Virus record (IMG/VR): IMGVR_UViG_3300049215_000481
Span: 105,281 to 169,280 of that record
Origin: a virus
DNA length: 64,000 nucleotides
Reading direction: 5' to 3' (one strand)
The notes below the pieces were generated by a model. That model did no database searches and had not been told where the DNA came from. It saw only the letters and a program-made list of their open reading frames with translations. Below are positions 1-64,000 of the stretch, in pieces (position 1 is the stretch's first letter; every line of letters begins with the position of its first letter). A program made the position numbers and the translations under genes.

Positions 1-1
1 C

Positions 2-2224
2 ATGGTGAAGCGCCACGGCGTCAACTCGCGTGCAGCCACTGCGGAGTTGATGGGACACAAGCACAAGCAGCAGCTCTTCAAGCAGAAGTACGGCGCTGCG
101 AAGTCAGAGGCGAGGAAGGCCGGCTTCGCCGCTGGTCTGCGCGACCACAAGATAGACTACGTCACCGCGCAGGAGGCCGCGTACGGCAAGAAGATCGACG
201 AGCGGCAGATCGCTGGCCTCCGCAAGCAGTGGCGGGCCGAGGCTGACAAGCTCGGCCTGAAGAACGACCTCTCGGAGCACGCGGAGAACGCTGCGAAGGC
301 GAAGATGGGCGAGTACAAGGGCGTCACCGTGCCCGGTCTCGCGCCCAAGACGGGTCGCTTCACGTTTACGATGTTGGGCGGTGGCAACACCTTCGTCCCC
401 GACACGCACATCATCCGGCACCTCTTCGGCATGGATGCCGACAAGGATGGCGACACGCTCGCCTACCTCAAGTCCGTGCTCTGGAACGCGAACAACCACC
501 ACGTCCTCGAAGGCATCGACCGGTGGTATGCGAAGAACCACCCAGCCGCGCAGACGATGCAGCAGCACCCCACGTGGGGTCGCCACTTCCAACAGGACCC
601 CGAGCAAGCGAACTTCCCCGCGTTCTGGCGCCACTGGTGCTCGATCGCCGAGGACGAGCGTCGCCGCGGCATGGTCAACAAGTCGGCCAACGAGTTCTCC
701 ACGCACGAGCCGTTCTTCCTCAAGATGAACAGCATCCTCGACCGCCTGAAGAAGTCCGCGGTCACCGGCATCGACCACGGGCTCCTCGCGCGCCTGCTCG
801 TCCTGCACAGCCAGTACCACGAGCAGTTCGGCGAGATCCCGGCGCAGATGATGTACGTGCACCACATCGTGCCGCACCTCCTGGAGATGGCGCAGTACCG
901 CCAGCGGCACGACGACCTGCCCGACTTCGCGAAGCACCTCCGCGTGAACGCGCTGGAGATCGAGCTGCGCAAGGCTGCCTCGGACCTGCAGGCAGCGTCG
1001 CTCGCCGACCCGCAGATCCCGACCATCCACGGCGTGCACCTGAAGATCAACGGCCAGGAGCACCGCGCCGGCCGCTTCGCAATCGCCGACGGACACATCC
1101 ACCACTTGGAGGACTACTACGGCCTCCTCAACGAGGTGCTGCCCGAGGGCAAGCTCACGCCCGCGAAGGTCGCGACCATCCACGGCATGAAGATGTCGCC
1201 GTCGCTGCGCGTGGACGTCGAGCACGTCGGCCTCCCGAAGTACGACGAGGTCCCACAGGAGATCCCCGCGGCGCAGCCGCTGAAGCGGCCGATGCCGTCC
1301 GTCTTCCACTACCGCCGCGCAGGCATGGACCAAGACCACGTCCTGGAGGTGCGTCAAGGGCACTACCTGCTCGACGGTAACCGTTTGTCCTACCCGGAGG
1401 TCCAGTCGGTCGTCAGCAACCTCCGCGACGGCTCGGCGCAGATTCGCTATCCGAACAAGGAAGGCGCAATCGAGCAGATCCGGAAGATGGAGTCGCAGTT
1501 GCAAGACCTGATGAAGGCCGCGTCGGAAGAAGAGGGGCCGGAAATCGACGAGGACGCGATGCTGCAGCATGCACGCGCGGCCGAGGCGGCTGGACACCTG
1601 CCGAAGGGCTTCGCCCGCAACTACGCGCGCTCCCTCTACGAGGACCCGATGACCCCGGGCATGGGCAACAAGAAGGCGTGGCAGAACTTCGCCGAGAAAA
1701 AGAAGCCGGGCACCTACATCCAGATGGACGGGAACTCGTTCAAGGCCATCAACGACGCCTTCGGGCACCAAGGCGGCGACTCGGCCATCAAGGCGTTCGG
1801 AGCAGCCGCACGTTCAGCGATGGACGAAGCTGTCGGTCAGACGCACGGCAAGCTCTTCCGCAACGGCGGCGACGAGTTCATCGCGCACGTCCCGAGCCCC
1901 GAGCACGCGGCCAAGTTCTCGCGCCTGCTCAGTCAGAAGCTCCAGGCGATGCCCGCCATCGAAGGCAAGCACCAGCTCTCGATGGCATTCGGGTTTGGCC
2001 ACACACCCGAGCACGCTGACAAGGCGCTCTATGCGGCTAAGGCGCAGAAGATCGATCCGGCTACAGGGAAGTCGCGCTGGCCGATTGGCCAGGTGCCGAA
2101 TCTTGCCCACTCCCTGGTGCCTGGTCATGAGGGACCACTCCCTCTTCATGATCCGCAAGCGGCGGCTGTGCATGGGCTGCAAGATACGCCACAGCCCGCC
2201 GCAGCAGCTCAGCCGAATCTCTAA
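2..2224 (+). CDS. Large phage protein with C-terminal GGDEF (diguanylate cyclase-fold) domain, possibly 5'-partial
   Basis: At least 740 aa; the first in-frame ATG is the second base of the window, so the true start may lie to the left. Residues 1-540 match nothing I recognise; they are His-rich and mostly helical in look. From about residue 550 the chain reads as a GGDEF domain: an MDGNSFKAINDAFGH segment like the metal-binding MDIDhFKxIND strand, then NGGDEF at about 621-626, then a LSMAFGFG segment like the usual tv(S)iGv strand. GGDEF enzymes join two GTP into c-di-GMP; the active-site GGDEF is intact. Directly upstream of the capsid genes, so it may be a virion or injected protein (inference). 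Its 3' end overlaps the minus-strand HNH gene by 164 bp. Confidence 0.85.
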   Translation: MVKRHGVNSRAATAELMGHKHKQQLFKQKYGAAKSEARKAGFAAGLRDHKIDYVTAQEAAYGKKIDERQIAGLRKQWRAEADKLGLKNDLSEHAENAAKAKMGEYKGVTVPGLAPKTGRFTFTMLGGGNTFVPDTHIIRHLFGMDADKDGDTLAYLKSVLWNANNHHVLEGIDRWYAKNHPAAQTMQQHPTWGRHFQQDPEQANFPAFWRHWCSIAEDERRRGMVNKSANEFSTHEPFFLKMNSILDRLKKSAVTGIDHGLLARLLVLHSQYHEQFGEIPAQMMYVHHIVPHLLEMAQYRQRHDDLPDFAKHLRVNALEIELRKAASDLQAASLADPQIPTIHGVHLKINGQEHRAGRFAIADGHIHHLEDYYGLLNEVLPEGKLTPAKVATIHGMKMSPSLRVDVEHVGLPKYDEVPQEIPAAQPLKRPMPSVFHYRRAGMDQDHVLEVRQGHYLLDGNRLSYPEVQSVVSNLRDGSAQIRYPNKEGAIEQIRKMESQLQDLMKAASEEEGPEIDEDAMLQHARAAEAAGHLPKGFARNYARSLYEDPMTPGMGNKKAWQNFAEKKKPGTYIQMDGNSFKAINDAFGHQGGDSAIKAFGAAARSAMDEAVGQTHGKLFRNGGDEFIAHVPSPEHAAKFSRLLSQKLQAMPAIEGKHQLSMAFGFGHTPEHADKALYAAKAQKIDPATGKSRWPIGQVPNLAHSLVPGHEGPLPLHDPQAAAVHGLQDTPQPAAAAQPNL

Positions 2225-2666
2225 AGTGGCCGAGGCCGGCGTTGCACGGCTGGCACAGCAGGGCGCGGACCTGCCCCGTCTCGTGATCGTGGTCAACACT
2301 GAAGTATTTCCGCGTTGGCGGACCGCCACAGATCGCACACCCTCCGCCCTGGCTCGCGACCAGTGCATCGTAGTCGGCCAGCTCTAGACCGTAGAGGTGT
2401 CGGAGATGTCGGCGCCTGTTCCCGTTTGCATTGTCGCGCGTGACAGCCTTCCGTCGCTTTTCGGGATGGAGCGCATTCCAGGTTGTGGCGTTGTCCTTGG
2501 TACAGCTCTTACACAGGCCGTAGAGGCCATAGAAGTGGGTGTCCAACGGCAGCGTCTTCTCGCACTGCCTGCAATTCCGCAGGTTACGTGCTCGAAGACA
2601 GCGCTGGCACCGCGCGGGCGTGTGCGCGCGGCTTGCGACGTACGGGCATCTGAAGTCGTTATTCAC
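2061..2666 (-). CDS. Endonuclease VII-type HNH homing endonuclease
   Basis: 201 aa. N-terminal zinc ribbon cysteines (CQRC, CRQC, CKSC) are followed by a typical phage recombination endonuclease VII core: CAICGG, then [19 protein letters not shown] with the catalytic DHDH and the second zinc pair, then the GHF...LLRRAVAYL tail helix. It lies antisense to the end of the GGDEF gene, and its last ~55 codons are of low quality (PPLADHEEG...), suggesting the frame simply runs on over that gene. Its start overlaps the stop of the upstream zinc-ribbon gene by 8 bp, so the two are probably cotranscribed and translationally coupled. Confidence 0.85.
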   Translation of the reverse strand: MNNDFRCPYVASRAHTPARCQRCLRARNLRNCRQCEKTLPLDTHFYGLYGLCKSCTKDNATTWNALHPEKRRKAVTRDNANGNRRRHLRHLYGLELADYDALVASQGGGCAICGGPPTRKYFSVDHDHETGQVRALLCQPCNAGLGHFRDSAELLRRAVAYLAAHAQPPLADHEEGVVPHDQAPGSGQDSAPGQSASATSL

Positions 2667-3021
2667 ATGCTTTTAGATTGCTACTCCGAGCGCGCCGCGC
2701 GGCCTTCGAGCACGTCTTGCACGTGCGGCGCCCCTCGTAGAACTCGATGAAGATCGGGAGCAGGGCGCCGCACGGACCTCGACACTGGCGGAGTCCGGTC
2801 TCCTCGTTGCAGCGCGAGCAGATCTTGTTCTTGTCGAGTGGCCGGTTCCTCAGACACTGCGCACACACAGTGTCGTAGCGGCTGTCGTAGTACGCCTGCG
2901 ACCTGCACTCCTTGCAGCGCGACTTCACCTCGCGCCTGCGGTCGGGCGCAGACTCTTCGTGAAACTCGCGGCGCGGTTTCGGCGTGGTGCAGCCGGCGCA
3001 CACGTACAACTTCTCGTTCAC
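2659..3021 (-). CDS. Small multi-zinc-ribbon protein
   Basis: 120 aa with five CxxC-type pairs (CAGC, CKEC, CAQC, CSRC, CKTC), so probably a string of zinc ribbons. GTG start at 3021 is supported by a minus-strand GCAATCTT element 7 nt upstream (3029-3036). It is coupled to the HNH gene downstream and may be an extra DNA-binding module split from it; a single ancestral reading frame is possible. No enzymatic motif is seen. Confidence 0.7.
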   Translation of the reverse strand: MNEKLYVCAGCTTPKPRREFHEESAPDRRREVKSRCKECRSQAYYDSRYDTVCAQCLRNRPLDKNKICSRCNEETGLRQCRGPCGALLPIFIEFYEGRRTCKTCSKAARRARSSNLKACE

Positions 3022-3028
3022 GACGCAG

Positions 3029-3036
3029 AAGATTGC
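3029..3036 (-). promoter_or_regulatory. Class B motif (GCAATCTT), minus strand
   Basis: Reads GCAATCTT on the minus strand, 7 nt before the GTG of the zinc-ribbon gene at 3021. It lies back to back with the plus-strand copy at 3064-3073. Confidence 0.6.
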
Positions 3037-3046
3037 ATTGCAGGAT

Positions 3047-3073
3047 TTTTGTCTCGGTTACAGCCGCAATCTC
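3047..3073 (+). promoter_or_regulatory. Class B promoter with upstream TTTTGT box, head operon
   Basis: TTTTGT (3047-3052), 15 nt, then AATCTC inside CCGCAATCTC (3064-3073). The same arrangement TTTG[T/G]-N15-AATCT[T/C] occurs at 27098, 34147 and 35306. The first gene (3131) is 57 nt downstream and has a Shine-Dalgarno, so this would give a leadered head-gene mRNA. Confidence 0.55.
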
Positions 3074-3130
3074 CTAGGGGCATCGAGCGCGCAGTCGCTC
3101 CTTTCAAGTTCCCAACAGGAGATTCATTCA

Positions 3131-3586
3131 ATGTCCGCAAAGTCCCAGGCAATCGCTCACGAGCTGGCCGATGAGCTGAAGAAGCGTCTCTCGTCTCTCG
3201 CCCTCGTCGAGGGTCAGGACACCAACGGCGACGCCACGATCACGATCGGCACGGGCACCGCTGGTCAGAAGAACGTGTTCATCCGCGTGAAGGCGATCGA
3301 CTGGCCGCTGGCGACGAACGTCATCGGTCTCGCTCAGCCGGTCTACACGCCCACGGTGATCCAGTTCGTCACCGAGAAGAACTACGAGGGCACCACGGAC
3401 AACGTGCTCGACATCCTCGGCCCGGCGGAGCTGCTCCCGCTCATCGGCACGATCGTGGCCAAGGGCACGAACGTCGAGTGGTACCGCACGAACAACGGCA
3501 CGGCTCCCACCGTCTCCGGCATCACGGGCGCCGCTGCGGCGACGTGGAAGGAGTCGCTGTACTGGGGCATGAAGGCGTCCCAGTAG
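3131..3586 (+). CDS. Small virion protein next to capsid genes (decoration/minor head protein candidate)
   Basis: 151 aa, beginning MSAKSQAIAHELADELKK; the ATG at 3131 is preceded by AGGAGA at a normal distance. The N-terminus is helical and charged, the rest beta-rich and Gly/Thr-rich (TITIGTGTAGQKNVFIRVKAIDW), ending in WGMKASQ. It is first in an operon with the acidic scaffold-like gene and the major capsid gene and has the strongest-looking promoter/SD in the region, so an abundant head protein such as a decoration protein is plausible. I do not recognise the family. Confidence 0.85.
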   Translation: MSAKSQAIAHELADELKKRLSSLALVEGQDTNGDATITIGTGTAGQKNVFIRVKAIDWPLATNVIGLAQPVYTPTVIQFVTEKNYEGTTDNVLDILGPAELLPLIGTIVAKGTNVEWYRTNNGTAPTVSGITGAAAATWKESLYWGMKASQ

Positions 3587-3631
3587 GCCCCAGCTCCGTC
3601 ACTCAGTACGGCTGGAAGGAACACCTACACA

Positions 3632-4573
3632 ATGTCCACGAAAGACATCAACCTCGACACGCTGGTGTCCGAGGTCAAGAAGGAGCTGGAAGGGCTCCTC
3701 AAGGCGGAGGCCGACGTTCTGGCCAAGGCCCATCCCGGCGAGGACACTTCGGACGAGACCCCCGCGGACGAGTCCGCGACGGCCTCGGAGGCCAGCTCGC
3801 CGGCTGACGCGGGTCCTCCCGCTGACGACGCTTCGGCGTCCGCTGCGCCTCCGCCCTCGGGTGACGGCGACGCTGACGACGCTCCCCCGGCGGATGCCTC
3901 GGGTTCGGCCCCGGCCGACGCGAGCGCCTCGGGCGATCCCGCGGCCGACGCGACCACGGACCACGACGCGCTCGTCGCCGAGTACAGCAAGCTCGACGCC
4001 GAGACGCTGAAGGCGCACTTCCTCGCGGCGAAGGAGGCCCTCATGGCCGCCCTCGGCGCGGACGCAGCCGGAGCGGCCGACGGCGCCCCCGCAGCTCCTC
4101 CCGCTCCGGCGGCGGACGCGGGCGCACCTCCTCCGGCAGCAGCGGCGGCGCCCCCGATGGACGCCGGCTCTCCTCCTCCCGACGCGCCCCCGGCGCTGAA
4201 GGGCGAGATGCCGGCCGACGGCAACGGTGAGAACCCGCTCGACGCGGTTCGCAAGGCCGAGGCCACGGTGAAGGACGCCGAGATCGCCGCGCTCAAGAAG
4301 AAGGTCGCGGAGCAGGACGAGGCCCTCGGGAAGCTCGTCACGGCGATGAAGGTCGTCGTCGAAGCTCCGGCGCGCAAGACGGTGACGTCGCTCACCCAGA
4401 TCAAGAAGAACGAGGGCGTCGACGTCACGTCGATGTCGCGCGACCAGGTTCGCGCCGCTCTCCGTCGCAAGGCGGAAGGGAAGCTCAGCAAGTCGGACCG
4501 CGAGCTGATCAACCAGTTCGCTCTGAACCTCATCACGGTCGAGAAGGTCGCCCACCTCCTCGAAAACAAGTAA
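3632..4573 (+). CDS. Acidic Ala/Pro/Asp-rich protein, probable scaffold/prohead core
   Basis: 313 aa. Residues 25-200 are low-complexity Ala/Pro/Asp/Ser; the C-terminal third (KDAEIAALKKKVAEQDEALGKLVTAMK and on) is a heptad-like coiled coil followed by a basic segment (RAALRRKAEGKLSKSDREL). SD GGAAGGA precedes the ATG. A long acidic, coiled-coil protein immediately upstream of the major capsid gene is the usual place and composition of a scaffolding protein. The family is not recognised directly; the call rests on context and composition. Alternatives: a capsid-linked fibre or stabiliser. Confidence 0.8.
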   Translation: MSTKDINLDTLVSEVKKELEGLLKAEADVLAKAHPGEDTSDETPADESATASEASSPADAGPPADDASASAAPPPSGDGDADDAPPADASGSAPADASASGDPAADATTDHDALVAEYSKLDAETLKAHFLAAKEALMAALGADAAGAADGAPAAPPAPAADAGAPPPAAAAAPPMDAGSPPPDAPPALKGEMPADGNGENPLDAVRKAEATVKDAEIAALKKKVAEQDEALGKLVTAMKVVVEAPARKTVTSLTQIKKNEGVDVTSMSRDQVRAALRRKAEGKLSKSDRELINQFALNLITVEKVAHLLENK

Positions 4574-4640
4574 CCGGGGTTGACCCGGCAACCAGGGCAG
4601 CAACCCCACCAGATACGGAATCACTTAGGAGCCAAGGATC

Positions 4641-6044
4641 ATGAATCTCATCGAGCAAATCGGCGGCCTGGTCAAGGCACTCGAAGCCGGCAACTACGAC
4701 GCGGCCCCCAGCCGCCTGCAGCAGGGCGCGGCCCTGCAGGTCGAGGACCTGTCCGACGTCATGCACAACGTGACGTTCGACCAGGACAAGATCAAGCTGC
4801 AGAAGATGCTGAAGGTCGAGAGCTGCAAGAGCCAGCTCGCGCAGTTCAACCGTCAGCTCAGCTACGGCATCATGGGCGGCGCCGCCGCCATGGAAGGCGG
4901 CATCGGTCAGGAGGAGACCTCGGATTACGTCCGTGTGACGGTTCCGATGGCGTACTACTCCGAGCTGCGCCGGGTCACGCTCCAGGCCAACCTGGTCGAG
5001 ACCGTGGACGGCGTGAAGGCGGAGGAGCGCGCGGCTTCGGACGCGGCGATCCACCTGGCGGCGAACATCGAGTTCGACTGCTTCCGCGGCATGGCCGACT
5101 TCAGCAACGCGGGCGTGTTCGACGGCAACCCGCTGACGATCGCCGACCTCCCGAACATGCACGGTCTCGACCTGCAGGTTCGCCAGAGCGACAACCAGCG
5201 CAGCTCGCGCGACCTCATGTTCTCCGAGTTCGGCTCGGACGAGACGGTCGTGCTCTCGCAGGGCGGCGTCCTGACGCAGGAGACGGTCGAGGACGCGAGC
5301 GTCCGTTCGGCCCTCAACTGGGGTGAGGCGGAGAAGCTCATCATCGACCCGCGCTCGCTCAGCGCGTACAACAAGCTCGCGTTCGGCATCTCGCGCAACG
5401 TTCTCGCGGGCCAGCCGCTGGACGCGACGGGCGCCGACCTGCGCAAGCAGTGGGTGAGCGGCGGCACGGTCTCGATCGAGGCGTCGCACTTCCTCCGCGG
5501 CAAGTACAAGCCCGCTCCGGCTCGCGCCAACGGCCCCCTGGCCCCGGCGTCGATCTCGCCGGCTTCGACCACGGACGCGACGGCCCCCACGGCCTTCACC
5601 GCCGGCCAGGTGTACATCTACACCGCGACGAGCTGCAACGAGCTGGGCGAGAGCCTCCAGTGCGCGTCGCAGTCGGTGACGATCGGGACCACGGCCGACA
5701 AGGTCGTCGTGACGATCAACCACCCGGCGTCGGGCACGGTCCGCTTCTTCAACGTCTACCGCACGGTGGCGGGCGGCGCGGCCGGCACGCAGAAGTTCAT
5801 CGGCCGCGTGGTCATCACGCCGGGCGCGAACTCGACGACGTTCACGGACCTCGGCAACAAGCTGCCCGGCTTCGTGACGGGCTTCCTGATCGAGGGCGAC
5901 ACGATGATGCTCAAGGAGCTGGCGTCGTACTCGCGCGTGAAGCTGGCGGTCACCGACCTCAGCATGCCCGAGGCGCACTTCCGCTTCTGCACCCTCGCGG
6001 TGACGGAGCCCCGCAAGAACGTCCTCATCGACAACCTGAAGTAG
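4641..6044 (+). CDS. Major capsid protein with an inserted Ig/FN3-like domain
   Basis: 467 aa; SD AGGAG upstream of ATG 4641. The first ~290 residues read as an HK97-fold shell protein: helical N-terminus, EETSDYVRVTVPMAYYSELRR, VDGVKAEERAASDAAIHLAANIEFD, then the ANLAWL-like helices around LIIDPRSLSAYNKLAF. Residues ~300-405 are a beta-rich insert (AGQVYIYTATSCNELGES ... TVRFFNVYRTVAGG) typical of surface-exposed Ig/fibronectin-like domains on phage capsids. The chain then returns to a shell-like end (EGDTMMLKELASYSRVKLAV). It is followed directly by a strong terminator, fitting an abundant product. Confidence 0.88.
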   Translation: MNLIEQIGGLVKALEAGNYDAAPSRLQQGAALQVEDLSDVMHNVTFDQDKIKLQKMLKVESCKSQLAQFNRQLSYGIMGGAAAMEGGIGQEETSDYVRVTVPMAYYSELRRVTLQANLVETVDGVKAEERAASDAAIHLAANIEFDCFRGMADFSNAGVFDGNPLTIADLPNMHGLDLQVRQSDNQRSSRDLMFSEFGSDETVVLSQGGVLTQETVEDASVRSALNWGEAEKLIIDPRSLSAYNKLAFGISRNVLAGQPLDATGADLRKQWVSGGTVSIEASHFLRGKYKPAPARANGPLAPASISPASTTDATAPTAFTAGQVYIYTATSCNELGESLQCASQSVTIGTTADKVVVTINHPASGTVRFFNVYRTVAGGAAGTQKFIGRVVITPGANSTTFTDLGNKLPGFVTGFLIEGDTMMLKELASYSRVKLAVTDLSMPEAHFRFCTLAVTEPRKNVLIDNLK

Positions 6045-6074
6045 TCCTTCAGGACACGCAGTAGGCACCTAGAA

Positions 6075-6107
6075 GGGCCTCCGGGAAACCGGGGGCCCTT
6101 TTCTTTT
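6075..6107 (+). terminator. Rho-independent terminator after the capsid gene
   Basis: 10-bp stem GGGCCTCCGG / CCGGGGGCCC (one G-U) with a GAAA tetraloop, then TTTTCTTTT. Confidence 0.93.
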
Positions 6108-6130
6108 GCGCAGCGAGTCGACGGGCGCTG

Positions 6131-6139
6131 ATTCGCTAT
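6131..6139 (+). promoter_or_regulatory. Class A motif ATTCGCTAT
   Basis: Perfect ATTCGCTAT between the capsid terminator and the gene at 6152. 9 nt after the motif comes AAG and then ATG, so the predicted +1 is 3 nt before the start codon. Confidence 0.7.
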
Positions 6140-6151
6140 TGGTTCTTCAAG

Positions 6152-6454
6152 ATGGGCCAGAACCCGCTGCAAAAACTCAACGAGAACCCCGACTTGGTCG
6201 AGAAGGTTCGCGCTGCCGGCATCGAGCTGGCGATGGCCGCCCCCGGCTTGGTCGACAACGACCCGTACCTCGCCTTCACCGCCCTGATGGTCGCGACCTG
6301 CCAGGTCGGAGCCATCGTCAACATGTCCTACGAGGACGTGGTCAAGCTCATCGGCGAGCAGTTCCAGTACGTCGTCCGCGAGCAGGCAGCACGCGAGGCC
6401 TCGAAGGACGGAGCGCCGGTGATGATGCTGCCGAAACCCCGCGAGGCAGCGTGA
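6152..6454 (+). CDS. Hypothetical protein, first gene of a class A operon
   Basis: 100 aa, mostly helical (LVEKVRAAGIELAMAAPGL...EDVVKLIGEQFQYVVREQAAREASKD). It has no cysteines, signal or membrane segment. Starts 12 nt after the ATTCGCTAT element; no Shine-Dalgarno is visible. Its stop overlaps the GTG of the next gene (GTGA), so 6152-7281 reads as one polycistronic unit. Function unknown. Confidence 0.75.
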   Translation: MGQNPLQKLNENPDLVEKVRAAGIELAMAAPGLVDNDPYLAFTALMVATCQVGAIVNMSYEDVVKLIGEQFQYVVREQAAREASKDGAPVMMLPKPREAA

Positions 6455-6765
6455 GCCTGCTGCAGGTCGAAGTCATGCGCGGAGAAGCGCTCGTAAGTGC
6501 ACTCCAGGCTCTGCGCAGGTTCTTCGCCTGGCTGTTCCTCGGGCACATCTGCCCGCAGTGCAGGACGAACCGCACGGGCCACCGCGCAAAGACCTGGTGG
6601 AACGTCCTCTACGACGAGGAGCGGCTGCACGTCTGCAACGACTGCCAGCGCGAGAACAACCTCGCCTACTACCGCAAGAAGGACGCGCGTGAACGAGAGG
6701 CGCGCATCGAAGAGATGGCGGAAGCGATCCGCCGTGCACGATGCACAGGAGACCCCAGTAAGTGA
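6451..6765 (+). CDS. Small zinc-ribbon protein
   Basis: 104 aa from GTG 6451 (overlapping the previous stop as GTGA); an in-frame ATG at 6475 is an alternative start. Contains a hydrophobic stretch FFAWLFLG, then CPQCRTNRTGH and VCNDCQREN: a four-cysteine zinc ribbon, then a charged helix. The last four bases overlap the next gene. Zinc-ribbon mini-proteins like this recur through the window. Confidence 0.72.
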   Translation: MSLLQVEVMRGEALVSALQALRRFFAWLFLGHICPQCRTNRTGHRAKTWWNVLYDEERLHVCNDCQRENNLAYYRKKDAREREARIEEMAEAIRRARCTGDPSK

Positions 6766-6941
6766 GCAACCAGAAGAACGTGAAGAAGAGACTCGACGAG
6801 ATCGCCGCCGCCATCAAGGCCGGCGCCAACCCGGAGAAGTTCAGCGCAGAGATGGACCGACTGCTCGGCACGGAGATGACGGAGCGGGACCACGTCGCCG
6901 AGGCGACCTGGGAGCATGGGCGCGAGGCCAACCGTGAGTGA
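6762..6941 (+). CDS. 59-aa hypothetical protein
   Basis: GTG start inside the previous stop (GTGA) and an 8-bp overlap with the next gene. Sequence MSNQKNVKKRLDEIAAAIK... is charged and helical, ending EHGREANRE. The overlapping start/stop pattern on both sides supports it as a real coupled gene although it is short. Function unknown. Confidence 0.6.
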   Translation: MSNQKNVKKRLDEIAAAIKAGANPEKFSAEMDRLLGTEMTERDHVAEATWEHGREANRE

Positions 6942-7281
6942 CGTGACCGAGCGCCTCGATAGGATGGAAGCGAAGCTCCGCGACATGCACACTGGAGGTC
7001 ACGTCGACGACGAGACGTTCCACAAGGGCCTGCTCGTTCTCGCGTACGAGCACGTACTGCTCGGCGACGCCGAAGAGGCGAAGAGGTTGGTCGGAGGTGT
7101 CTCGGTCGAGTACGCGCAGAACACCTTGGCCAGGCATATGGGGGACGACCCGGCGTTCCACGCGACTGTAACGGCGCTGGCTCGCTTCCTCGACCCCATC
7201 ATTCCAGAGGTTCAGGAAGACGAGCCAGAAGTAGCCGTCGTGCTGGTGCAGAAGGTCCAGGATCAGGGATTGAAGAACTGA
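6934..7281 (+). CDS. Hypothetical helical protein
   Basis: 115 aa from GTG 6934 (MSDVTERLDRMEAKLRDMHTGG...). An in-frame ATG at 6916 exists but would deepen the overlap. Begins with a short coiled coil, then helical segments with small hydrophobic faces (HKGLLVLAYEHVLLGDAEEAKRLV). Last gene of the 6152 operon; its end overlaps the convergent gene at 7263. No known family recognised. Confidence 0.7.
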   Translation: MSDVTERLDRMEAKLRDMHTGGHVDDETFHKGLLVLAYEHVLLGDAEEAKRLVGGVSVEYAQNTLARHMGDDPAFHATVTALARFLDPIIPEVQEDEPEVAVVLVQKVQDQGLKN

Positions 7282-7652
7282 AGCTGGACTTTCCCGTCCG
7301 GCATGATCTCGATCATTCTGACACCTGCCGCCCGCATCGTTCGCTCGATGGAAGCCATGTCGATGGCTCCTGCTGGAACGATCTCCGGCGTAGGGAGCCT
7401 GATCGATACCTGCGGAGTTTCACCACGCAGCTTCGCCCTCGCGTCCTCGGCGGCGCGCTTCAAGATCTCCGCGACGAACGCGGTCCCTGGCGCGATGCCG
7501 TAGACCCCCTTGGCGTGCTGTCGTGCCTTCACGACTGTCTGTACGTCGTGCGCGAGAGCACGCTCTAGCGCCCACTGGTACAGCTCTTCCCGCCGTTCCT
7601 GCGGCGTGGAAGGTGGCGGATGAGTCCGCCGTGGTTCTGTTTCGTTCGCCAT
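7263..7652 (-). CDS. Hypothetical protein, convergent to the 6152 operon
   Basis: 129 aa. Basic, helical N-terminal half (ERREELYQWALERALAHDVQTVVKARQHAKG), then a Pro-rich stretch with SIRLPTPEIVPAGAIDM and a C-terminal beta strand KVQLQFFNP. ATG at 7652 lies next to an 8-bp poly-C run on the plus strand (7664-7671). Neither recurrent motif lies upstream. Function unknown. Confidence 0.65.
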   Translation of the reverse strand: MANETEPRRTHPPPSTPQERREELYQWALERALAHDVQTVVKARQHAKGVYGIAPGTAFVAEILKRAAEDARAKLRGETPQVSIRLPTPEIVPAGAIDMASIERTMRAAGVRMIEIMPDGKVQLQFFNP

Positions 7653-7769
7653 CTTCTTGGTCCCCCCCCAACGGTTTTAGTTACGAAACCAATTCTTGCT
7701 GTAACGGGAGTGGCCGTCAAGACCTGGACGCGCGTTCAGTGGCGCGTACCAGGATGAACCAGGAACGGA

Positions 7770-7778
7770 CGCAATCTT
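7770..7778 (+). promoter_or_regulatory. Class B motif CGCAATCTT
   Basis: CGCAATCTT, 9 nt before the ATG at 7788. The 100 bp between 7670 and 7769 hold no other feature I can support. Confidence 0.65.
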
Positions 7779-7787
7779 CTCGGGGCG

Positions 7788-8186
7788 ATGCTCCTTTCCT
7801 GCAGGTTCCTGAACGACGTCGGCAGCGTCAACAGCTTCGAGTACGTCAGCCAGGTCGAGATCTACGCCGGGGACACCCAGACCCTGTACTTCCAGCTCAT
7901 CGACGCGAGCCTGGACCGCCCGGAGCAAGGGTTTCAGCCGTCGGGCCGGCGCTACATGCCGGCCGCGGGCGCCTCCCTCGTCGTCACGCTCATGAACGTC
8001 GACGACGCGAAGAAGGTCGTGCGGACGGCGACTCAGCCGTACCCGCAGGACCCCTCGATCTGGTCGATCCCCATCCTGGCGACCGACCCTCTGCTCGGGT
8101 CCATCAACCTCAAGATGGTGCTGACAGAGGGGCCGAAGTCGCTCGGCTTCACCTCGCAGCCCGGCGCCCTCCTCCGGGTGCGGTAG
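7788..8186 (+). CDS. Probable virion/connector protein
   Basis: 132 aa, beta-rich (FEYVSQVEIYAGDTQTLYFQLIDASL...SIPILATDPLLGSINLKMVLTEG). The motif-defined ATG at 7788 gives a protein without a signal peptide. It sits three bases upstream of a connector-like gene in the head-to-tail part of the genome, so a neck, head-completion or small adaptor role is likely from context only; the domain is reminiscent of beta-sandwich virion proteins. Confidence 0.8.
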   Translation: MLLSCRFLNDVGSVNSFEYVSQVEIYAGDTQTLYFQLIDASLDRPEQGFQPSGRRYMPAAGASLVVTLMNVDDAKKVVRTATQPYPQDPSIWSIPILATDPLLGSINLKMVLTEGPKSLGFTSQPGALLRVR

Positions 8187-8189
8187 TCC

Positions 8190-9038
8190 ATGGCCGACTA
8201 CACGAACAGCAAGGGCGGCCTCGGCGAGGTCTTCCCGATCGGGCAGGTCGCGGCCGACTGGGCGCGCACGGAGCCGCTCGTCACGCCGGAGAAGCTCGTC
8301 CAGCGTCACCTGTGGGGCCTCCCGCTCGTGAGCGGCATGAAGGACCCGATCACGGGCGTCGCCGCGCGCATCACGTCCGACATGCTCGTCGACTTCATCG
8401 ACAAGGCGGCAGCGACCGCGGAGCTGGACACCGGACTGACCATCTTCCCGATGCAGATCGAGAAGAAGTTCGAGTGGTCGCTGAAGGACTACCAGTCGTA
8501 CGGCTACTTCAAGATCCCCCACCGCCCCGTCGCCTCGATCGAGTCGATGACGGTGAACCTGTCCGACAACAGCGACGTCTACAACGTGCCGCTGGAGTGG
8601 ATCGAGACCGCGAACCTGCAGTGGGGCCAGCTCAACATCATCCCGCTGACGGTCGCGCTGATGGGCGGGAACAGCACCGGCATCCCGACGACGGGCGGAG
8701 GCATGGCCTTCCTCTCGGCGTTCCAGGGGCGCATGAACTGGATTCCTGCCTTCTGGAAGATCCGGTACACGATCGGCTTCCCGCAGGGCGCTCTCCCGAA
8801 GATGGTGAACGAGCTGATCGGCGTCATCGCGGCGATGGACGTCCTCAGCCAGCTCGGCGCCACGTACGGCAAGTCGTCGGGCTCCTCGATGTCGATCGAC
8901 GGCTTCTCGCAGAGCGTGAGCACGCCCGGCCCCGAGATCTTCAAGACACGCCTCGCGGACCTCGAAGCGAAGCGGCAGATGCTCGTCCGAAAGCTGAAGA
9001 ATCTCTACAGTCTTCGTCTCTTCTCAGATAACGTCTGA
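8190..9038 (+). CDS. Virion structural protein, head-tail connector candidate
   Basis: 282 aa, soluble. Alternating helices and strands with conserved-looking stretches (FPMQIEKKFEWSLKDYQSYGY, RPVASIESMTVNLSDNSDVY.VPLEWIETANLQWGQLNIIP) typical of neck or baseplate-wedge proteins of large contractile phages. A Gly/Ser linker precedes a C-terminal basic helix (FKTRLADLEAKRQMLVRKLKNLYSLRLF). Begins 3 nt after the previous gene, so cotranscribed. The exact virion position cannot be fixed from sequence. Confidence 0.82.
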   Translation: MADYTNSKGGLGEVFPIGQVAADWARTEPLVTPEKLVQRHLWGLPLVSGMKDPITGVAARITSDMLVDFIDKAAATAELDTGLTIFPMQIEKKFEWSLKDYQSYGYFKIPHRPVASIESMTVNLSDNSDVYNVPLEWIETANLQWGQLNIIPLTVALMGGNSTGIPTTGGGMAFLSAFQGRMNWIPAFWKIRYTIGFPQGALPKMVNELIGVIAAMDVLSQLGATYGKSSGSSMSIDGFSQSVSTPGPEIFKTRLADLEAKRQMLVRKLKNLYSLRLFSDNV

Positions 9039-9067
9039 CCTAGGTCGTTCGGTAACGTTTCAACGAG

Positions 9068-9077
9068 CCGCAATCTT
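9068..9077 (+). promoter_or_regulatory. Class B motif CCGCAATCTT
   Basis: 9 nt before the ATG of the HNH gene at 9087. Confidence 0.65.
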
Positions 9078-9086
9078 CGATTCGCG

Positions 9087-9617
9087 ATGCGGCAGGTGTC
9101 CTTCCACTTCATGCACAAGAAGCGTCCGACCTCCCGCCACGCGCAGGAGGACAAGGACGGGTGGGTGCGGATGTACCAGCAGGGGAAGAGCTATCGCGAG
9201 ATCGCGGTAGCGTTCGACGTACCGTATCCGAGCGTCTTCTACTATGTCAGGAAGACCCTCGGCATCACTGACGGACGGAAGCCCGGACGCAAGAAAAAGT
9301 ACACGGATCTTTCTCCTCGCCAGGTCCAGCGCAACTGCCAGCTCAGGAACTCGTACGGCATCTCTCTCGACGAGTACGCAGTATTGAAGGAGTCGCAGGG
9401 TGGCGTCTGCGCGATTTGCGAACTGCCGCCGAAGAACGGCAAGACGTCGACAAGTGCACTGCACGTAGATCACGACCACGAGACTGGTCGAGTGCGTGGG
9501 CTGCTCTGTCAGAAGTGCAACCCAGCTCTCGGCCAGTTCAACGACGACCCAGACCTGCTGGAGCGTGCGGCCTCGTACCTGCGCCTTCACCGTGAAGCTC
9601 AGAAGGTGGCTGCGTAG
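9087..9617 (+). CDS. HTH-endonuclease VII homing endonuclease
   Basis: 176 aa. Residues ~20-65 look like a resolvase/transposase-type helix-turn-helix ([28 protein letters not shown]); residues ~105-165 carry the endonuclease VII core ([35 protein letters not shown]). Own motif upstream, no Shine-Dalgarno. Its stop overlaps the GTG of the Nudix-kinase gene (TAGTG), so that gene now depends on readthrough transcription or coupling from the HNH gene: a cassette inserted between two virion-region genes. Confidence 0.88.
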
Positions 9618-12457
9618 TGGCTGAAGTCGCTCTGATCACCGCATACAACGGCCACGGCCAGCTCCTCTTCGGGAAGCGCAAGGACAACGGCCGCTGGACC
9701 CTCCCGGGCGGTCACTTCGAGGAGGGCGAGACTCCCGAGCAGGCGGCGCGCCGCGAGATGTTCGAGGAGACGGGTCTGCACGCGCAGACTCTCGTCCCGT
9801 TCGCCACGTTCACGAACCCGCAGGGCATCACACTGCACTGCTTCTCCGCGTTCGTCACCGGCGAGCCCCACAGCAACTTCGACCCCGACGACGAGGTCGA
9901 GAAGTGGGAGTTCGTTGACATCGAGAACGGCATCCCGTCGAAGATCTGGGAGCACCTCCACGGTCCGCAGGACGATCAGAACCTCGTCCGCCGCGTGTTC
10001 GAGGCTGAGGGCCTGTCGAAGGCCGAGGAGCCGCTGGCGAAGGCCAAGTGGCGCGTCAAGGACAGCGACGTCTACACCACGTACGAGTTCCCCGACGAGG
10101 AGTCGGCGAAGGAGTACCGGAAGAAGGCGGGCAGCAAGTACGAAGACGACTGGAAGGGCATCGGCGTCTGTGAGGTGAAGGGGAAGCGCGTGGTCGCCCG
10201 CGCGTGGAGCGACTCTAACCTCGACGACTTCACGTCGCTCGCGGTGAAGATGGGAGGCAAGATCGTCGACGCCGACGACATGGACGACCTCGTGTCGCCG
10301 GAGCGCTTCCGCGAGCTGGGGAAGGCCGAGGACGAGGTCGGCAGGCTCCTGGAGCATCCCTCGCCGCACGAGCGCACGCTCGCGCTGAAGCTCAACACCG
10401 TCACGCCGCGCCACCTGCAGACGGCCTCGCTCGACCCGCACCCAGACGTGCACTCGCTCGCCATCGCGAACCCGCAGTTCGGGCACGCGGAGGCACACCA
10501 CCTGATGTCGGCTTCTGCCGGCAGCGACGGGAAGTTCCCGCTCGTGCAGCAGCACGAGTTCCTGCGCCAGCACGACCGCGTTCGGCCGTACCACCTCGTC
10601 TCGTTCGTGAACAACGCTCGCGCTCACGCCGCGGGCGACGACCTCGACCGCGCGCTGACCATCGCTGTCGGCCACCCCAGCCTGCCGCCTGTCATGGTGC
10701 GGTCTCTGTACCTCGACCCGCGCACCTCAGCGGCGCACCGCCTCGCCCTAGTGGGTCATATGAAGGCGCCTGTCGACGTCCTGGAGCACGCCCTCCACAC
10801 GGGCCTCATCGTCCCGTCGGCCGAGGCGACCTCACTCGCACAGGCTGCGGTCGCACACCCCTCCCTCCCCCACAGCTCCGTCGAGCACGTCGTCAAGATG
10901 GCCGGTGACCGAGGCGAGCCGCACGTCGTCGCCATCGCGACCCACGCTCTCAAGACGAACGCCACGTCGCCGGAGATGAAGGAGCACCTCTTCACGCAGA
11001 CGCTCCTGAAGCCGCGCTCCGCAGCCTCGCGCGCGCTCCTGAACGCGTTCCTGGAGGGGCCCTCGGCGAAGCCCGAGGACCGCCAGCGCGCTCTCGGGCA
11101 GTTGCTGAACAAGTCCGAGCCGCTCGCGAAGGCCGTCGCCCCGCAGCACTTCAGCTCCATCGTGAAGGCGCTCGACCCCGAAGCTCACAAGCTCGTTGAC
11201 CACAAGCCAGACCTGTCCGCGCACCCGCAGTCGCACGGCGCCGAGGTCCAGGCGTATCACCACAACGTCGTGAACAGCGCCCAGCGCGTTGGCGCGCACT
11301 CCAGCGGCAGCGCTGGCCTCGGCGGTGGCATCACGCGCAAGAAGGTGTTCCGCTACCAGGTCCCGGGTCAAACAGAGCCCGGCAAGGCCATGGTGAAGCC
11401 CTATCACGAGCGTGTCATCCAGCGCTGCAGCAAGTGGATGAAGTATCCGATCCAGGGCTGGGCCGAAATGACGACGCAGGCCCTCTTCCACGCAGGCGGC
11501 ATCGGGCACCTCCACCAGAAGGTCCACGTCACAGAGCACAACATGGGTCCGGGGCACGAGCACGAGCCCGCCCTGGTCGTGCACCTCGCCCCGAATCACC
11601 TCGCGGTCACGGACGGCGGTCGGACCTACTACAAGCCCGAGCAACACGACCTGGACGTGCGGAAGATCGCGCTGATGGACTTCCTTACGAACAACAACGA
11701 CCGCCACGGTGGGAACTTGATGTTCAACGCCGACACCGGCGCACCGCTCGCGATCGACCACTCGCGGAACTTCCAGTACATCCGTCCGGCGCAGGACCGT
11801 TTGTCGCTGGACCGCACGCCCGACGGCGAGGACACGTTCAAGAACTACGCAACCGGTGCGCTCCACGGCATCGCCAGTCCGGTCACGGAGGATGTCCGCC
11901 GCAACTACGACTACGACAAGCCGGGTGACCGCCAGCGCGCCCTGTACGACGCGCAGCTCGACGGCATGCGGAAGTACGCCCCGGCCTTCGAGTGGTGGGA
12001 CGAGGCGGGTCCGAAGATCCGCCAGGAGTTCCACAAGCGCCTCGACCAGATCAAGGACCCGGAGGTGCGCGACCACCTGAAGCGCAACTTCGATGCGCGC
12101 GCCGACTGGCTCGACGAGCGCGGGCATTTCGGCTTGGAGAACTACGGCGGCGACTGGTACCACGACGCCGTTCCGATGTACAAACCGGACCAGCTCTCCG
12201 AGGCGGAGAAGGACGACCCCGAGGCCGTGGCCCGCTTCAACGAGCGTATCCGCGCGAAGCAGGACGCAGAGAAGAAGGCGCGCGCGGACAAGCGCAACGC
12301 GAAGAAGGCGTATCAGAACTGGCTCAACGAGAAGCCGCAGTACCCGCACCACATCATGAGCCTGCCTCGCGAGCAGATCGACCAACACCCGGACTGGAAG
12401 AAGTACGTCGAAGCGTACGATCCGTGGCTCGCGCGACGGCCGGCGGAGGCAGCGTAA
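9617..12457 (+). CDS. Nudix hydrolase + helical repeats + PI3/4-kinase-like domain protein
   Basis: 946 aa from GTG 9617. Residues 31-53 hold a complete Nudix box ([23 protein letters not shown]), which hydrolyses nucleoside diphosphates linked to another moiety. Residues ~200-560 form HEAT/LRV-like helical repeats ([31 protein letters not shown]). Residues ~580-730 look like a PI3/4-kinase/HipA-type fold: [10 protein letters not shown] glycine loop, KAMVKPYH possible ATP lysine, [13 protein letters not shown] (catalytic D-R-H-x-x-N) at ~686-698, and IDHSRNF (metal D) at ~713. A long charged tail follows. Next gene starts with no gap and has the same kinase signature. The architecture fits an injected multi-enzyme ('polyvalent') protein; substrates unknown. 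Confidence 0.85.
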
Positions 12458-13801
12458 ATGCGCGTCGTAGTGACGGACCACATGACCGACAAGTCCAAGC
12501 TCTACGAGGGCACGGACGACGTGATTGAGCAGCGCCTGCTGTTCGACTACCCGTGGCTGCGTCCGGAGGACGACTCAGATCGCGACCTGCACGCCACCCT
12601 GGAACATCTGGACGCCACAGGCGCCTATCAGGTCTTCGTCGAGGAGGAGCCGCTCACGAAGAGCAATCTTGAGCGCAAGGACCTCGCGAACCACCCCGTC
12701 ATCGCGTCGATGCTCGGCTTCATCCCCACCTCCACGCCCGAGTTCCAGGCAGCACGCTGGATGTCCGGCGGGCGCGACATCCCGATCGAAGCCGTTCGCC
12801 GCGCGCTCTACGACGAGGACGGGAACATTGAGCACGCTGCCCTGAAGGCCTACGGGTTCGAGATCAACGACACCAACATCAAGGCTCTCCACGCGGTCCG
12901 CGGCATGGGCGACTTCTCCAAGTCGGAGGAGTTGGCCGCGACCGCTGGTTCTGTCATCGCGGCGCACGCCGAAGGTGAGGACGTCGCGCAGGCGCTCCGC
13001 CGCGCGTACAAGGACCAGTTCGTGCTCCCCGTCGCACTCGCCGGAAAGCACTCGAAGGGGTCGCTCGTCGCTCGCGACGAGGCCACGCACTCGACCTGGC
13101 TCCTGAAGCCGGGCTCGGGGAAGGCCGGCGCTGCCGCCGGCAGCTCCCAAGACCCGTCCACGCAGAGCGCCCGCGAGGCTGCCTGGTACCACATCGCGAA
13201 GGAGTGGGGCCTTTGGAGCAGCTTCCCCCGCGCGGAGCTGATCCTCATCGACGGCCAGCAGTACGCCGCGCTCCAGCTCCTGCCGTGGAGCTACAAGACC
13301 GCCGAGAAGCGTCGCGTGTCGGAGCCGGGCATCGTCCGCAAGGTCCTGGCACCGTACCTGACCGACGGCGTGCTCCACCAGTGGGCGATCATGGACTTCG
13401 TCCTCGGCAACCCCGACTCGCACGGCCAGAACGTCATGGTCGATGACGAGGGGGACGTGAAGCTCATCGACCACGGCTCGGCGTTCGCCGGTCCTGCCTT
13501 CGACCCCGCACACGACAACGACTCGTTCGTCCCCTACTACCTGCGCGCGTGGGCCCCGCGGCAGAACTTCAACGCCTTCACGACCGACGAGAAGCTCCGC
13601 TACATGCCGCGCGTGTCTGCGTCCACCGCCGCACGCATCAGCCAGTGGGTCCTGGGGCTCAACGCGGGCGCCGTCCAGGCGCTCTGCCACCGCTACGGCA
13701 TCAACCCGGCCCCGACGCTCGACCGCCTCGCCCGGGTGAAGGCTGCGGTCGCCTCGGCACCGGCTGACGAGGCGATCAACCGGCTCTGGGTCACGACGTA
13801 G
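12458..13801 (+). CDS. PI3/4-kinase (HipA-like) fold protein
   Basis: 447 aa, starting directly after the stop of the Nudix-kinase gene. Residues 1-190 are unlike known domains; residues ~195-420 carry the kinase signature: SLVARDEATHSTWLLKP (beta strands with putative ATP-binding Lys at ~211), IMDFVLGNPDSHGQN (catalytic D-x-H-G-x-N at ~312-325) and LIDHGSAF (metal-binding D) at ~337. These motifs are shared with the preceding protein, so the pair may be paralogous or form a complex. Target (protein, lipid or nucleotide) cannot be told. Transcribed with the HNH/Nudix genes. Confidence 0.83.
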   Translation: MRVVVTDHMTDKSKLYEGTDDVIEQRLLFDYPWLRPEDDSDRDLHATLEHLDATGAYQVFVEEEPLTKSNLERKDLANHPVIASMLGFIPTSTPEFQAARWMSGGRDIPIEAVRRALYDEDGNIEHAALKAYGFEINDTNIKALHAVRGMGDFSKSEELAATAGSVIAAHAEGEDVAQALRRAYKDQFVLPVALAGKHSKGSLVARDEATHSTWLLKPGSGKAGAAAGSSQDPSTQSAREAAWYHIAKEWGLWSSFPRAELILIDGQQYAALQLLPWSYKTAEKRRVSEPGIVRKVLAPYLTDGVLHQWAIMDFVLGNPDSHGQNVMVDDEGDVKLIDHGSAFAGPAFDPAHDNDSFVPYYLRAWAPRQNFNAFTTDEKLRYMPRVSASTAARISQWVLGLNAGAVQALCHRYGINPAPTLDRLARVKAAVASAPADEAINRLWVTT

Positions 13802-13821
13802 CCTGGGAGACAACACTCGGG

Positions 13822-13831
13822 CCGCAATCTT
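13822..13831 (+). promoter_or_regulatory. Class B motif CCGCAATCTT
   Basis: 6 nt before the ATG of the lipoprotein gene at 13838. Confidence 0.68.
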
Positions 13832-13837
13832 AGGCCC

Positions 13838-14155
13838 ATGCGAGCCCTGGCAGTTCTCCTCCTGGTCCTCGCGTCGTGTTCCAGCACGTTCGCGTACACC
13901 GGCCCCACCGCGCTGGACCCGTTCATCTCCGTCGACACCCGCGTGGTGCTCGACAGCGTCTCGAACCAGCACTTCCCCGCGTGGAAGCACACCGGGATCG
14001 CGTCCGTGACCAACCCCTCGAACAACGAGATGGCCGTGGACGTCTCGTGCGACGTAACTCTCATGCTCGGCGTGGTCCTACCGCCGCGCTCGGTGACCGA
14101 GTTCTACCTGAACCCGTCCGACCGCCTCTGCACGGTCAGCTACGCACGGTACTAG
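13838..14155 (+). CDS. Small phage lipoprotein
   Basis: 105 aa. N-terminus MRALAVLLLVLASCSS is a textbook lipoprotein signal with lipobox L-A-S-C (Cys14). The mature part is ~90 residues, beta-rich, with two further cysteines (SCDVTL, LCTVSY) that could form a disulfide outside the cytoplasm. Starts 6 nt from a class B motif. A phage lipoprotein among late genes could act in superinfection exclusion or lysis; neither is shown by the sequence. Confidence 0.82.
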   Translation: MRALAVLLLVLASCSSTFAYTGPTALDPFISVDTRVVLDSVSNQHFPAWKHTGIASVTNPSNNEMAVDVSCDVTLMLGVVLPPRSVTEFYLNPSDRLCTVSYARY

Positions 14156-14158
14156 GCC

Positions 14159-14389
14159 ATGGAGAGGAAGTGGGACGAGGACGGCGAGCGCCACGAGGCG
14201 GTCACCGTAGTCGAACCCGTCGTCAACGGCGACTCTCTGACGCAGTTGATGCCGGAGACGTGTCTACTGTGTCAGCGTCGCGCGAAGATGGAGATCGTGC
14301 GCGGTGGAACGCTGCCCGACTACTGCTGCAACGGCGGCTCATGGGGCTGGTGCTTCGTCAGCCGCATCGCCTGGGCGCGCGTCGACTAG
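14159..14389 (+). CDS. Small Cys-containing hypothetical protein
   Basis: 76 aa (MERKWDEDGERHEAVTVVEP...). Has CLLCQRRAK and CCNGG...GWCF, a possible zinc site. Starts 3 nt after the lipoprotein gene and converges with the minus-strand gene at 14386. No family recognised. Confidence 0.65.
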   Translation: MERKWDEDGERHEAVTVVEPVVNGDSLTQLMPETCLLCQRRAKMEIVRGGTLPDYCCNGGSWGWCFVSRIAWARVD

Positions 14390-14625
14390 TGCTCCTGGTC
14401 AGCACGCTCGACCGCTCGCTGAGCCTCCTCGCGCGTCGCGAACTTGCCGACGAACACCTCAGGACCGCCCAGCTTGGGAATCCAGCCGTACCACTGCGGC
14501 GCCTCGGACTCGTAGACCTGTCGGAGGGCAACCTTCCCGTGTACGTCCCACTCGGGGAGGAGGTTCTGGGTGTACTCCGCCAGGTAGATGCCGGTGTTCT
14601 CGTGCCAGATCCACGTCTTCTTCAT
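14386..14625 (-). CDS. Hypothetical protein, end of minus-strand accessory operon
   Basis: 79 aa, MKKTWIWHENTGIYLAEYTQ..., with aromatic-rich first half and a C-terminal helix (REEAQRAVERADQEH). Starts by ATGA overlap with the upstream gene, so it is last in the operon 16203-14386. Function unknown. Confidence 0.7.
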   Translation of the reverse strand: MKKTWIWHENTGIYLAEYTQNLLPEWDVHGKVALRQVYESEAPQWYGWIPKLGGPEVFVGKFATREEAQRAVERADQEH

Positions 14626-14759
14626 TCGTCGACCTCCTCGTCGTCGAACTCGCCGTCTTCGGCCTCTTCGACCTCCTCGTTGTCGTTCGCGACCTGATTG
14701 CGCTCGAACGTCTCCAGGTCGTCCTCGTAGACCTCAATCCCTTCGCACTCGTAGCACAT
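14622..14759 (-). CDS. 45-aa very acidic protein
   Basis: MCYECEGIEVYEDDLETFE... then nearly all Asp/Glu to the end (EEAEDGEFDDEEVDE). One CxxC at the N-terminus. Overlaps the next gene by 4 bp (ATGA) and follows the 480-aa gene by 1 nt. A short DNA-mimic-like or regulatory peptide is conceivable, but composition is the only evidence. Confidence 0.62.
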   Translation of the reverse strand: MCYECEGIEVYEDDLETFERNQVANDNEEVEEAEDGEFDDEEVDE

Positions 14760-14760
14760 T

Positions 14761-16203
14761 TTACGCGGCCTCCTTGGCCTTCTCGGCCTTCTTCGCTGCG
14801 CGCGCGGCCTTCTGCGCGGCCTTCTTCTCCGCCTTGGCGGCCTCCGCCTCGGCCGCCAGCTCGGACTCCACCTCGACGCGCTTCGCGTTCGCGGCGGACC
14901 AGTCGTCCACGTTCGAGTCGCGCGCGGGCTTCACCAGCTCGATGGCCCAGCACCGCGTGAGAACGGTCTGCTTGATGCCCGCGAAGCCCGGCTGCGCGTC
15001 GCGGGGGATGTAGACCTTGTGCTCCTTCACCGTACCGACGACGCGGTAGATGCTGCCGAGACTGAGGGCCTCCTTGGTCTTCCACGAGAACCGATTGCCC
15101 TGCTCGTCCTGCATCAGGTTGATGTGCGACGTGCCGTAGATCTCGTGGGTGAGGTCGACGACGCGGGTTACGACCAGCGTCCAAATGTCAGTCTTCTTGA
15201 CCTCGCCCTGGAACTCGCTCTGCTGGGCCTTCTTGCGCTCCAGCTCCTTACCCATGAGGCGCTCTGAGAAGGCGATGATCGAAGCGGTCAGCCCCGAGCC
15301 GCGCGCGTCAGTCGAGTTCCCCTCGATGATGAGGCGCAGGTTGTGCTCGTAGTCCGACAACTCCTTGTCCTCTTCCTCGGCTTTCTCGAAGTAGGCCTTC
15401 GCGAACTCCAGGGCGACGGTGGCGCGCGTGAGGTCGGCGGCCGTCAGCTCCGTGATGAACTTGCGCTTGTCCTCGGCGCGCGCCGTGAGGTACCCGAGCA
15501 CCAGGTCGGCCGTCGACTGGACCGACGAGCCATCGAAGCGAGACTCGTTGATCGAGCGGGCCTTCGTGCGCGAGAGCCAGCCGTTCTCGCGGATGGACGC
15601 GGCCGTCGCGTGGAGGAACACCGCCAGCGACCAACCGAGCACGCCCCCACCCCAGCCGCCGCCGAGGCCGTCCTCGTCCTCGCCGACTGACTCGACGAAC
15701 GCGCCCAGCAGCTCCGCCCAGCGCGCGATGACCTCGGGAGAGTCGTGGCCCGTGAAGTCGCGGAGGCAGTTGCGTCCGACCTGGAGCTGGCGGCCGTCCT
15801 CGTGCGCGACGACGTAGGTGTCCAGCCGGCGGCGCTCCGTCTTGCAGTGATTGCAGAACGGCTTGACGGCGCGGAGGTCCTTCTCGACCTTGATGGAGTC
15901 CGTGCAGGGGACGCGGTGGACGATGTTGCCCTTCTCCTCGTGCTGGAGAACGGCGACGAAGGTCCAGCCGGCGATCTTGGGCGACTGGCCAGATACCGTG
16001 ACGACCTGGAAGTGCTTCGCCGGGACGGTGACCTCGCCGAGGGCGCCGATCACGGCCGGAACCACCTTCTCGCCCACGACCTCGTAGGTCGGCGGGACGA
16101 GCTTCAGCTTCTTGGCCTTCTTCGCGAGCCGCTCGAACTCGCGGACGAACTCACCGAAGTGGGAGGTGCGGATTTCGAAGGTGACCAGCTCCGTCGTGCT
16201 CAT
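14761..16203 (-). CDS. 480-aa hypothetical with CxxC site and basic Ala/Lys tail (nucleic-acid-binding candidate)
   Basis: Residues 1-115 are mixed alpha/beta; then FCNHCKTERRRLDTYVVAHEDGRQLQVGRNCLRDFTGHDSP (~115-155) is a metal-site-like region. A helical middle follows, then ~360-430 a beta-barrel-like segment (LGSIYRVVGTVKEHKVY...TVLTRCWAIEL) like an OB fold, and a Lys/Ala/Glu tail. I have the impression that this layout recurs in actinobacterial plasmid and phage proteins without assigned function. First gene of the minus operon, under a class C element at 16209-16227. Confidence 0.78.
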   Translation of the reverse strand: MSTTELVTFEIRTSHFGEFVREFERLAKKAKKLKLVPPTYEVVGEKVVPAVIGALGEVTVPAKHFQVVTVSGQSPKIAGWTFVAVLQHEEKGNIVHRVPCTDSIKVEKDLRAVKPFCNHCKTERRRLDTYVVAHEDGRQLQVGRNCLRDFTGHDSPEVIARWAELLGAFVESVGEDEDGLGGGWGGGVLGWSLAVFLHATAASIRENGWLSRTKARSINESRFDGSSVQSTADLVLGYLTARAEDKRKFITELTAADLTRATVALEFAKAYFEKAEEEDKELSDYEHNLRLIIEGNSTDARGSGLTASIIAFSERLMGKELERKKAQQSEFQGEVKKTDIWTLVVTRVVDLTHEIYGTSHINLMQDEQGNRFSWKTKEALSLGSIYRVVGTVKEHKVYIPRDAQPGFAGIKQTVLTRCWAIELVKPARDSNVDDWSAANAKRVEVESELAAEAEAAKAEKKAAQKAARAAKKAEKAKEAA

Positions 16204-16208
16204 GGAAA

Positions 16209-16227
16209 GTACGTTACAGGCGTTCCA
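16209..16227 (-). promoter_or_regulatory. Class C element (TGGAACG-CCTGTAACGT)
   Basis: On the minus strand TGGAACG is directly followed by CCTGTAACGT, ending 7 nt before the ATG at 16203. The same two blocks occur at 58269-58290 before the ATG at 58295. Possibly an early or host-recognised promoter. Confidence 0.45.
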
Positions 16228-16294
16228 CCCATTTTACAACCCCCGCACTTGCCCACCATGTGCGATAGGTGAACAGTGCGTCATCGCCTTCCAG

Positions 16295-16304
16295 CCGCAA
16301 TCTT
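16295..16304 (+). promoter_or_regulatory. Class B motif CCGCAATCTT
   Basis: 14 nt before ATG 16319; faces away from the minus-strand class C element, making 16204-16318 a divergent control region. Confidence 0.55.
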
Positions 16305-16318
16305 TCCACCTGGAACCG

Positions 16319-16609
16319 ATGAATATTACGAAAGAGCACATCGACTACAAGCGCCAGATCGGGACGCTGGACAACCGTCCGGTCATCGAGCTGGCCACCA
16401 CCGGCGGCCTCCACCTGGTCGTGGTGGCGAAGGGTGACGGCGTCGAGACGCTCGGCGCGGGTCCCCACCGCGCGGTCGCGCGTCACATCGCGAAGAAGCT
16501 CCGCCCCGACCTGAAGATCACGGCGCTGGAGAAGTCGGACGACCTGCCGCTCTCCAGCTTCGCGCACATGGTCCCGCTCTGGGAACAGTTCACGAACCGT
16601 AACCGATAG
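16319..16609 (+). CDS. Hypothetical protein, class B gene
   Basis: 96 aa beginning MNITKEHIDYKRQIGTLDNRP. Compact alpha/beta with a short Gly-Asp-Gly loop and a helical end (HMVPLWEQFTNRNR). The ATG is chosen by distance to the class B motif. Ten bases separate it from the HNH gene downstream. No known family. Confidence 0.72.
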   Translation: MNITKEHIDYKRQIGTLDNRPVIELATTGGLHLVVVAKGDGVETLGAGPHRAVARHIAKKLRPDLKITALEKSDDLPLSSFAHMVPLWEQFTNRNR

Positions 16610-16618
16610 GAACGTTTC

Positions 16619-17026
16619 GTGGCCGAGACGAAGGAACAGGCAGCCGTCCGGATGCGAGAGTGGCGCCGGACTCATCCCCGCACCAATGCCATGCGGGTGG
16701 CAGCGCGTGAGAACGCGCGTCGATGGCGGAAGAACAACCCTGCCAAGGTGAAGATCCAGAACCGTCGCGACAACCTCAAGAAGAACTACGACCTCAGTAC
16801 CGAGCAGTACGAGGCGATGATCGTCGCGCACGAAGGCAAGTGCCACGTCTGCAAGCAGCCTCCGACTGGACGCTGGAAGCGGCTCCACGTAGATCACGAC
16901 CATAGTACCGGTGTGATTCGCGGCCTGCTGTGCAGCGGCTGCAATCTTGCCCTCGGCCACGTGAGAGACAACCCTCAGACTCTCCGCGACCTGGCCACGT
17001 ACCTGGAGGCGAGCCGTGAACACTAA
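16619..17026 (+). CDS. Endonuclease VII-type HNH homing endonuclease
   Basis: 135 aa from GTG 16619; ATG at 16652 is an alternative. Basic Arg-rich N-terminus, a DLSTEQYEAMIVAHEGKCHVCKQPP segment, then LHVDHDHSTGVIRGLLCSGCNLALGHV, the complete endonuclease VII core. No class B motif directly upstream, unlike most of its relatives, so it is probably cotranscribed with the 16319 gene. Overlaps the next structural-looking gene by 11 bp. Confidence 0.87.
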   Translation: MAETKEQAAVRMREWRRTHPRTNAMRVAARENARRWRKNNPAKVKIQNRRDNLKKNYDLSTEQYEAMIVAHEGKCHVCKQPPTGRWKRLHVDHDHSTGVIRGLLCSGCNLALGHVRDNPQTLRDLATYLEASREH

Positions 17027-17837
17027 GCCTGAAGGGAATGTAGCCCTCCAGTTCAGCTACATCACGACCAGTTTTGACCCCGTGATGTTCGACGTCGCGA
17101 TCCGCGCGAACGGCGTCAAGCTCGTGCACTACCGCGCGATGAAGTGCCCCGTCGGCATGGTCGACCGGTACGACACGCGGCGCATCCACGAGGACCACGC
17201 CGGCTGCAGCAACGGCTTCCTGTACACGAAGGCGGGCACCATCACGTGCCTGTTCACCGGCAACGGCAACCGGCAGAACTCGTCCGACCTCGGCCTCCTC
17301 GACGACAGCACCGTCTCGGTCACCGCCCCGCGCTTCTACGACGACACCGAAGAGGACACGCAGGTCGCTCAGTACGACCGCATGTACCTCGACGAGGAAG
17401 CGATCACTGTGCCGCACTGGCAGCTCGTCGAGACGCACGCCACCGGCCGCGACAAGCTCAGCTTCCCCGTCGTCGAGGTGATGGACATCGTCGACACGCA
17501 CGGCAAGCGCTACAGCGTGAACGACTACAAGATCGAGAACGGGCAGATCGTCTGGGTGGGGGACCGCCCCGGCTTCGACGCCATCGCCAACAAGGGCGAG
17601 ATCTACTCGATCCGCTACACGTACCGCCCCTACTGGTACGTCCAGCGCATCAACCATCAGGTCCGTGTCGCGCAGGTGGAGACGCCGCTCGCCCGCAAGC
17701 TCATCCGGATGCCCCAGGCCTTCACGCTCCAGCGCGAGTACGTCTTCGAGAAGGAAGAGAAGGACGACCAGGCGCCGGACCCGAACAGTCCGCGGCAGCA
17801 CAAGGGTCCGCGCGACGGCTCGTACGGTCCCCGGTAG
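17016..17837 (+). CDS. Virion structural protein candidate
   Basis: 273 aa from GTG 17016. Beta-rich with many Tyr/Asp residues, paired cysteines (KCPVG, AGCSNG, ITCLF) and a segment RYSVNDYKIENGQIVWVGDRPGFDAIANKGEIYSIRYTYRPYWYVQRI like beta-barrel head-closure or baseplate proteins. C-terminus is a disordered charged tail. The 11-bp overlap with the HNH gene suggests that the insertion captured its translation start region. Position in the virion not determinable. Confidence 0.8.
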   Translation: MNTKPEGNVALQFSYITTSFDPVMFDVAIRANGVKLVHYRAMKCPVGMVDRYDTRRIHEDHAGCSNGFLYTKAGTITCLFTGNGNRQNSSDLGLLDDSTVSVTAPRFYDDTEEDTQVAQYDRMYLDEEAITVPHWQLVETHATGRDKLSFPVVEVMDIVDTHGKRYSVNDYKIENGQIVWVGDRPGFDAIANKGEIYSIRYTYRPYWYVQRINHQVRVAQVETPLARKLIRMPQAFTLQREYVFEKEEKDDQAPDPNSPRQHKGPRDGSYGPR

Positions 17838-17844
17838 CAATCTT
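17837..17844 (+). promoter_or_regulatory. Class B motif variant GCAATCTT
   Basis: TAGCAATCTT; 2 nt before a GTG (17847) and 14 nt before an in-frame ATG (17859). The usual spacing argues for the ATG. Confidence 0.5.
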
Positions 17845-17846
17845 TC

Positions 17847-18698
17847 GTGAGCACGCGCATGCATCCTCGGAAGCTAGCCTTTCTCACCGGCGTCCTCGGC
17901 TCAGACGGCGCTCTGGCACTCGCCAAAGCCAGTGAACGCTCCGAGGTGTTCGCTCACGCCATCGTTCCCCGCACCATCCTCGCGTGGCTCGCCTCTGAGC
18001 CCGCCTACGAGGGGCCACTTCCGGGCGTCGGTGACACGTACATCGCGTTCACGAAGAACGAGTCCGCGTTCTCGGGCTCGGTCACCGTCGGCAAGGAGCT
18101 GTACCGGTTCGAGAACGAGACGGTCTTCCACGTCGCCGCCAGCATCGCCGTCGCGCTCGGCGTCGAGAAGGAGCGCATCGACCCCGGCATGCGGAACGTC
18201 GACATCCAGCGCCTCGGCAAGACCATCGACCTCTTCGCGAAGACGAGGATGGTGAAGCGCGAGCTGAACAAGGCGTTCTGCCCGGGGTGCATCAGCAAGA
18301 AGGCGGAGCACGTCGAGTCGTGTACCAAGCGCAAGGAGCTGGAGAAGGGCCAGGAGGGCCCCGGGCTCACCGCGGCGCCGACGGCACCCGAAGCTCCGAC
18401 GCCGCCCACGCCGGCCGGAGGCACGCCGCCCAAGAGCGCCACGGTGGTCAAGCCGCCCAAGCCTCCCGGTGCGAAGAGCGCCACCGTCAAGTTCACGCGC
18501 TCGGAGGCGACTCATCGCTGCGCCGCCTGCGGCATCGCGCAGTTCAAGAACGAGCGCATCCTCGGCTGCATGTGCCTGCGCGACCTGTGCAAGTCCGCGC
18601 GGGTGGTCGCGACGGACGCAGAGACGCTCACCGTCGAGTTCAAAGACCTCGACCGCGAGTCGCTCGTCACGATCTACGAGGCCGTGGGGAGGAAGTAG
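17847..18698 (+). CDS. Hypothetical with Pro-rich linker and C-terminal zinc site
   Basis: 283 aa from GTG 17847, or 279 aa from ATG 17859, which fits the motif spacing better. Three parts: a helical domain (1-150), a cysteine cluster CPGCISKKAEHVESC (~155), a Pro/Thr/Ala linker (~170-215), and a C-terminal zinc domain (RCAACGIAQFKNERILGCMCLRDLC) followed by a short alpha/beta end. Immediately followed by the 18699 gene. Function unknown; a nucleic-acid-binding adaptor is possible. Confidence 0.78.
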   Translation: MSTRMHPRKLAFLTGVLGSDGALALAKASERSEVFAHAIVPRTILAWLASEPAYEGPLPGVGDTYIAFTKNESAFSGSVTVGKELYRFENETVFHVAASIAVALGVEKERIDPGMRNVDIQRLGKTIDLFAKTRMVKRELNKAFCPGCISKKAEHVESCTKRKELEKGQEGPGLTAAPTAPEAPTPPTPAGGTPPKSATVVKPPKPPGAKSATVKFTRSEATHRCAACGIAQFKNERILGCMCLRDLCKSARVVATDAETLTVEFKDLDRESLVTIYEAVGRK

Positions 18699-19097
18699 AT
18701 GGACCCGAAAGTTTTCCCGAAGTGGCTCGGCCGCTACAACATCGTCGACGCGGACCACGTCCACGATCTCGACACGCGCGCAGCGATCAACGAGTTCCAC
18801 TTCAAGCTGCCCCGCCACGAGGCGGAAGCCAAGGCGCACAAGGACTACGTCCACGACCAGCTCGTCGAGGCGGCAGCACACCACCTCGTCGGCATGCAGG
18901 CCGCACGCGGCGCAGGTGACCGCGAGGCCGAGGCCAAACACGGGGCGATGTACAAGCTCACCGTGAAGGCGCTCGGCGGAGACCACGTCGGAGAGCCGCC
19001 GGAGGAGGTCGCCACGAAGGCGAAGAACACTCCGGCGACCGTCTACCGGTTCAAGGCGCACAAGGGCGACGCGTTCGCGCTGCCCACCGAGGAGTAG
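18699..19097 (+). CDS. Hypothetical protein
   Basis: 132 aa, MDPKVFPKWLGRYNIVDADHVHDLDTRAAINEFHFKL... It is His-rich and helical. Begins in the base after the previous stop, so cotranscribed; converges with the ligase gene, whose stop is in the next base (19098). No recognisable family. Confidence 0.72.
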   Translation: MDPKVFPKWLGRYNIVDADHVHDLDTRAAINEFHFKLPRHEAEAKAHKDYVHDQLVEAAAHHLVGMQAARGAGDREAEAKHGAMYKLTVKALGGDHVGEPPEEVATKAKNTPATVYRFKAHKGDAFALPTEE

Positions 19098-20324
19098 CTA
19101 CTCGTAGATCCGGACGGCGACGCCGACCGGGAAGCACGGCTTCTTGTCTTCGGTCCACTCGAAGAACTTGACCGTGAGCAGCTTGCCGATCAGCTTGTCG
19201 CCGAGTCGCAGGAACTCCGCGCGGTCCTCGAAGTTCCCGGGGGCGCAGCAGTCGAACTCCTTACCTTCGTCCGTCTTGCACGTGAAGACTTCGTCCGTCT
19301 TGCACGTGAAGACGGCCAAGCCCTCGAACTTCCCGCGGCCCTCGCCTACGGCGACGATGGGAAACTCGCGCTCGATGAAGGACTTCACCTTCATCAGGCC
19401 CGACGACCGCTTCCCTGCCTCGTACTCTCCGTACGGGTCGCGCAGAATGCCGCCCTCGTAGCCCTCGCCGACCCACTTCTTCTCGATCGCCCGAGCTTCG
19501 CTCTCGCTTGCGACCGAGATCGTCTCGACCCGATGGATGTGGTCGTGCGTCAGGCCGATGATGTTCGTGAAGATCTCGTCCAGCTCTCCGCGTCTGACGC
19601 GCCATGGACGCTTCAGGTTGGCGAAGTCACTGTTGACGGGCAGGTCGTAGACGAAGTGCCCGAGCTGCTCGAAGTCCGGCTTGGTCTTCTCCTTCCGGAC
19701 GTAGCCGGAGATCTTCTGCAGCGACCAGCCGTGGCGATAGATCTCGCCGTCGAGCGTGAATCTGCCGGGGACGTCGCGGAACGCGGCCTCGTACGCTGCC
19801 TGGATGTGAGGCACGCCGAGGATGCGCTTTCGCTTCCGGCTCCAGAGGCTGACCTTGCCGTCGACCACCTCGACGATGCAGCGCACGCCGTTGAACTTGC
19901 GCTGGTAGTCGTAGGGCCAGGTGCGCTTCTTCTCGGGGACGTCCTCCAGCGATTTGGCGAGCATCGGGAAGATGCCGCCCTCGGCATCATCCTCGCCGGC
20001 TTCAGCGCGCTCGCGCTCGACGACGTAGCCGTTGCGCTCCTTCTTCTTGCGCCACAGAGCCTCAGCTTCGAGGCAGGCCTGCTGGTAGGCGTCCGTTTCG
20101 TTCTTCTTGCCCAGGTTCTTTCCTTGGCGGACTACATCCTCGCCCGTCTGAAGCTTCCCGTCGACCTGGCCATGTTCGGTGTGGATGATCCCAGCCAGTT
20201 GGGGGTCGCCCGGTTCGTGAAGATCCTTTTGGAAGCACTTCTCGACCCAGATGCGCCACTGCTGGAGCGCCCCAGAGCTGGACCGCTTGTACAGCGTCGG
20301 AAACATCATCATCTCGGGCATCAC
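19098..20324 (-). CDS. ATP-dependent DNA ligase with N-terminal WGR-like domain
   Basis: 408 aa. Residues 10-105 resemble a WGR domain (WRIWVE ... HGQVDGKLQTGEDVVRQGKNLGKKNETDAYQQACLEAEAL...GY). The nucleotidyltransferase core follows: motif I KFNGVR with adenylated Lys143, motif III FTLDGEIYRHG, motif IV EGGILRD, motif V LMKVKSF, then a short OB domain. The ligase seals nicks in phage DNA. An 8-residue block (VFTCKTDE) is present twice in tandem in the OB region, from a 24-bp DNA duplication. Overlaps the dNMP kinase stop by 4 bp; both run from the class A element at 21149. Confidence 0.9.
   Translation of the reverse strand: MMPEMMMFPTLYKRSSSGALQQWRIWVEKCFQKDLHEPGDPQLAGIIHTEHGQVDGKLQTGEDVVRQGKNLGKKNETDAYQQACLEAEALWRKKKERNGYVVERERAEAGEDDAEGGIFPMLAKSLEDVPEKKRTWPYDYQRKFNGVRCIVEVVDGKVSLWSRKRKRILGVPHIQAAYEAAFRDVPGRFTLDGEIYRHGWSLQKISGYVRKEKTKPDFEQLGHFVYDLPVNSDFANLKRPWRVRRGELDEIFTNIIGLTHDHIHRVETISVASESEARAIEKKWVGEGYEGGILRDPYGEYEAGKRSSGLMKVKSFIEREFPIVAVGEGRGKFEGLAVFTCKTDEVFTCKTDEGKEFDCCAPGNFEDRAEFLRLGDKLIGKLLTVKFFEWTEDKKPCFPVGVAVRIYE
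19266..19313. repeat. 24-bp perfect tandem duplication inside the ligase gene
   Basis: Two adjacent identical 24-bp copies (19266-19289 and 19290-19313) keep the frame and duplicate VFTCKTDE in the ligase. Confidence 0.92.
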
Positions 20325-21139
20325 GCGGCCCTCCGCAGCACGGCGCCGTACACGTCGTGCATCATCTCGCGCGCGTCGGTGTACAGCTCGTCCAGCGAGC
20401 CGTCGTTCTTGATGATGCCGTGGAAGAAGTGGCGCGGGATGCCGCCCAGCTCGGCTTCGCTGCGGTGGTTCTTCATCCCGCCCGCTTCGACCGCCTTCGC
20501 GTTGGCGTTCGGCCGAACGATCAGGACGGGGAAGCCGCCCACCATGGCCACGCTGATCACCTCGTTGCGGAAGCGCCCGTCGGTGATGATGGCGAAGTCG
20601 TAGCCCGGGAACTCGTCGTTCTGGACGAGGCCCTGGTCACGGTCGTAGGTCCAGCCGCCGCTCAGGAGCTTCTGCGCGGTCCGGATCGCGTGCTGCGACC
20701 ACATCTCCTTGTTGACGTGGCGACCGAACTCGGTCCCGAGCGTCTGGAGGACGTAGCGAGGTGAGAGCGCCTCGCCCTTGTCGAGCTTCTCGCGCTGGAC
20801 GAACTGTTGGTACCAGTAGATCGCGCGCGCCATGACGTCCGGCGTGCAGGCGCCCGGCAGGATCTCGTTCATGTAGCTGGTGAAGAGGTTGCTCAGGAGG
20901 ACTTGAGACGCCTGGCGCTCGGGCAGCAGCGTGCCGACGTCCACGGCGTTGCGGAAGTCGCTCGGCCCCCAGAGCTGCTGGTCGCTGAAGCCGAACAGGC
21001 GCTTCACCAGGCTCTTCATCGGGTCCGCCTGGGCAACGCAGACCCCGTTGTAGTTCTCGGCGATGTAGGAGGCGACGGTGTCCTTCCCAGACCCGGCTTG
21101 CCCGGCCAGGAGAATCAGGGGCGTGGCAACTTGTGACAT
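20321..21139 (-). CDS. Deoxynucleoside monophosphate kinase-like P-loop kinase
   Basis: 272 aa. Walker A GQAGSGKDT at 13-21; then a dNMP-kinase-like pattern: ADPMKSLVKRLFGFSDQQLWGPS, LSPRYVLQTLGTEFGR, DGRFRNEVISV and a C-terminal lid. Phage enzymes of this kind phosphorylate dNMPs to feed DNA synthesis (T4 gp1 type). Transcribed with the ligase as a two-gene DNA-metabolism operon. The ATG lies 9 nt after a perfect ATTCGCTAT, so the mRNA is predicted to be leaderless. Confidence 0.88.
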   Translation of the reverse strand: MSQVATPLILLAGQAGSGKDTVASYIAENYNGVCVAQADPMKSLVKRLFGFSDQQLWGPSDFRNAVDVGTLLPERQASQVLLSNLFTSYMNEILPGACTPDVMARAIYWYQQFVQREKLDKGEALSPRYVLQTLGTEFGRHVNKEMWSQHAIRTAQKLLSGGWTYDRDQGLVQNDEFPGYDFAIITDGRFRNEVISVAMVGGFPVLIVRPNANAKAVEAGGMKNHRSEAELGGIPRHFFHGIIKNDGSLDELYTDAREMMHDVYGAVLRRAA

Positions 21140-21148
21140 GTAGGCCTA

Positions 21149-21157
21149 ATAGCGAAT
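21149..21157 (-). promoter_or_regulatory. Class A motif ATTCGCTAT, minus strand
   Basis: Exactly 9 nt before the ATG of the dNMP kinase at 21139. Six bp separate it from the divergent class B motif at 21164. Confidence 0.78.
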
Positions 21158-21163
21158 GTCCTG

Positions 21164-21173
21164 CCGCAATCTT
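21164..21173 (+). promoter_or_regulatory. Class B motif CCGCAATCTT
   Basis: 8 nt before ATG 21182; back to back with the class A motif, so 21140-21181 is a 42-bp divergent control region with one motif of each class. Confidence 0.68.
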
Positions 21174-21181
21174 GTGGGGGC

Positions 21182-21724
21182 ATGGAGTCCGCCTCACGTC
21201 TCTCGCGCTATCGGAAGAGGAAGCGCATTGCACTGCAGTCCCTGAAGACGGGGCCGTGTGTCGACTGCGGACGGACCCTTCCGCCTGAATGTATGGATTT
21301 CGACCACCTATCCGGCGCCGAGAAGGACACAGACGTGTCCAGATTGGTCAAGTACGCTTCGATGTCGAAGGTCGCTGACGAAATCGCCAAGTGTGAATTG
21401 GTATGCGTCCTGTGCCACCGCAACAGGACGTATCACCGCGCCAAGGCAGTGACCCCCGACAGTCGCTTCGGTCGGTACTACGTCAAAAAGCGGACGTTCG
21501 TGTGGGCTGTCAAGAACGTGCCCTGCGCTCACTGTGGGATGCGCTACCAACCTTGGCAGATGGACCTAGACCACCGCGATCCGGCGTCAAAGGTAGCTTG
21601 TCGCTCGACAAGGGCGGCAGGTGTCTTGAGCATGAGCCTGGCGCGTCTGCGTGCGGAGCTGCCCAAGCTCGAAGTTCTGTGCGCAGCTTGTCATCGGACC
21701 AAGACCTTCAGAGTGGTGAACTAA
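21182..21724 (+). CDS. Tandem double-HNH homing endonuclease
   Basis: 180 aa with two copies of the same HNH module: PCVDCGRTLPPECMDFDH...KCELVCVLCHRNRT (residues ~25-82) and PCAHCGMRYQPWQMDLDHRD...KLEVLCAACHRTKT (~115-175). Each has two CxxC zinc pairs, a D-H catalytic site and the final C-H. Basic N-terminus. Followed 3 nt later by the GGDEF-like gene. Two complete modules in one chain may arise from internal duplication and could recognise a dyad as a monomer (inference). Confidence 0.85.
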   Translation: MESASRLSRYRKRKRIALQSLKTGPCVDCGRTLPPECMDFDHLSGAEKDTDVSRLVKYASMSKVADEIAKCELVCVLCHRNRTYHRAKAVTPDSRFGRYYVKKRTFVWAVKNVPCAHCGMRYQPWQMDLDHRDPASKVACRSTRAAGVLSMSLARLRAELPKLEVLCAACHRTKTFRVVN

Positions 21725-21727
21725 GCA

Positions 21728-22915
21728 ATGGATTGTTTCATTTCGTGGGACGGCGACCACATCGGTCGCCAGGTTGGTCTCGCCGTACTCGGCGACGACG
21801 TAGGCGAGGTGCGCCGCGTCGACCAGGCCATCAACTCTGGCAACGAGCTGTGGCGCTCGTTCTGCCTCCAGGTCGGCGGCAGCGTCGTCGAGATCGGTGG
21901 CGACGAGGGGCGCATCCAGATCGGAGCCGACCACCTCGCAGAGGTTCCCGACATCGCCCGCCGGTACGCGGAGCTGGTTGGTGCCACCGTCTCCGTCGGC
22001 GTCGGCATGAAAATGAGCGAGAGCGCCAAGGCCCTGCTCGTGGCGAAGCTCCGCGGCGGCAACCAGACGGTCCTCTGGGACCCGGACATGCAGGCCGAGA
22101 TCGACAAGGCCACCTCCCACCCCAAGACGGAGCAGGAGAAGATCGCCGACGAGTACCTCGGCAAGGCTGACCAGCCCGGCATCGCCGGCACGACCGACAA
22201 GGACCAGCACGCCGGCTTCACCGGCGCCCAGCGGGGCGCGAAGGGGACGCAGGGCGACCACGAAGAGGGCGCCCAGGCTGAGAAGTCGATCGAGGACGCG
22301 CAAGACGCAGCCCCGCCGCCGCCCGAGGGTACGCACGCCGCCGAGGACTTCGAGAAGCAGCTCCACGACATGGCGGCTGCACAGGGCAAGAAGGACGACG
22401 CCGACAACCAGCAGCAGGCTTCGCAGGCCGACCAGGTCAAGCGCCGCGTCGCTGAGGTCCTGCTCGCGGTGCGCCAGCAGATGCCCGTCCTGCAGCAGCT
22501 CCAGACGTCGGCGCCCGACACGTTCGCCGCCATCATGGGGCTCGTCCAAGGCGTCATCGAGCTGGGCCGCTCGGTCTCGCCGGCCGCCCCCGCACAGCCT
22601 CCGGCCGACCGCGAGCCAAGCCATGTTCAGGCCGCCCTCTCGACCGTCCAGAAGGAGGAGATGGACGCCAGCCCGGCCACGAAGGTGGGCGAGCTGGACA
22701 AGGCCAACCTCGGCGCGAACGTCGCCGCTTCGGGCCACCACCTCCACCTCCCGGTCGGCTCCGTGCTCGACGGCAAGGTGAAGGTCGCGCACGCCGACGG
22801 CACGCAGGGCTGGAAAGAGGTCCGGGCCGGCATGGTCCAAGGCAAGGAGCCGGGTGCGCCCCTACTTGGGGCCGTGTCCCATCCGGTCAGCTCTAGACAG
22901 CCCGGCGCGAAGTAG
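21728..22915 (+). CDS. Protein with N-terminal GGDEF/mCpol-like palm domain and Ala/Gln/Asp-rich body
   Basis: 395 aa. Residues 1-130 read as a nucleotide cyclase/polymerase palm: ISWDGDHIGRQV (metal-binding first strand), SGNELWRSFCLQVGGSVVEIGGDEGRIQI with GGDE near 57-60, ATVSVGVG, then AKALLVAKLRGGN, the end expected for GGDEF and minimal CRISPR-polymerase (mCpol) domains. Residues ~150-300 are low-complexity and acidic, then coiled coil; the end contains HHLHLPVGSVLDGKVKVAHADGTQGWKEV. Placed among virion genes. Whether it makes a cyclic nucleotide, or is a structural relic, is open. Confidence 0.82.
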   Translation: MDCFISWDGDHIGRQVGLAVLGDDVGEVRRVDQAINSGNELWRSFCLQVGGSVVEIGGDEGRIQIGADHLAEVPDIARRYAELVGATVSVGVGMKMSESAKALLVAKLRGGNQTVLWDPDMQAEIDKATSHPKTEQEKIADEYLGKADQPGIAGTTDKDQHAGFTGAQRGAKGTQGDHEEGAQAEKSIEDAQDAAPPPPEGTHAAEDFEKQLHDMAAAQGKKDDADNQQQASQADQVKRRVAEVLLAVRQQMPVLQQLQTSAPDTFAAIMGLVQGVIELGRSVSPAAPAQPPADREPSHVQAALSTVQKEEMDASPATKVGELDKANLGANVAASGHHLHLPVGSVLDGKVKVAHADGTQGWKEVRAGMVQGKEPGAPLLGAVSHPVSSRQPGAK

Positions 22916-22933
22916 TTGCTCTTCGTAGAGCAA

Positions 22934-22940
22934 CAATCTT
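22934..22940 (+). promoter_or_regulatory. Class B motif variant (AACAATCTT)
   Basis: 6 nt before ATG 22947; CG of the consensus is changed to AA. Confidence 0.55.
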
Positions 22941-22946
22941 TAGAGC

Positions 22947-23393
22947 ATGCCCGCTCCTGTTCCCGTCATCGACGGGAAGCGCCGATGCTCAAGGTGTACG
23001 TTCCCGAAACCGGTCGAGGACTTCAACAGCTACATCCGCAGGGGTGTGACGGTGTATCTGTGGTGCAAACCGTGCCAACGCTCGTATGTTCGAGGCCGTC
23101 CAAAGACCGAGGCCGCACTCGCGCTTCTCGATCAGAAGAAGCGACTTGTCGACGAGCTGAAGCGCAAGCCGTGCGCAGACTGTGAACGGACCTTTCCTTC
23201 CGTGGCGATGGACTTCGATCACATCCGTGGCACCAAGAAGGCGAACATCGCCCAGATGATGAAGCAGTCGTACAGCCTCGAAGCTATTCTTGACGAAATC
23301 GCGAAGTGCGAACTCGTCTGCGCGAACTGCCATCGTGTACGCACCGCCCTCCGGGGGCGTGTTTCGAAGGGTGGTGCGCCATCCTTTTCGTAA
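22947..23393 (+). CDS. HNH homing endonuclease
   Basis: 148 aa. N-terminal zinc ribbon (RCSRCTFPKPVEDFNSY...WCKPCQRSY), then the same HNH module as at 21182: PCADCERTFPSVAMDFDHIRGTKKANI ... EIAKCELVCANCHRVRT. The reading frame of the following gene appears to continue upstream into this gene's 3' end, so the insertion may have replaced that gene's original start. Confidence 0.87.
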   Translation: MPAPVPVIDGKRRCSRCTFPKPVEDFNSYIRRGVTVYLWCKPCQRSYVRGRPKTEAALALLDQKKRLVDELKRKPCADCERTFPSVAMDFDHIRGTKKANIAQMMKQSYSLEAILDEIAKCELVCANCHRVRTALRGRVSKGGAPSFS

Positions 23394-23422
23394 ACATCGA
23401 CGTCGGTGACCTCGCCGACCTG

Positions 23423-24199
23423 ATGAATGTCGACGAGGCAATCAAGGGCGCAACAGAATGTGCCGCTCGCGACCTCGCCGAGATGACGAAGCGCAAGGCC
23501 GAGGAGCTGGCAGCGACCAAGCTCCACACGCGCCGCGAGATGTTCGTCAAGGGTCTGAAGGTCCAGGCTGTCAACGAGGACACGTGGATGGTGTCGCTCG
23601 ACGCCAAGGTCCGGTGGATCGACGACGGCATGACCTCGCACAACATGCTGGACCAGCTCCTGGCGAGCCCGAAGGCGAAGCGTGCAGCAGACGGCTCGAA
23701 GTACGTCGTCATCCCGTTCGACCACAGCCCCGGCAAGGGCAGCACCGGCGCGACGCCGGCTCAGCAGGACCTCATCACGACCATCAAGTCGGAGATGAAG
23801 AAGCGCGGCATCCCGTTCGGCAAGATCGAGACGGACGCCGCGGGTCAGGCGAAGCTAGGACGACTCCACTCCTTCGACATCGAGACGGCCCCGATCAAAA
23901 GCTCGCACGGGCCCGGCCAAGGCAAGGGGCCGCTCGGAGCGGTCAAGCAGGGGCCGACCGGCATCCCGCTACTGCAGGGCGTGACCGTCTACCAGAGCAA
24001 GGACAGCAAGGGGAAGGTCAAGCGGCACGTCATGACGTTCCGAGTGGCGTCCTCGAAGCACGCTGGCCAGGGCCGCTGGGAGCACCCGGGCAACCAGGCC
24101 GTCAACATCATGGAAGACGCCGCTCAGTGGGCGCGCGAGACGTGGGAGAAGGAAGTGGCTCCCGCTCTCGTCGACAAGATGATGATGGAGATCGGCTAG
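23423..24199 (+). CDS. Virion or tail-completion protein candidate
   Basis: 258 aa from ATG 23423. The frame is open further upstream and reads sensibly (NIDVGDLADL) back into the HNH gene end, so the original start may have been lost or be non-ATG. Helical N-terminus (ATECAARDLAEMTKRKAEELAATKLHTRREMFVKGL), then VNEDTWMVSLDAKVRWIDDGMTSHNMLDQLL..., and a C-terminal helix. Length, composition and place next to the 24541 gene suggest a tail-completion or neck protein. No direct family recognition. Confidence 0.8.
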   Translation: MNVDEAIKGATECAARDLAEMTKRKAEELAATKLHTRREMFVKGLKVQAVNEDTWMVSLDAKVRWIDDGMTSHNMLDQLLASPKAKRAADGSKYVVIPFDHSPGKGSTGATPAQQDLITTIKSEMKKRGIPFGKIETDAAGQAKLGRLHSFDIETAPIKSSHGPGQGKGPLGAVKQGPTGIPLLQGVTVYQSKDSKGKVKRHVMTFRVASSKHAGQGRWEHPGNQAVNIMEDAAQWARETWEKEVAPALVDKMMMEIG

Positions 24200-24495
24200 T
24201 CCTCTTCGCGGAGGGCTTCGACCGTCGACAGCAGAACGTCCACGAAGTCCGCGACGCTGATCTTGTCCGCGGGGTGCGCGCGGTTGAAGCGCTTCGCCGA
24301 CGTCACCAGCGCCTCGACGACCTCGCCCACGGTGTTGCGAATCCAGTCGATCCGGTAGTGCTCGACCTCGACGCCGGCTGAGATCTGCGCGCCGAGGTGC
24401 TTGCGAAGAGCGATCCCCGTCTTCAGGCGCTGGTCCTCGAACTTGATGGTCCGAAGGATCGTGCTGACGGCGAACTCGATTACCGCGTCGGGCAT
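24196..24495 (-). CDS. Hypothetical helical protein
   Basis: 99 aa from ATG 24495 (MPDAVIEFAVSTILRTIKFEDQRLKTG...). All-helical with an acidic C-terminus (DVLLSTVEALREED). Overlaps the stop of the previous plus-strand gene by 4 bp. The start is backed by a minus-strand CGCAATCTC 8 nt upstream. Function unknown. Confidence 0.72.
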   Translation of the reverse strand: MPDAVIEFAVSTILRTIKFEDQRLKTGIALRKHLGAQISAGVEVEHYRIDWIRNTVGEVVEALVTSAKRFNRAHPADKISVADFVDVLLSTVEALREED

Positions 24496-24503
24496 GCCCC
24501 AAA

Positions 24504-24512
24504 GAGATTGCG
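24504..24512 (-). promoter_or_regulatory. Class B motif CGCAATCTC, minus strand
   Basis: 8 nt before ATG 24495 on the minus strand; five bp from the plus-strand copy at 24518. Confidence 0.6.
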
Positions 24513-24517
24513 ACGGC

Positions 24518-24527
24518 CCGCAATCTT
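24518..24527 (+). promoter_or_regulatory. Class B motif CCGCAATCTT
   Basis: 13 nt before ATG 24541. The two motifs form a divergent pair in a 45-bp gap. Confidence 0.62.
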
Positions 24528-24540
24528 CACCGATGCGGAA

Positions 24541-25515
24541 ATGAGCGAAGTCCTCGGCATTGTCCAATCAGACACCCTCATCCGGCTCGCCCTCATCGAG
24601 GGCATGGCGCGGATGCGCGAGAACCCCGCGTTGGTGGACCACGTCTTCGCAGGCATGCGAGGCGACCCGCTCCTCAACCCGCTCAAGGTCGCTGACGAGA
24701 TCGAGAACGCGAAGCAGTGGTTCCTGAAGACGGAGGTCCCGGTCTTCATGAGCTACCGGGTCGACGAGGTGACCTTCCCCGCGGTCACCATCTCACTGCA
24801 GGAGTCGAGTGAGGTCGAGGTGACCCACGGCGACGTCCACTACGTGCCCGTCGAGCAGGTCGCGAGTGACTGGCCCGTTCTCTGCGGACCCTTCAATCCG
24901 ATCAAGTGGCTCCCTTCCTCGGGGATGATGGTCCTGCCGGCGAGCGCCATCCAGAACATCACGCTCGGCGCCGGCATGGTGCTCTTCGACAGCGCCGGCC
25001 GCCAGTACCCGATCTTGGAGGTCCTGGACGACGACACGATCGCGTTGCAGCCAGGCCTGTCGGTCGACTTCAACAACTCGACCATCAGGACCGCCCAGCC
25101 CAGGAAGATCCAGCACGTCGAGAGCGCGAGCTACCGCGAGACGTACCAGGTCGGTTGCCACGTCGACGGAGAGCCCTGGCGACTCACGTACCTGCACTCG
25201 ATCGTCAAGTACATCCTGCTCAAGTACAAGCAAGACCTCCTCGAAGCGCGCGGCTTCGAGCGCAGCACCCTCGCGTCGACCGACTTCTCGCGCAATTCGC
25301 AGTTCGACGCAGAGATCGTGTTCAGCCGCTGGATCAACGTCACCGGCTACGTTCGCCAGTCCTGGGACAAGGGCGCCTACGACGCCATCTCATCCGTCGA
25401 CACGAAGACGATCGTGGAGGTCGAGACGTCCGACGAGGACGAGTCGGACGACGAGGACCTCGTCGAGTTCCTCTCCGACGACACCAACCCGACCTGGGTC
25501 GCGGACGACGAATAA
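24541..25515 (+). CDS. Virion structural protein candidate (connector/tail terminator region)
   Basis: 324 aa (MSEVLGIVQSDTLIRLALIEGMARMRENPALVDHVF...). Helical first 70 residues, then beta-rich centre (VPVFMSYRVDEVTFPAVTISLQESSEVEVTHGDVHYVPV), then WRLTYLHSIVKYILLKYKQDLLEARGFERSTLASTDFSRNS, which resembles tail-terminator/neck proteins of large myoviruses, and a very acidic tail. Located upstream of the sheath and tube, in keeping with a neck or terminator role. Confidence 0.82.
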   Translation: MSEVLGIVQSDTLIRLALIEGMARMRENPALVDHVFAGMRGDPLLNPLKVADEIENAKQWFLKTEVPVFMSYRVDEVTFPAVTISLQESSEVEVTHGDVHYVPVEQVASDWPVLCGPFNPIKWLPSSGMMVLPASAIQNITLGAGMVLFDSAGRQYPILEVLDDDTIALQPGLSVDFNNSTIRTAQPRKIQHVESASYRETYQVGCHVDGEPWRLTYLHSIVKYILLKYKQDLLEARGFERSTLASTDFSRNSQFDAEIVFSRWINVTGYVRQSWDKGAYDAISSVDTKTIVEVETSDEDESDDEDLVEFLSDDTNPTWVADDE

Positions 25516-25520
25516 GCCGC

Positions 25521-25530
25521 CCGCAATCTT
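25521..25530 (+). promoter_or_regulatory. Class B motif CCGCAATCTT
   Basis: 6 nt (CTCGGC) before ATG 25537; the same spacer sequence occurs before the gene at 62271. Confidence 0.7.
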
Positions 25531-25536
25531 CTCGGC

Positions 25537-27021
25537 ATGTCCGGCACGCCCGAAGGTGCAGACACGCACCTGTACAAGGCCCCTCCTCCCGAGGTCGCTG
25601 ACCACCCTCTGTTCCACGGTGGCCAGACCGTCGGGATGATGACGGCCGAGGCGCCGCGCTTCTCGTCTGAACAGGGCGGCAACGAAGCCCTCGAATCGCA
25701 CTTCAAGCAGATGGGCCTCAAGTACGAGCCCACGCACGGGTCGTACGGCGGGCCCGAGCACTCGTACCTCGTCTACAACCCGACGCGCGAGCAGATGTAC
25801 AAGCTCGGCCAGAAGTTCGGGCAAGAGGCCGTCATCTACTCGCAGGACGGCCGCCACGAGCTGCTGTACACGCGCGGCGACAACGCCGGCAAGTACCACC
25901 CGAGCCTGCCCCTGCTCCGCTACAGCAAGGAGCAGCCGGACGACTACTACACGCACATCCCGCAGCGCGGGTACGTGACGCTCCACTTCGACTTCGACCA
26001 CCCGCAGGACTCGCCGGTCAAGAACAACATCCCGCTGGCGCAGCAGACGCCGACCGGCGACAAGCCGCTCAACAAGCGTGAGATCCGCGAGCACCTGCTC
26101 ATCGCGCTCCGCAAGAGCATGGGCGGCTCGAAGCACCCGCACTCGTACCCGTGGCACGAGGGACACACGGGTCACCACCAGCACTCGGTGGGTGGCGGTG
26201 TCCTCCTCGACAGCAGCAAGTACCAGGGGCTGTTCCGGTTGGCCAAGAAGGACGAGTCCGCTCTCACTCCCACGGTCCCGCACAACAACCCCCAGGCCGC
26301 CGGTGCCGGCGTCGCCACGTACGCGAAGTACGCAGCGCCCCACGGGACCATCGACAAGGCGAAGCCCTCGAACCTGAAGTTCTACCCGATGGCGGGCACC
26401 AAACCTGTCGTCGACAAGCTCGTCAAGGACAACGGCTTCCAGGTCTACTACGCGGGCGGCAAGCACGGGAAGGCCGACCTCGCCGGCAAGAACTACAACA
26501 CCGGCCACCTGATGATCTGGGACCCGAGCGCGGGTTCCGGCGGTGACTTCAGCGAGGCCGACTACACCGACAACTGGCGCAAGACGCACGAGCTGGCGCA
26601 CGCACTCACGTACCCGCAGCTCAACCAGATCTACGGAGAGGGCCGCCGCATGGGCGGACTCGGCAAGCAGCGCACCGCCCGAGAGGCGAAGCGCGCCGTG
26701 CACTGGGAGTGGCTCGCAGCCCACAAGCAGCGCGAACTCGCCGCGCAGGCCGGCGTGCACATCTCGGACGAGGACTTCCACCGCAAGCTGAACACCGTCA
26801 TGCACGACGCGGTTCACCGCGCGGTGACCGGCAAGTTCACGGAGCCCTCGGACGAGGGGTTCGTCCCGCACCCGCACAAGGTGCCACTGGAGACCGCACT
26901 CGGACTCGTGGATGAGGCCGCACGTGGGATGGGCCTGCACTCAGACCACGACGTCATCCGGAAGTTCTCGCGCGACCTCCTCTTCGCTCTGAAGGACGTC
27001 CTCCAGAAGAACGCTCGCTGA
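25537..27021 (+). CDS. Zinc metallopeptidase-like virion-region protein (HELAH)
   Basis: 494 aa. Residues ~75-110 (LVYNPTREQMYKLGQKFGQEAVIYSQDGRHELLYT) resemble a DUF3293-type fold. A gluzincin/zincin signature THELAHAL (HExxH) occurs at about residue 350, followed by a helical zone (GEGRRMGGLGKQRTAREAKRAVHWEWLAAHKQRELAAQ). No signal peptide. Starts 6 nt from a class B motif and lies between connector and sheath genes, so it may be a virion-borne or maturation protease (inference). The third zinc ligand is not obvious. Confidence 0.82.
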   Translation: MSGTPEGADTHLYKAPPPEVADHPLFHGGQTVGMMTAEAPRFSSEQGGNEALESHFKQMGLKYEPTHGSYGGPEHSYLVYNPTREQMYKLGQKFGQEAVIYSQDGRHELLYTRGDNAGKYHPSLPLLRYSKEQPDDYYTHIPQRGYVTLHFDFDHPQDSPVKNNIPLAQQTPTGDKPLNKREIREHLLIALRKSMGGSKHPHSYPWHEGHTGHHQHSVGGGVLLDSSKYQGLFRLAKKDESALTPTVPHNNPQAAGAGVATYAKYAAPHGTIDKAKPSNLKFYPMAGTKPVVDKLVKDNGFQVYYAGGKHGKADLAGKNYNTGHLMIWDPSAGSGGDFSEADYTDNWRKTHELAHALTYPQLNQIYGEGRRMGGLGKQRTAREAKRAVHWEWLAAHKQRELAAQAGVHISDEDFHRKLNTVMHDAVHRAVTGKFTEPSDEGFVPHPHKVPLETALGLVDEAARGMGLHSDHDVIRKFSRDLLFALKDVLQKNAR

Positions 27022-27022
27022 T

Positions 27023-27124
27023 TTTGGCGCGCCGTAGTTGGGGCGCGTTCACGGCAACGCCAGGCACGAAGCCGCGTTCCGACTGCGCGTCACAGCGTTT
27101 TGGCGCGTTCCCAACCTGAATCTT
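27023..27124 (+). promoter_or_regulatory. Control region upstream of the sheath operon: repeated TTTTGGCGCG and an AATCTT box
   Basis: TTTTGGCGCG occurs at the start of the gap (about 27023) and again at 27098-27107. The second copy is 15 nt upstream of AATCTT (27119-27124), matching the TTTG[T/G]-N15-AATCT layout seen at 3047. The gene at 27153 has an SD (CGGAG), so the mRNA would carry a leader. Confidence 0.5.
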
Positions 27125-27152
27125 TCAACCACCTGAACGGAGCTTACATCCA

Positions 27153-28184
27153 GTGTCTCAGACCCCCACCACTCGCAAGGAAATCGCCGCGACCCTCGCC
27201 AAGGGCCTTCGCGGAGCGCTCGACAGCTACGCCGAGGACCTCCGCACTCTTCGCGCGCGCGAGCTGCAGAAGAACATGGACGCCGGCACTGGCGGCCAGG
27301 GCGACGTCCCGCTCGCGATGAGCGAGCAGTGCATGTGCAAGGGCGATGGTGCCCACGAGACGTGCAGCGGCTGCGGCAAGTCGATCGTGTCGCTCGCGCA
27401 CAACACGAGCGGCAAGTGCGGCTCGTGCAACCGCAAGCCGCCGGCCAAGACGCCGGAGCCGTACGACAAGCGCTTCGCCAAGCCCGTCAAGAAGACGGTC
27501 GAGGACCCGACGAAGCTGCTCTTCGAGACGAAGGAGCCGAAGCCGCTCCACCCCAGCGACAAGAAGCCGATCAAGAAGGACGAGAAGACCGTCGGCGAGG
27601 CGAAGACCGCGCCCGACGCGCGCCGCCCCGGCTCGAAGCTCCCCGAGGACGCGAAGCCGGCGCAGGCCGCTGACGCTCCTGGCTCGGGCGGTCTCAAGAA
27701 GACCGCGATGCCCGGCGCGAAGATCCCGAAGGTGCCGGGCACGCCCGGCAAGCAGCCGGTCGGTCAGGGCGGCGGCGACTCGCCCGGCCGGACCTCGGTC
27801 GCTCAGGCCAACGCCGAGATCGGCAAGATGAAGTCGATCGCGTCGAGCCCGACGGCGATGCCGACGGGTGCGCCGGTCGTCGGCGCACCCGCCCCGAAGC
27901 CCGCAGCTCCCGCGGCGGCAGCTCCGGCACCGGCCGGCAAGCTGCCCGGCCCGCTCCAGGGCGTCCGCGACAGCATGAACCTCGGCCACGACATGAAGGC
28001 CGGCGGCGTGGGCTGGCTGCAGCGCCTCGTCGCGAGCCGCAAGCCGGCCGTCGCAGCGCCTCCCGCCCCGGGCGGCGGCAGCGCGTTCGGCCCCACCTCG
28101 AAGCGCGCCACGGGCATCGCCACCAGCCACGCCGCTCTCGCTCGCAGCGAGAAGACCCCTTCGAAGACGGCCGCGAAGAAGTAG
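27153..28184 (+). CDS. Ala/Pro/Lys-rich protein with N-terminal zinc site, upstream of tail sheath
   Basis: 343 aa from GTG 27153 (SD CGGAG). Residues 1-45 helical; 60-95 a zinc site (CMCKGDGAHETCSGCGKS...GKCGSCNRK); 95-343 mostly disordered Pro/Ala/Lys with many PGAK/KTP repeats and a basic end (KTPSKTAAKK). Cotranscribed with the sheath 47 nt downstream. It could be a DNA-binding or internal virion protein; composition is the only guide. Confidence 0.78.
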   Translation: MSQTPTTRKEIAATLAKGLRGALDSYAEDLRTLRARELQKNMDAGTGGQGDVPLAMSEQCMCKGDGAHETCSGCGKSIVSLAHNTSGKCGSCNRKPPAKTPEPYDKRFAKPVKKTVEDPTKLLFETKEPKPLHPSDKKPIKKDEKTVGEAKTAPDARRPGSKLPEDAKPAQAADAPGSGGLKKTAMPGAKIPKVPGTPGKQPVGQGGGDSPGRTSVAQANAEIGKMKSIASSPTAMPTGAPVVGAPAPKPAAPAAAAPAPAGKLPGPLQGVRDSMNLGHDMKAGGVGWLQRLVASRKPAVAAPPAPGGGSAFGPTSKRATGIATSHAALARSEKTPSKTAAKK

Positions 28185-28231
28185 CGGCCCGCTTCACTCA
28201 ACAACTTTCGATCACTCGGAGAACTTAGAAA

Positions 28232-30733
28232 ATGGCTCAGTCGTACGTTACGGACGCAGGCGCGCTCATCATCCCGAGCAGCAGCGTCACCTACTCGGTC
28301 GCTCAGTCCAACAGCGGGCTCGGCACCACGGGCGTGCTCTTCCTCGTCGGTGAGGCGGACATGGGCCCGGACTTCACGCAGGAGTCCGACATCGGCCTCA
28401 ACGCGTTCGGCCCCGACCAGATGGCGGACGTCCTCGCGAAGTACGGCAGTGGTCCGCTCGTGGACGCGTTCCGCGGCGCCAACCCGGCGGCGAACGACCC
28501 GCAGATCCTCGGCACGTTCTTCCGCGCGATCCTGGTGAAGACGAACCCCTCGGGCAAGGCCTCGGCCACGCTCGCGAAGTTCGATGCTTCGCCGTACACG
28601 ACGCTGCAGGACCAGACGTTCGGCAAGCTCGGCAACCTCATCAACTACCAGGTCACGGCGAAGCAGTCCGAGACCGTGCCGACGACCGGCAAGTTCGCCT
28701 GCCTCCTCCCGATCGCCTCGACGAACGTGTCGGTGCGCGTGAACGGCGGCTCGGCGACGGCCATCACGGTCGGTGCGCTGCAGACGCCGACGGCGACCGC
28801 GGCGGCGTTCGACGCCGTGCCCGGCATCGACGTGAGCGGCGGCGCGTCCGTCGCCCTGATCGGTGGCGTCACCGGCACGCTCGCGCTGACGGTGGTCTCG
28901 GGCAACCGCGTCCAGATCGACCGCTCGGTCGCGTTCGACGCCCTCCCCTCGATCGGCGACACGCTGTTCATCCCGGCGGCCTCGGTGCTCGCCTCGGTGC
29001 ACGCGAACAACGCCGGCTCGTACGTCGTCACGGGCGTCTCGACGAGCCAGATCCTGGCGACCAAGGTGCTCGACGTGACGGGCGCGCCCAACGCGCTGAC
29101 GCCTCCCACGAACCAGGCCGCCATCAACATCGCCTCGACCTCGGTCGACCTCGACGCCTACACGGCCGTCGAGATCCACGCGGTCACGTCCACGAACCCG
29201 ATCGACGGCTTCGGCAAGAGCATCGAGATCGCGGAGCTGACGTCCGGGACGGGCGTGCTCACCAGCATGGTGGCCGTCCTCTCCAACGGCGTCCCCGTGA
29301 CGCCGACGTGGTTCTCGAAGAACAACGCTCCCAAGCTGATCACCTCGGCGACGGAGTACATCGCGCAGCTCAACGACGCGCGCCAGGTCGACAACATCAG
29401 CGAGAGCATCTCGGCCGGCGGCGCCATCGCGCTGCAGCTCGGCTACCTGGGCACGACGGCGCAGGCTGTGGTGACGGCCACGACCATGACCATCACGGTC
29501 ACGGGCGGCACCGGCTCGTCGCCGGCAGCGATCAAGCTGGCGGACTTCCCGACGATCTCGGACCTCGCGACGTACATCGCCAGCCTGCCGGGCTTCACGG
29601 CCTCGCCGGGCACCGCGGTCCTCGGCTCGCAGCCGTCGACCTCGCTCGACCAGGGCACGTTCAACATCTGCTCGACGTTCGGCGGCGCTCCCGGTCGCAT
29701 CAAGCAGGACGCGTACAAGTTCAACAAGGCCGTCGCCGAGAACTCGGCGCTCGTGCAGCTCAGCGCTTGTGCTCCGGCGGGCCTCCCGGCCCCGACGACC
29801 TCGATCGCGTACCTCGCGGGCGGCACGCGCGGCGCGACCACGGACGCGATCTACACGGCGGCGATGAACGCGCTGGCGCTCGCGCGCGGCAACTTCCTCG
29901 TCCCCCTGTTCTCGCGCGACGCGACGGGTGACATCGCCGACGGTCTGACCGACACGTCGTCGACATACACCATCGCGGGCATCCACTCGGCCTCGCGGGC
30001 CCACGTGCTCAAGATGTCGACGCTGAAGGCGGGCCGCAACCGCCAGGCGTTCCTGTCGATCCGCGACACGTTCGAGGTCTGCAAGGCCACCGCGGCGAAC
30101 CTCGCCTCGTTCCGCTGCTCCTGCGCGTTCCAGGACGCGAAGGACCTCGGCGCGAACGGCGTGCAGCAGTTCCAGCCGTGGATGGCGGCCGTCAAGGCGG
30201 CAGGCATCCAGGCCGCGGGCTTCTACCGCCCGATGTTCCGCAAGGGCGTCGCCATCTCCGGCGTCGTGCAGGCGGCCGGCGACTTCAACGACCAGGACGA
30301 CTCGCAGATGGAGGACGCGCTCCTCGCGGGTCTGCTCCCGGTCCGTCGCGACGAGACCGGCGGCTTCTACTTCGTCAGCGACCAGACGACGTACGGCAAG
30401 GACAACAACTTCGTCTACAACTCGATCCAGGCCGTCTACGTCGCCGACACGATCGCCCTCACGCTCAAGCAGCAGATGGAGCGCGCGTTCGTCGGCCAAT
30501 CGGTCGCCGACATCAGCGCTTCGCTCGCACTGAGCACGCTGGAGTCGATCATGGACGACCTCCGTCGGCTCAAGCTGATCTCTCCGTCGGACGACGCGCC
30601 CAGCGGCTTCCGCAACGCGAAGATCCAGATCAAGGGCACCGCGATGGTCGTGAGCATCGAGGTGAAGCTGGCCGGCGCGATCTACTTCGTGCCCATCTCG
30701 TTCCAGATCACGCAGGTGCAGCAGTCGGCGTAA
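28232..30733 (+). CDS. Tail sheath protein
   Basis: 833 aa with SD GGAGAA. The N-terminus (GALIIPSSSVTYSVAQSNSGLGTTGVLFLVGEADMGPDF, FGPDQMADVLAKYGSGPLVDAFRGA) and C-terminus (NSIQAVYVADTIALTLKQQMERAFVGQSVADIS ... IKGTAMVVSIEVKLAGAIYFVPISFQI) match the conserved ends of contractile sheath proteins; the middle (~150-500) is an expanded beta-rich surface region. The C-terminal strand exchange region is intact. It is followed directly by a terminator and then the tube gene, the usual sheath-tube order. Proves a contractile-tailed phage. Confidence 0.93.
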   Translation: MAQSYVTDAGALIIPSSSVTYSVAQSNSGLGTTGVLFLVGEADMGPDFTQESDIGLNAFGPDQMADVLAKYGSGPLVDAFRGANPAANDPQILGTFFRAILVKTNPSGKASATLAKFDASPYTTLQDQTFGKLGNLINYQVTAKQSETVPTTGKFACLLPIASTNVSVRVNGGSATAITVGALQTPTATAAAFDAVPGIDVSGGASVALIGGVTGTLALTVVSGNRVQIDRSVAFDALPSIGDTLFIPAASVLASVHANNAGSYVVTGVSTSQILATKVLDVTGAPNALTPPTNQAAINIASTSVDLDAYTAVEIHAVTSTNPIDGFGKSIEIAELTSGTGVLTSMVAVLSNGVPVTPTWFSKNNAPKLITSATEYIAQLNDARQVDNISESISAGGAIALQLGYLGTTAQAVVTATTMTITVTGGTGSSPAAIKLADFPTISDLATYIASLPGFTASPGTAVLGSQPSTSLDQGTFNICSTFGGAPGRIKQDAYKFNKAVAENSALVQLSACAPAGLPAPTTSIAYLAGGTRGATTDAIYTAAMNALALARGNFLVPLFSRDATGDIADGLTDTSSTYTIAGIHSASRAHVLKMSTLKAGRNRQAFLSIRDTFEVCKATAANLASFRCSCAFQDAKDLGANGVQQFQPWMAAVKAAGIQAAGFYRPMFRKGVAISGVVQAAGDFNDQDDSQMEDALLAGLLPVRRDETGGFYFVSDQTTYGKDNNFVYNSIQAVYVADTIALTLKQQMERAFVGQSVADISASLALSTLESIMDDLRRLKLISPSDDAPSGFRNAKIQIKGTAMVVSIEVKLAGAIYFVPISFQITQVQQSA

Positions 30734-30742
30734 GTCGACACG

Positions 30743-30783
30743 GCCGGGGCCACTCAGTGTGAGCCCCGGCCTCTTCTTTTCTT
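30743..30783 (+). terminator. Rho-independent terminator after sheath
   Basis: 8-bp stem GCCGGGGC / GCCCCGGC, inner CACT/AGTG pairing, then a T-rich tail. Confidence 0.9.
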
Positions 30784-30790
30784 AGCGACT

Positions 30791-30797
30791 CAATCTT
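30791..30797 (+). promoter_or_regulatory. Class B motif variant (CTCAATCTT)
   Basis: CAATCTT 10 nt before ATG 30808, just after the sheath terminator; gives the tube its own transcript. Confidence 0.6.
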
Positions 30798-30807
30798 AGA
30801 GGATGAA

Positions 30808-31308
30808 ATGGCAGCTCCCCTGAATCCCCCGAAGGTGATGAGTGGTGCGCGAGCGAAGCTCGGCATCGTCGACAAGGCCACCGGCCAACCTCGCATCATC
30901 GGCCTCTTCAACTCGGTCAGCTACGGCCTGACCTACGACACGCAGCCGGCGTACATCCTCGGCCGCTTCAGCCCCGCCGAGATCGACTACACGGCGGCGA
31001 ACGAGGTCAACATCCAGTGCTCGGGCTTCCGAGTCATCGGCCACGGCGCTCACCGCGAGGCGAGCGTGCCGAAGCTGCAGGACCTGCTGCTGCACGAGTA
31101 CATCGAGCTGACGATCATCGACCGCCAGCGCGAGGCTCTCGGTCAGGACGCCCGCATCGCCAAGTTCCGCAACGTCCGCCCCACCGGGTACTCGACGGGC
31201 ATGAACGCCCGCAACCTGTCGGAGCTGACCGTCAACTTCGTCGGCATCATGGTCGACGACGAGGACACCACCAACACCGAGGGCCCGCTCGCGACCGCGC
31301 TTCCGTAG
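30808..31308 (+). CDS. Tail tube protein
   Basis: 166 aa. Size, position directly after the sheath, and beta-rich sequence (GLFNSVSYGLTYDTQPAYILGRFSPAEIDYTAANEVNIQCSGFRVIGHGAHREASVPKLQDLLLHEYIELTIIDRQ ... LSELTVNFVGIMVDDED) fit the phage tail-tube fold. Own promoter element upstream and terminator downstream allow strong independent expression, as expected for the most abundant tail component. Confidence 0.9.
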   Translation: MAAPLNPPKVMSGARAKLGIVDKATGQPRIIGLFNSVSYGLTYDTQPAYILGRFSPAEIDYTAANEVNIQCSGFRVIGHGAHREASVPKLQDLLLHEYIELTIIDRQREALGQDARIAKFRNVRPTGYSTGMNARNLSELTVNFVGIMVDDEDTTNTEGPLATALP

Positions 31309-31336
31309 CGCCCATCGGTTCGCGCCCTTCCCCCAA

Positions 31337-31368
31337 GGCCCACTGGCTTCGCGCCGGTGGGCCTTTTT
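31337..31368 (+). terminator. Rho-independent terminator after tail tube
   Basis: 11-bp stem GGCCCACTGGC / GCCGGTGGGCC (one G-U), TTCGC loop, five T. Confidence 0.93.
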
Positions 31369-31378
31369 ATTTGGCCAG

Positions 31379-31387
31379 ATTCGCTAT
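31379..31387 (+). promoter_or_regulatory. Class A motif ATTCGCTAT
   Basis: Exactly 9 nt before ATG 31397, just after the tube terminator. Confidence 0.78.
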
Positions 31388-31396
31388 CAGGCCCCC

Positions 31397-31630
31397 ATGT
31401 TCACGCTCTTCGTCGTCTACGTGGTGGGCCTCCTGGTGGCTGCCTTCGCACTGGGTGTCGCGTCCGGCATCTCGCACCAGCACGGCGGCGCCTCTCCGGA
31501 GCGACTGCTCGCGTCGTTGGGCGAAAACGCCGGCAACTCCGTCTGCTTCCTGCTCCTGTGGCCGGTAGTGGCCGTGGCGCTGCTCTCCTTCTGGATTGAG
31601 CACCTCTACGTGACGCGCAACGACACGTAG
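31397..31630 (+). CDS. Small membrane protein
   Basis: 77 aa with two predicted transmembrane helices (FTLFVVYVVGLLVAAFALGVA and SVCFLLLWPVVAVALLSFWI) joined by a polar loop. No SD; predicted leaderless from a class A element. Begins the 31.4-35.3 kb accessory/lysis stretch; a holin- or exclusion-type role is possible but not shown. Confidence 0.72.
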   Translation: MFTLFVVYVVGLLVAAFALGVASGISHQHGGASPERLLASLGENAGNSVCFLLLWPVVAVALLSFWIEHLYVTRNDT

Positions 31631-31634
31631 CGAC

Positions 31635-31643
31635 ATTCGCTAT
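31635..31643 (+). promoter_or_regulatory. Class A motif ATTCGCTAT
   Basis: 9 nt after the motif the sequence is GGAGGTC, a Shine-Dalgarno, and ATG 31665 follows: a leadered example of the class. Confidence 0.7.
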
Positions 31644-31664
31644 CCGCTCTCTGGAGGTCAGACG

Positions 31665-32105
31665 ATGTCCCAGGTCAGCGACGCCCGCGCCACGTTCATC
31701 GAGATGTTCTTGGACTCGGTGGTCTCGAAGCACCCCGAGCTGGGCGGTGACGACAAGCGCGCCGGGCTGCGCTACCTGGCCCAGACGGTTGCCGACTCAG
31801 TGCGCGCCACGGGCCGCGCGAAGACTTGCGACGAACTGGTCTCCTTCCTGACGCAGGTGCTCCAGGTGGACGCCGACAAGGCGTCGGACGAGATCACCAA
31901 GGAGACCATCGAGAAGTTCCGCGCCGACCCACGCGTCGCGTTCCGCGTCACCCTGCTGACCGCGTACCACCAGGCCATCGCGCAGGTCACGGAGTTCGGT
32001 CGCCGCGAGATCGTCGAGGCGCCATCGGCCGCCCCGCACGTCGTGGAGGACCAGGAAGAGGAGGCCGACCCTCCCTTCACTTCGCCGGTCGTGGGCAAGG
32101 CGTGA
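31665..32105 (+). CDS. Hypothetical helical protein
   Basis: 146 aa (MSQVSDARATFIEMFLDSVVSKHPELGGDDKRAG...), all-helical with an acidic/Pro tail (EDQEEEADPPFTSP). SD GGAGG at 31653. Its stop overlaps the GTG of the next gene (GTGA). First of a chain of overlapping genes to 33994. Function unknown. Confidence 0.75.
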   Translation: MSQVSDARATFIEMFLDSVVSKHPELGGDDKRAGLRYLAQTVADSVRATGRAKTCDELVSFLTQVLQVDADKASDEITKETIEKFRADPRVAFRVTLLTAYHQAIAQVTEFGRREIVEAPSAAPHVVEDQEEEADPPFTSPVVGKA

Positions 32106-32365
32106 GGGCGCTCCTCGCAGCCTTCCTGAAGTACTTCCTGGTCGCGCTGGGCGGCTGGGGCTGGGAGGGCGTCTTCGTCTGGCTGCGCTTCCAGTGGTAC
32201 ACGCGCGTCGCCCTGCCGTCACCCCCGACGCTCCCGCTGCGCACTGTCCACGGAGTCGTCTTCTACGACGTCGCCGACTGGGAGCGCGACAAGAAGGCCG
32301 CGCACCCCGTTCGCTTCTTCCTGACCGTCACGCTGCCGCGCGCCCTGAGGAGGGCTGCATCATGA
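32102..32365 (+). CDS. Small membrane-associated protein
   Basis: 87 aa from GTG 32102, one hydrophobic/aromatic N-terminal segment (LLAAFLKYFLVALGGWGWEGVFVWL), then a basic soluble part ending PRALRRAAS. Overlaps both neighbours by 4 bp (GTGA, ATGA), supporting coupled translation. Function unknown. Confidence 0.7.
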   Translation: MRALLAAFLKYFLVALGGWGWEGVFVWLRFQWYTRVALPSPPTLPLRTVHGVVFYDVADWERDKKAAHPVRFFLTVTLPRALRRAAS

Positions 32366-32802
32366 AGAACTACAAAGATTTGCCCGAGGCTCCGTACCAG
32401 CTCGTCTCGCAGGCGTCCGAGGCTGCGCTCCTTCGCTCCATCGTCGACGCCCGCCTCGTCAACCGCCACGACTTCGTCTTCGTCGTCGACACCAGCGAGG
32501 ACGATCTCACGCCGGAGGACCTCGCGCAGCTCGCCGAGTGGGCAGGCACGTCTCGCGACCTGGTGTTCATCAGTGCGCTCGACGACACCTCGGTCCTCGT
32601 CGAGATCACGAACTCCCGCTTCCGTTTCGACGGTGCGTTCCCTCCGCAGGCGTCTACCGACACCGTCGTCGACGAAGTTCCGCTGGGCCCTCCGGTCGTG
32701 TGCACCCTGGACCCGCGCAACCTCCCTGGCGTGAGGGACGTGGACAGTGAGTGGGCCGTCTTCGCTGACTTCCTCCGTCACGTGCGAGTCACGGAGGAGT
32801 AG
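32362..32802 (+). CDS. Hypothetical protein
   Basis: 146 aa (MKNYKDLPEAPYQLVSQASEAALLRSIVDARLVNRHDFVFVVDTSEDDLTPEDLAQLAEWAG...). Mixed alpha/beta with a Rossmann-like strand HDFVFVVDTSEDD; no catalytic motif recognised. Middle of the coupled operon. Confidence 0.72.
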   Translation: MKNYKDLPEAPYQLVSQASEAALLRSIVDARLVNRHDFVFVVDTSEDDLTPEDLAQLAEWAGTSRDLVFISALDDTSVLVEITNSRFRFDGAFPPQASTDTVVDEVPLGPPVVCTLDPRNLPGVRDVDSEWAVFADFLRHVRVTEE

Positions 32803-32805
32803 AGC

Positions 32806-33120
32806 GTGCCGAACCTCATCACGGGCGCGCCGCCCTTCTTCCAGTGCTCACGGTGCAAGGACGGGGTCGTCTCCACTGAGTGCAGCGACGGGCGCTTCTT
32901 CGAGCACCCGGGTACGCCGGGCGTGTGGACCAACCTCCCTCCCGACCTCCCGCTCCAGCGGTGCAACGAGTGCCGCTACGTCTTCATGTCGCCCGAGAGA
33001 AGGGACGAGGTCCTCGCCCTCGTGCAGAGCATGCTCGCGGAGCACGCCACGATGATCAACCTGCTGGCTGCCAAGTACCAGCTTGACATCGCGGAGAACA
33101 GGGAGCGCATCACCGAATGA
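32806..33120 (+). CDS. Zinc-ribbon protein
   Basis: 104 aa from GTG 32806. CSRCKDG ... RCNECRY gives a four-Cys zinc site spread over ~50 residues, followed by a long helix (ERRDEVLALVQSMLAEHATMINLLAAKYQLDIAE). Stop overlaps the next ATG (ATGA). Confidence 0.72.
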   Translation: MPNLITGAPPFFQCSRCKDGVVSTECSDGRFFEHPGTPGVWTNLPPDLPLQRCNECRYVFMSPERRDEVLALVQSMLAEHATMINLLAAKYQLDIAENRERITE

Positions 33121-33731
33121 AGCGCTTGCTGCTCCTCCTCGCTCTCGTCGCCTGCAACCCCGACGTGCCGCCGTACTACCTGCACAACTACCAGAACGAG
33201 TTCCCAGGCCAGTACCACTACGACGTGCACCCCAACGCCACGACGCCGGAAGGCATCCGCGTCGACACGTCCGGCCTGACGTTCGACCTCGCTCTCATCG
33301 ACGTCCAGACGGACCAGGTGGAGCAGTGCCTCGCTCAGCAGTACGGCACGCCGCCTGTCCTGCCGCCCGATCTCATCGCCGTATCGGACTGCGATGAGAG
33401 CACCTTCCCACTCCCGCTCCGCCGCCAGGACCTCGTTGTCAAGGTCGCCGCCGACTGGCAGCTCGACTGCGCTGGCACCGAGCAGGTTCTGCCGGCGCCA
33501 GCGCCAGAGGCGCTCTGCGACTGGAAAGTCCAGCAGGGGCTCATCCCAGCCTGCGCGACACCGTCCGGCTGCCACTGGCGGGCCGGGATCGAGGACAACC
33601 GCTTCATCGTCGTCCCCCCGAGCGCCTACCTGTACAAGGACCCGCTCATCCGCATGAGCACCGGCTGCAACAACCCGTGGGCCGGCACCCTCTCCACCTG
33701 CGCGCACCCGACGGTGCCCCAGCTCCCATGA
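33117..33731 (+). CDS. Phage lipoprotein, Cys-rich
   Basis: 204 aa. MKRLLLLLALVAC is a lipoprotein signal with lipobox L-V-A-C (Cys13). The mature protein has several cysteines (QCL, DCDES, DCAG, LCDW, ACAT, GCHW, GCNN, TCAH), so disulfide-bonded and extracytoplasmic. Overlaps the next gene by ATGA. Located in the stretch leading to the lysis genes; an outer-membrane spanin-type or exclusion function is possible, but it is long for an o-spanin. Confidence 0.78.
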   Translation: MKRLLLLLALVACNPDVPPYYLHNYQNEFPGQYHYDVHPNATTPEGIRVDTSGLTFDLALIDVQTDQVEQCLAQQYGTPPVLPPDLIAVSDCDESTFPLPLRRQDLVVKVAADWQLDCAGTEQVLPAPAPEALCDWKVQQGLIPACATPSGCHWRAGIEDNRFIVVPPSAYLYKDPLIRMSTGCNNPWAGTLSTCAHPTVPQLP

Positions 33732-33994
33732 GCCTGGACATGTTCGGCGACTACATCGAGGCCCCGGTCGTGTACCCGCGCCTCGTCATCGTGACTCGCG
33801 CCAGGTACTCCTGCTACGTCTGCGCCGCTGCGTGCGACACGCGCGTGGAGGGCGCCAGGGACAACACCTACGCGTGCTGCTACCGGTGCGCCACCAAGGT
33901 CATCGACATCGACATCCCAGAGGGCGCGCTCCTGCCGACCGTGGAAGAGCCGACGCACCTGATGAAGGCCAAGCTCGACCGGTTCAAGGAGTAG
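33728..33994 (+). CDS. Zinc-ribbon protein ending at an in-frame TAG with open frame beyond
   Basis: 88 aa: beta segment, then CYVCAAACDTR ... YACCYRCATK zinc site, then IDIDIPEGALLPTVEEPTHLMKAKLDRFKE. The stop is TAG (33992-33994), after which the same frame stays open for 48 codons (FAAEIEKQNAG ... RRIYIDGL) to a second TAG at 34141. The continuation reads like normal protein and the junction KE-stop-FAAEIEKQ looks like a Gln or Lys codon mutated to stop, or a readthrough site. Nothing else occupies 33995-34141. Confidence 0.7.
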   Translation: MSLDMFGDYIEAPVVYPRLVIVTRARYSCYVCAAACDTRVEGARDNTYACCYRCATKVIDIDIPEGALLPTVEEPTHLMKAKLDRFKE

Positions 33995-34146
33995 TTCGCC
34001 GCGGAGATCGAGAAGCAGAACGCCGGGAGCACCGTCAGCGCCCTGGCGATCCCGAGTCTACGCGACGTTCGGACGATCCCGCCCTTCGTCTACAAGCCCC
34101 ACCTACCCATCGACAGGCGCATCTACATCGACGGCCTGTAGCGATA

Positions 34147-34173
34147 TTTTGGCTCGCCGGGGGTCCCAATCTT
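34147..34173 (+). promoter_or_regulatory. TTTTGG-N15-AATCTT element
   Basis: TTTTGG at 34147-34152, 15 nt, AATCTT at 34168-34173; same geometry as 3047 and 27098. Lies in the 34142-34260 gap before the lysis-type genes. Confidence 0.5.
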
Positions 34174-34222
34174 TCCAGGGACCCGTCGGAGCTTTTGCGT
34201 GAGACTTCGGTCGGTGACGGGT

Positions 34223-34231
34223 CGCAATCTT
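34223..34231 (+). promoter_or_regulatory. Class B motif CGCAATCTT
   Basis: The expected +1 region after 6 nt is followed by AGGAG and ATG 34261, so this copy gives a short leader with an SD. Confidence 0.55.
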
Positions 34232-34260
34232 CTCGGCACCTCAGGAGCACGCTCGCAATC

Positions 34261-34497
34261 ATGCCCCTCGGAATCATCGGCAAAATCGTAGCACCCCTCG
34301 CTGTCATGACCATCGGCGGGTCTGTCACGATGGCGATCTCCCTGAACTCGCGCGTCTCTGCGCAGGAGGCGAAGCAGGTCGACCAGGCCGCGCACGTCGA
34401 GCACATCGAGAAGCGCCTGGACGCCGTCGACGACCACATGAACCAAGCCCTGCAGAGCTTGGGCCGGATCGAAGGCGAGCTGAACAGTTCGAAGTAG
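34261..34497 (+). CDS. Membrane-anchored coiled-coil protein (lysis-associated candidate)
   Basis: 78 aa. One N-terminal hydrophobic segment (LGIIGKIVAPLAVMTIGGSVTMAIS) followed by a coiled coil (AAHVEHIEKRLDAVDDHMNQALQSLGRIEGEL). The layout is the mirror image of XhlA-type lysis proteins (coiled coil then TM) and also fits an i-spanin-like anchor. Followed 3 nt later by a holin-like gene, supporting a lysis cassette. Confidence 0.72.
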   Translation: MPLGIIGKIVAPLAVMTIGGSVTMAISLNSRVSAQEAKQVDQAAHVEHIEKRLDAVDDHMNQALQSLGRIEGELNSSK

Positions 34498-34500
34498 TCC

Positions 34501-34803
34501 ATGGCCCTCACTCACAACGACGGCGGCTATAAGTCCCGCAAGTGGGTGGGCCTGTGCATCTGCATCGTCACCATCTTCCTGGCCGGCAAGTTCATCGCCG
34601 CCGCCGCCCTCGCTGAGGTCGTGTTCGGCATCGTGTCGGTCTACGGCGTCTTCTGCGGCGCCAACGTCGGCCGCGACTGGGCCGCGATGAAGAACGGCGC
34701 GACCATCGCGCCGCCGCCGACGAACATCAAGGACGTCGTGAAGGACGTCGTGAAGGCTGCCAAGGAAGCCAAGGACCCCAAGGGGGAAGAGGAAGGTTCG
34801 TGA
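34501..34803 (+). CDS. Holin-like membrane protein
   Basis: 100 aa. Polar, basic N-terminus, two transmembrane helices (WVGLCICIVTIFLAGKFIAAAAL and EVVFGIVSVYGVFCGANVG) and a charged tail with a direct repeat KDVVKDVVKAAKEAKD. Size and topology fit a class II holin; there is no family match I can name. Overlaps the next gene's start. Confidence 0.72.
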   Translation: MALTHNDGGYKSRKWVGLCICIVTIFLAGKFIAAAALAEVVFGIVSVYGVFCGANVGRDWAAMKNGATIAPPPTNIKDVVKDVVKAAKEAKDPKGEEEGS

Positions 34804-35282
34804 TGCCCCACGCTGTGATGCTCGCCCTGTTCGTCGCGTTCTGCTTCCTCGCGCTGCTGCTGATCCTCTTCTGCCTCATCACCCCGGCGGTCTACGACCA
34901 CGCCAAGCCGAAGACGAAGAAGAAGGTCGTCGAGCTGACGTGCGATGGATGGCTCGCGAGGAAGATGGCCGACAACAACTGGGCCGCATTCACTCTCCCG
35001 CTGCCGTTCGTCGTGCTGATCTTCTACTGGGTCTCCGACTCGGCATCGTCGCAGGTCGACCAGCTCGTCCGCGTCCACGAGTTCGTGCACGTGCACCAGG
35101 ACGAAGGCAACGTGTGCTTCCTGGTGAGCTGGGTGAAGTACGGGTACGAGCTGGTGCGCCAGCGGCTGCAGACGCGGTCGTGGATGCAGGCCTACGTGCA
35201 CAACAGGTACGAGGCCCAGGCGTACGAAGTCGAAGATCGCGTGTGGTCCGGCGAGGACCCGCGGCCCGACTGGGCGATGTAG
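34803..35282 (+). CDS. Membrane-anchored HExxH zinc metallopeptidase
   Basis: 159 aa from ATG 34803 (a GTG at 34800 adds one residue). Two hydrophobic segments (LALFVAFCFLALLLILFCLITP; FTLPLPFVVLIFYWVSD), then VHEFVHVHQ (HExxH, residues 92-96) and a downstream VHNRYEAQAYEVED in which Glu137 could be the third zinc ligand; the spacing and sequence resemble DUF4157/eCIS-type peptidases. Directly after the holin-like gene, so a protease acting at the membrane during lysis or on entry is suggested. Confidence 0.8.
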   Translation: MPHAVMLALFVAFCFLALLLILFCLITPAVYDHAKPKTKKKVVELTCDGWLARKMADNNWAAFTLPLPFVVLIFYWVSDSASSQVDQLVRVHEFVHVHQDEGNVCFLVSWVKYGYELVRQRLQTRSWMQAYVHNRYEAQAYEVEDRVWSGEDPRPDWAM

Positions 35283-35291
35283 ATTCGCTAT
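35283..35291 (+). promoter_or_regulatory. Class A motif ATTCGCTAT
   Basis: Perfect motif directly after the stop at 35282; no start codon at the usual distance. It precedes a TTTGT-N15-AATCTC element, so two classes may serve the small gene and tRNA cluster. Confidence 0.55.
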
Positions 35292-35305
35292 ACGCATTCC
35301 AAAGA

Positions 35306-35332
35306 ATTTGTCTCGGACCGAGACGTAATCTC
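35306..35332 (+). promoter_or_regulatory. ATTTGT-N15-AATCTC element
   Basis: Shares TTTGTCTCGG with the head-operon promoter at 3048 and has the same 15-nt spacing; 12 nt before ATG 35345. Could transcribe the tRNA cluster. Confidence 0.5.
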
Positions 35333-35344
35333 TTCGCCGTTCCC

Positions 35345-35470
35345 ATGAAGCGCACCGCCAACATGACCGAGTTCAAGAGCCTGGTCGGCTCCTCGGGACA
35401 GGTGCGCCCACGTCGCCCACGCTTGCATCAACGCCAGCGTCAGGGCTCTGTCCTGCGCCTTTACCCCTAA
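35345..35470 (+). CDS. 41-aa Arg/Gln-rich peptide
   Basis: MKRTANMTEFKSLVGSSGQV then a very basic RPRRPRLHQRQRQG segment. ATG 35345 is correctly placed for the upstream element. It could also be just the leader of the tRNA transcript. Only weak support as a gene. Confidence 0.4.
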   Translation: MKRTANMTEFKSLVGSSGQVRPRRPRLHQRQRQGSVLRLYP

Positions 35471-35543
35471 GGGGTAAAGAAGACGCACAGGGGCGCGCCA
35501 CAGCGCCCACCGACAGAGTCCTCGTACCTAGTGGTACACGCAC

Positions 35544-35626
35544 GCGAGCGTGGCGGAATGGTAGACGCGCCGGTCTCAGAAACCGGTCCCCGGAAGGGGG
35601 TGGGAGTTCGAGTCTCCCCGCTCGTA
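35544..35626 (+). tRNA. tRNA-Leu (anticodon CAG)
   Basis: Acceptor GCGAGCG/CGCTCGT, anticodon stem CCGGT/ACCGG with loop CTCAGAA, long variable arm, T-arm GGGAG TTCGAGT CTCCC. CCA is not encoded. Confidence 0.93.
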
Positions 35627-35637
35627 CGAAGAACCAC

Positions 35638-35708
35638 CTGGGTGTGGGTCAAAGGCGGATCACTCGACCCGGAACCGAGCCATGCGAGTTCGACTCTCGC
35701 CACCCAGA
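35638..35708 (+). tRNA. Probable tRNA-Pro (anticodon CGG)
   Basis: Perfect 7-bp acceptor CTGGGTG/CACCCAG, D stem GGTC/GATC, T-arm GCGAG TTCGACT CTCGC. Anticodon loop CCCGGAA has C at position 33 instead of U, and an A-C mismatch closes the stem. CCA not encoded. Confidence 0.7.
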
Positions 35709-35738
35709 CTGCCGGTTCGGACTCGTGCTTGGTGAGTC

Positions 35739-35746
35739 CGAATCTT
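35739..35746 (+). promoter_or_regulatory. Class B motif variant CGAATCTT
   Basis: 6 nt before ATG 35753 of the HNH gene inserted in the tRNA cluster. Confidence 0.6.
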
Positions 35747-35752
35747 CTCAGC

Positions 35753-36196
35753 ATGGAAACCAAGCACTGCAAAGGATGTGACGACGACAAGCCGATTGAA
35801 GAGTTTCGCTTCCAGCCCAGCAAGGGTAGACGCCTCGCAAGGTGTACGGCCTGCAAGAGGGCGTACGACAACACATGGCACAAGGACCACGCTGACCTGG
35901 ATAGGAAGTTGACCCTGGCGAAGGAACGCAACCGAAAGACTGCGCAGGCGGTGGCCGAATACCTCCAGAGCCACCCCTGCGTCGACTGCGGTGAAGACGA
36001 CATTGTGGTCCTGGACTTCGACCATCTGAGAGACAAGGACGACAACGTCGCGGGGTTGATTTCACGCCGGTGCTCGCTCCAGAGAATCATGCGTGAAATC
36101 GCGAAGTGCGTCGTGCGCTGCGCGAATTGCCACCGCAGGAAGACAGCCAACGAAGGAGGCTGGTTCAAGGTCACGTTTCAAAGTTCGGGCGAGTAG
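35753..36196 (+). CDS. HNH homing endonuclease within the tRNA cluster
   Basis: 147 aa. Zinc ribbon KHCKGCDDDKPIEEF...RCTACKRAY, then HPCVDCGEDDIVVLDFDHLRDKDDNVAG ... EIAKCVVRCANCHRRKTA, the same HNH module as the genes at 21182 and 22947. It separates tRNA-Pro from tRNA-Tyr, and its last codons overlap the acceptor stem of tRNA-Tyr by 10 bp, so the endonuclease sits flush against a tRNA. Confidence 0.86.
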   Translation: METKHCKGCDDDKPIEEFRFQPSKGRRLARCTACKRAYDNTWHKDHADLDRKLTLAKERNRKTAQAVAEYLQSHPCVDCGEDDIVVLDFDHLRDKDDNVAGLISRRCSLQRIMREIAKCVVRCANCHRRKTANEGGWFKVTFQSSGE

Positions 36197-36274
36197 ACGT
36201 GTAGGGGGCACGGACTGGCTGTAAACCAGTTGTCCTTCGGGGCCCCGATGGCTCAACTCCATCCTCTCCCACCA
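36187..36274 (+). tRNA. tRNA-Tyr (anticodon GTA), CCA encoded
   Basis: Anticodon stem ACTGG/CCAGT with loop CTGTAAA, long variable arm GTCC-TTCG-GGGC, T stem GATGG/CCATC, acceptor GGGCGAG/CTCTCCC (one mismatch), then ACCA. The 5' acceptor strand lies inside the end of the HNH gene. Confidence 0.88.
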
Positions 36275-36275
36275 A

Positions 36276-36349
36276 TGCCTTGTCGTCTAGCGGCAGGACA
36301 CCCGGCTCTGAACCGGGGAACGATCGTTCGAATCGATCCGAGGCAACCA
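36276..36349 (+). tRNA. tRNA-Gln (anticodon CTG), CCA encoded
   Basis: Acceptor TGCCTTG/CGAGGCA, anticodon stem CCCGG/CCGGG with loop CTCTGAA, T-arm, 3' ACCA. One base separates it from tRNA-Tyr. Confidence 0.94.
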
Positions 36350-36350
36350 T

Positions 36351-36423
36351 CTCTCCGTGGCGGAATTGGACACCGCACGGCCCTGCGAAGGCCGAGGTCC
36401 AGGTTCGACTCCTGGCGGAGGGA
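36351..36423 (+). tRNA. tRNA-Arg (anticodon GCG)
   Basis: Acceptor CTCTCCG/CGGAGGG, D stem GCGG/CCGC, anticodon stem CGGCC/GGCCG with loop CTGCGAA, T-arm CCAGG TTCGACT CCTGG. CCA not encoded. Anticodon GCG rather than the usual ACG for CGN-Arg. Confidence 0.9.
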
Positions 36424-36426
36424 CTA

Positions 36427-36502
36427 CCCCCCAGTCGTCTAAAGGCAGGACCGCGGGCCTTGAAATCGCTTTGTGCTGGTTCGAGTCCAGCTCGCGGAAC
36501 CA
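36427..36502 (+). pseudogene. tRNA-like remnant or degenerate tRNA
   Basis: Has a tRNA-type D region (AGTCGTCTAAAGGCAGGAC), an anticodon-like CCTTGAAA and a perfect T-arm GCTGG TTCGAGT CCAGC followed by a CCA-like end (GGAACCA), but the acceptor strands do not pair and the anticodon stem is broken. Looks like a fusion of two tRNA halves or a decayed tRNA. Confidence 0.5.
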
Positions 36503-36533
36503 GCTACTAATACTGCTCAACGTGGGGGAAAGT

Positions 36534-36542
36534 CGCAATCTT
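36534..36542 (+). promoter_or_regulatory. Class B motif CGCAATCTT
   Basis: 8 nt before ATG 36551. Confidence 0.66.
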
Positions 36543-36550
36543 CTAAGCAC

Positions 36551-37261
36551 ATGGAGCTTGCGGTAGGAACGAAGAGCGGGAAGTGGACACTGCAGTCGCG
36601 AATCGTCGGCACGAAGCGCGGGCAGGTGAGATGGCTGTGTGTCTGCGAATGCGGCACAATCAGGGGCGTTCAGCAGCGATACCTTTTGAGTGGTAGGTCG
36701 ACGTCGTGTGGGGACTGCGGACTGCTCGGCAAAAGGTTCGGCGCCTTGACCGTTGATGTGAAGGCGCCGGGTGGGTGGCTGTGCGTGTGCGACTGCGGCG
36801 GGCGGAAGGTCGCCACGACTACGAACTTGACGTTCGGCCACACGACGTCGTGCGGATGCGCTCGCCGTCGTGGCTGGGCAGGACCCATCTCGGGCTCACA
36901 GTTCTACAAGATGAAGAGGAATGCGCAGACGCGCGGCATCGTCTTCGACGTCGACATCACCTACGTTGCGTTCCTGTGGGGCGTTCACGGTGGCCGCTGC
37001 TCCCTATCTGGAGTGCCGATCGCGCTTCCAGAACGCACCGGAGGCGCTCACACGGCATCTCTAGACAGGATCGACAGCTCCCTCGGTTACGTGCAAGGGA
37101 ATCTGCAGTGGGTCCACAAGGATGTACAGCGCATGAAGATGGATTTAGAGCAGGACCGCTTCGTCGAGCTGTGCCGCCTGATCGCCACTTCTGCGCCCGC
37201 CCGCGATGATGCTCGTGGCGGCCTCGTCGTAGAACCGGTGGCCGCCCCAGCGGCGGCATAG
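36551..37261 (+). CDS. HNH-type homing endonuclease with Cys-rich DNA-binding repeats
   Basis: 236 aa. Two N-terminal repeats of a WLCVCECG...SCGDCG / WLCVCDCG...SCGCA kind (zinc, DNA binding), a linker, then an HNH core of the intron-endonuclease type: CSLSGVPIALPERTGGAHTASLDRIDSSLGYVQGNLQWVHKDVQRMKMDL. C-terminal Ala-rich tail. It lies at the downstream edge of the tRNA cluster; its 3' end overlaps the convergent small gene at 37145 by 117 bp. Confidence 0.85.
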   Translation: MELAVGTKSGKWTLQSRIVGTKRGQVRWLCVCECGTIRGVQQRYLLSGRSTSCGDCGLLGKRFGALTVDVKAPGGWLCVCDCGGRKVATTTNLTFGHTTSCGCARRRGWAGPISGSQFYKMKRNAQTRGIVFDVDITYVAFLWGVHGGRCSLSGVPIALPERTGGAHTASLDRIDSSLGYVQGNLQWVHKDVQRMKMDLEQDRFVELCRLIATSAPARDDARGGLVVEPVAAPAAA

Positions 37262-37384
37262 ATGTCCGGATAGCCAGGCCAGGAACAAGCCGTAGCACCG
37301 TCCGCAGAACGCGATGTCCCACTCCCGGTAGAGATGTCCGGTTGCGGGATGGTACGGCCCGCAGCACGCGAAGCAGCTCGGCAT
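37145..37384 (-). CDS. Small zinc-binding protein
   Basis: 79 aa, MPSCFACCGPYHPATGHLYREWDIAFCGRCYGLFLAWLSGHLCRRWGG...: two CxxC pairs around an aromatic core, then a basic segment. ATG 37384 is exactly 9 nt after a class A motif, which strongly supports the gene although it overlaps the HNH gene antisense. Confidence 0.72.
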   Translation of the reverse strand: MPSCFACCGPYHPATGHLYREWDIAFCGRCYGLFLAWLSGHLCRRWGGHRFYDEAATSIIAGGRRSGDQAAQLDEAVLL

Positions 37385-37393
37385 GCAGTCCTG

Positions 37394-37402
37394 ATAGCGA
37401 AT
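37394..37402 (-). promoter_or_regulatory. Class A motif ATTCGCTAT, minus strand
   Basis: Exactly 9 nt before ATG 37384 on the minus strand. Confidence 0.77.
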
Positions 37403-37412
37403 GCAGTCTAGG

Positions 37413-37442
37413 CCGCAATCTATGTAAGGCCACTTTCGCTAT
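37413..37442 (+). promoter_or_regulatory. Paired class B-like (CCGCAATCT) and class A-like (TTTCGCTAT) elements
   Basis: CCGCAATCT at 37413-37421 and TTTCGCTAT at 37434-37442. Nine nt after the latter is TGGAAGG, the SD of the gene at 37469. Confidence 0.5.
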
Positions 37443-37468
37443 GTGATTCATTGGAAGGGCAGGTTGAC

Positions 37469-38245
37469 ATGACGCGAGCCAGGTCGTTGGTGCTGTTCGT
37501 GATGGTGCTTCTCTCCTCTCACGTGGCCTCGGCCCAGGACGCAGGGGTGCCCACACTTCCAGCGACCGTCATCGAGGTGCCGGCGCCCGCCGGGCTCGAA
37601 TCGCTCGGCGACCTCATGTCGATCATGCGCACGATGCCGGTCGAGCCGGTTCTGACCTGCAACCCGGAGTCGCCGCACTGCACGTTCGTCCACCGCCTGT
37701 CCGGAGAGGTTACCGTCGACTCCGTCAACTCCACCATCAGGTGGCTCAACGCTGTCGGCCAAACGAAGGCCGAGTTCGCGATGCTGGAGATCAACTCGGC
37801 CGGCGGGTCCTTCGAGGGCGGAGTGGAGCTGGCGCGCGCCATCGAGATCTCGCACGCGAAGGTGGTGTGCGTGGTCGACGGCCAGGCAGCCTCGGCCGCG
37901 TTCTACATCCTCCAGGCGTGTGACATCCGAGTGATGACCAAGCGCTCGTCTCTGACCACGCACGACCCGTTCACGATGTTCGTGGGCGCCCAGCGGATGA
38001 CCCGCCAGGAGGCGCTGAACGAGGCGGAGGACCTCCGCGTCACGACCCGCCGGTTCACCGAGCACGTCCTCAGGCGGATGAAAGTGACCTACAAGCAGTA
38101 CCGCGCCCGCGTCTCCAACGGCCGCGACTGGCACATGGACTGGGAGGACGCCAAGCGCTTCGGGGCGGTCGACGTCGTCTCGCCGCTCATCGCCAACCAG
38201 GTATTCGGACAGCTCCGCACGCTCGGCGGGGTCCTGCAAGAGTAG
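37469..38245 (+). CDS. Secreted ClpP/SppA-fold serine protease-like protein
   Basis: 258 aa from ATG 37469 (SD GGAAGGG). Residues 1-22 are a Sec signal peptide (SLVLFVMVLLSSHVASA). The rest follows the ClpP/crotonase fold: LEINSAGGSFEGGVELARAI (oxyanion G-G), VVDGQAASAAFYILQACD with the nucleophile Ser at ~142, and SSLTTHDPF with the catalytic His at ~165. An envelope-targeted protease next to the tail fibre could cleave host envelope or fibre proteins; role unknown. Phage ClpP-like prohead proteases are normally cytoplasmic, so the signal peptide is odd. Confidence 0.83.
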   Translation: MTRARSLVLFVMVLLSSHVASAQDAGVPTLPATVIEVPAPAGLESLGDLMSIMRTMPVEPVLTCNPESPHCTFVHRLSGEVTVDSVNSTIRWLNAVGQTKAEFAMLEINSAGGSFEGGVELARAIEISHAKVVCVVDGQAASAAFYILQACDIRVMTKRSSLTTHDPFTMFVGAQRMTRQEALNEAEDLRVTTRRFTEHVLRRMKVTYKQYRARVSNGRDWHMDWEDAKRFGAVDVVSPLIANQVFGQLRTLGGVLQE

Positions 38246-38253
38246 CCGCCGCT

Positions 38254-38262
38254 CGCAATCTT
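38254..38262 (+). promoter_or_regulatory. Class B motif CGCAATCTT
   Basis: 6 nt before GTG 38269 of the tail fibre gene. Confidence 0.68.
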
Positions 38263-38268
38263 GAGAGG

Positions 38269-40434
38269 GTGAAGCTCAAGCAGACTGGCCACGGTTTCGA
38301 AGCACGAGTCACTCTTCCCATCGTTCAGGGTGTGCCGAGTGTTGCGCCCCCGCTCGACGACTCGGGTGAAGCCCCCGCAGTGTGGGATTCGTCGGGCCGG
38401 CAGGTTCTCGTCTTCGACCTGCTGACATCGACATGGTGCACGCTCGCCGGTGGCGGCGGTTCTGGGACCATCACGACCGCGAGTCCGCTGAAGGGTAACG
38501 GCAGCGCGGGCAGCCCGGTCACGCTCGACCCCACGAAGCTGGCCGGCGGTCTCTTCGTCAACAGTTCGAATGTTCTGTCTGCGGCCATCGCAGCAGATTG
38601 GCCGGTGGCCACCCCCCGATACTATGCGGTCGACGCGGCGACGGGTAGCGACTCCAACGCAGGGTACTCAGATGTCAGCGCGGCTGACGCGTGGACGAAG
38701 CCCAAGGCCACCATTGCGGCTCTAGCTGCCATCATCCCGAAGAATGGCGCCGGTCGCACGATCGGCATCATGATCGGTGTCGGTACGTACACCGACGACC
38801 TCTCGCTGCTCTGCACTGGCACCAGCGGTTACACCGTCATGTGCATCCGTGGCACGTCGACGGTAGCTACGGCTGGTGCCACCGCCGGCAACTGGGACGC
38901 CAACGACGTCATCGGATCGGGCGCCATCACGGCGACAGGCATGAACGCCAGCGGCTACAATCCGACGGGCACGCCGACCACCTCCACCGTACAGTGCCTC
39001 AAGGTCGGCGGAGCCGCGCCAGGCTTCGCTTCTGAACCGGCCCTGCCATGCGGTGCCCGTATCCGGTTCGACTCGAATACCGCCACGGCGGCCCTCAGAA
39101 ACATCTGCCGCACCATCGTTCGTGTATCTGGCGGCGACACTCTCTACCCCGCTTCGGCGTTCCCGGCGGTTCCTACAGCTTCCGACGTCTTCTACATCGA
39201 GATGCCGGGCGTCAACGCGCCGTTGAACCCGTTCGTACACGGTAACGGCTCGCTGCGGTTCCTGGGCCTGAATGTCAACGGTGGCAACGTGGTGGCTGGC
39301 GGCGTCAACCAGACGAACACTAGCTCCTTCTCGTTCTGCTTCTTCTCGCCTGGCGTCTCGAACAACGGCGCCGGGTACATCGCGCTCCTCCTCAACTCGC
39401 TCGCTTTCAGCTCGGTGGCCAACCAGTCGATTGGCGGGTGCCGTCTCGCCGGTCTCTTCACGATGGCTGGCGCAGCGATGAACATGCAGGGCAATGTCGT
39501 TGTTGGTCTAGCGACGTTCAAGTCGATGACGACCATGAACATGCAGCAAGAGTTTTTCGCCGGTGGCCTTCGCATTGAGGGTGGCGCCATGGCGATGGGC
39601 GACATCAACTCCGCATCCAACGTCACGATCGGCAACATCAACGGTGCCAGCCAAGGCGGATTCCCGACGCGGGTTCTCAAGTCGGGCGGCATTGGGTTGC
39701 AGTTGATCGGTGTCCGCGGCCAACTCGCGTCGATCGCCGTCGTGAGCGGGTGCTCGATCGGCGTCTCGGTGGAGGGCATCTGCGAGTTGCAGAACATGGC
39801 GCAGGTGTTCGGCAACAACGGCGCCATCATCAACGAGTCGGGCACGTGCACCGACATCGGCATCCAGTTCAACGCCACTAATACCGCAGTGGGCTCGGTC
39901 TTCGGCCAAGGCTCTACCAACTCGTCGACGGTGACGGGAGCCAACGGCGATATCCGTCTGGCCAACGGCAAAATCATCACCTGGACGCAGCTCAATGCCA
40001 CGGGCATCGCTGACCGTCGCGGCAACCGCCTCATTGGCCCGATGCCCCCGACCTGGGTATTGCCGCTGTCGGGCTTCATCCTCGGTAGCGCCGGAGCAAC
40101 CACGTCCTACATGGCCAACACGGGCCCGAACGCTGGTGGCGCGAACCTAGGAGCGTGTGAGTTCCCGACGAGCATGCGTCTGGTCTCTCGACTGCGCTTC
40201 AAGCCGGAGTCGAACACCTTCGCGACCAACGTCGTCGCCACGCTCTACAAGAACGGCGTGGCAACCGCCTTGACGGTGACGATCCCCGCGGGCTCGACGG
40301 CCGTGGTCTCCGACACGACGGCAGCTCACGAGGTCCTGTTCGCCGACGGCGACTTGCTGGCGGTCGTTCTCTCGAACGCGGGCGACAACGGCAAGACGCT
40401 GACCGGCATGTGCGTCCTCGAAGGTCCGTCGTAA
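38269..40434 (+). CDS. Tail fibre/spike protein with beta-helix-like body
   Basis: 721 aa from GTG 38269. N-terminal 70 residues (MKLKQTGHGFEARVTLPIVQGVPS ... GRQVLVFDLLTSTWCTLAGGGG) form a virion-attachment-like module with a Gly hinge. Residues ~120-560 are beta-helix-like, rich in Gly/Ser/Thr/Asn turns (YYAVDAATGSDSNAGYS..., GNVVVGLATFKSMTTMNMQQ), and the last ~130 residues look like a beta-sandwich head (FKPESNTFATNVVATLYKNGVATALTVTIPAGS). Probably the receptor-binding or depolymerase spike. Its N-terminal module is repeated in the pseudogene just downstream. Confidence 0.84.
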   Translation: MKLKQTGHGFEARVTLPIVQGVPSVAPPLDDSGEAPAVWDSSGRQVLVFDLLTSTWCTLAGGGGSGTITTASPLKGNGSAGSPVTLDPTKLAGGLFVNSSNVLSAAIAADWPVATPRYYAVDAATGSDSNAGYSDVSAADAWTKPKATIAALAAIIPKNGAGRTIGIMIGVGTYTDDLSLLCTGTSGYTVMCIRGTSTVATAGATAGNWDANDVIGSGAITATGMNASGYNPTGTPTTSTVQCLKVGGAAPGFASEPALPCGARIRFDSNTATAALRNICRTIVRVSGGDTLYPASAFPAVPTASDVFYIEMPGVNAPLNPFVHGNGSLRFLGLNVNGGNVVAGGVNQTNTSSFSFCFFSPGVSNNGAGYIALLLNSLAFSSVANQSIGGCRLAGLFTMAGAAMNMQGNVVVGLATFKSMTTMNMQQEFFAGGLRIEGGAMAMGDINSASNVTIGNINGASQGGFPTRVLKSGGIGLQLIGVRGQLASIAVVSGCSIGVSVEGICELQNMAQVFGNNGAIINESGTCTDIGIQFNATNTAVGSVFGQGSTNSSTVTGANGDIRLANGKIITWTQLNATGIADRRGNRLIGPMPPTWVLPLSGFILGSAGATTSYMANTGPNAGGANLGACEFPTSMRLVSRLRFKPESNTFATNVVATLYKNGVATALTVTIPAGSTAVVSDTTAAHEVLFADGDLLAVVLSNAGDNGKTLTGMCVLEGPS

Positions 40435-40453
40435 GTCGCCGAGCACTTTTTCA

Positions 40454-40692
40454 ATGAAGCTCAAGCAGTCGGGGCGCGGTTACGAAGCTGTCGTGACCGT
40501 GCCTGTCTTGCGTGGTGTGCCCAGCAAGTCGTAGCTTGGGACAGGGCTAGTGGTAGTTGGCGCACAGCTCCATCGCATCCCCTGTCGCACAACGGTGGGT
40601 TCTCGGTCTCGTTCGCCTCGATGGGCAGCCAGGGGTATCCGCTTACTCCCGGGACGCTGACTCCACGCCTTGGTGCCGTGACGGTCGGCTAG
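40454..40692 (+). pseudogene. Remnant of a second tail fibre gene
   Basis: ATG 40454 opens a 26-codon frame MKLKQSGRGYEAVVTVPVLR... that copies the N-terminus of the fibre upstream (MKLKQTGHGFEARVTLPIVQ), then hits TAG at 40532. In another frame, the sequence to TAG 40690 reads SHNGGFSVSFASMGSQGYPL...RLGAVTVG, which looks like a fibre C-terminus. So a paralogous fibre has been reduced to its two ends, or a fibre cassette has been swapped out here. Confidence 0.65.
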
Positions 40693-41123
40693 GCCGAGCC
40701 CCAGGGGAGCTGGGGCGCTACCACCCTCATCACAGCCCTGGCGCGCTCTCGCGCGCCGGGTTCGTTCCACATCCTGTTGAGTCCGCTCGGGTGTGGCAGC
40801 GTGACGAGCGCGATGGCCCGCCCCTCCTCCATGATGTCGACCTGGTAGAACTCTGGGCCGTTGAATGCGTCTCGAACTTTCGCACCCAGCAGTACGGCGA
40901 CGTCGAACCTGCTGTTGATGAGCTTCACGGTCTCGCGCGCCGCATTCATCGACCACTTGCCGTAGCAGAGGTTGACCTTCGCGATCTTCTCGTACTCGAC
41001 GTCTGAGAGCCCGAGGTGCTCCCGCAGGCGGTTGCCGGAGGCGTGCCGCGGGAGGTGGTAGAGCGCGAAGCGCGGGTCCTGCCCGTACGGGTTCAGCTCA
41101 CCGACGATGACCAGCTTGCTCAC
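40689..41123 (-). CDS. Uracil-DNA glycosylase-superfamily-like protein
   Basis: 144 aa from GTG 41123. IVGELNPYGQDP near the N-terminus and VTLPHPSGLNRMWNEPGARERARAVM near the C-terminus match the two active-site regions of UDG-fold proteins (GEaP- and HPS-type motifs); FDVAVLLGAKVRDAF sits between. Could excise modified bases or be a non-catalytic relative. Coupled to the gene upstream (GTGA overlap at 41120-41123). Confidence 0.75.
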   Translation of the reverse strand: MSKLVIVGELNPYGQDPRFALYHLPRHASGNRLREHLGLSDVEYEKIAKVNLCYGKWSMNAARETVKLINSRFDVAVLLGAKVRDAFNGPEFYQVDIMEEGRAIALVTLPHPSGLNRMWNEPGARERARAVMRVVAPQLPWGSA

Positions 41124-41803
41124 GAGTCCCAGCTCCTGATCTCCTCGCCCTTCACTCCGTAGTCCTCGTTGAAGACCCAGCGGTCCTTGTTCGCGTCGTC
41201 CGGGTCGATCTTCCAGAAGCCCCACGGCTTGCCGCTGATCCAGCCGACCACCCACGTCCAGGTCGGGCCGTGCAGCGTCAGCATGTGCGTGTGCCCCACC
41301 TTGTTCTCCAGCACGTCCCCTTCGTGGGTGATGACGAGCTTGTGGGTGCCGTAGAACTTCCGGAACTGCGTGTTCAGCGGGAAGTAGACGAACTCGTCGT
41401 AGCCGCCGCGGAGGATCTTCGTCTTGAAAGGCCCCGGGTGGTCGTGCGGGTCGCGGCCCTTGTCGTCCTGCGCGATGAAGTGCAGGAACCGCGGGCGGAA
41501 CCAGGGCGTCTTCGGCGTCATGAAGAAGCGCCGCAGGTAGAGGTCCTTCTTCTCGTCGAGGATGTCGAGGTGCGGCCAGAGCGCGGTGAACGCCGTCATG
41601 AACCAGTCGATCCGCACTCGGAACAGCAGGAACAGCACCGGCGAGATGCACACAGAGAGCGCCGTCTTGAGTGCTGCCCAGGCGATGCGGACAGCCCTGT
41701 ACCGGCGCCGCAGCCAGATGAAGGCGTCGATGACCAGCAGGCCGACGCCGACGCTGATGCCGAAGTAGATGATGACCGAGAGCGTTAACGCGAGGGGTTC
41801 CAT
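41120..41803 (-). CDS. Membrane-anchored cupin-like protein
   Basis: 227 aa from ATG 41803 (SD AGGAAAGGA). Two hydrophobic helices at the N-terminus (LALTLSVIIYFGISVGVGLLVIDAFIWL; ALSVCISPVLFLLF), then a cupin-like double-stranded beta-helix: DPHDHPGPFKTKILRGGYDEFVYFPL and VGHTHMLTLHGPTWTWVVGWISGKPWGFWK with metal-type histidines. Enzymatic role unknown. Confidence 0.76.
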   Translation of the reverse strand: MEPLALTLSVIIYFGISVGVGLLVIDAFIWLRRRYRAVRIAWAALKTALSVCISPVLFLLFRVRIDWFMTAFTALWPHLDILDEKKDLYLRRFFMTPKTPWFRPRFLHFIAQDDKGRDPHDHPGPFKTKILRGGYDEFVYFPLNTQFRKFYGTHKLVITHEGDVLENKVGHTHMLTLHGPTWTWVVGWISGKPWGFWKIDPDDANKDRWVFNEDYGVKGEEIRSWDS

Positions 41804-41973
41804 GTTCTTCCTTTCCTGGAAGCCCCATAGCGAATGTCTCTCTGGCCCAGTGCGTCCCACGTCGCGCTGAACGCGGCGGGCAGTCGGCGCACGGCGGCCC
41901 CTACTGCTGCGGCCACCGTCGCAGCCGCGATGACTGGCGAGGCGATCAGGAACAGCTTCTGGTCGCGCGTCAT
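41785..41973 (-). CDS. 62-aa membrane protein
   Basis: MTRDQKLFLIASPVIAAATVAAAVGAAVRRLP...: one transmembrane helix, then basic. Starts by ATGA overlap with the transglycosylase stop, so probably its lysis or export partner; its end overlaps the cupin gene and contains that gene's class A promoter. Confidence 0.66.
   Translation of the reverse strand: MTRDQKLFLIASPVIAAATVAAAVGAAVRRLPAAFSATWDALGQRDIRYGASRKGRTWNPSR
41827..41835 (-). promoter_or_regulatory. Class A motif ATTCGCTAT, minus strand
   Basis: Nine nt after the motif the minus strand reads AGGAAAGGA, the SD of the cupin gene (ATG 41803). Confidence 0.68.
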
Positions 41974-42416
41974 GTCGACGCCATCTCCAGGTGCGTCATC
42001 AGCGCGCGGTACAGCTTCATGACGTGCTGGGCGTACGGACGCAGCCGGCCCTTGCAGTTGCCCTTGTTGTAGCCATGCAGCGTCCGCGGCTTCGTCTTGC
42101 AGGCCGTGGCCATCGTAGCCAGGTACGCCACGCCGATGTGCACGTTCGCGGACGGGTCCAGCAGGACGCGGCGCCTGAACCCCTTGCCGGCGCCGGTCGT
42201 CCGGAGCTGCATGAGCCCCAGGTCCTTCCTGTCGTGGCTGACCGCGCAGGCGTCGAACTCGGACTCGTTGGCGATGATGGCGGCGACGAGGAACGGGTCC
42301 TGGTTGTTCTGCTGCGCCTCGAACTCGATCACGTTGGCGAGGTAGTCCGCGTCCACGCACTTGGGGCCTTGCCCGTGCGTGAAGTAGAGGATCGCCAGGA
42401 CGAGGAGGTGGTGCAC
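41970..42416 (-). CDS. Lytic transglycosylase (SLT-like endolysin)
   Basis: 148 aa from GTG 42416. Hydrophobic N-terminus (LLVLAILYFTHGQG) may be a signal or signal-arrest segment. The lysozyme-like core has AAIIANESEFDACA with catalytic Glu51, then DLGLMQLRTTGAG (GLMQ motif at 67-70) and ANVHIGVAYLATM, as in SLT-type murein transglycosylases. It cleaves peptidoglycan; could be the endolysin or a virion muralytic enzyme. Coupled to a small membrane protein. Confidence 0.85.
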   Translation of the reverse strand: MHHLLVLAILYFTHGQGPKCVDADYLANVIEFEAQQNNQDPFLVAAIIANESEFDACAVSHDRKDLGLMQLRTTGAGKGFRRRVLLDPSANVHIGVAYLATMATACKTKPRTLHGYNKGNCKGRLRPYAQHVMKLYRALMTHLEMAST

Positions 42417-42425
42417 GACGGGCTC

Positions 42426-42728
42426 CTAGATCCCCGTCTCCAGCAGCTTCGCCGCAGCCATCGCCATGTAGCGCGCGTCGTTCGGGTTGTCGATCTTCTT
42501 CCGCGCGATGCAGTAGATCAGCGCCGCTTCCAGCGACTCGTGGGAGCTGTGCAGGTCGTTGTGCTTGTGGTACGCGTGGAAGAGGGTCCGCTGCGGGAAG
42601 CTGAGCACCTTGCGGTCGAGGTACTCGACGACGGTGAAGTCTCCGACCGTGTGGAGCTTGAGGATCTGCCCCCAGGTGAAGAGGTCGGGGCGCTCTTTGA
42701 TGGTGACGAGGTCTGTCGTGGTGTTCAT
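42426..42728 (-). CDS. Hypothetical protein
   Basis: 100 aa (MNTTTDLVTIKERPDLFTWGQILKLHTVGDFTVVEYLDRK...). Alpha/beta with a helical end (DARYMAMAAAKLLETGI). ATG 42728 is exactly 9 nt after a class A motif. No family recognised. Confidence 0.76.
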   Translation of the reverse strand: MNTTTDLVTIKERPDLFTWGQILKLHTVGDFTVVEYLDRKVLSFPQRTLFHAYHKHNDLHSSHESLEAALIYCIARKKIDNPNDARYMAMAAAKLLETGI

Positions 42729-42737
42729 GAAGAGCTG

Positions 42738-42746
42738 ATAGCGAAT
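42738..42746 (-). promoter_or_regulatory. Class A motif ATTCGCTAT, minus strand
   Basis: Exactly 9 nt before ATG 42728. Confidence 0.78.
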
Positions 42747-42759
42747 CAGCCCTCGCGCT

Positions 42760-43098
42760 TCATCGGGAGGGTTCCAGGCACTCGACGTCTTTGACGGCCT
42801 TGACGCCTGCGTACAGGACTCGGGGGTGCGGTGGCGCCTTCGACAGGGCCAGCCACGCAAGCTCCTCGGAGTACATGTCGTCGCCGTAGAGGTCCCAGAA
42901 GTAGCCCTGCCTCGGCCCGTGCGAGTACCGCAGAAATGAGCCGTGCCAGCACACGACCGTCGTGGGCTTCGTGTCCGGATGCGGGTACGGCGGCATGTAG
43001 CCGACGATGACCTCCGCGTCTCGTCGCCACGGGTGCGCCTCGACATCGAGGAACACCTCCAGAAGACCAGAGACCGTCAGCTTCGATGAAGGGTTCAC
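42760..43098 (-). CDS. Hypothetical protein
   Basis: 112 aa from GTG 43098 (MNPSSKLTVSGLLEVFLDVEAHPWRRDAEVIVGYMPPYPHP...). Many aromatic residues (CWHGSFLRYSHGPRQGYFWDLYGDDMY). Two nt from the small gene upstream; end of the operon that starts at 44233. Function unknown. Confidence 0.7.
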   Translation of the reverse strand: MNPSSKLTVSGLLEVFLDVEAHPWRRDAEVIVGYMPPYPHPDTKPTTVVCWHGSFLRYSHGPRQGYFWDLYGDDMYSEELAWLALSKAPPHPRVLYAGVKAVKDVECLEPSR

Positions 43099-43099
43099 G

Positions 43100-43210
43100 T
43101 CAGCCCTTCACGCACAAGACCTGCTTCAGCTCGGCGACGACCTCGTGGATGGGCGTCCAGAGGTGGATGTCCTTGCGCCCGTCCTTGCCGGTCAGCTTCG
43201 AGATCGACAT
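43100..43210 (-). CDS. 36-aa hypothetical peptide
   Basis: MSISKLTGKDGRKDIHLWTP...VLCVKG. It fits with 1-nt gaps between its two neighbours in the operon 44233-42760, which is the main support. Function unknown. Confidence 0.5.
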   Translation of the reverse strand: MSISKLTGKDGRKDIHLWTPIHEVVAELKQVLCVKG

Positions 43211-43211
43211 G

Positions 43212-43535
43212 TCACTTCACCCAGGTGGTTTCGATGTTGAGGTTCTCGATGGGCACCTCGTGGAAGTAGATGGTGCCCGACGCCATCCGCAGGTCGGCGG
43301 TGACGCCCAGGAGGTCGGCGAGCTTGCCGAGGCTGCCGATGTCGATGGAGTCGTTCTGGAAGCGGGCGACGACGAGGATGCGGTCGCCGTTGGTGCCTGG
43401 CTGGACGTTGCACGTGTCGACGGGCCCAGACACCTTGTAGAGGAGCTTCGCGAACTGGTTGGACAGCTCCTTGTAGTCGTCGGCGTCCAGCTTCCGCCGC
43501 AGCTTGAACGTCGCTGTGAGCGCCTCGCGAGCCAT
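43212..43535 (-). CDS. Hypothetical alpha/beta protein
   Basis: 107 aa (MAREALTATFKLRRKLDADDYKELSNQFAKLLYKVSGPVDTCNV...). Basic N-terminus and a beta-alpha-beta pattern (RILVVARFQNDSIDIGSLGKLADLLGV). Starts at the last base of the methyltransferase stop (TGATG), so translationally coupled to it. No family recognised. Confidence 0.74.
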   Translation of the reverse strand: MAREALTATFKLRRKLDADDYKELSNQFAKLLYKVSGPVDTCNVQPGTNGDRILVVARFQNDSIDIGSLGKLADLLGVTADLRMASGTIYFHEVPIENLNIETTWVK

Positions 43536-44233
43536 CAGCGCACGCTCCCGAGCACTTCGAAGAACTCCTTGAAGCGACTCGCGCGGTGGCCGTAGTAGAC
43601 GAGGGCCGTGGCCATCGGCGCCGGCCCCTTCACGTTGCCGAGGAATTGGAGGCGCCCGCGGATGAAGCAGCGCGCAGCCGCGCCGGGGAAGATGATCTTC
43701 TGCCAGTGCCCGGTGTCCGTCGCCGCCGGCAGGAGCTGGATGTTCTCGCACCCGTCCTGCTCGGCCGTCGCCAGGCACTTGAAGGTCCAGTCGGCGATGG
43801 TCGTCGACTTGAAGCGCGCGGCGTAGACGTCCGAGATGAGGACCTCTCCCACGTCGTTCGGCTCACCGCCGAGATCCTGCGCCACAGCTCCCGCCCCGCG
43901 GCACGTCTCGACCAGGCTCTTCCAGCCCTTTCGCCCGGCGGTCCACTCCTTCTGAGAGAAGACCACCTTCAGGTCGTCCCGCAGGAAGCAGCGGCCGAAC
44001 GGGGAGTTGATGTAGACCCGAGTCCCGCGACCCTTGATGTTCCAGGGCGCCACGAGACCGTCGGTCTCCGGAAGCTTGTACTCCACCGTCGCCTTGACGA
44101 CGGAGCCGTCGTTCGAGCAGGGGTCGAGGTCGATCTCGCCCCCGAAGAACGCGCGGACGGTGTCCACGACCTTGCTCGGAGTGCCCCAGTGGACGCTCTC
44201 TCCGGCGTCGTTGTGCGTGCCTTTGTTCGCCAT
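43535..44233 (-). CDS. Phage DNA N6-adenine methyltransferase (Dam family)
   Basis: 232 aa. Follows the phage Dam layout: VHWGTPSKVVDTVRAFF (15-31), GEIDLDPCSN (33-41), DGLVAPWNIKGRGTRVYINSPFGR with catalytic motif NSPF at 76-79 (usual form NPPY/DPPY), then a C-terminal substrate region (GRLQFLGNVKGPAPMATALVYYG). Expected to methylate adenines and protect phage DNA from restriction; the NSPF variant may alter activity. Predicted leaderless from a class A motif. Confidence 0.85.
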   Translation of the reverse strand: MANKGTHNDAGESVHWGTPSKVVDTVRAFFGGEIDLDPCSNDGSVVKATVEYKLPETDGLVAPWNIKGRGTRVYINSPFGRCFLRDDLKVVFSQKEWTAGRKGWKSLVETCRGAGAVAQDLGGEPNDVGEVLISDVYAARFKSTTIADWTFKCLATAEQDGCENIQLLPAATDTGHWQKIIFPGAAARCFIRGRLQFLGNVKGPAPMATALVYYGHRASRFKEFFEVLGSVR

Positions 44234-44242
44234 GGAGAGCGG

Positions 44243-44251
44243 ATAGCGAAT
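44243..44251 (-). promoter_or_regulatory. Class A motif ATTCGCTAT, minus strand
   Basis: Exactly 9 nt before the methyltransferase ATG at 44233. Confidence 0.78.
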
Positions 44252-44641
44252 CTAGGCAGGGAGGTCGGCGTACTGCAGGACGTCAGCGAAGTAGCGCAGA
44301 GCATCCGCTACTCGCCGTCGGCGCTGCACATCCGACCACCGGTCCTCGTTGTCGCTCGCGTGTGAGATGGAGCTGAGCGCTGCGTGGACGTGCTCCGGGA
44401 CGTCGTCGATCTTCATCTCCAGCGCGGCGGCGAATGCCCCGATGTTCGAGATGAAGGTGCCGTCCCCGAGGCGGCTCAAGAGGTGAGCCCTCTCAAGGAC
44501 GGCGCCGAAGGCGCACACCGCCTCTCCGTCCTGGCAGACCATGAACCTGCCGTGCGGGTAGCGTCGGCGACTCTTTAGGAGGCTGGCCGCCTCCTTGCGA
44601 GCAGCCTCGATGATGACCTGTCGAGCCTGTTGGCGATCCAT
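44252..44641 (-). CDS. Hypothetical protein
   Basis: 129 aa, beginning MDRQQARQVIIEAARKEAASLLKSRRRYPHG. Helical with a CQDGEAVCAFGAVLERAHLL segment reminiscent of DUF6197-like small proteins (CAlGA motif). ATG 44641 is exactly 9 nt after a class A motif; the stop adjoins the next class A motif. Confidence 0.76.
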   Translation of the reverse strand: MDRQQARQVIIEAARKEAASLLKSRRRYPHGRFMVCQDGEAVCAFGAVLERAHLLSRLGDGTFISNIGAFAAALEMKIDDVPEHVHAALSSISHASDNEDRWSDVQRRRRVADALRYFADVLQYADLPA

Positions 44642-44650
44642 GAAGGCTGC

Positions 44651-44659
44651 ATAGCGAAT
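44651..44659 (-). promoter_or_regulatory. Class A motif ATTCGCTAT, minus strand
   Basis: Exactly 9 nt before ATG 44641; divergent from the plus copy at 44667. Confidence 0.78.
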
Positions 44660-44666
44660 TGCGCCA

Positions 44667-44675
44667 AATCGCTAT
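44667..44675 (+). promoter_or_regulatory. Class A motif variant AATCGCTAT
   Basis: Exactly 9 nt before ATG 44685. Confidence 0.72.
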
Positions 44676-44684
44676 TCACGCCTC

Positions 44685-45989
44685 ATGGTCGGAATCCTCG
44701 CGTACGTCGCGACTCACAAGTTCGTCATCGCCACCAGCGCCATCGTCGCCGCCCTCGCGCCCTACTTCTGGCGCGGCGTCCGCTGGGGCCTGAAGGGGCT
44801 CCTCGGCTGGCTCTTCATCAAGAGGAGCGTCGACGGCACCTGGACCGCTGATGTCCTCCTCCGCTACCTGAACGCGAAGGCCAAGTCGTTCGGACTGAAG
44901 GACGACATGTACCACGCAGAGCGCGAGCACGTGAAGAGCGACAACGGCGACCTGCACACCGTCTTCTACTTGCAGGCCAGCAGCTCGTACCGCCTCTTCC
45001 TCTACAAGGGCTCCCTCATCTTCCTCACGCCGGCCCACCACGACGACGGAAACACGATCCCCGCCAACTTCAGGTTCCTGCGGGGCACCGTCGACTGGAC
45101 GAGGCTCCTCCTGGACGCTGCCGACTTCCACGACGAGGTCCACAAGCAGAACGAGAAGTCGAGCCGGAACTTCAAGATCGTCCACCACATCGGCTACACG
45201 CAGGAGACCGAGACCGACGGGCCGAAGGCGACGATGGGGACCACCGAGGGTGGGAAGGGCTCGATGATCCCGATCGGCTGGCCGCCCGAAGACCTCGGCC
45301 TCCCGACGCCCGACGACCCGATCGACACGCTCGCCCTGAGCCCCGGGATGGCGCGCGTCTTCAAGAGCGTCAGGTTCTGGCGCTCGCACAAGGAGTGGTA
45401 CCGCGAGCGCGCCCTCCCCTGGCGTCGCGGCTTCCTGCTCTACGGTCGGCCGGGCAACGGCAAGACCTCGCTCGTGCGCGCGGTGGCCGAGTACCTCGAC
45501 ATCCCCGTGCACGTCCTCCACATCGCGACGATGGACGCCGAGGACTTCGAGAAGGCGTGGAAGGAGACGAAGGGGGCGAGCGCCCGCATCGTGCTGCTGG
45601 AGGACTTCGACGCCGTCTTCCACGGCCGCGAGAACGTCATCAAGGAGTCGGACCTGACGTTCGACTTCATCCTGAACACCCTCGACGGCATCGAGCGCGA
45701 GGACGGCCTCCTGCTCTTCGTCACCACCAACGACGTGTCGAAGATCGACCCGGCGCTTGGGGCGCCCACCGGCGAGGACGGGCGCTCGACACGTCCCGGT
45801 CGCATCGACGAGGCGATCTTCGTGCCCGACATCGACTTCGAGGGGCGCCTCAAGCTCGCTCGCCGCATCGTCCGCAACGAGGAGGACTCGCAGAAGCTCG
45901 CGCTCGAAGGCGAGGGCGACTCGGCCGTGCAGTTCCAGGAGCGCTGCCGCCAGTTCGCCGAGGACCAGCTCTGGTCTGAATCGCTATAG
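44685..45989 (+). CDS. BCS1-like AAA ATPase with N-terminal membrane segment
   Basis: 434 aa. Residues 5-45 contain a hydrophobic helix (FVIATSAIVAALAPYFWRG) and second weaker one; 50-230 a BCS1-N-like beta-rich region; 240-420 an AAA domain with Walker A GRPGNGKTS (~254-262), Walker B IVLLEDFD (~301), sensor TTN and arginine-finger-like RSTRPGRID. The order TM / BCS1-N / AAA matches the eukaryotic-type BCS1 family, which has scattered bacterial and phage members; it may remodel or translocate a folded partner. Predicted leaderless. Confidence 0.87.
   Translation: MVGILAYVATHKFVIATSAIVAALAPYFWRGVRWGLKGLLGWLFIKRSVDGTWTADVLLRYLNAKAKSFGLKDDMYHAEREHVKSDNGDLHTVFYLQASSSYRLFLYKGSLIFLTPAHHDDGNTIPANFRFLRGTVDWTRLLLDAADFHDEVHKQNEKSSRNFKIVHHIGYTQETETDGPKATMGTTEGGKGSMIPIGWPPEDLGLPTPDDPIDTLALSPGMARVFKSVRFWRSHKEWYRERALPWRRGFLLYGRPGNGKTSLVRAVAEYLDIPVHVLHIATMDAEDFEKAWKETKGASARIVLLEDFDAVFHGRENVIKESDLTFDFILNTLDGIEREDGLLLFVTTNDVSKIDPALGAPTGEDGRSTRPGRIDEAIFVPDIDFEGRLKLARRIVRNEEDSQKLALEGEGDSAVQFQERCRQFAEDQLWSESL
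45979..45987 (+). promoter_or_regulatory. Class A motif variant AATCGCTAT
   Basis: Overlaps the end of the AAA gene; exactly 9 nt before ATG 45997, which opens a 16-codon frame overlapping the start of the nucleotidyltransferase gene. Confidence 0.65.
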
Positions 45990-45996
45990 GCCCCAC

Positions 45997-46047
45997 ATGT
46001 CCCTCGAAGACTTCTCGTGGTACCACGCGGCAACCTCGCGTGGCTGA
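45997..46047 (+). other. 16-codon leader frame overlapping the nucleotidyltransferase start
   Basis: MSLEDFSWYHAATSRG then TGA. Placed exactly where a class A leaderless ORF should start. The main gene is in the -1 frame from GTG 46017. It is either a leader peptide or the true N-terminus separated by a frameshift. Confidence 0.45.
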
Positions 46048-47084
46048 AGGACCGCACGATCTTCCTGACGAAGCACGGCTCGCACGCGTACGGCACGAAC
46101 ACGCCGGAGTCCGACATCGACGTCAAGGGCATCGCCATCCCGCCCAGGAAGTACTTCCTCGGCTTCCTGGAGAGGTTCGAGCAGGCCGACAAGGGCAACG
46201 CGATCGACGCGGTCATCTACAACGTCCAGAAGTTCTTCGACCTCGCGGCCGACTGCAACCCCAACATCATCGAGGTCCTCTTCACGGACCAGTCGGACTG
46301 GCTCGTCACCGACCGCCAGCGCTGGGAGTGGGACGGGTACGGCTTCGAGCGCTCGCCCTGGGGCCGCATCTACGCGGCCCGCAACGAGTTCCTCTCGCAG
46401 AACGCCAAGTACCGCTTCTCGGGCTACGCGTTCGGCCAGCTCAAGCGCATCAAGACCCACCGCGCGTGGCTCCTGAACCCGCCCAAGAAGCAGCCGTCGC
46501 GCACCGACTTCGGCCTGCCGAAGGACGAGCCCACCATCGGCAAGGAGCAGCTCGGCGTCATCGAGGCGCGCGTCCGCAAGCTGTCGGACAAGCTCGCCGG
46601 TGAGGGCTGGACCCGCGACCGCATCGACGAGAACGCCGAGGCCATCGTCACGCAGGTGGCGAGTGAGGTGAACCTCGCCTCGGAGGTCATCCCCATCATC
46701 ATCGCGGAGCGCAAGTACCACGCGGCGATGAAGCACTGGCACGGGTATCTGAAGTGGGACAGGGAGCGCAACGACAAGCGGCGCGAGCTGGAGGCGAAGT
46801 ACGGGTACGACACCAAGCACGCCATGCACCTCGTCCGCCTCATGCGGATGGCCGAGGAGATCATGCGCCGTGGTGAGGCGATCGTCCGCAGGCCCGACGC
46901 CGACGAGCTGAACGCCGTCCGCCACGGGCAGTGGAAGTTCGACGACCTGCTGCAGTGGGCGCAGGACAAGGAGAAGGCGATCCTCGCCATCAAGGGCTCG
47001 CCGTTGCCGTACGAGCCCGATCGCGCGGCTCTCGACGCCCTGCTCGTCGACATCGTCAGCGACTACCTCGCCTGCAACGGCTGA
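46017..47084 (+). CDS. RlaP-like nucleotidyltransferase
   Basis: 355 aa from GTG 46017. LAWLKDRTIFLTKHGSHAYGTNTPESDIDVKGIAIPP carries the nucleotidyltransferase site: helical hG[S]-AYG then D-x-D (SDIDVKG), as in RlaP-type proteins linked to RNA repair. The rest is helical (ERKYHAAMKHWHGYLKWDRERNDKRRELEAKYGYDTKHAMHLVRLMRMAEEIMRRG, the typical C-terminal lobe). It may repair or modify tRNA, in keeping with the tRNA/tmRNA genes next door. Start is uncertain because of the overlapping ATG frame at 45997. Confidence 0.84.
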   Translation: MVPRGNLAWLKDRTIFLTKHGSHAYGTNTPESDIDVKGIAIPPRKYFLGFLERFEQADKGNAIDAVIYNVQKFFDLAADCNPNIIEVLFTDQSDWLVTDRQRWEWDGYGFERSPWGRIYAARNEFLSQNAKYRFSGYAFGQLKRIKTHRAWLLNPPKKQPSRTDFGLPKDEPTIGKEQLGVIEARVRKLSDKLAGEGWTRDRIDENAEAIVTQVASEVNLASEVIPIIIAERKYHAAMKHWHGYLKWDRERNDKRRELEAKYGYDTKHAMHLVRLMRMAEEIMRRGEAIVRRPDADELNAVRHGQWKFDDLLQWAQDKEKAILAIKGSPLPYEPDRAALDALLVDIVSDYLACNG

Positions 47085-47092
47085 TTCGCTAT
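47084..47092 (+). promoter_or_regulatory. Class A motif ATTCGCTAT (tmRNA unit)
   Basis: Nine nt after it the sequence is GGAAGGC, with no start codon; the next gene product is the tmRNA at 47176. An AATCTT box (47118-47123) follows. 47093-47175 holds only a 6-codon ATG frame. Confidence 0.65.
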
Positions 47093-47175
47093 TAGACCTC
47101 TGGAAGGCAAGAGACCTAATCTTGGAGGAGCGATCAAGAAGACGAAGAGATGAGCATCGTTCGCAAGTAGTACAT

Positions 47176-47578
47176 GGGGCCGATACGGCTTCGATTCGGG
47201 GAGAAGAAGATCGAGAGCGTGCCGTGGTTGGTCAGCAGGCCACGTAAAAAGCCGACCAAAAAAGAAAAGCGAAGAACGAAGAGTTCGACGTCCCGTTCGA
47301 CCTAATCGTCGCCAACGGGTTCGGTGTCGGCCACGGCGTTCGCGCCCTGGCCTAAAGCCGAGACCAGCGAGTAGGTGCTCCCGGTACCTCGCTGGCACAA
47401 CAACAGGGAGACCACTGGCCGCTCGGTGCGGCTCGTTCTCGGACGTAAACCGAGTGGTGGAGGGCCGGTGAAAACCGTTGTGGGGTCCCAGTCCCCTCGC
47501 CCCCGTAAGACATGGGAACGCACGTAGCGCTTGTTCGACGACGACCTGAAGACCGGGGTTCGACTCCCCGCGGCTCCA
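47176..47578 (+). ncRNA. ssrA: tmRNA (transfer-messenger RNA), one-piece
   Basis: 5' end GGGGCCGATACGGCTTCGATTC and 3' end with T-arm CGGGG TTCGACT CCCCG and acceptor CGGCTCC pairing with GGGGCCG. The core matches bacterial tmRNA: GGCCACGTAAAAAGCC pseudoknot 1, then CTAATCGTC directly before the resume codon GCC at 47311. The tag frame reads ANGFGVGHGVRALA then TAA (47353-47355). CCA is not encoded (ends ...CTCCACAAA). Rescues stalled ribosomes and tags the product for proteolysis; the C-terminal ALA fits a ClpXP signal. About 40 extra nt lie between pseudoknot 1 and the resume codon compared with E. coli. Confidence 0.94.
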
Positions 47579-47584
47579 CAAACG

Positions 47585-47656
47585 GCTCGTGTAGCTCAAT
47601 TGGACAGAGCATCGCCCCACAAGGGCGAGGTTGGGGTTCGAGTCCCTCCACGGGCC
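47585..47656 (+). tRNA. tRNA of uncertain identity (formal anticodon ACA; CAC/Val possible)
   Basis: Acceptor GCTCGTG/CACGGGC, D stem GCTC/GAGC, anticodon stem TCGCC/GGCGA with loop CCACAAG, T loop TTCGAGT. Position 33 is C, and the loop can be read as ACA (Cys) or, shifted by one, CAC (Val). Seven nt after the tmRNA, so same transcript. Confidence 0.8.
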
Positions 47657-47688
47657 CTGAGACTAATCCACAGGAGAACCCACCGCAG

Positions 47689-48102
47689 ATGCCCACGCTG
47701 AAGTACGAGAACGAGTTCACCGTCCGCGACGTCGGGGAGACCACCGGCACCAGCTACGCCGGCAAGTTCAAGGTCAAGACGCGGCTCAGCCACCGCGACC
47801 GCCTGAACATCGACAACCTGCGCCGGCAGCTCCTGGGCCCCGTGCCCGAGGGCAACATGCCCAGCGAGCGCGCCATCAACACGGCGGAGATCTTCTCGCA
47901 GCTCGGCTTTCGCATCATCGAGGCGCCGTCGTGGTGGACCTCCGCCGACAACGGCCTCGGCCTCGACGACGACAACATCGTCGGCAAGGTCTACAACGCG
48001 GCCCTCAAGGCCGAGTCCGACGAGATCAAAAAGGTCCAGGGCGACGGCGAGCAGGCCAAGACCGACCTGGAGCAGGACGCGAAGGCCACCCCCGCGGAGT
48101 AG
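47689..48102 (+). CDS. Tail-region protein, tail assembly chaperone candidate
   Basis: 137 aa from ATG 47689 (SD AGGAGA). MPTLKYENEFTVRDVGETTGTSYAGKFKVKTRLSHRDRLNIDNLRRQLLG..., then INTAEIFSQLGFRIIEAPSWW and an acidic C-terminus. Similar phage proteins precede the tape measure gene in large myoviruses. Role from position only; the following genes to 49888 belong to the same late transcript. Confidence 0.8.
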   Translation: MPTLKYENEFTVRDVGETTGTSYAGKFKVKTRLSHRDRLNIDNLRRQLLGPVPEGNMPSERAINTAEIFSQLGFRIIEAPSWWTSADNGLGLDDDNIVGKVYNAALKAESDEIKKVQGDGEQAKTDLEQDAKATPAE

Positions 48103-48105
48103 CAC

Positions 48106-48447
48106 ATGCCCACGTACACAGCTCGGTCGGTGATCAACCCCATCTATCCCGGAGTCGCCGGCCACAACTTGAAGGCGGTCGACCCAGCCACTGGCGAGTC
48201 CATCGGGCCTGCATGGGCCGACACCGAATGGGGCATGCTGAAGGTGTACGTCATGAAGCCCGACCTGCCGAACGGAGTCAGGCGGGTCGAAATCGAGCAC
48301 TACGGCATCAAGGGGCGCGAGGAGCGCGGATTGAAGGCCGTGTACGTGCAGCGCGACTTCGACCTCGTCGACCGCCGCGACGGCAAGGTCTACCACCGCA
48401 TCCGCGTCACCAACGGCTTCGTCCGAGATCTCGGCCCCGTCAAGTAG
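48106..48447 (+). CDS. Hypothetical tail-region protein
   Basis: 113 aa (MPTYTARSVINPIYPGVAGHNLKAVDPATGESIGPAWADTEWG...), beta-rich (MLKVYVMKPDLPNGVRRVEIEHYGIKG). 3 nt after the previous gene. Probably virion-associated by context. Confidence 0.74.
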   Translation: MPTYTARSVINPIYPGVAGHNLKAVDPATGESIGPAWADTEWGMLKVYVMKPDLPNGVRRVEIEHYGIKGREERGLKAVYVQRDFDLVDRRDGKVYHRIRVTNGFVRDLGPVK

Positions 48448-48453
48448 ACGTCG

Positions 48454-48549
48454 ATGCGCTGGCTGCTCAACCCGCTCGCGCTGAAGATCGCCCTCCTGTT
48501 CTTCTGCGTGGTCTGCGTCGGGTACCTGCTTCGAGACAAGGGGCACTGA
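48454..48549 (+). CDS. 31-aa single-pass membrane peptide
   Basis: MRWLLNPLALKIALLFFCVV...DKGH: one transmembrane helix with a basic end. Its TGA directly abuts the GTG of the next gene. Real by spacing and hydrophobicity, but short. Confidence 0.55.
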   Translation: MRWLLNPLALKIALLFFCVVCVGYLLRDKGH

Positions 48550-49086
48550 GTGGACATCTTCGAGGCCGTCAAGTGGGCGGCCCTTCGGAACGTCCACTTC
48601 TACAGGCAGGGCAGGGACACCAGCCCGGAGTACAAGCTGCGGAAGATCTTCCGCTGGTACTCCACGACCTTCCACACGCCTCTCCACGAGGTTGACGACC
48701 TGCCGCTCGTCGACGTGCTGCAGGCCTACTGGGAGCAGAAGCTCGAAGACGCTGAGGACATCCAAGACGAGATCGACGCGATGCTGGAGTCGCCAGACGA
48801 CCTGAAGCAGCGCCAGATCGAAGAGGACATGGCCGACGCGGACACCTGGGAGATCGCCCAGGAGGAGCTGGCGGCCGAGGCGGAGCGCGCGAAGGAGGCG
48901 CTCAAGAAGAAGTCGGAGACGCCCATCGCACCAGCAGTGCGGCATTCGAAGCCCGGCGCGGAGCCGGTGCTGGCCATGCAGCCCACTGTCGCGAAGGCGC
49001 CCGAGATCAAGATGACGTTCCTGCCAGAAGACGAAGACCTCGACCTCGAAAAGGACGGCTTCGGGCTGCTCGACAAGCCCGCGTAA
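48550..49086 (+). CDS. Tail chaperone/baseplate-associated protein candidate
   Basis: 178 aa from GTG 48550. N-terminal RKIFRWYSTTFHTPLHEVDDLPLVDVLQAYWEQKLED resembles the conserved core of baseplate-hub or tail-chaperone subunits in large myoviruses; the middle is an acidic coiled coil (QIEEDMADADTWEIAQEELAAEAERAKEALKKK) and the end an acidic linker (FLPEDEDLDLEKDGFGLLDKPA). Located before the tape measure gene. Confidence 0.78.
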   Translation: MDIFEAVKWAALRNVHFYRQGRDTSPEYKLRKIFRWYSTTFHTPLHEVDDLPLVDVLQAYWEQKLEDAEDIQDEIDAMLESPDDLKQRQIEEDMADADTWEIAQEELAAEAERAKEALKKKSETPIAPAVRHSKPGAEPVLAMQPTVAKAPEIKMTFLPEDEDLDLEKDGFGLLDKPA

Positions 49087-49100
49087 CGGAGAGGGGTGTC

Positions 49101-49508
49101 ATGCAGATCATCGCCGACGGAATCGACTGTACAAGCAACCCGCCTCACTGGTTCAAAGACGCCCAGCGTGTGATCGGTGAGAGCAGCGTTGACGTGCGCG
49201 CCCTCAGCTTCACGAAGGACCGGCGCGGTCCCATCTTCCACCCGCGTGGTGACGTCACGATGAACACCATCGTGGGCCACGGGGTCGAGATCTACTGGGT
49301 CGACGACAACGGCGATCGTTCGTTCAAGCGCCAGGTCTTGACCGCGGACGAGGTGGTGCTCATCGAGGAGATCGTCATCCAGACCGTTCTTCACTTCGCC
49401 GACCTCGACTGGATCGAGATTCGGCCGAAGCCCGAAGACGATGAGGAGCGGGAGCGCCGTCGGAAGGTGTACGAGAGCATCGCGACGAACGAGCCCGGCC
49501 TGGGATGA
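49101..49508 (+). CDS. Hypothetical tail-region protein
   Basis: 135 aa (MQIIADGIDCTSNPPHWFKDAQRVIGESSVDVRALSFTKD...). SD GGAGAGG. Beta strands then a charged helical end (DDEERERRRKVYESIATNE). Stop overlaps the next gene by 4 bp. Unknown function. Confidence 0.74.
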   Translation: MQIIADGIDCTSNPPHWFKDAQRVIGESSVDVRALSFTKDRRGPIFHPRGDVTMNTIVGHGVEIYWVDDNGDRSFKRQVLTADEVVLIEEIVIQTVLHFADLDWIEIRPKPEDDEERERRRKVYESIATNEPGLG

Positions 49509-49888
49509 CGCCGCAGCAGCAACTGCAGAAGCTCATGGACGACAAGTCATTCGACCTCGTCCAGGTGAACAAGTTCGGGCACGGCGTCCACTACGAGTTC
49601 AAGGGGCAGGTCCGCGAGACCCCGCAGGCCAGGAAGCACGACGTCTTCAACATCACCATCTACGACCAGAAGGCGGAGGAGTACCTGCGCCGGCCTCAGT
49701 GGTACGAGGACAAGGCGTCGAAGGTGACGAGGACCGAGCAGAAGTTCCTCTGCGTGAACGGCCCCCTGCAGGGGCAGAGCGTGGTCGAGTGCGAGGCCGA
49801 GGGCTACTCGCGGTTCAACCGCAGTACGTGGTCGAGTCGGCGCGGCGGGGCCAAGCCGGTCCGCGTCGTCCTGGTCCACGGAGTCTAG
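49505..49888 (+). CDS. Hypothetical protein
   Basis: 127 aa (MTPQQQLQKLMDDKSFDLVQVNKFGHGVHYEFKGQVRET...). Alpha/beta with FNITIYDQKAEEYLRRPQWYEDK. ATG overlaps the previous TGA. No family recognised. Confidence 0.73.
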   Translation: MTPQQQLQKLMDDKSFDLVQVNKFGHGVHYEFKGQVRETPQARKHDVFNITIYDQKAEEYLRRPQWYEDKASKVTRTEQKFLCVNGPLQGQSVVECEAEGYSRFNRSTWSSRRGGAKPVRVVLVHGV

Positions 49889-49892
49889 ACGG

Positions 49893-49902
49893 CCGCAATC
49901 TT
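49893..49902 (+). promoter_or_regulatory. Class B motif CCGCAATCTT
   Basis: 6 nt before GTG 49909 of the GIY-YIG gene. Confidence 0.7.
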
Positions 49903-49908
49903 CTAAAC

Positions 49909-50616
49909 GTGGAGCCTCGCTTCCTCATCTACGCCTTGGTCGACCCTCGGTCGGCTCAGTGGCGGTACATCGGCATGAGCACGAGAGGGCTTCATCGCCC
50001 CCGGCAGCACGGCCTCGGATGGAACCTGAGGCGGGCGGGCAACTCGCACAAGGCAAACTGGATCAGGCAGCTTCAAGCCCTCGGCCTTCGGTACGAGATC
50101 GAGGTGCTCGAAGAGTTCGCGACCGCCGAGCGCCTGTACGAGAGCGAGCAGGAGTGGATTGCGGCGGCCCGTGCTGCTGGCTGTGACCTGACGAACAAGT
50201 CCGACGGTGGTCCCGGTCCGCTCGGTGTGAAGTACGACGCAGACGTCATTGAGCGAATGAGCGCTGCACAGAAGCGGCGCTACCACAGTCCTGGATCGAT
50301 TCATCCGAGACGGGGGAGGACTCACACGCCGGAAGCTCGCGCTGCAATCGCTGCTGGTCACCGCGGTAGGAAGCTCGCGTCAGAGCACCGGGCGAAGATT
50401 GGAGATGCGGTTCGCGGTCAGAAACGCACGGAACAGCAGCGAGCCGCGCTCTCGAAGAAGCGAGGCGGTCGGCCCTTTAAGGACGAGAGAGGGAACGTCT
50501 ACTTCTCCGCTCCGCAGGCTGCAGAGGCGCTCGGCATTTCGAACAGTGGAATCTGGAACGTTTTGCACGGCAATTATCGCCAGTATCGCGGCCACACCTT
50601 TACGTTTTTGGACTAG
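49909..50616 (+). CDS. GIY-YIG homing endonuclease with NUMOD3 repeats
   Basis: 235 aa from GTG 49909. GIY-YIG domain: FLIYALVDPRSAQWRYIGMSTRGLHRPRQHG (IYALVD / YIGMS and Arg), Glu in YESEQEWI. Then three NUMOD3-like DNA-contact repeats (HTPEARAAIAAGHRGRKLASEHRAKIGDAVRGQKRTEQQRAALSKKRGG) and a C-terminal NUMOD1/IENR helix-turn-helix (NVYFSAPQAAEALGISNSGIWNVLHG). Sits directly before the tape measure gene, 3 nt away, with its own class B motif. Confidence 0.9.
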   Translation: MEPRFLIYALVDPRSAQWRYIGMSTRGLHRPRQHGLGWNLRRAGNSHKANWIRQLQALGLRYEIEVLEEFATAERLYESEQEWIAAARAAGCDLTNKSDGGPGPLGVKYDADVIERMSAAQKRRYHSPGSIHPRRGRTHTPEARAAIAAGHRGRKLASEHRAKIGDAVRGQKRTEQQRAALSKKRGGRPFKDERGNVYFSAPQAAEALGISNSGIWNVLHGNYRQYRGHTFTFLD

Positions 50617-50619
50617 CCT

Positions 50620-53271
50620 ATGCCCTCGAAAGATATCAAGTTTACCGTAGGTATAGACGAAACTAGCGCGGCAAAAACCAAGCGAATCATCGCCGAGATC
50701 ACCCAGGAGGTGAATCGGCTCGTCCAGGCCACCCACCAGGTCAACCTCGGCTTCGGCGGAGGGGGCGGCGGTGGTGGCTTCGGCGCGAAGGTCGGTGCCT
50801 TCTCGGGCGGCAAGGGCAGCGGCCCCGGCCAGATCGGGACCCGCATGGCCCAGGCCGGCGGCGGCCTGACGGACAATCTCGCCCGCGCGGTCCAGAACTC
50901 GGCGGCCCTCTTCAAGGGGGCGGCGTCAGGCTCGAAGGACGCCTTCAAGGTCATGTCTGACAGCCTGAAGAGGCACGTCGACGACAGCAGCCGCGAGATC
51001 GGGCGCCTGGAGAGTTCGCTCGCGAAGCTGGAGCGCCAGTACGACCGGCTCAAGACGCGGCAGGCATCAGGGCTCGGCGGGAAGCTCACCAGTAACGCAA
51101 TGGAGCAGGCGCAGGGCGAGTACTACTCGACCCTCGGTCAGCTCGACCGCGCCCGCTCGGGTCGCGACAAGTTCATCAAGGCGCAGGAGTCGATCGAGGC
51201 AGAGGGCGACTCGCGCGGCCACAACGGCCCGTTCGCTCGCGCCCGCGGCTACTTCAGGGAGCTGGGCGGCGAGATCAAGCAGGTCGGCGGCGGCATCGCT
51301 CAGCAGATGGGCCTCCCGTCCGGCGTGCTGAACGGCAAGATCGGCGTCCTCGGCGTCCTCGGCGCCATCGCCGCAGGTGCAGCGGCAGTCGCGGCCACTG
51401 GTCGCGAGAACAAGATGGCGAACATCCAGTACGGCATCGACGAGCCGTTCTTCCAGATGAACGCCCGCGCGACGGCGGGCTCGATCTACGGCGGCAACGC
51501 GCTCGCCATCCACCACGGCGACCTCGCTCGCGTCATCGCGATGGCCCGGCTCGCGCAGAGCCCCGACATGCAGACGCTGGCCTCGCCCGAGTATGGCCAG
51601 CTCCTAACGATGCGGCGTGCGCTGACGAATCCCGACTCGCTCATCGACAACATGAAGAGCGACGGCATCGAGGGCGGGCTCAGCTTCCTCGGTTCGAAGG
51701 CGGGCAGCCTCGTCGCCCGCCTGTTCGGCGGTGACAACAAGCTCATCGGCACCACCGACGTGAAGTCCCTCGCTCTGATGCGGGCGAAGCAGCAGGAGCA
51801 GGCGCTCGGCATCGAGAACTACCAGAAGGCTCTCGACGCGAAGATGGCCGAGGACCCGATGTTCAACGATCGCGCGAACCGCCTGTACCAGGGCGCGATC
51901 GGCGAGATGGGTCTGTCGCGCGCCGCGCACATCTCGGGCGGTCTCCAGATGGTGAAGGTGGGGAACGGGCGCATCCCCATCGACTCCGTCCGCATGCTGC
52001 AGGCGAAGGCTCTCACCGCGGGCTACAGCGACTCGGAGTACGTCGGTTCGATGCAGGAGCTGTCCGGCGCGGCCGGCATGGGCTTCTTCGGCTACGGCCC
52101 GTCGATCCTCGGCGCGAAGGCCGGCGGCCTCCACAACGCAGCGTCGATCTTCGGCGCCGGTGCCCAGTTCGGCGGCGGCGGTGCAGACGCAGCTCGCAGG
52201 TTCCTCGGCCGCGGGTTCGGCAAGGCGCCGGGCTTCGGCATCCAGGGCATGATCGGTCGAGGTGGGCTCGACATCACGGCCGGCGTGCAGGTGGCGAACC
52301 TCGGCATGGGCCTGATGAACTCCGGCCAGTTCATGGGCAGCGGGGCGCCCGGCAGTGGCCTGGGCATCATGCAGACGCTGATGGAGGCGTCCTCGACGGG
52401 CACCACCGGCGGCGACATGCGGATGGCGAACGTCGTACAGGCCGGCGTCGGCGCGCTCGGCAATATGATGTCTGGCGGCATCGACCCGCTGCAGAAGGCG
52501 ATGAACGCGTCCGCAGCGCTGCAGGCAGCGCCCGGCGGCTCGGTCATGCTGAAGGACGCGCTCATGCGCATGGACCCAGCCCAGATGATGGAGTTCATGC
52601 GCACCAAGCAGGTGCCGCCTGAGCTGGCGAGCGTCGGCGTCACCCCGCAAATCATGGAGAAGTACATCGCCGCGCAGAACCGCACGGCGTTCGCGCGAGT
52701 GACCTCGTCCATGACCGGCGGAGGCTCGTCGGCGACGGGCGCCGCCATGGAGCGCTACCGCAAGGCAGGCGGCCTCGGCTACCTCAAGGGCTCCAGCCGC
52801 AAGGCCGTCGAGGCGGAGCTGCAGGCTCTCGCACCTGGCGCCGTGTTCGCCGGCCTCGCGAAGGACAACACCGGCGGCCTCGGCTACATGCGCGCTCTCG
52901 CCGCGAGCGCCGGGCTCCTCGGCCCGCTCCGCGGTCGCGGTGCCGGCGACTCGGTCAGCAGGACCTCGGCGCGCGGCGCTGCTACGGGTGCTCAGGCAAT
53001 CGAGGCTGTGCAGGAGGGCGTCGCGCTGGGCGAGGACGACAAGATCCTCAAGACCGGCGCGAACCTGCTCCCGCACATGAGGAAGCAGCTCGAAGACAAG
53101 CGAGAGGGCGCGATGCGAGCGCTCTCCTCCGGCAACCCCGAGTTCGCCATCCGCACGCTGGAGCAGGACCTCACCGCGTTCGTCACCTCGCTCAAGGCGA
53201 TGGTGCAGGGCTCGTACCTCGGCACGCGGCCCGGACCGAAGGACACCTCGGTCAAGGTCGGGGGGAAGTAG
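50620..53271 (+). CDS. Tail tape measure protein
   Basis: 883 aa. N-terminal IDETSAAKTKRIIAEITQEVNRL coiled coil, Gly-rich hinge, heptads (SSREIGRLESSLAKLERQYDRLKTRQ), a Gly/Ala hydrophobic middle (IGVLGVLGAIAAGAAAVAATG, GAGAQFGGGGADAARRFLGRGFGKAPG) and helical end (LKAMVQGSYLG). Length, composition and place between chaperone-like genes and the baseplate fit a tape measure; at ~1.5 A per residue this implies a tail near 130 nm (inference). Translation start follows the GIY-YIG stop by 3 nt; no strong SD. Confidence 0.87.
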   Translation: MPSKDIKFTVGIDETSAAKTKRIIAEITQEVNRLVQATHQVNLGFGGGGGGGGFGAKVGAFSGGKGSGPGQIGTRMAQAGGGLTDNLARAVQNSAALFKGAASGSKDAFKVMSDSLKRHVDDSSREIGRLESSLAKLERQYDRLKTRQASGLGGKLTSNAMEQAQGEYYSTLGQLDRARSGRDKFIKAQESIEAEGDSRGHNGPFARARGYFRELGGEIKQVGGGIAQQMGLPSGVLNGKIGVLGVLGAIAAGAAAVAATGRENKMANIQYGIDEPFFQMNARATAGSIYGGNALAIHHGDLARVIAMARLAQSPDMQTLASPEYGQLLTMRRALTNPDSLIDNMKSDGIEGGLSFLGSKAGSLVARLFGGDNKLIGTTDVKSLALMRAKQQEQALGIENYQKALDAKMAEDPMFNDRANRLYQGAIGEMGLSRAAHISGGLQMVKVGNGRIPIDSVRMLQAKALTAGYSDSEYVGSMQELSGAAGMGFFGYGPSILGAKAGGLHNAASIFGAGAQFGGGGADAARRFLGRGFGKAPGFGIQGMIGRGGLDITAGVQVANLGMGLMNSGQFMGSGAPGSGLGIMQTLMEASSTGTTGGDMRMANVVQAGVGALGNMMSGGIDPLQKAMNASAALQAAPGGSVMLKDALMRMDPAQMMEFMRTKQVPPELASVGVTPQIMEKYIAAQNRTAFARVTSSMTGGGSSATGAAMERYRKAGGLGYLKGSSRKAVEAELQALAPGAVFAGLAKDNTGGLGYMRALAASAGLLGPLRGRGAGDSVSRTSARGAATGAQAIEAVQEGVALGEDDKILKTGANLLPHMRKQLEDKREGAMRALSSGNPEFAIRTLEQDLTAFVTSLKAMVQGSYLGTRPGPKDTSVKVGGK

Positions 53272-53722
53272 CCGCCTGTCCTAGGATCTTCAGAATCCAC
53301 TTGTGCTCGCTCACCTGCGAGCCCGGCTCAGCGACGAGCACCGTGAAGTCCTGGTGATAGAACGCGGCCAGCTCGTCGGCGATCTTCTGGACCTCGTCGA
53401 CGCGCTCGTGGTCGCTTGAGATCGTCTCCGACGTGGACGGCGTCGTCACGGCACCGACCTCACCATCCTCCTTTCGGAGCACGATGAAGAGCGGCGACGA
53501 CTCGCACGCCGCGCGCCTGTGCGCGTCGCCCATGAACCACACGAGGGCCACGTTCTCGCCGTCGAACTTGGTCATGCCTGTCTTCGCCCCTACGCCGACC
53601 TGGCACTTGCCGTAGGTGCCGACGTCGAGTCCGCCCGCGGTGCTCCACTTCAGCTTCATCTTCGCCCCGGCGGGAGCCGCCAGGGCTGTCACGACCAGGA
53701 ACGCCAGGATGGTCTTCATCAT
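53252..53722 (-). CDS. Secreted small protein
   Basis: 156 aa from ATG 53722. Signal peptide MMKTILAFLVVTALAAPAGA, then a beta-rich domain (LKWSTAGGLDVGTYGKCQVGVGAKTGMTKFDGENVALVWFMGD...) with two cysteines, and a C-terminal EHKWILKILGQ. Encoded antisense between tape measure and hub, overlapping the former by 20 bp. Function unknown; not a lipoprotein. Confidence 0.72.
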   Translation of the reverse strand: MMKTILAFLVVTALAAPAGAKMKLKWSTAGGLDVGTYGKCQVGVGAKTGMTKFDGENVALVWFMGDAHRRAACESSPLFIVLRKEDGEVGAVTTPSTSETISSDHERVDEVQKIADELAAFYHQDFTVLVAEPGSQVSEHKWILKILGQAATSPRP

Positions 53723-53755
53723 TCCATGGTCCCGCGGCTGCAGGGCGCAGTCAAG

Positions 53756-53765
53756 CCGCAATCTT
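53756..53765 (+). promoter_or_regulatory. Class B motif CCGCAATCTT
   Basis: 6 nt before GTG 53772 of the baseplate hub gene. Confidence 0.7.
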
Positions 53766-53771
53766 TAGCCG

Positions 53772-55793
53772 GTGAGCAGTCGCGCCGGACGCTTCAATGT
53801 AATTCAGGACTTCGACAAGGAAGCGGACCCCGGCTACCTGACGCAGTCCAGCTACGCGATCGTGGCGGTCGTGCGGCTCGGCACCCCGCTCAGCTTCAGC
53901 CGCAAGAAAATGGGGTCCATCACCCGTGACCTCTCCGCAGGCGCCCTCCTCCGCGCCGAGAAGCCGCTGGTCATCACGGACGACCTGCATCACCTGCAGG
54001 TGTCGCACAACAAGCGCAGCCACACCGGCCAGATGCAGCTCGCGCTGCTCGCGACCGAGGTCAACTACCTCATCGAGATCCTCCCCGGCGATCACGTCTT
54101 CGCCTGGATCGTGAACAACAGGGAGGACTACGAGCGCCTCCTCAAGCAGATCGACCAAGGCGAGCCCTGCAACGACTTCAACGACGGGCTCAAGTTCATG
54201 GGGCGCATCCACAACGTGCGCAAGATGGTCTCGGTCGACCCGGGCAGCGGCACCAAGCACGCCGGCTACACCATCTCCGCTATGTCGTTCAGCGAGCTGG
54301 ACGCGATGTTCTACTACGACCGCTCGCTCGCCTCGAAGGACGTCATCCAGCGGGACCTCGGGCAGTGGCTCGCGCGCATCGGCCTCGACGCCGAGGCGCT
54401 GTTCGCGCAGGACACGGACACCGGCGTCAAGGAGAACAACGTCAACGATATCGTGCCGGCGCTCCTCGACCTCATCGTGGGTCACGGCCCGAGCACGCCC
54501 GTCGCTGACCGCGTGCCGACGGTCCTCGCGGCTGGCGGCGTGGACATCTCGGCGCAGCCCACCGCGCTGCTGAGTCCCGACTACGCGTACATCATCCCGC
54601 AGATGGTCGGCAAGCTCATCGGCTTCGACCCAGGCCAGGCGTCGAAGGGCGTCGTCTCGTACGCGGACGTCCTGGAGCTGATCATCGGCGTCCAGAACTA
54701 CCCGAACAAGAGCGGCGACTGGGACGTCTTCCTGCCCGAGGTCAAGCCGACGTCGAGCATCAACCGGCGCGTGTGCCCGAAGAAGATGCTGGGCACCTTC
54801 CTCTCCGCCCACCTCGACTTCGCGAGCCGCCCGCTGTGGCAGGTCCTGAACGCGTACCTGAACCCCACCATCAACGAGATGTACACCACGCTGCGGGTCA
54901 ACTCGGCCGGCAAGGTGGTGCCCACCGTGGTGATGCGGCAGATCCCGTTCACCACCGAGTCCTTCACTCCCGACACGCGCTCCGAGGAGATCGACAACGG
55001 CAGCCTCGGCGACGTCCCCTTCACGCGCTTCCTCGACCTCCCGCAGTGGGAGATCCCGCCCGTGATGATCCAGCACGCCGACATCGGCCGCTCGGACGCC
55101 ACGCGCTTCAACTTCGTCCACATCTACGGCTCGAACAACTACCAGACGGCCGACGTGCAGCGCTCCATCCAGGAGCAGATGGTCAACAACCCGCCCATCC
55201 GCGACGACCTCGACATCATGCGCTCGGGCATGCGGCCGTACATGACGACCGTCGAGTGCTTCGTCTCAGACCAGGTCGGCAAGGTCCCCGGCAAGTGGAT
55301 GGCGCTCGTCGCCGACTGGATGATCGGCAGCCACCTCACGCTGAACGGCTCGATCGAGTGCCACGGCATCCAGGCCCCGATCTGCGTCGGCGACAACTTG
55401 CTCTTCGACGGTGTCGCCTACCACATCGAGGCCGTCACCCACACCTGGGCGCTCAACACCAACGACGGCACGAAGCAGTGGACGACGCAGCTCTCGCTCA
55501 CGAACGGGATGCGCGCCGACCTGCCGCCCGACAGCTACACCGACTCGCCCGCCGGCAACGAGACCGAGAAGCTCCCCATCTACCCGGGCGTCACGATCGA
55601 CGACAACACGCAGTACGACCCCGGCCTCACGCTGGAGCAGGGGCGCCCGACTTCGGGCGGTCCCTCGAAGCGCGCCTCCGACGTCGTGGTGACGGAGGAC
55701 ATCACCGTCGAGGACAGCCAGCTCTCGCCCCAAGCCCAGCAGGACTCGCCTGACCGCAGGAGCCTGCCCAAGACCTCACCGGAGAACCTGTAG
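53772..55793 (+). CDS. Baseplate hub protein
   Basis: 673 aa from GTG 53772. Large soluble protein with hub-like segments: HAGYTISAMSFSELDAMFYYDRS, RPLWQVLNAYLNPTINEMYTTLRVNSAGKVVPTVVMRQIPFTTESF, DIGRSDATRFNFVHIYGS, and ICVGDNLLFDGVAYHIEAVTHTWALN, the end pattern of T4 gp27/Mu gp44-type hubs. C-terminal ~100 residues are an acidic disordered tail. Followed 3 nt later by the spike gene, as expected for a hub-spike pair. Confidence 0.85.
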   Translation: MSSRAGRFNVIQDFDKEADPGYLTQSSYAIVAVVRLGTPLSFSRKKMGSITRDLSAGALLRAEKPLVITDDLHHLQVSHNKRSHTGQMQLALLATEVNYLIEILPGDHVFAWIVNNREDYERLLKQIDQGEPCNDFNDGLKFMGRIHNVRKMVSVDPGSGTKHAGYTISAMSFSELDAMFYYDRSLASKDVIQRDLGQWLARIGLDAEALFAQDTDTGVKENNVNDIVPALLDLIVGHGPSTPVADRVPTVLAAGGVDISAQPTALLSPDYAYIIPQMVGKLIGFDPGQASKGVVSYADVLELIIGVQNYPNKSGDWDVFLPEVKPTSSINRRVCPKKMLGTFLSAHLDFASRPLWQVLNAYLNPTINEMYTTLRVNSAGKVVPTVVMRQIPFTTESFTPDTRSEEIDNGSLGDVPFTRFLDLPQWEIPPVMIQHADIGRSDATRFNFVHIYGSNNYQTADVQRSIQEQMVNNPPIRDDLDIMRSGMRPYMTTVECFVSDQVGKVPGKWMALVADWMIGSHLTLNGSIECHGIQAPICVGDNLLFDGVAYHIEAVTHTWALNTNDGTKQWTTQLSLTNGMRADLPPDSYTDSPAGNETEKLPIYPGVTIDDNTQYDPGLTLEQGRPTSGGPSKRASDVVVTEDITVEDSQLSPQAQQDSPDRRSLPKTSPENL

Positions 55794-55796
55794 CCC

Positions 55797-56705
55797 ATGG
55801 GCGACGTAGTCCCTTCGTTCCTCGGCGGCACGCACTTCGACAACGACGCGTTCGGGAAGGTCCGAATGATGGTCGGCGAAGTGCAGGCCATGTACCACAA
55901 GAACCACCCGAAGAACGTCTCGAAGAAGTTCACCGAGTACCAGGTGTGCGTGAAGGAGCGCGTGAACAACACGGCCGTCTCGCGCATGTACGAGCACGTC
56001 ATCCAGCGCGACCTCTTCGGAGGCAAGGCCGACACGTTCCACTTCACCTACCGCCCGGACACCTCCGCCAAGCGCGACGTGAAGGACCCGCGGCCGGCGC
56101 TCGGCTCGAAGGTCCTCCTCATGTGCATCAACGGCGAGGTCAACAGCGCCGTCATCGTCGGCGGCATCCGCGACGCGAACGGTGAGGAAGACGACGACGG
56201 CACGAACGGCCAGGGCGACCTCGGCCACCACATGCACTTCCGGTTCAACGGGATCGACTTCGTCATCAACAACGACGGCGAGCTGACGCTGACCTACCAG
56301 GGAGCGCAGAAGATCGACGGCACGCCCGCGGACGGCGTCGACGTCGACAAGATGACGGGCACGACGGTGAAGATCACCAAGGAAGGCAACTTCACCGTCG
56401 CCGACAAGGACAGCAAGAACGTCATCCAGCTCGACCACGCGAACGGGAAGATCCTCATCACCTCGGAGAACGAGGTGGTCACGACCGCGCCGAAGATCAA
56501 GCACGGCAGCGCCGACTCTGACGAGCCGCACGTCCTCGGGAACCAGCTCAACGACTGGGTGCAGAAGTTCGTCCAGGCCCTGGCGAGCATGACGGTCATG
56601 ACCGGCGTGGGTCCGTCGAGCCCGCCCGTGAACATCCAGCAGTTCCAGCAGCTCGCGCAGCAGTTCCAGGACAACCTCTCCGAGACGTCGTTCACGGAGA
56701 AGTAG
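55797..56705 (+). CDS. Baseplate central spike (gpV/VgrG-like)
   Basis: 302 aa. N-terminal OB-fold-like region (FGKVRMMVGEVQAM...RPALGSKVLLMCINGEVNSAVIVGGI), then a beta-helical repeat zone (INNDGELTLTYQGAQKI, VKITKEGNFTVADKDSKNVIQLDHANGKILITSENEVVTTAPKIKHG) and an end LGNQLNDWVQKFVQAL typical of membrane-piercing spikes. Forms the trimeric tip with the hub. Confidence 0.86.
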   Translation: MGDVVPSFLGGTHFDNDAFGKVRMMVGEVQAMYHKNHPKNVSKKFTEYQVCVKERVNNTAVSRMYEHVIQRDLFGGKADTFHFTYRPDTSAKRDVKDPRPALGSKVLLMCINGEVNSAVIVGGIRDANGEEDDDGTNGQGDLGHHMHFRFNGIDFVINNDGELTLTYQGAQKIDGTPADGVDVDKMTGTTVKITKEGNFTVADKDSKNVIQLDHANGKILITSENEVVTTAPKIKHGSADSDEPHVLGNQLNDWVQKFVQALASMTVMTGVGPSSPPVNIQQFQQLAQQFQDNLSETSFTEK

Positions 56706-57203
56706 TTGGCCCTCTCGCTCCCCACGCTCAAGCAGGGGCTTGTGCAGGTGATGAAGAACCCAGCGCGGGACTACGTCACGGCGGCCCAGCAGTGGGCGCA
56801 GGCGTACGGCAGCTACGCGAGCGCAGCTCAGAGCCCGCTCGGAGTCGCCACGCCGGCATCCATCCAGGCAGCTCAGCAGGTTCTGCAGGCAGCTCTGGTG
56901 CCCGTCTTCGCGACGAGTCGGGTGCTGCCGCAGACGTGCGCACAGATGGCGCAGGCCTTCACGGCGTTCTGGATGACGCCGCCCATCGTCTTCGTGGGCA
57001 CGCCGCCCGGGGCGGTAACGGTCGTTCCAGGTGCAGCAGCTCTGCCGGCCGCTCTCGCCAGCGCGTTCGGAGTGAACTTCGCCTCGCGTGCCCAGGTCGA
57101 CCAAGCAGCTCAGCAGCTCGCGACGGCGCTCGACGCGTTCACTCGGACCGTCATCGTGACCCATCTCGTCGTTCCCACACCCGTCATCGGTCCCATCACG
57201 TAG
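56706..57203 (+). CDS. Virion/baseplate-associated protein
   Basis: 165 aa from TTG 56706 immediately after the spike stop. Gln/Ala-rich helices (AAQQWAQAYGSYASAAQSP...IQAAQQVLQAALV), then TPPIVFVGTPPGAVTVVPGAAALP. Similar small proteins follow the spike in large myoviruses and are often baseplate parts. Function from context. Confidence 0.74.
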   Translation: MALSLPTLKQGLVQVMKNPARDYVTAAQQWAQAYGSYASAAQSPLGVATPASIQAAQQVLQAALVPVFATSRVLPQTCAQMAQAFTAFWMTPPIVFVGTPPGAVTVVPGAAALPAALASAFGVNFASRAQVDQAAQQLATALDAFTRTVIVTHLVVPTPVIGPIT

Positions 57204-57212
57204 TTGTTAGAG

Positions 57213-57222
57213 CCGCAATCTT
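57213..57222 (+). promoter_or_regulatory. Class B motif CCGCAATCTT
   Basis: 10 nt before ATG 57233 of the HNH gene. Confidence 0.65.
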
Positions 57223-57232
57223 ACGACCGCGG

Positions 57233-57673
57233 ATGTTGACGAGAGACGAGCGCGGTCGTATCACCGGGGCTGTACTGCCGGTTCCGGTTCAGCGCAAGTG
57301 CAGTTACTGCAAGCGGACGAAGCCGATCGAGGAGTTCTACAAGGAGTCGCGTCGGCCGAGCGGGTATTCATATCGCTGCAAGACGTGCGGAAGAGCGATG
57401 GCGAAGCAGCAGCACCTGCAGGAGAGGTACGGCCTCACCCAGGAAGCGTTCGACGCTCTACTGTCTTCACAAGGTGGCGGCTGCGCGATTTGCAGCGTAA
57501 GGCAGACACGCAAAGGAAGTCAGCGTCTCTTCGTAGATCACGATCACGAAACTGGGCGCGTACGTGGCATCCTGTGCGATGGATGCAACACCGCTCTCGG
57601 TTGCATGAAGGATGATGCGGCGACGCTGCGGGCCGGTGCAGCGTATCTAGAACGGCCTCAGCCGACGTCGTAG
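57233..57673 (+). CDS. Endonuclease VII-type HNH homing endonuclease
   Basis: 146 aa. Zinc ribbon CSYCKRTKPIEEFYKE...CKTCGRA, then EAFDALLSSQGGGCAICSVRQ and [25 protein letters not shown], the endonuclease VII core, and a final LRAGAAYLERP. Very like the genes at 2061, 9087 and 16619. Its end overlaps the convergent KTSC gene by 16 bp. Confidence 0.88.
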   Translation: MLTRDERGRITGAVLPVPVQRKCSYCKRTKPIEEFYKESRRPSGYSYRCKTCGRAMAKQQHLQERYGLTQEAFDALLSSQGGGCAICSVRQTRKGSQRLFVDHDHETGRVRGILCDGCNTALGCMKDDAATLRAGAAYLERPQPTS

Positions 57674-57912
57674 ATGTCGGAGTCGATCCGCTTGGCCTCG
57701 TAGCGGCCACGGATCGTCTTCGCGAAGAACGAGCCCTTCGACTCGGCCTTGTTGAAGTCCTCGAACGCCTCGGGCGGCACGTTGAGGTACTGGTAGACGC
57801 GCCCGTTGTTGAAGGCGATCTCCAACGTCTGCGCCTCGGGGTCGTAGCCCGCGGAGGCGAGGTTGGACGAGTTGACGGGTGTGTGCTCCATGGTCGTCGC
57901 GGTTTGGGTCAT
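57658..57912 (-). CDS. KTSC-domain protein
   Basis: 84 aa from ATG 57912. NSSNLASAGYDPEAQTLEIAFNNGRVYQYLNVPPEAFEDFNKAESKGSFFAKTIRGRY is a complete KTSC domain, a small module found in bacteria and phages and thought to bind nucleic acid or act with RNA metabolism; no enzyme activity. Starts by ATGA overlap with the 57909 gene stop. Confidence 0.88.
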   Translation of the reverse strand: MTQTATTMEHTPVNSSNLASAGYDPEAQTLEIAFNNGRVYQYLNVPPEAFEDFNKAESKGSFFAKTIRGRYEAKRIDSDIYDVG

Positions 57913-58235
57913 GTCCCTGCTCCTTGTTCGTCGTCGTTCTCGGGGATGCCGAAGATGCGAAGGAGCGGGCCCGACAGGTTCTCGCGCAGGAGGGCGCGGA
58001 TGGTCCCCGTCACGGACTCCAGCTCGGCGATGAGGGCAGGGTTGGTCGGGTCGTCGTCGAGCGCGTTCCCGAGGTCCTCCGCGGCGTCCGCGAGCTGGTC
58101 CAGGCGCGCCAGGAAGTCGGGGCGCTGCAGCAGGACAGCCTGCTCGGGGGTCAGGTCCTGGAGGGTGCCGTCGGGTAGGAGGAGGCAGGGCGGGATGGTC
58201 TGTAAAACCACCGCGCCAGCCGGTAACGTGCTCAC
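57909..58235 (-). CDS. Hypothetical helical protein
   Basis: 108 aa from GTG 58235 (MSTLPAGAVVLQTIPPCLLLPDGTLQDLTPEQAVLLQRPDFLARLDQL...). Mostly helical, acidic end (FGIPENDDEQGAGT). A TTTCGCTAT element lies 10 nt upstream of the GTG. Operon with KTSC gene. Function unknown. Confidence 0.72.
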   Translation of the reverse strand: MSTLPAGAVVLQTIPPCLLLPDGTLQDLTPEQAVLLQRPDFLARLDQLADAAEDLGNALDDDPTNPALIAELESVTGTIRALLRENLSGPLLRIFGIPENDDEQGAGT

Positions 58236-58245
58236 GAAAGAGTCT

Positions 58246-58254
58246 ATAGCGAAA
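58246..58254 (-). promoter_or_regulatory. Class A motif variant TTTCGCTAT, minus strand
   Basis: 10 nt before GTG 58235; divergent from the class C element at 58269. Confidence 0.58.
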
Positions 58255-58268
58255 GTGCTTGCGGAGGC

Positions 58269-58290
58269 TGGAACGTTCCTGTAACGTTAC
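58269..58290 (+). promoter_or_regulatory. Class C element (TGGAACG-TT-CCTGTAACGT)
   Basis: Ends 4 nt before ATG 58295. Shares TGGAACG and CCTGTAACGT with 16209-16227 (minus), there without the two extra T. Confidence 0.45.
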
Positions 58291-58294
58291 ACCC

Positions 58295-58585
58295 ATGGCC
58301 CTCCTCGACGGAGCGCAGAACATGTTCGGCCCCCTGACCCCCGACGTGCGCCAGCGCGTTGCGGCGTATCTCGCAGCTCCAAGTGAGCGCGGCTGGGAGG
58401 ACATCAACAGCGTCATCATCAAGCCGGAGGGCCACCCGCGAACGCTGTGGCAGGCCGTTCGCGCCGTCGACCCGTCGTTCCCGAGCACGGGGCCCAAGTA
58501 CAGCCTCGGCCGGCGCGTCGAGGGGTGGAAGCGCATCCCGAACGCCATCCTGCTCGCGCGGGCCATCAAGCAGGCCTTGAGCTGA
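58295..58585 (+). CDS. Hypothetical protein, class C gene
   Basis: 96 aa from ATG 58295 (MALLDGAQNMFGPLTPDVRQRVAAYLAAPSERGWEDINSVIIKPEG...). Helical; SERGWEDINSVIIKPEGHPRTLWQAVRAVDPSFP is a distinctive segment but I cannot assign a family. Followed by a class A unit. Confidence 0.74.
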   Translation: MALLDGAQNMFGPLTPDVRQRVAAYLAAPSERGWEDINSVIIKPEGHPRTLWQAVRAVDPSFPSTGPKYSLGRRVEGWKRIPNAILLARAIKQALS

Positions 58586-58593
58586 TTCGCTAT
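58585..58593 (+). promoter_or_regulatory. Class A motif ATTCGCTAT
   Basis: Exactly 9 nt before ATG 58603; overlaps the stop of the previous gene. Confidence 0.78.
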
Positions 58594-58602
58594 TAGGTCT
58601 CC

Positions 58603-58773
58603 ATGCTGATCGACCTCAAAAACTTCATCGCGCAACTGGAAGAGGCCGTCGAGTCCTTCGAGGCGCTCTGTAAGCACGGCCAGGAGAATCACAACTGGCC
58701 CGCGGCGCTGGAGGAGGCTGACTGGTTCGAGCAGTTCCAGGCTCACGTGGAGATGGAGCTGGCTCGTCGATGA
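58603..58773 (+). CDS. 56-aa acidic helical protein
   Basis: MLIDLKNFIAQLEEAVESFE... through WFEQFQAHVEMELARR. ATG exactly at the class A position; stop overlaps the next ATG (ATGA). Function unknown. Confidence 0.7.
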   Translation: MLIDLKNFIAQLEEAVESFEALCKHGQENHNWPAALEEADWFEQFQAHVEMELARR

Positions 58774-59066
58774 TAGTCACCTCGCCACCCACGGCACCTG
58801 CGCAGCTCGCGAGCATCGCTCTGCGCTGCGCGTGCAACGAGGCTGAAGGGCTCTGCTCGTCGCTGAACGCGAGCATCGACCCCGACTGCCTCATCGAGGT
58901 GGTGCGTCACTTCGTGAACGACAAGATGGAGTCCGCCGTCACCGACGCCCAGCAGGCGTGGGAAGCCGGCGGTCTCGCGAACGGCGTCCTCGCCGAGGTC
59001 CTCTTCATGGGTCACATGAAGCTCGCGGGCATCGAGGCCGCGAAGTACGTGATGGGGTTGACATGA
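58770..59066 (+). CDS. Hypothetical protein
   Basis: 98 aa (MIVTSPPTAPAQLASIALRCACNEAEGLCSSLNASIDPD...). Four Cys in the first 45 residues, helical second half. Overlaps both neighbours by 4 bp in a coupled three-gene unit. Unknown. Confidence 0.7.
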   Translation: MIVTSPPTAPAQLASIALRCACNEAEGLCSSLNASIDPDCLIEVVRHFVNDKMESAVTDAQQAWEAGGLANGVLAEVLFMGHMKLAGIEAAKYVMGLT

Positions 59067-59720
59067 GCGCACTGAGCATGAACGCCGACGAGTACAACGC
59101 CCTGATGGAGCGCCCGCGTGAACGCTGCACGGTCCTCGACCACAGCGACTACTTGGAGTCCACGAACTACTGGAACACCCTCGAACGCGCTCCCGGCAAG
59201 GACAAGGAGCACTGCAACACTCCCCAACTTCAGTGCCTGGTACAAGAACCTGCAGTGGCACCGGCGCGACCCGGACTACTGGCGCGAGGTGTACAAGGAC
59301 GCGACGGCGCGCCAGGAGAAGGCGTTCTGGTACAAGAACGATCCCGAGTACTGGGGCCAGCCAACCATCTACGGCAGTGAGGACGGCCCTCCGGCTTGGA
59401 CGAAGCTCCTGCACAGCCGGGTGCCGCGAGGCGCGAAGCTCGTCGAGAAGATCAAGCACGAGCGCTGGGAGCGTCGCCAGACCCAGCCGAAGCAGAACTC
59501 GTACCCCAGCTTCGAGCGCGAGCTGGGCGCAGCCATCCAGCAGATGCGCCAGGACCTGAACGAGAACTGCATCGACAACATCCGCGTCGCTGCGCTCGAC
59601 GTGCGCAAGGACATGCGGAGCTACCGGAAACAGGCCGCGAGCGGCTGCTGCGGTCGCCACGACGAGGAGGTCGTGATCCGCGGCCGGAAGTTCACCATCG
59701 GGTGCAACTTCGGCCACTGA
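59063..59720 (+). CDS. Hypothetical protein requiring a +1 frameshift at CCCC
   Basis: The first frame from ATG 59063 (MSALSMNADEYNALMERPRERCTV...KEHCNTP) reads like protein up to about 59224; beyond it that frame turns into low-quality sequence and stops at 59380. The +1 frame continues naturally (NFSAWYKNLQWHRRDPDYWREVYKDATARQEKAFWYKNDPEYWGQ ... RGRKFTIGCNFGH) to TGA 59720. The switch fits CCC-C at 59222-59225. Joined product ~218 aa, with repeated 'dpdYWrevYKd/ndpEYWgq' segments and C-terminal Cys. Either programmed frameshift or an indel. Function unknown. Confidence 0.6.
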
Positions 59721-59725
59721 GCAAG

Positions 59726-59734
59726 ATTCGCTAT
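59726..59734 (+). promoter_or_regulatory. Class A motif ATTCGCTAT (ncRNA unit)
   Basis: Nine nt later the sequence begins GGAAGCAGG; no gene starts here, and a terminator lies ~100 nt on. Confidence 0.68.
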
Positions 59735-59743
59735 ATCCCTCTT

Positions 59744-59875
59744 GGAAGCAGGCAGGGATCGGAACAAGAAGCCGCGACCCTTTGAGCTGTGGGGCATGCA
59801 GGGCTAGGTCCTGGTCAGTGCGCGGCAGATGGACACACGAGCTAACCCCGGGGGTTCTTCCCCGGGGTTTCGTGT
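59744..59875 (+). ncRNA. Candidate small RNA between class A motif and terminator
   Basis: ~130 nt bounded by a perfect class A element and a strong terminator, without a credible coding frame (only ATG CAG GGC TAG). Predicted 5' end GGAAGCAGGCAGGGAUCGG. Confidence 0.5.
59836..59875 (+). terminator. Rho-independent terminator
   Basis: Stem AACCCCGGGG/CCCCGGGGTT, extended by CACGA/TCGTG, followed by TTTCT. Confidence 0.88.
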
Positions 59876-59890
59876 TTCTAGGGTGTGGAG

Positions 59891-59899
59891 ATTCGCTAT
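59891..59899 (+). promoter_or_regulatory. Class A motif ATTCGCTAT
   Basis: Exactly 9 nt before ATG 59909, just after the terminator. Confidence 0.78.
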
Positions 59900-59908
59900 T
59901 CGCTCCAC

Positions 59909-60205
59909 ATGCAGATGAGAGCAGTCAGAACGAAGGACCTCGAAGCGCGCCTCGCAAAGATCGAGGCTGAAGCGAAGGAGCTGCGCACGCAGCTCGAAAC
60001 TCGGCAGCGCTACGAGCGCCTCGCCGACGAGACGATGAAGTTCTGCCCCAACCGCGGCGGGCGTGAGCACGAGTGGATCGCCGTCGCGATCCAGCAGAGC
60101 ACCAGTGAGGTCTCCCGCGACTTCGTCACGCAGACTCGCAAGGTCGAGTGTCGGTGCGTCGAGTGCGGCGCCAAGGCCATCGTCGAAACCACCCAGTCCT
60201 ACTAG
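59909..60205 (+). CDS. Coiled-coil plus zinc-site protein
   Basis: 98 aa from ATG 59909. N-terminal coiled coil (TKDLEARLAKIEAEAKELRTQLETRQRYERLADE), then FCPNRGGREHEWIAV and VECRCVECGAKAIVE, a zinc-ribbon-like beta domain. First gene of the 59.9-61.7 kb operon. An earlier GTG at 59885 is excluded because it lies within the promoter. Confidence 0.74.
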   Translation: MQMRAVRTKDLEARLAKIEAEAKELRTQLETRQRYERLADETMKFCPNRGGREHEWIAVAIQQSTSEVSRDFVTQTRKVECRCVECGAKAIVETTQSY

Positions 60206-60214
60206 GAGCACATC

Positions 60215-60469
60215 ATGAGCGTTCGTCTGAAGAGAGCAGCCAAGGCCCTGCGCGCCCGCTACGGCGTAAACAAGGGCGCCACGCACCAGCTTACCGGCGT
60301 CGAGAAGATGCGCGCTGACCAGGAGCTGCAGCGCCGCACGGGCGGCGCCCTGCGCGACTCTGCTGCCAAGACGCCGTACGGGACCACGTGGGCCGGCTAC
60401 GGCTACACGGATCGCAACTCGTCTGCGGGGCGCATCAGCTGCGCGCGGGAACTCGCGAGGACGAAGTGA
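60215..60469 (+). CDS. Basic small protein
   Basis: 84 aa (MSVRLKRAAKALRARYGVNKGATHQLTGVEKMRADQELQ...), Arg/Lys-rich. SD AGGAG upstream. Stop overlaps next GTG. Possibly nucleic-acid binding by charge. Confidence 0.7.
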   Translation: MSVRLKRAAKALRARYGVNKGATHQLTGVEKMRADQELQRRTGGALRDSAAKTPYGTTWAGYGYTDRNSSAGRISCARELARTK

Positions 60470-60933
60470 GCCCCTTCTTCGTCAAGCACTTCAAGAAGAA
60501 GCACAAGTGCCCGCAGTGCTCCCGCACGAAGCTCTTCGGCTACTCGCTCTGCTTGGAGCACCTCAAGAAGGCCCGCGAGTACTTCATGAAGTGGGCGAAC
60601 GAGCGGCGCGCGATCGGCCGATGCATCCTCTGCAACCGCAAGAGCCGCATCGCGACCAGGGGTGAGTTCAAGGGGCAGCGTCCCGAGATCCGCTGCGCGC
60701 TGCACGCCCGGCTGAACCGGGAGAAGTGCCTCAAGTGGCACGAGAAGAACCCCAACTACCACAAGGAGCAGTGGCGCCTGCGGAAGGCACTCCGCGACGC
60801 CGGCATGTGTCCCTCGTGCCCCGAGCATCGCCCGCTCCCGCAGGGGCAGAAGAGATGCACGCTCTGCCGCATCAAGCACCGCGAGGGCTACGCGGCGATG
60901 CGCGCGGCTGAAGCGCAGATGGTGGCGGCGTGA
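60466..60933 (+). CDS. Multi-zinc-ribbon protein
   Basis: 155 aa from GTG 60466. Three Cys-pair sets (KCPQCSRTK / LCLEH; RCILCNRKS / RCALH; CPSCPEHRPLPQGQKRCTLC) joined by basic helices. Related in style to the zinc N-termini of the phage HNH proteins, but lacks the HNH core. Coupled to neighbours by GTGA overlaps. Confidence 0.74.
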   Translation: MSPFFVKHFKKKHKCPQCSRTKLFGYSLCLEHLKKAREYFMKWANERRAIGRCILCNRKSRIATRGEFKGQRPEIRCALHARLNREKCLKWHEKNPNYHKEQWRLRKALRDAGMCPSCPEHRPLPQGQKRCTLCRIKHREGYAAMRAAEAQMVAA

Positions 60934-61160
60934 ACCGGGCCGAGATCAGAGACGCCCTCATCGACGCCATCAAGGAAGAGGGCTTTCAGCGCGGAATGAG
61001 CGCGGACGATCTTCTTACGGTGAGGTTCGGCGAAGTGTTGCGCTCCTGTCTGTCGCGGCACGATCCGAATCTCATCAAAACCGAGGGGGCGAAGTTCCTT
61101 ACCAGGATCGCTCGCGAGATCGTCGACGAGTTCCTGAACAAGAAGGTCCTGCCGGCATGA
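60930..61160 (+). CDS. Hypothetical helical protein
   Basis: 76 aa from GTG 60930 (MNRAEIRDALIDAIKEEGFQRGMSADDLLTVRFGEVLRSCL...). All-helical; 4-bp overlaps on both sides. Unknown function. Confidence 0.7.
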   Translation: MNRAEIRDALIDAIKEEGFQRGMSADDLLTVRFGEVLRSCLSRHDPNLIKTEGAKFLTRIAREIVDEFLNKKVLPA

Positions 61161-61396
61161 ACGACCTGAAGGTCAACAAGGTCCTGACCATCCAGGACCT
61201 CATCGAGCACCTGCAGACCCTCATCGCAGACGGCGAAGCGACTCCTGACACGCTCGTCGACGTCGAGGGCTGCGACTGCACCGGCCACGCGAAGGGCGTG
61301 ATCGTGCAGAAGACCGACGTCACCACCTGCGACGAGGACGGCTTCCCCGTCGACGTCCAACGCGACCTCCCCTGCGTTCTGATCGAGAGACTCTGA
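61157..61396 (+). CDS. Hypothetical protein
   Basis: 79 aa (MNDLKVNKVLTIQDLIEHLQTLIADGEATPDTLVDVEGCDCTGHAKGVIV...). Helix then beta hairpin with DCTGHAKGVIVQK, similar in outline to small phage proteins that follow an 'LI..L..l....PD..V...g' pattern. One nt before the next gene. Confidence 0.72.
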   Translation: MNDLKVNKVLTIQDLIEHLQTLIADGEATPDTLVDVEGCDCTGHAKGVIVQKTDVTTCDEDGFPVDVQRDLPCVLIERL

Positions 61397-61397
61397 A

Positions 61398-61650
61398 ATG
61401 AAGCAGACCCACGACATCGTCATCGAGCAGCTCCCCGAAGGGGAGTTTCAGGCAGGACACCTGGCAGTCACCTGCCTGGAGAGCGGGTTCCGCTTCTATC
61501 TCGGCACGCCCGAGTTCTACGAGGAGTTCTGCACAAACCCTCCACTCGGAGGCCCCCACGGACCTGAAAGAGCGCGCCGAGTACTACATGAACGGCGAAG
61601 ACGGGTGCCGGCGCTGCCGCTCGGACGCTTACCACAAGTTGGTGCAGTGA
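61398..61650 (+). CDS. Hypothetical zinc-site protein requiring a +1 frameshift
   Basis: ATG 61398 frame (MKQTHDIVIEQLPEGEFQAG...FRFYLGTPEFYEEF) is sound to about 61530; after that the +1 frame carries the coding signal (LHSEAPTDLKERAEYYMNGEDGCRRCRSDAYHKLVQ, CRRC) and stops at 61648-61650, where TGATG couples to the next gene. The shift point is between TTC-T (~61528) and the AACC run (~61537). It is the second apparent +1 shift within 2.4 kb. Confidence 0.58.
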
Positions 61651-61742
61651 TGGAAAAGGTCCACAAGCGCGGGTGCCGGTGCGGCCGGGCCCACGGCTAC
61701 AGCGTCCGCATCCTGGCGCCTGGTCGTATCGACCTAGAGTAG
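61650..61742 (+). CDS. 30-aa Cys/Arg peptide
   Basis: MEKVHKRGCRCGRAHGYSVR... with CxC. Starts in TGATG overlap with the preceding gene. Short; supported by coupling only. Confidence 0.45.
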   Translation: MEKVHKRGCRCGRAHGYSVRILAPGRIDLE

Positions 61743-61748
61743 CAGCTC

Positions 61749-62237
61749 GTGCTCAACGTCTGGACGGACGGTTCGATCACCGGCGGTGCGTGGGGCAAGA
61801 AGTCCGAAGCGCCCTCGTTGCCGCACGCATGGTCGGCGTGGTACGCGCTCGACGAGGCTGGTCGGCTGGTTCACCATCACTCGGTCGACCTGGGTGAGAA
61901 TCCGACGTTCTCAGGAAACGTGGCGGAGTACTTCGCTGTGCGCTCCGCGCTGCACTGGCTCCAGAAGGAGTACAGACATCACGTACTGAAGATTCACTCC
62001 GACAGTCAGCTCATCGTGAATCAACTATCCGGCAACTTCAACGTTCACAATGAGCGTCTCAAGCTCTTCCGAGACGCCTGTTGGCACCTGGCAAAGAAGT
62101 TCCCGCGGGTGAGCTACGAGTGGATTCGTCGCGAGAAGAACACCGTGGCGGATCAGCTCTCGAAGTGCCTGCAACAGCAGTACGGTGCTCGTCCGCTCAC
62201 CAGTTCTGAGGTGGAGGCTCTTCTAGCCGCTCAATAA
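61749..62237 (+). CDS. rnhA: Ribonuclease HI
   Basis: 162 aa from GTG 61749. RNase H fold with the four carboxylates in place: VWTDGS (Asp7), GNVAEYFAV (Glu60), IHSDSQLIV (Asp85) and NTVADQLSK (Asp135), plus the helix YRHHVLK. Removes RNA from RNA-DNA hybrids during replication. Last gene of the class A operon from 59909. Confidence 0.92.
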   Translation: MLNVWTDGSITGGAWGKKSEAPSLPHAWSAWYALDEAGRLVHHHSVDLGENPTFSGNVAEYFAVRSALHWLQKEYRHHVLKIHSDSQLIVNQLSGNFNVHNERLKLFRDACWHLAKKFPRVSYEWIRREKNTVADQLSKCLQQQYGARPLTSSEVEALLAAQ

Positions 62238-62255
62238 GAGAGACTCCATGCGAGC

Positions 62256-62264
62256 GGCAATCTT
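62256..62264 (+). promoter_or_regulatory. Class B motif variant GGCAATCTT
   Basis: 6 nt (CTCGGC) before ATG 62271; identical spacer to the copy at 25521. Confidence 0.66.
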
Positions 62265-62270
62265 CTCGGC

Positions 62271-62399
62271 ATGGAAGCTAAGGCGTGTAAGGTTCTCGTG
62301 ACCTTCGGCGACCTGCTGTTCTTCCTGGCCATCGGCTGGGTGCTGACGCCGTACCTCGACTGGGTCTTGGATCCTTGCTTATCCGGATCATGCACTTGA
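62271..62399 (+). CDS. 42-aa membrane peptide
   Basis: MEAKACKVLVTFGDLLFFLA..., one transmembrane helix, then YLDWVLDPCLSGSCT. ATG exactly at the class B position. Ends 58 bp before the transposase stop; 62400-62456 holds nothing I can identify. Confidence 0.62.
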   Translation: MEAKACKVLVTFGDLLFFLAIGWVLTPYLDWVLDPCLSGSCT

Positions 62400-62456
62400 C
62401 TACTACCCATAGACTAGCCCTCCACCGCGAAACTCGGGTGCTCCCAGTCGCCCGAG

Positions 62457-63440
62457 TTACAGTTCGGCGTAGGTGGCGCTTTCCGACTCGGCGCCGATGC
62501 CGAGCAAGGACTTGAAGGCGTTGAACGGGAAGAAGCGCCGGTTGAAGCGGAAGGTGAACTCGTTCAGGTAGGCTTGGAGATGCTGCGGGGCGACGCCGTG
62601 GTGTACGCCGATCAGCCATGCCTTGAGGTTCGAGAACACGAGGTGAATCAGCGGAAGGTGCTCCTCAGCGACCTCCGGGTTGCCGTTCTCGGCAAACGGA
62701 TGGTGCTTAAAGTCGAAGGTCTTGAGCTTGCTGTAGGCGCTCCAGTCGTCCGTGATGATGTCCGAGCCAGGAGCCACGGCCATCCGGGCGAACCCCGTGA
62801 GACTCTTGGATGTTCGGTCCGGCACAACGGCGAGGCGAAGACGGCCCGCGTAGCGCCCGCCGCGTCGCGGGATCGCCTTGCTTTGTTCGCCAAAGACGTT
62901 CTCCGAGGGCTTCGGGCCTTGGCGCTTGCGGACCTCTACGGCCCCAATGACGAGCGTCTGGTGGTGGACACCCTTCCCCTGGCCTCGTGTCTTGCCACCC
63001 ACCCACGTCTCGTCCAACTCCACCGTGTGGACGCCCCCGATCATGTCGACGTCGCGGCGTACCATCCCGGCCCGGAGCTTGTGGAGGATCTGAAAGGCCG
63101 TCTCGTACCGGCCGAGCCCGAGTTGGCGCTGGAACTGGACAGCCGACATTCCGGGCGTGAGAGACGCCACGAGGTAGGCGCCCCAGAACCACGTCAGGAG
63201 CGGCGTGTGCGAGTCCTGCATCACGGTGCCCGCCGTCAACCGCGCTTCCTTCTTGCACGCCTTGAAGCGCAGCACGTGCGGGCGCGTGGCGATGCGTCCC
63301 GGCTCGCCGACCGTTCTGCAACTCGGGCAGGCGAAGCCAGACGGCCAGCGGACGCGCTCCATGTAGGCGGCGCAGTGCGCGTCGTCCGGAAAGAGCTTCT
63401 GGAACTCGGGGAGACTCTTGGGAAAGGGAAGATCGCCCAT
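62457..63440 (-). mobile_element. IS1595/ISXO2-type transposase
   Basis: 327 aa. N-terminal zinc-binding region (FACPSCRTVG ... RFKACKKEARLTAGTVMQDSHTPLLTWFWGAYLVA), then the ISXO2-like DDE domain: VELDETWVGGK (first Asp), IITDDWSAYSKL (second Asp), and a third carboxylate region near the end; FRFNRRFFPFNAFKSLLGIG is the typical C-terminus. Complete reading frame. Terminal inverted repeats and target duplication were not found by eye. Its ATG is 3 nt after the stop of the upstream gene, so the element may have inserted at that gene's end or may be domesticated. Confidence 0.9.
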
Positions 63441-63443
63441 GAC

Positions 63444-64000
63444 TTAACCTCCACACTCGCAAGCGCCGATGTCGATCGACGCGCGCTCTTCTTCGTAAGG
63501 GCGGTTGCAGGTCAAACAGAACGACTTATAGTGATTTGGTGCCGCGCACTTACAAGCTTCGATGTTGATCGATTCACGCTGTTTGACGGGACGTTTCAGT
63601 CCGATCTGGACGAGGTTGCGAAGGGTCGTGTCCTTCAAGATGGTGTGCCCGAAACGCTCCTCCAGCTTGGCGCGCTCCTCGAACACATCGGGCGCGTTTT
63701 TGGCCACGGCCAGCCAGTACGCTTTTCCACCGCGCACGCAGCCGACGCAGTTGGCGTGCTCGCTCCAGGTGTACATTCGTGGCGGGCGAACGCCCAGCGA
63801 CATACACCAGTCGGCGGCGGCCTGCTTCGTAATCTTGTCCTCGACCATCGGGAACCGCACAGAGAACCCGTCATTCTCCCATTCGCGCCTGTGGCCGATC
63901 CTCTCGGCCATCGCGTGCAGTTCCTGGATCGTGTCCGCGACCATGTGACATGATCTCCCGTACTTCCACCTACCGTAGTAGGCGAGCTTGTCGACGTACA
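63444..64000 (-). CDS. DUF4031 + PAPS-reductase-like C-terminal region, 5' end outside window
   Basis: The frame is open to the right edge, so it is partial at the N-terminus; an internal ATG at 63944 is not the start. The visible start YVDKLAYYGRWKYGRSCHMVADTIQELHAMAERIGHRREW matches DUF4031. It passes without a gap into FPMVEDKITKQAAADWCMSLGVRPPRMYTWSEHANCVGCVRGGKAYWLAVAKNAPDVFEERAKLEERFGHTI, the C-terminal half of phage PAPS-reductase/sulfurtransferase-like proteins. The catalytic ATP-loop region should lie outside or be missing. A Cys-rich tail (ACKCAAP..FCLTCNRP..ACECGG) ends the protein. Confidence 0.8.
   Translation of the reverse strand, partial: YVDKLAYYGRWKYGRSCHMVADTIQELHAMAERIGHRREWENDGFSVRFPMVEDKITKQAAADWCMSLGVRPPRMYTWSEHANCVGCVRGGKAYWLAVAKNAPDVFEERAKLEERFGHTILKDTTLRNLVQIGLKRPVKQRESINIEACKCAAPNHYKSFCLTCNRPYEEERASIDIGACECGG

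Follow-up and report, generated by a model that had tools for sequence, protein, structure and literature searches.

The tmRNA locus described here lies in a soil bacteriophage contig of 169,280 bases (IMG/VR record IMGVR_UViG_3300049215_000481), of which we analysed positions 105281-169280, a stretch of 64,000 nucleotides referred to below as the window. Coordinates are those of the window unless another sequence is named, and the locus comprises the following features:

46017..47084 (+), RlaP-family nucleotidyltransferase gene just upstream, given for context only (PF10127, E=9e-18; phrog_388)
47176..47578 (+), one-piece tmRNA gene (RF00023, ARAGORN, compensatory changes); the discriminator A is 47578, CAA comes next and CCA is not encoded
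47176..47182 (+), 5' strand of the acceptor stem, GGGGCCG, forming 7 bp with 47571-47577 (CGGCUCC) and including G3.U70 (pair listing)
47223..47257 (+), pseudoknot PK1, pairing 47223-47227 with 47240-47244 and 47230-47233 with 47254-47257 (pair listing, relatives)
47258..47268 (+), A-rich segment AAAAAAGAAAA running from PK1 to the resume codon, with the A at -4 at 47265 (sequence; role of A86 from PMC2481249)
47269..47271 (+), resume codon GCG, in the same place in three relatives
47269..47355 (+), tag frame AKNEEFDVPFDLIVANGFGVGHGVRALA with its TAA stop (sequence)
47290..47325 (+), conserved tag core VPFDLIVANGFG; all four phages share its VPFD and GFG
47554..47570 (+), T arm CGGGG UUCGACU CCCCG, with compensatory changes at three pairs
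47689..48102 (+), gene for a 137-aa protein, function not assigned, a context marker that follows the tmRNA directly in each of the four long-tag phages

Using cmscan on the window, we found a match to RF00023 at 47176-47581 (+) that spans the full model (1-374) and scores 110.8 bits, where the gathering score is 47 (E=2e-42); a covariance-model scan had been proposed in the first-pass annotation as the check on the fold, and the model accepts it. ARAGORN likewise called a one-piece tmRNA in the window, at 47176-47579. Relatives were collected by tail sheath and their records then searched for tmRNA, which yielded L099 (record G014) and L100 (record G012), while L193 was located with the 137-aa downstream protein as bait. 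A gene for the same protein, of 137-140 aa, follows closely behind the tmRNA in all four phages, and the four tmRNAs form one clade (support 0.999); the sheath proteins across these phages are ~60% identical or less.

Base pairing of the acceptor stem, the T stem and the two helices of PK1 is seen in all four phages. Both-sided changes among the four phages occur at pairs 4 (G-C/C-G/U-A) and 6 of the acceptor stem, at three pairs of the T stem (C-G/U-A) and at two pairs of PK1 (C-G/A-U and U-A/A-U), and the G3.U70 alanine identity pair is invariant in 4/4. The PK2-PK4 region falls inside the RF00023 alignment, with low posterior there. Judged from these sequence comparisons, the tmRNA gene is real, far beyond chance, and the earlier description of a complete one-piece tmRNA with tRNA-like ends and PK1 holds. 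So does its attribution to a phage, as the virus contig has genes for a tail sheath, a Clp-family head maturation protease and RlaP. The RNA has the full-model match, the tRNA-like domain with G3.U70, the PK1 and the resume-codon placement that define a tmRNA, with the variant part lying in the tag. CCA is absent from the gene, as it is from most tRNA genes of the window, so that maturation would call for a CCA-adding enzyme, presumably that of the host.

The neighbourhood of the gene was considered for functional partners. The RlaP family is predicted to restore lost nucleotides ahead of RNA ligation (PMC7824862), and we rejected its member as a partner of the tmRNA: the copy in G014 is ~5 kb off on the other strand, and none was found in a 20-kb stretch of G012. 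The RlaP gene used as bait returned nothing. The 137-aa protein was rejected as a partner as well, being also present in related records where a tmRNA was not found. Other genes of the window include a Clp-protease-family gene (PF00574; 37451-38245, +), probably the head maturation protease, ~10 kb upstream of the tmRNA, and an AAA ATPase gene (PF00004; 44685-45989, +) ~1.2 kb upstream, to which no role was assigned. At 40689-41860 (-), uracil-DNA glycosylase-like (weak) and cysteine dioxygenase-like genes lie amid plus-strand genes.

Several tRNA genes were also recorded in the window and in related phages. A tRNA-like gene at 47585-47657 (+), 6 nt past the tmRNA, was called as Cys with the anticodon ACA, which is unusual in bacteria (Rfam, 43.9 bits); it has C rather than U at position 33, its anticodon stem can close to a 5-nt loop, and it is possibly a degenerate or repurposed tRNA. 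tRNAs with stop-reading anticodons (tca, called SeC; tta, called Stop) are present at L105 4132-4206 (G014), L011 2808-2879 and L012 474-545 and are possible suppressor tRNAs. Dense tRNA arrays of 16-25 genes in 3-6 kb adjoin the tail sheath in related phages (L016, L006).

The point at which the tag begins determines how it is read. In E. coli tmRNA, 11 nt separate PK1 from the resume codon. In the window, GCG at 47269 is 11 nt past PK1 and has A at -4, and GCC at 47311 (ANGFG...) is 53 nt past PK1 and has C at -4. The A at this position (A86) is nearly invariant and required, its change abolishing or shifting tagging in E. coli (PMC2481249). PK1 could serve as an anchor in 17 phage tmRNAs, and every one of these has, 22-26 nt from the anchor (25 in the window), a resume codon preceded by A at -4; 4 of the 17 have a second candidate at 18 nt. 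In the three relatives ARAGORN itself begins the tag at the GCG, giving AKNDEFDVPFDLVVAAGFGGGPSARAWN (L099), ANDEFDVPFDLIEANGFGGYGARALAA (L100) and AKPSLESLVPFDIVSQGFGSRLAA (L193). As GCG and GCC share a frame of 28 codons, AKNEEFDVPFDLIVANGFGVGHGVRALA*, the tag has 28 residues and no extra 40-nt spacer. A tag start at 47269 is thus strongly supported by the sequence.

The first-pass annotation had read the RALA* ending correctly and had misread the start. Its tag, ANGFGVGHGVRALA, is the second half of the 28-residue tag, which the relatives read from the same GCG, and the 'extra ~40 nt' that it placed before the resume codon is the first half, translated and conserved in three relatives. Resumption at GCC (or GTC) near 47308-47311, with a tag (V)ANGFGVGHGVRALA behind a ~40-nt insert, is also what ARAGORN puts out for the window copy, but is scarcely credible given the 53-nt distance, the C at a position where change harms tagging in E. 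coli (PMC2481249), the translated and conserved 'insert', and the like error that ARAGORN makes on L178 but not on its near-identical sister L176.

ARAGORN gives a wrong tag for the window, L178 and L180, and misses the tmRNA in L101, L181 and L182. Read by the PK1/A-4 rule, the tags are ANDSSYAQPVLANAA in L178, ANEPMALLAVA in L180, AEKPQIRMAA in L101, ANEPMVSLRAVA in L181 and ANLFAQLFPVNEPMLVAAAA in L182. Since the program is wrong or blind on some phage tmRNAs, tag surveys that use ARAGORN only may be off.

We next compared the long tags with one another. At this composition, 28 codons would stay open by chance with a probability of ~0.5, so openness is no evidence, and the case rests on the comparison with relatives. 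A core of VPFD..GFG..R is retained in the four phages where the tag DNA has diverged. Among the three closest (window, L099 and L100), tag indels are whole codons, and differences within EFDVPFDL fall only in the third codon position (0/0/4, 0/0/3 and 0/0/1 by position). Over the whole tag, the window and L100 differ by 2/3/11 (p=0.004), which is the one pair of six in which the third-position excess is significant. The tag DNA of L193 barely aligns, and VPFD, GFG and R are still present. On the basis of these patterns, we consider it highly probable that the tmRNA is read from GCG and that its 28-residue tag is under peptide-level selection, an assessment that leaves any binding partner aside.

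An explanation that we regard as possible, if doubtful, is that this is a long ordinary degron, in which the core is common by descent without a special role and the C-terminus alone matters. Long phage tags do exist, that of Mycobacterium phage Kumao (ADYNDADSMLQASASLLAEAVLTERGALVAA) having 31 residues, and three of the four tags discussed here end in hydrophobic ALA, ALAA or LAA. The pattern observed is nevertheless the opposite of the one expected, as it is the end that differs (RALA in the window, and RAWN, RALAA and RLAA in the relatives) and the interior that is kept among phages with sheaths as divergent as these. The RAWN end of one relative does not look like any known degron.

It is less plausible that the core was kept for RNA folding or binding, with the peptide as a by-product. 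A helix (P5) close behind the tag end or surrounding it is usual in tmRNAs; the last tag codons form a hairpin in the predicted structure, and in the window, L099 and L100 the sequence GCG-YUCG-CGC, within the tag's second half, is readable as a hairpin. Against a constraint on the RNA, core changes in the three closest phages are all in the third position and indels are whole codons, and in L193 the nucleotides changed widely while VPFD and GFG stayed. Peptide-level and RNA constraint on the tag are incompletely separated by this comparison of four sequences. Finally, a decoy or relic RNA, tying up SmpB to block trans-translation in the host and tagging nothing, is very unlikely. A phage without SmpB and the tmRNA-like-domain-only gene of phage DS6A might suggest one (a similar molecule strongly inhibits tmRNA; PMC4131195), but a decoy needs neither the whole mRNA-like domain nor the selected, terminated frame that are retained here.

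Phage tmRNAs have been found in 402 of 18,146 genomes (PMC9004378), and a list is available (PMC4131195). Like bacterial SsrA (RF00023), the RNA of the window has a tRNA-like domain with G3.U70, PK1, A at -4, a GCN codon 11 nt past PK1, a tag stop and a hydrophobic end; unlike it, the phage RNA has a tag of 28 residues as opposed to roughly 8-15, with a conserved internal motif, and has neither an encoded CCA nor an SmpB gene alongside. Sequenced phages such as the Mycobacterium phages Bxz1 and Kumao likewise have complete tmRNAs and no SmpB, and the Kumao tag is long, but their tag sequences are unrelated to that of the window. The IMG/VR phages L011, L013, L101 and L102 have related tail sheaths but tags of 9-14 residues without the VPFD..GFG core. 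Different tags, such as ANEQSFALAA, ANDNSYAAPLSAAA, ANDSSYAQPVLANAA and ANLFAQLFPVNEPMLVAAAA, were found among the other phage tmRNAs recovered as sheath relatives and by a PK1 pattern scan, the first two being examples from the short-tag IMG/VR phages. A tmRNA gene was also seen at L202 1087-1533, in the unannotated record of an uncultured phage of 484 kb (LR756508.1); the ARAGORN tag for it, GRRKPLSW, looks doubtful.

The nearest isolate found is Myxococcus phage Mx1, the only one whose tail sheath gave a match (43% identity across the full-length protein). It resembles the phage of the window in its related sheath, nearly equal genome size and possession of a tmRNA, which lies at OR576727.2 46646-47023 (L200 5962-6339), scores 117.7 bits and is not annotated in the deposited record; the paper on the Mx1 genome lists 22 genes for tRNAs, and its single mention of tmRNA is apparently the ARAGORN reference. 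In contrast to the long-tag phages, Mx1 has a 14-residue tag, VNTNVFGSQMMAAA, and its tmRNA sits in a tRNA cluster adjoining the sheath gene rather than upstream of the 137-aa gene. The Mx1 resume codon is GTC (Val), not Ala, and its tmRNA falls outside the long-tag clade. With Mx1 as the only isolate with a matching sheath, one may reasonably guess at a myxobacterial host, no more.

Searches for the tag motif elsewhere gave the following. A [DE]FDVPFD[LF] DNA pattern had 56 matches in 84,980 prokaryote genomes (one per species), none with a tmRNA by ARAGORN, and in viral contigs it turned up no additional tmRNA; because so strict a pattern would pass over variants like that of L193, the absence holds for that core only. 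A tblastn search of 50,697 phage records with the tag found nothing, a tag profile gave nothing significant against the PDB, and there was no copy of the motif outside the tags in 124 kb of the contig and the surroundings of two relatives' tmRNAs. A pattern for the 5' end of the tmRNA found nothing in viral contigs, and 20 kb compared with phage records (megablast) gave only one 39-base match, to XacN1. While phage tmRNAs and long phage tags are already known, this tag, specific to one clade and with an internal motif under selection, seems to be a new form of them.

The gene most likely encodes a working trans-translation RNA that would depend on host SmpB and add a long tag with a selected interior. 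An SmpB gene was not found in the phage contig or in eight further records, so the host's is presumably used. Host RNase P and CCA-adding enzyme would mature the phage tmRNA, host AlaRS would charge it, and host SmpB and EF-Tu would deliver it to ribosomes stalled during infection, where the stalled chain would gain Ala plus AKNEEFDVPFDLIVANGFGVGHGVRALA and then be released. Read from 47269, the tag would run AKNEEFDVPFDL...RALA, with AKNEEF first. The hydrophobic ALA end is probably still a degron for host proteases, and we would guess that the VPFD[LI][IV]..GFG core, selected as peptide, is there to be bound by a protease, an adaptor or a protein of the phage. Tentatively, the tag might then be a two-part signal, in which this core acts as a clade-specific docking motif that binds one of these and gives proteins stalled during infection a fate unlike the one that the host tag brings, leaving the C-terminal degron free to decay, as with RAWN in one relative. 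The first-pass annotation had suggested a different protease fate or continued rescue in a shut-down host; from the variable C-termini and the conserved interior, a non-standard fate is thinkable, nothing more.

Proposed roles for phage tmRNA are that it keeps the hijacked machinery working or tags host proteins for recycling (PMC9004378). Conservation of the core in three related phages suggests that the tag was probably retained for some purpose. Because sequence is enough to discern selection inside the tag, and not at its degron end, the question of why phages carry a tmRNA may become testable.
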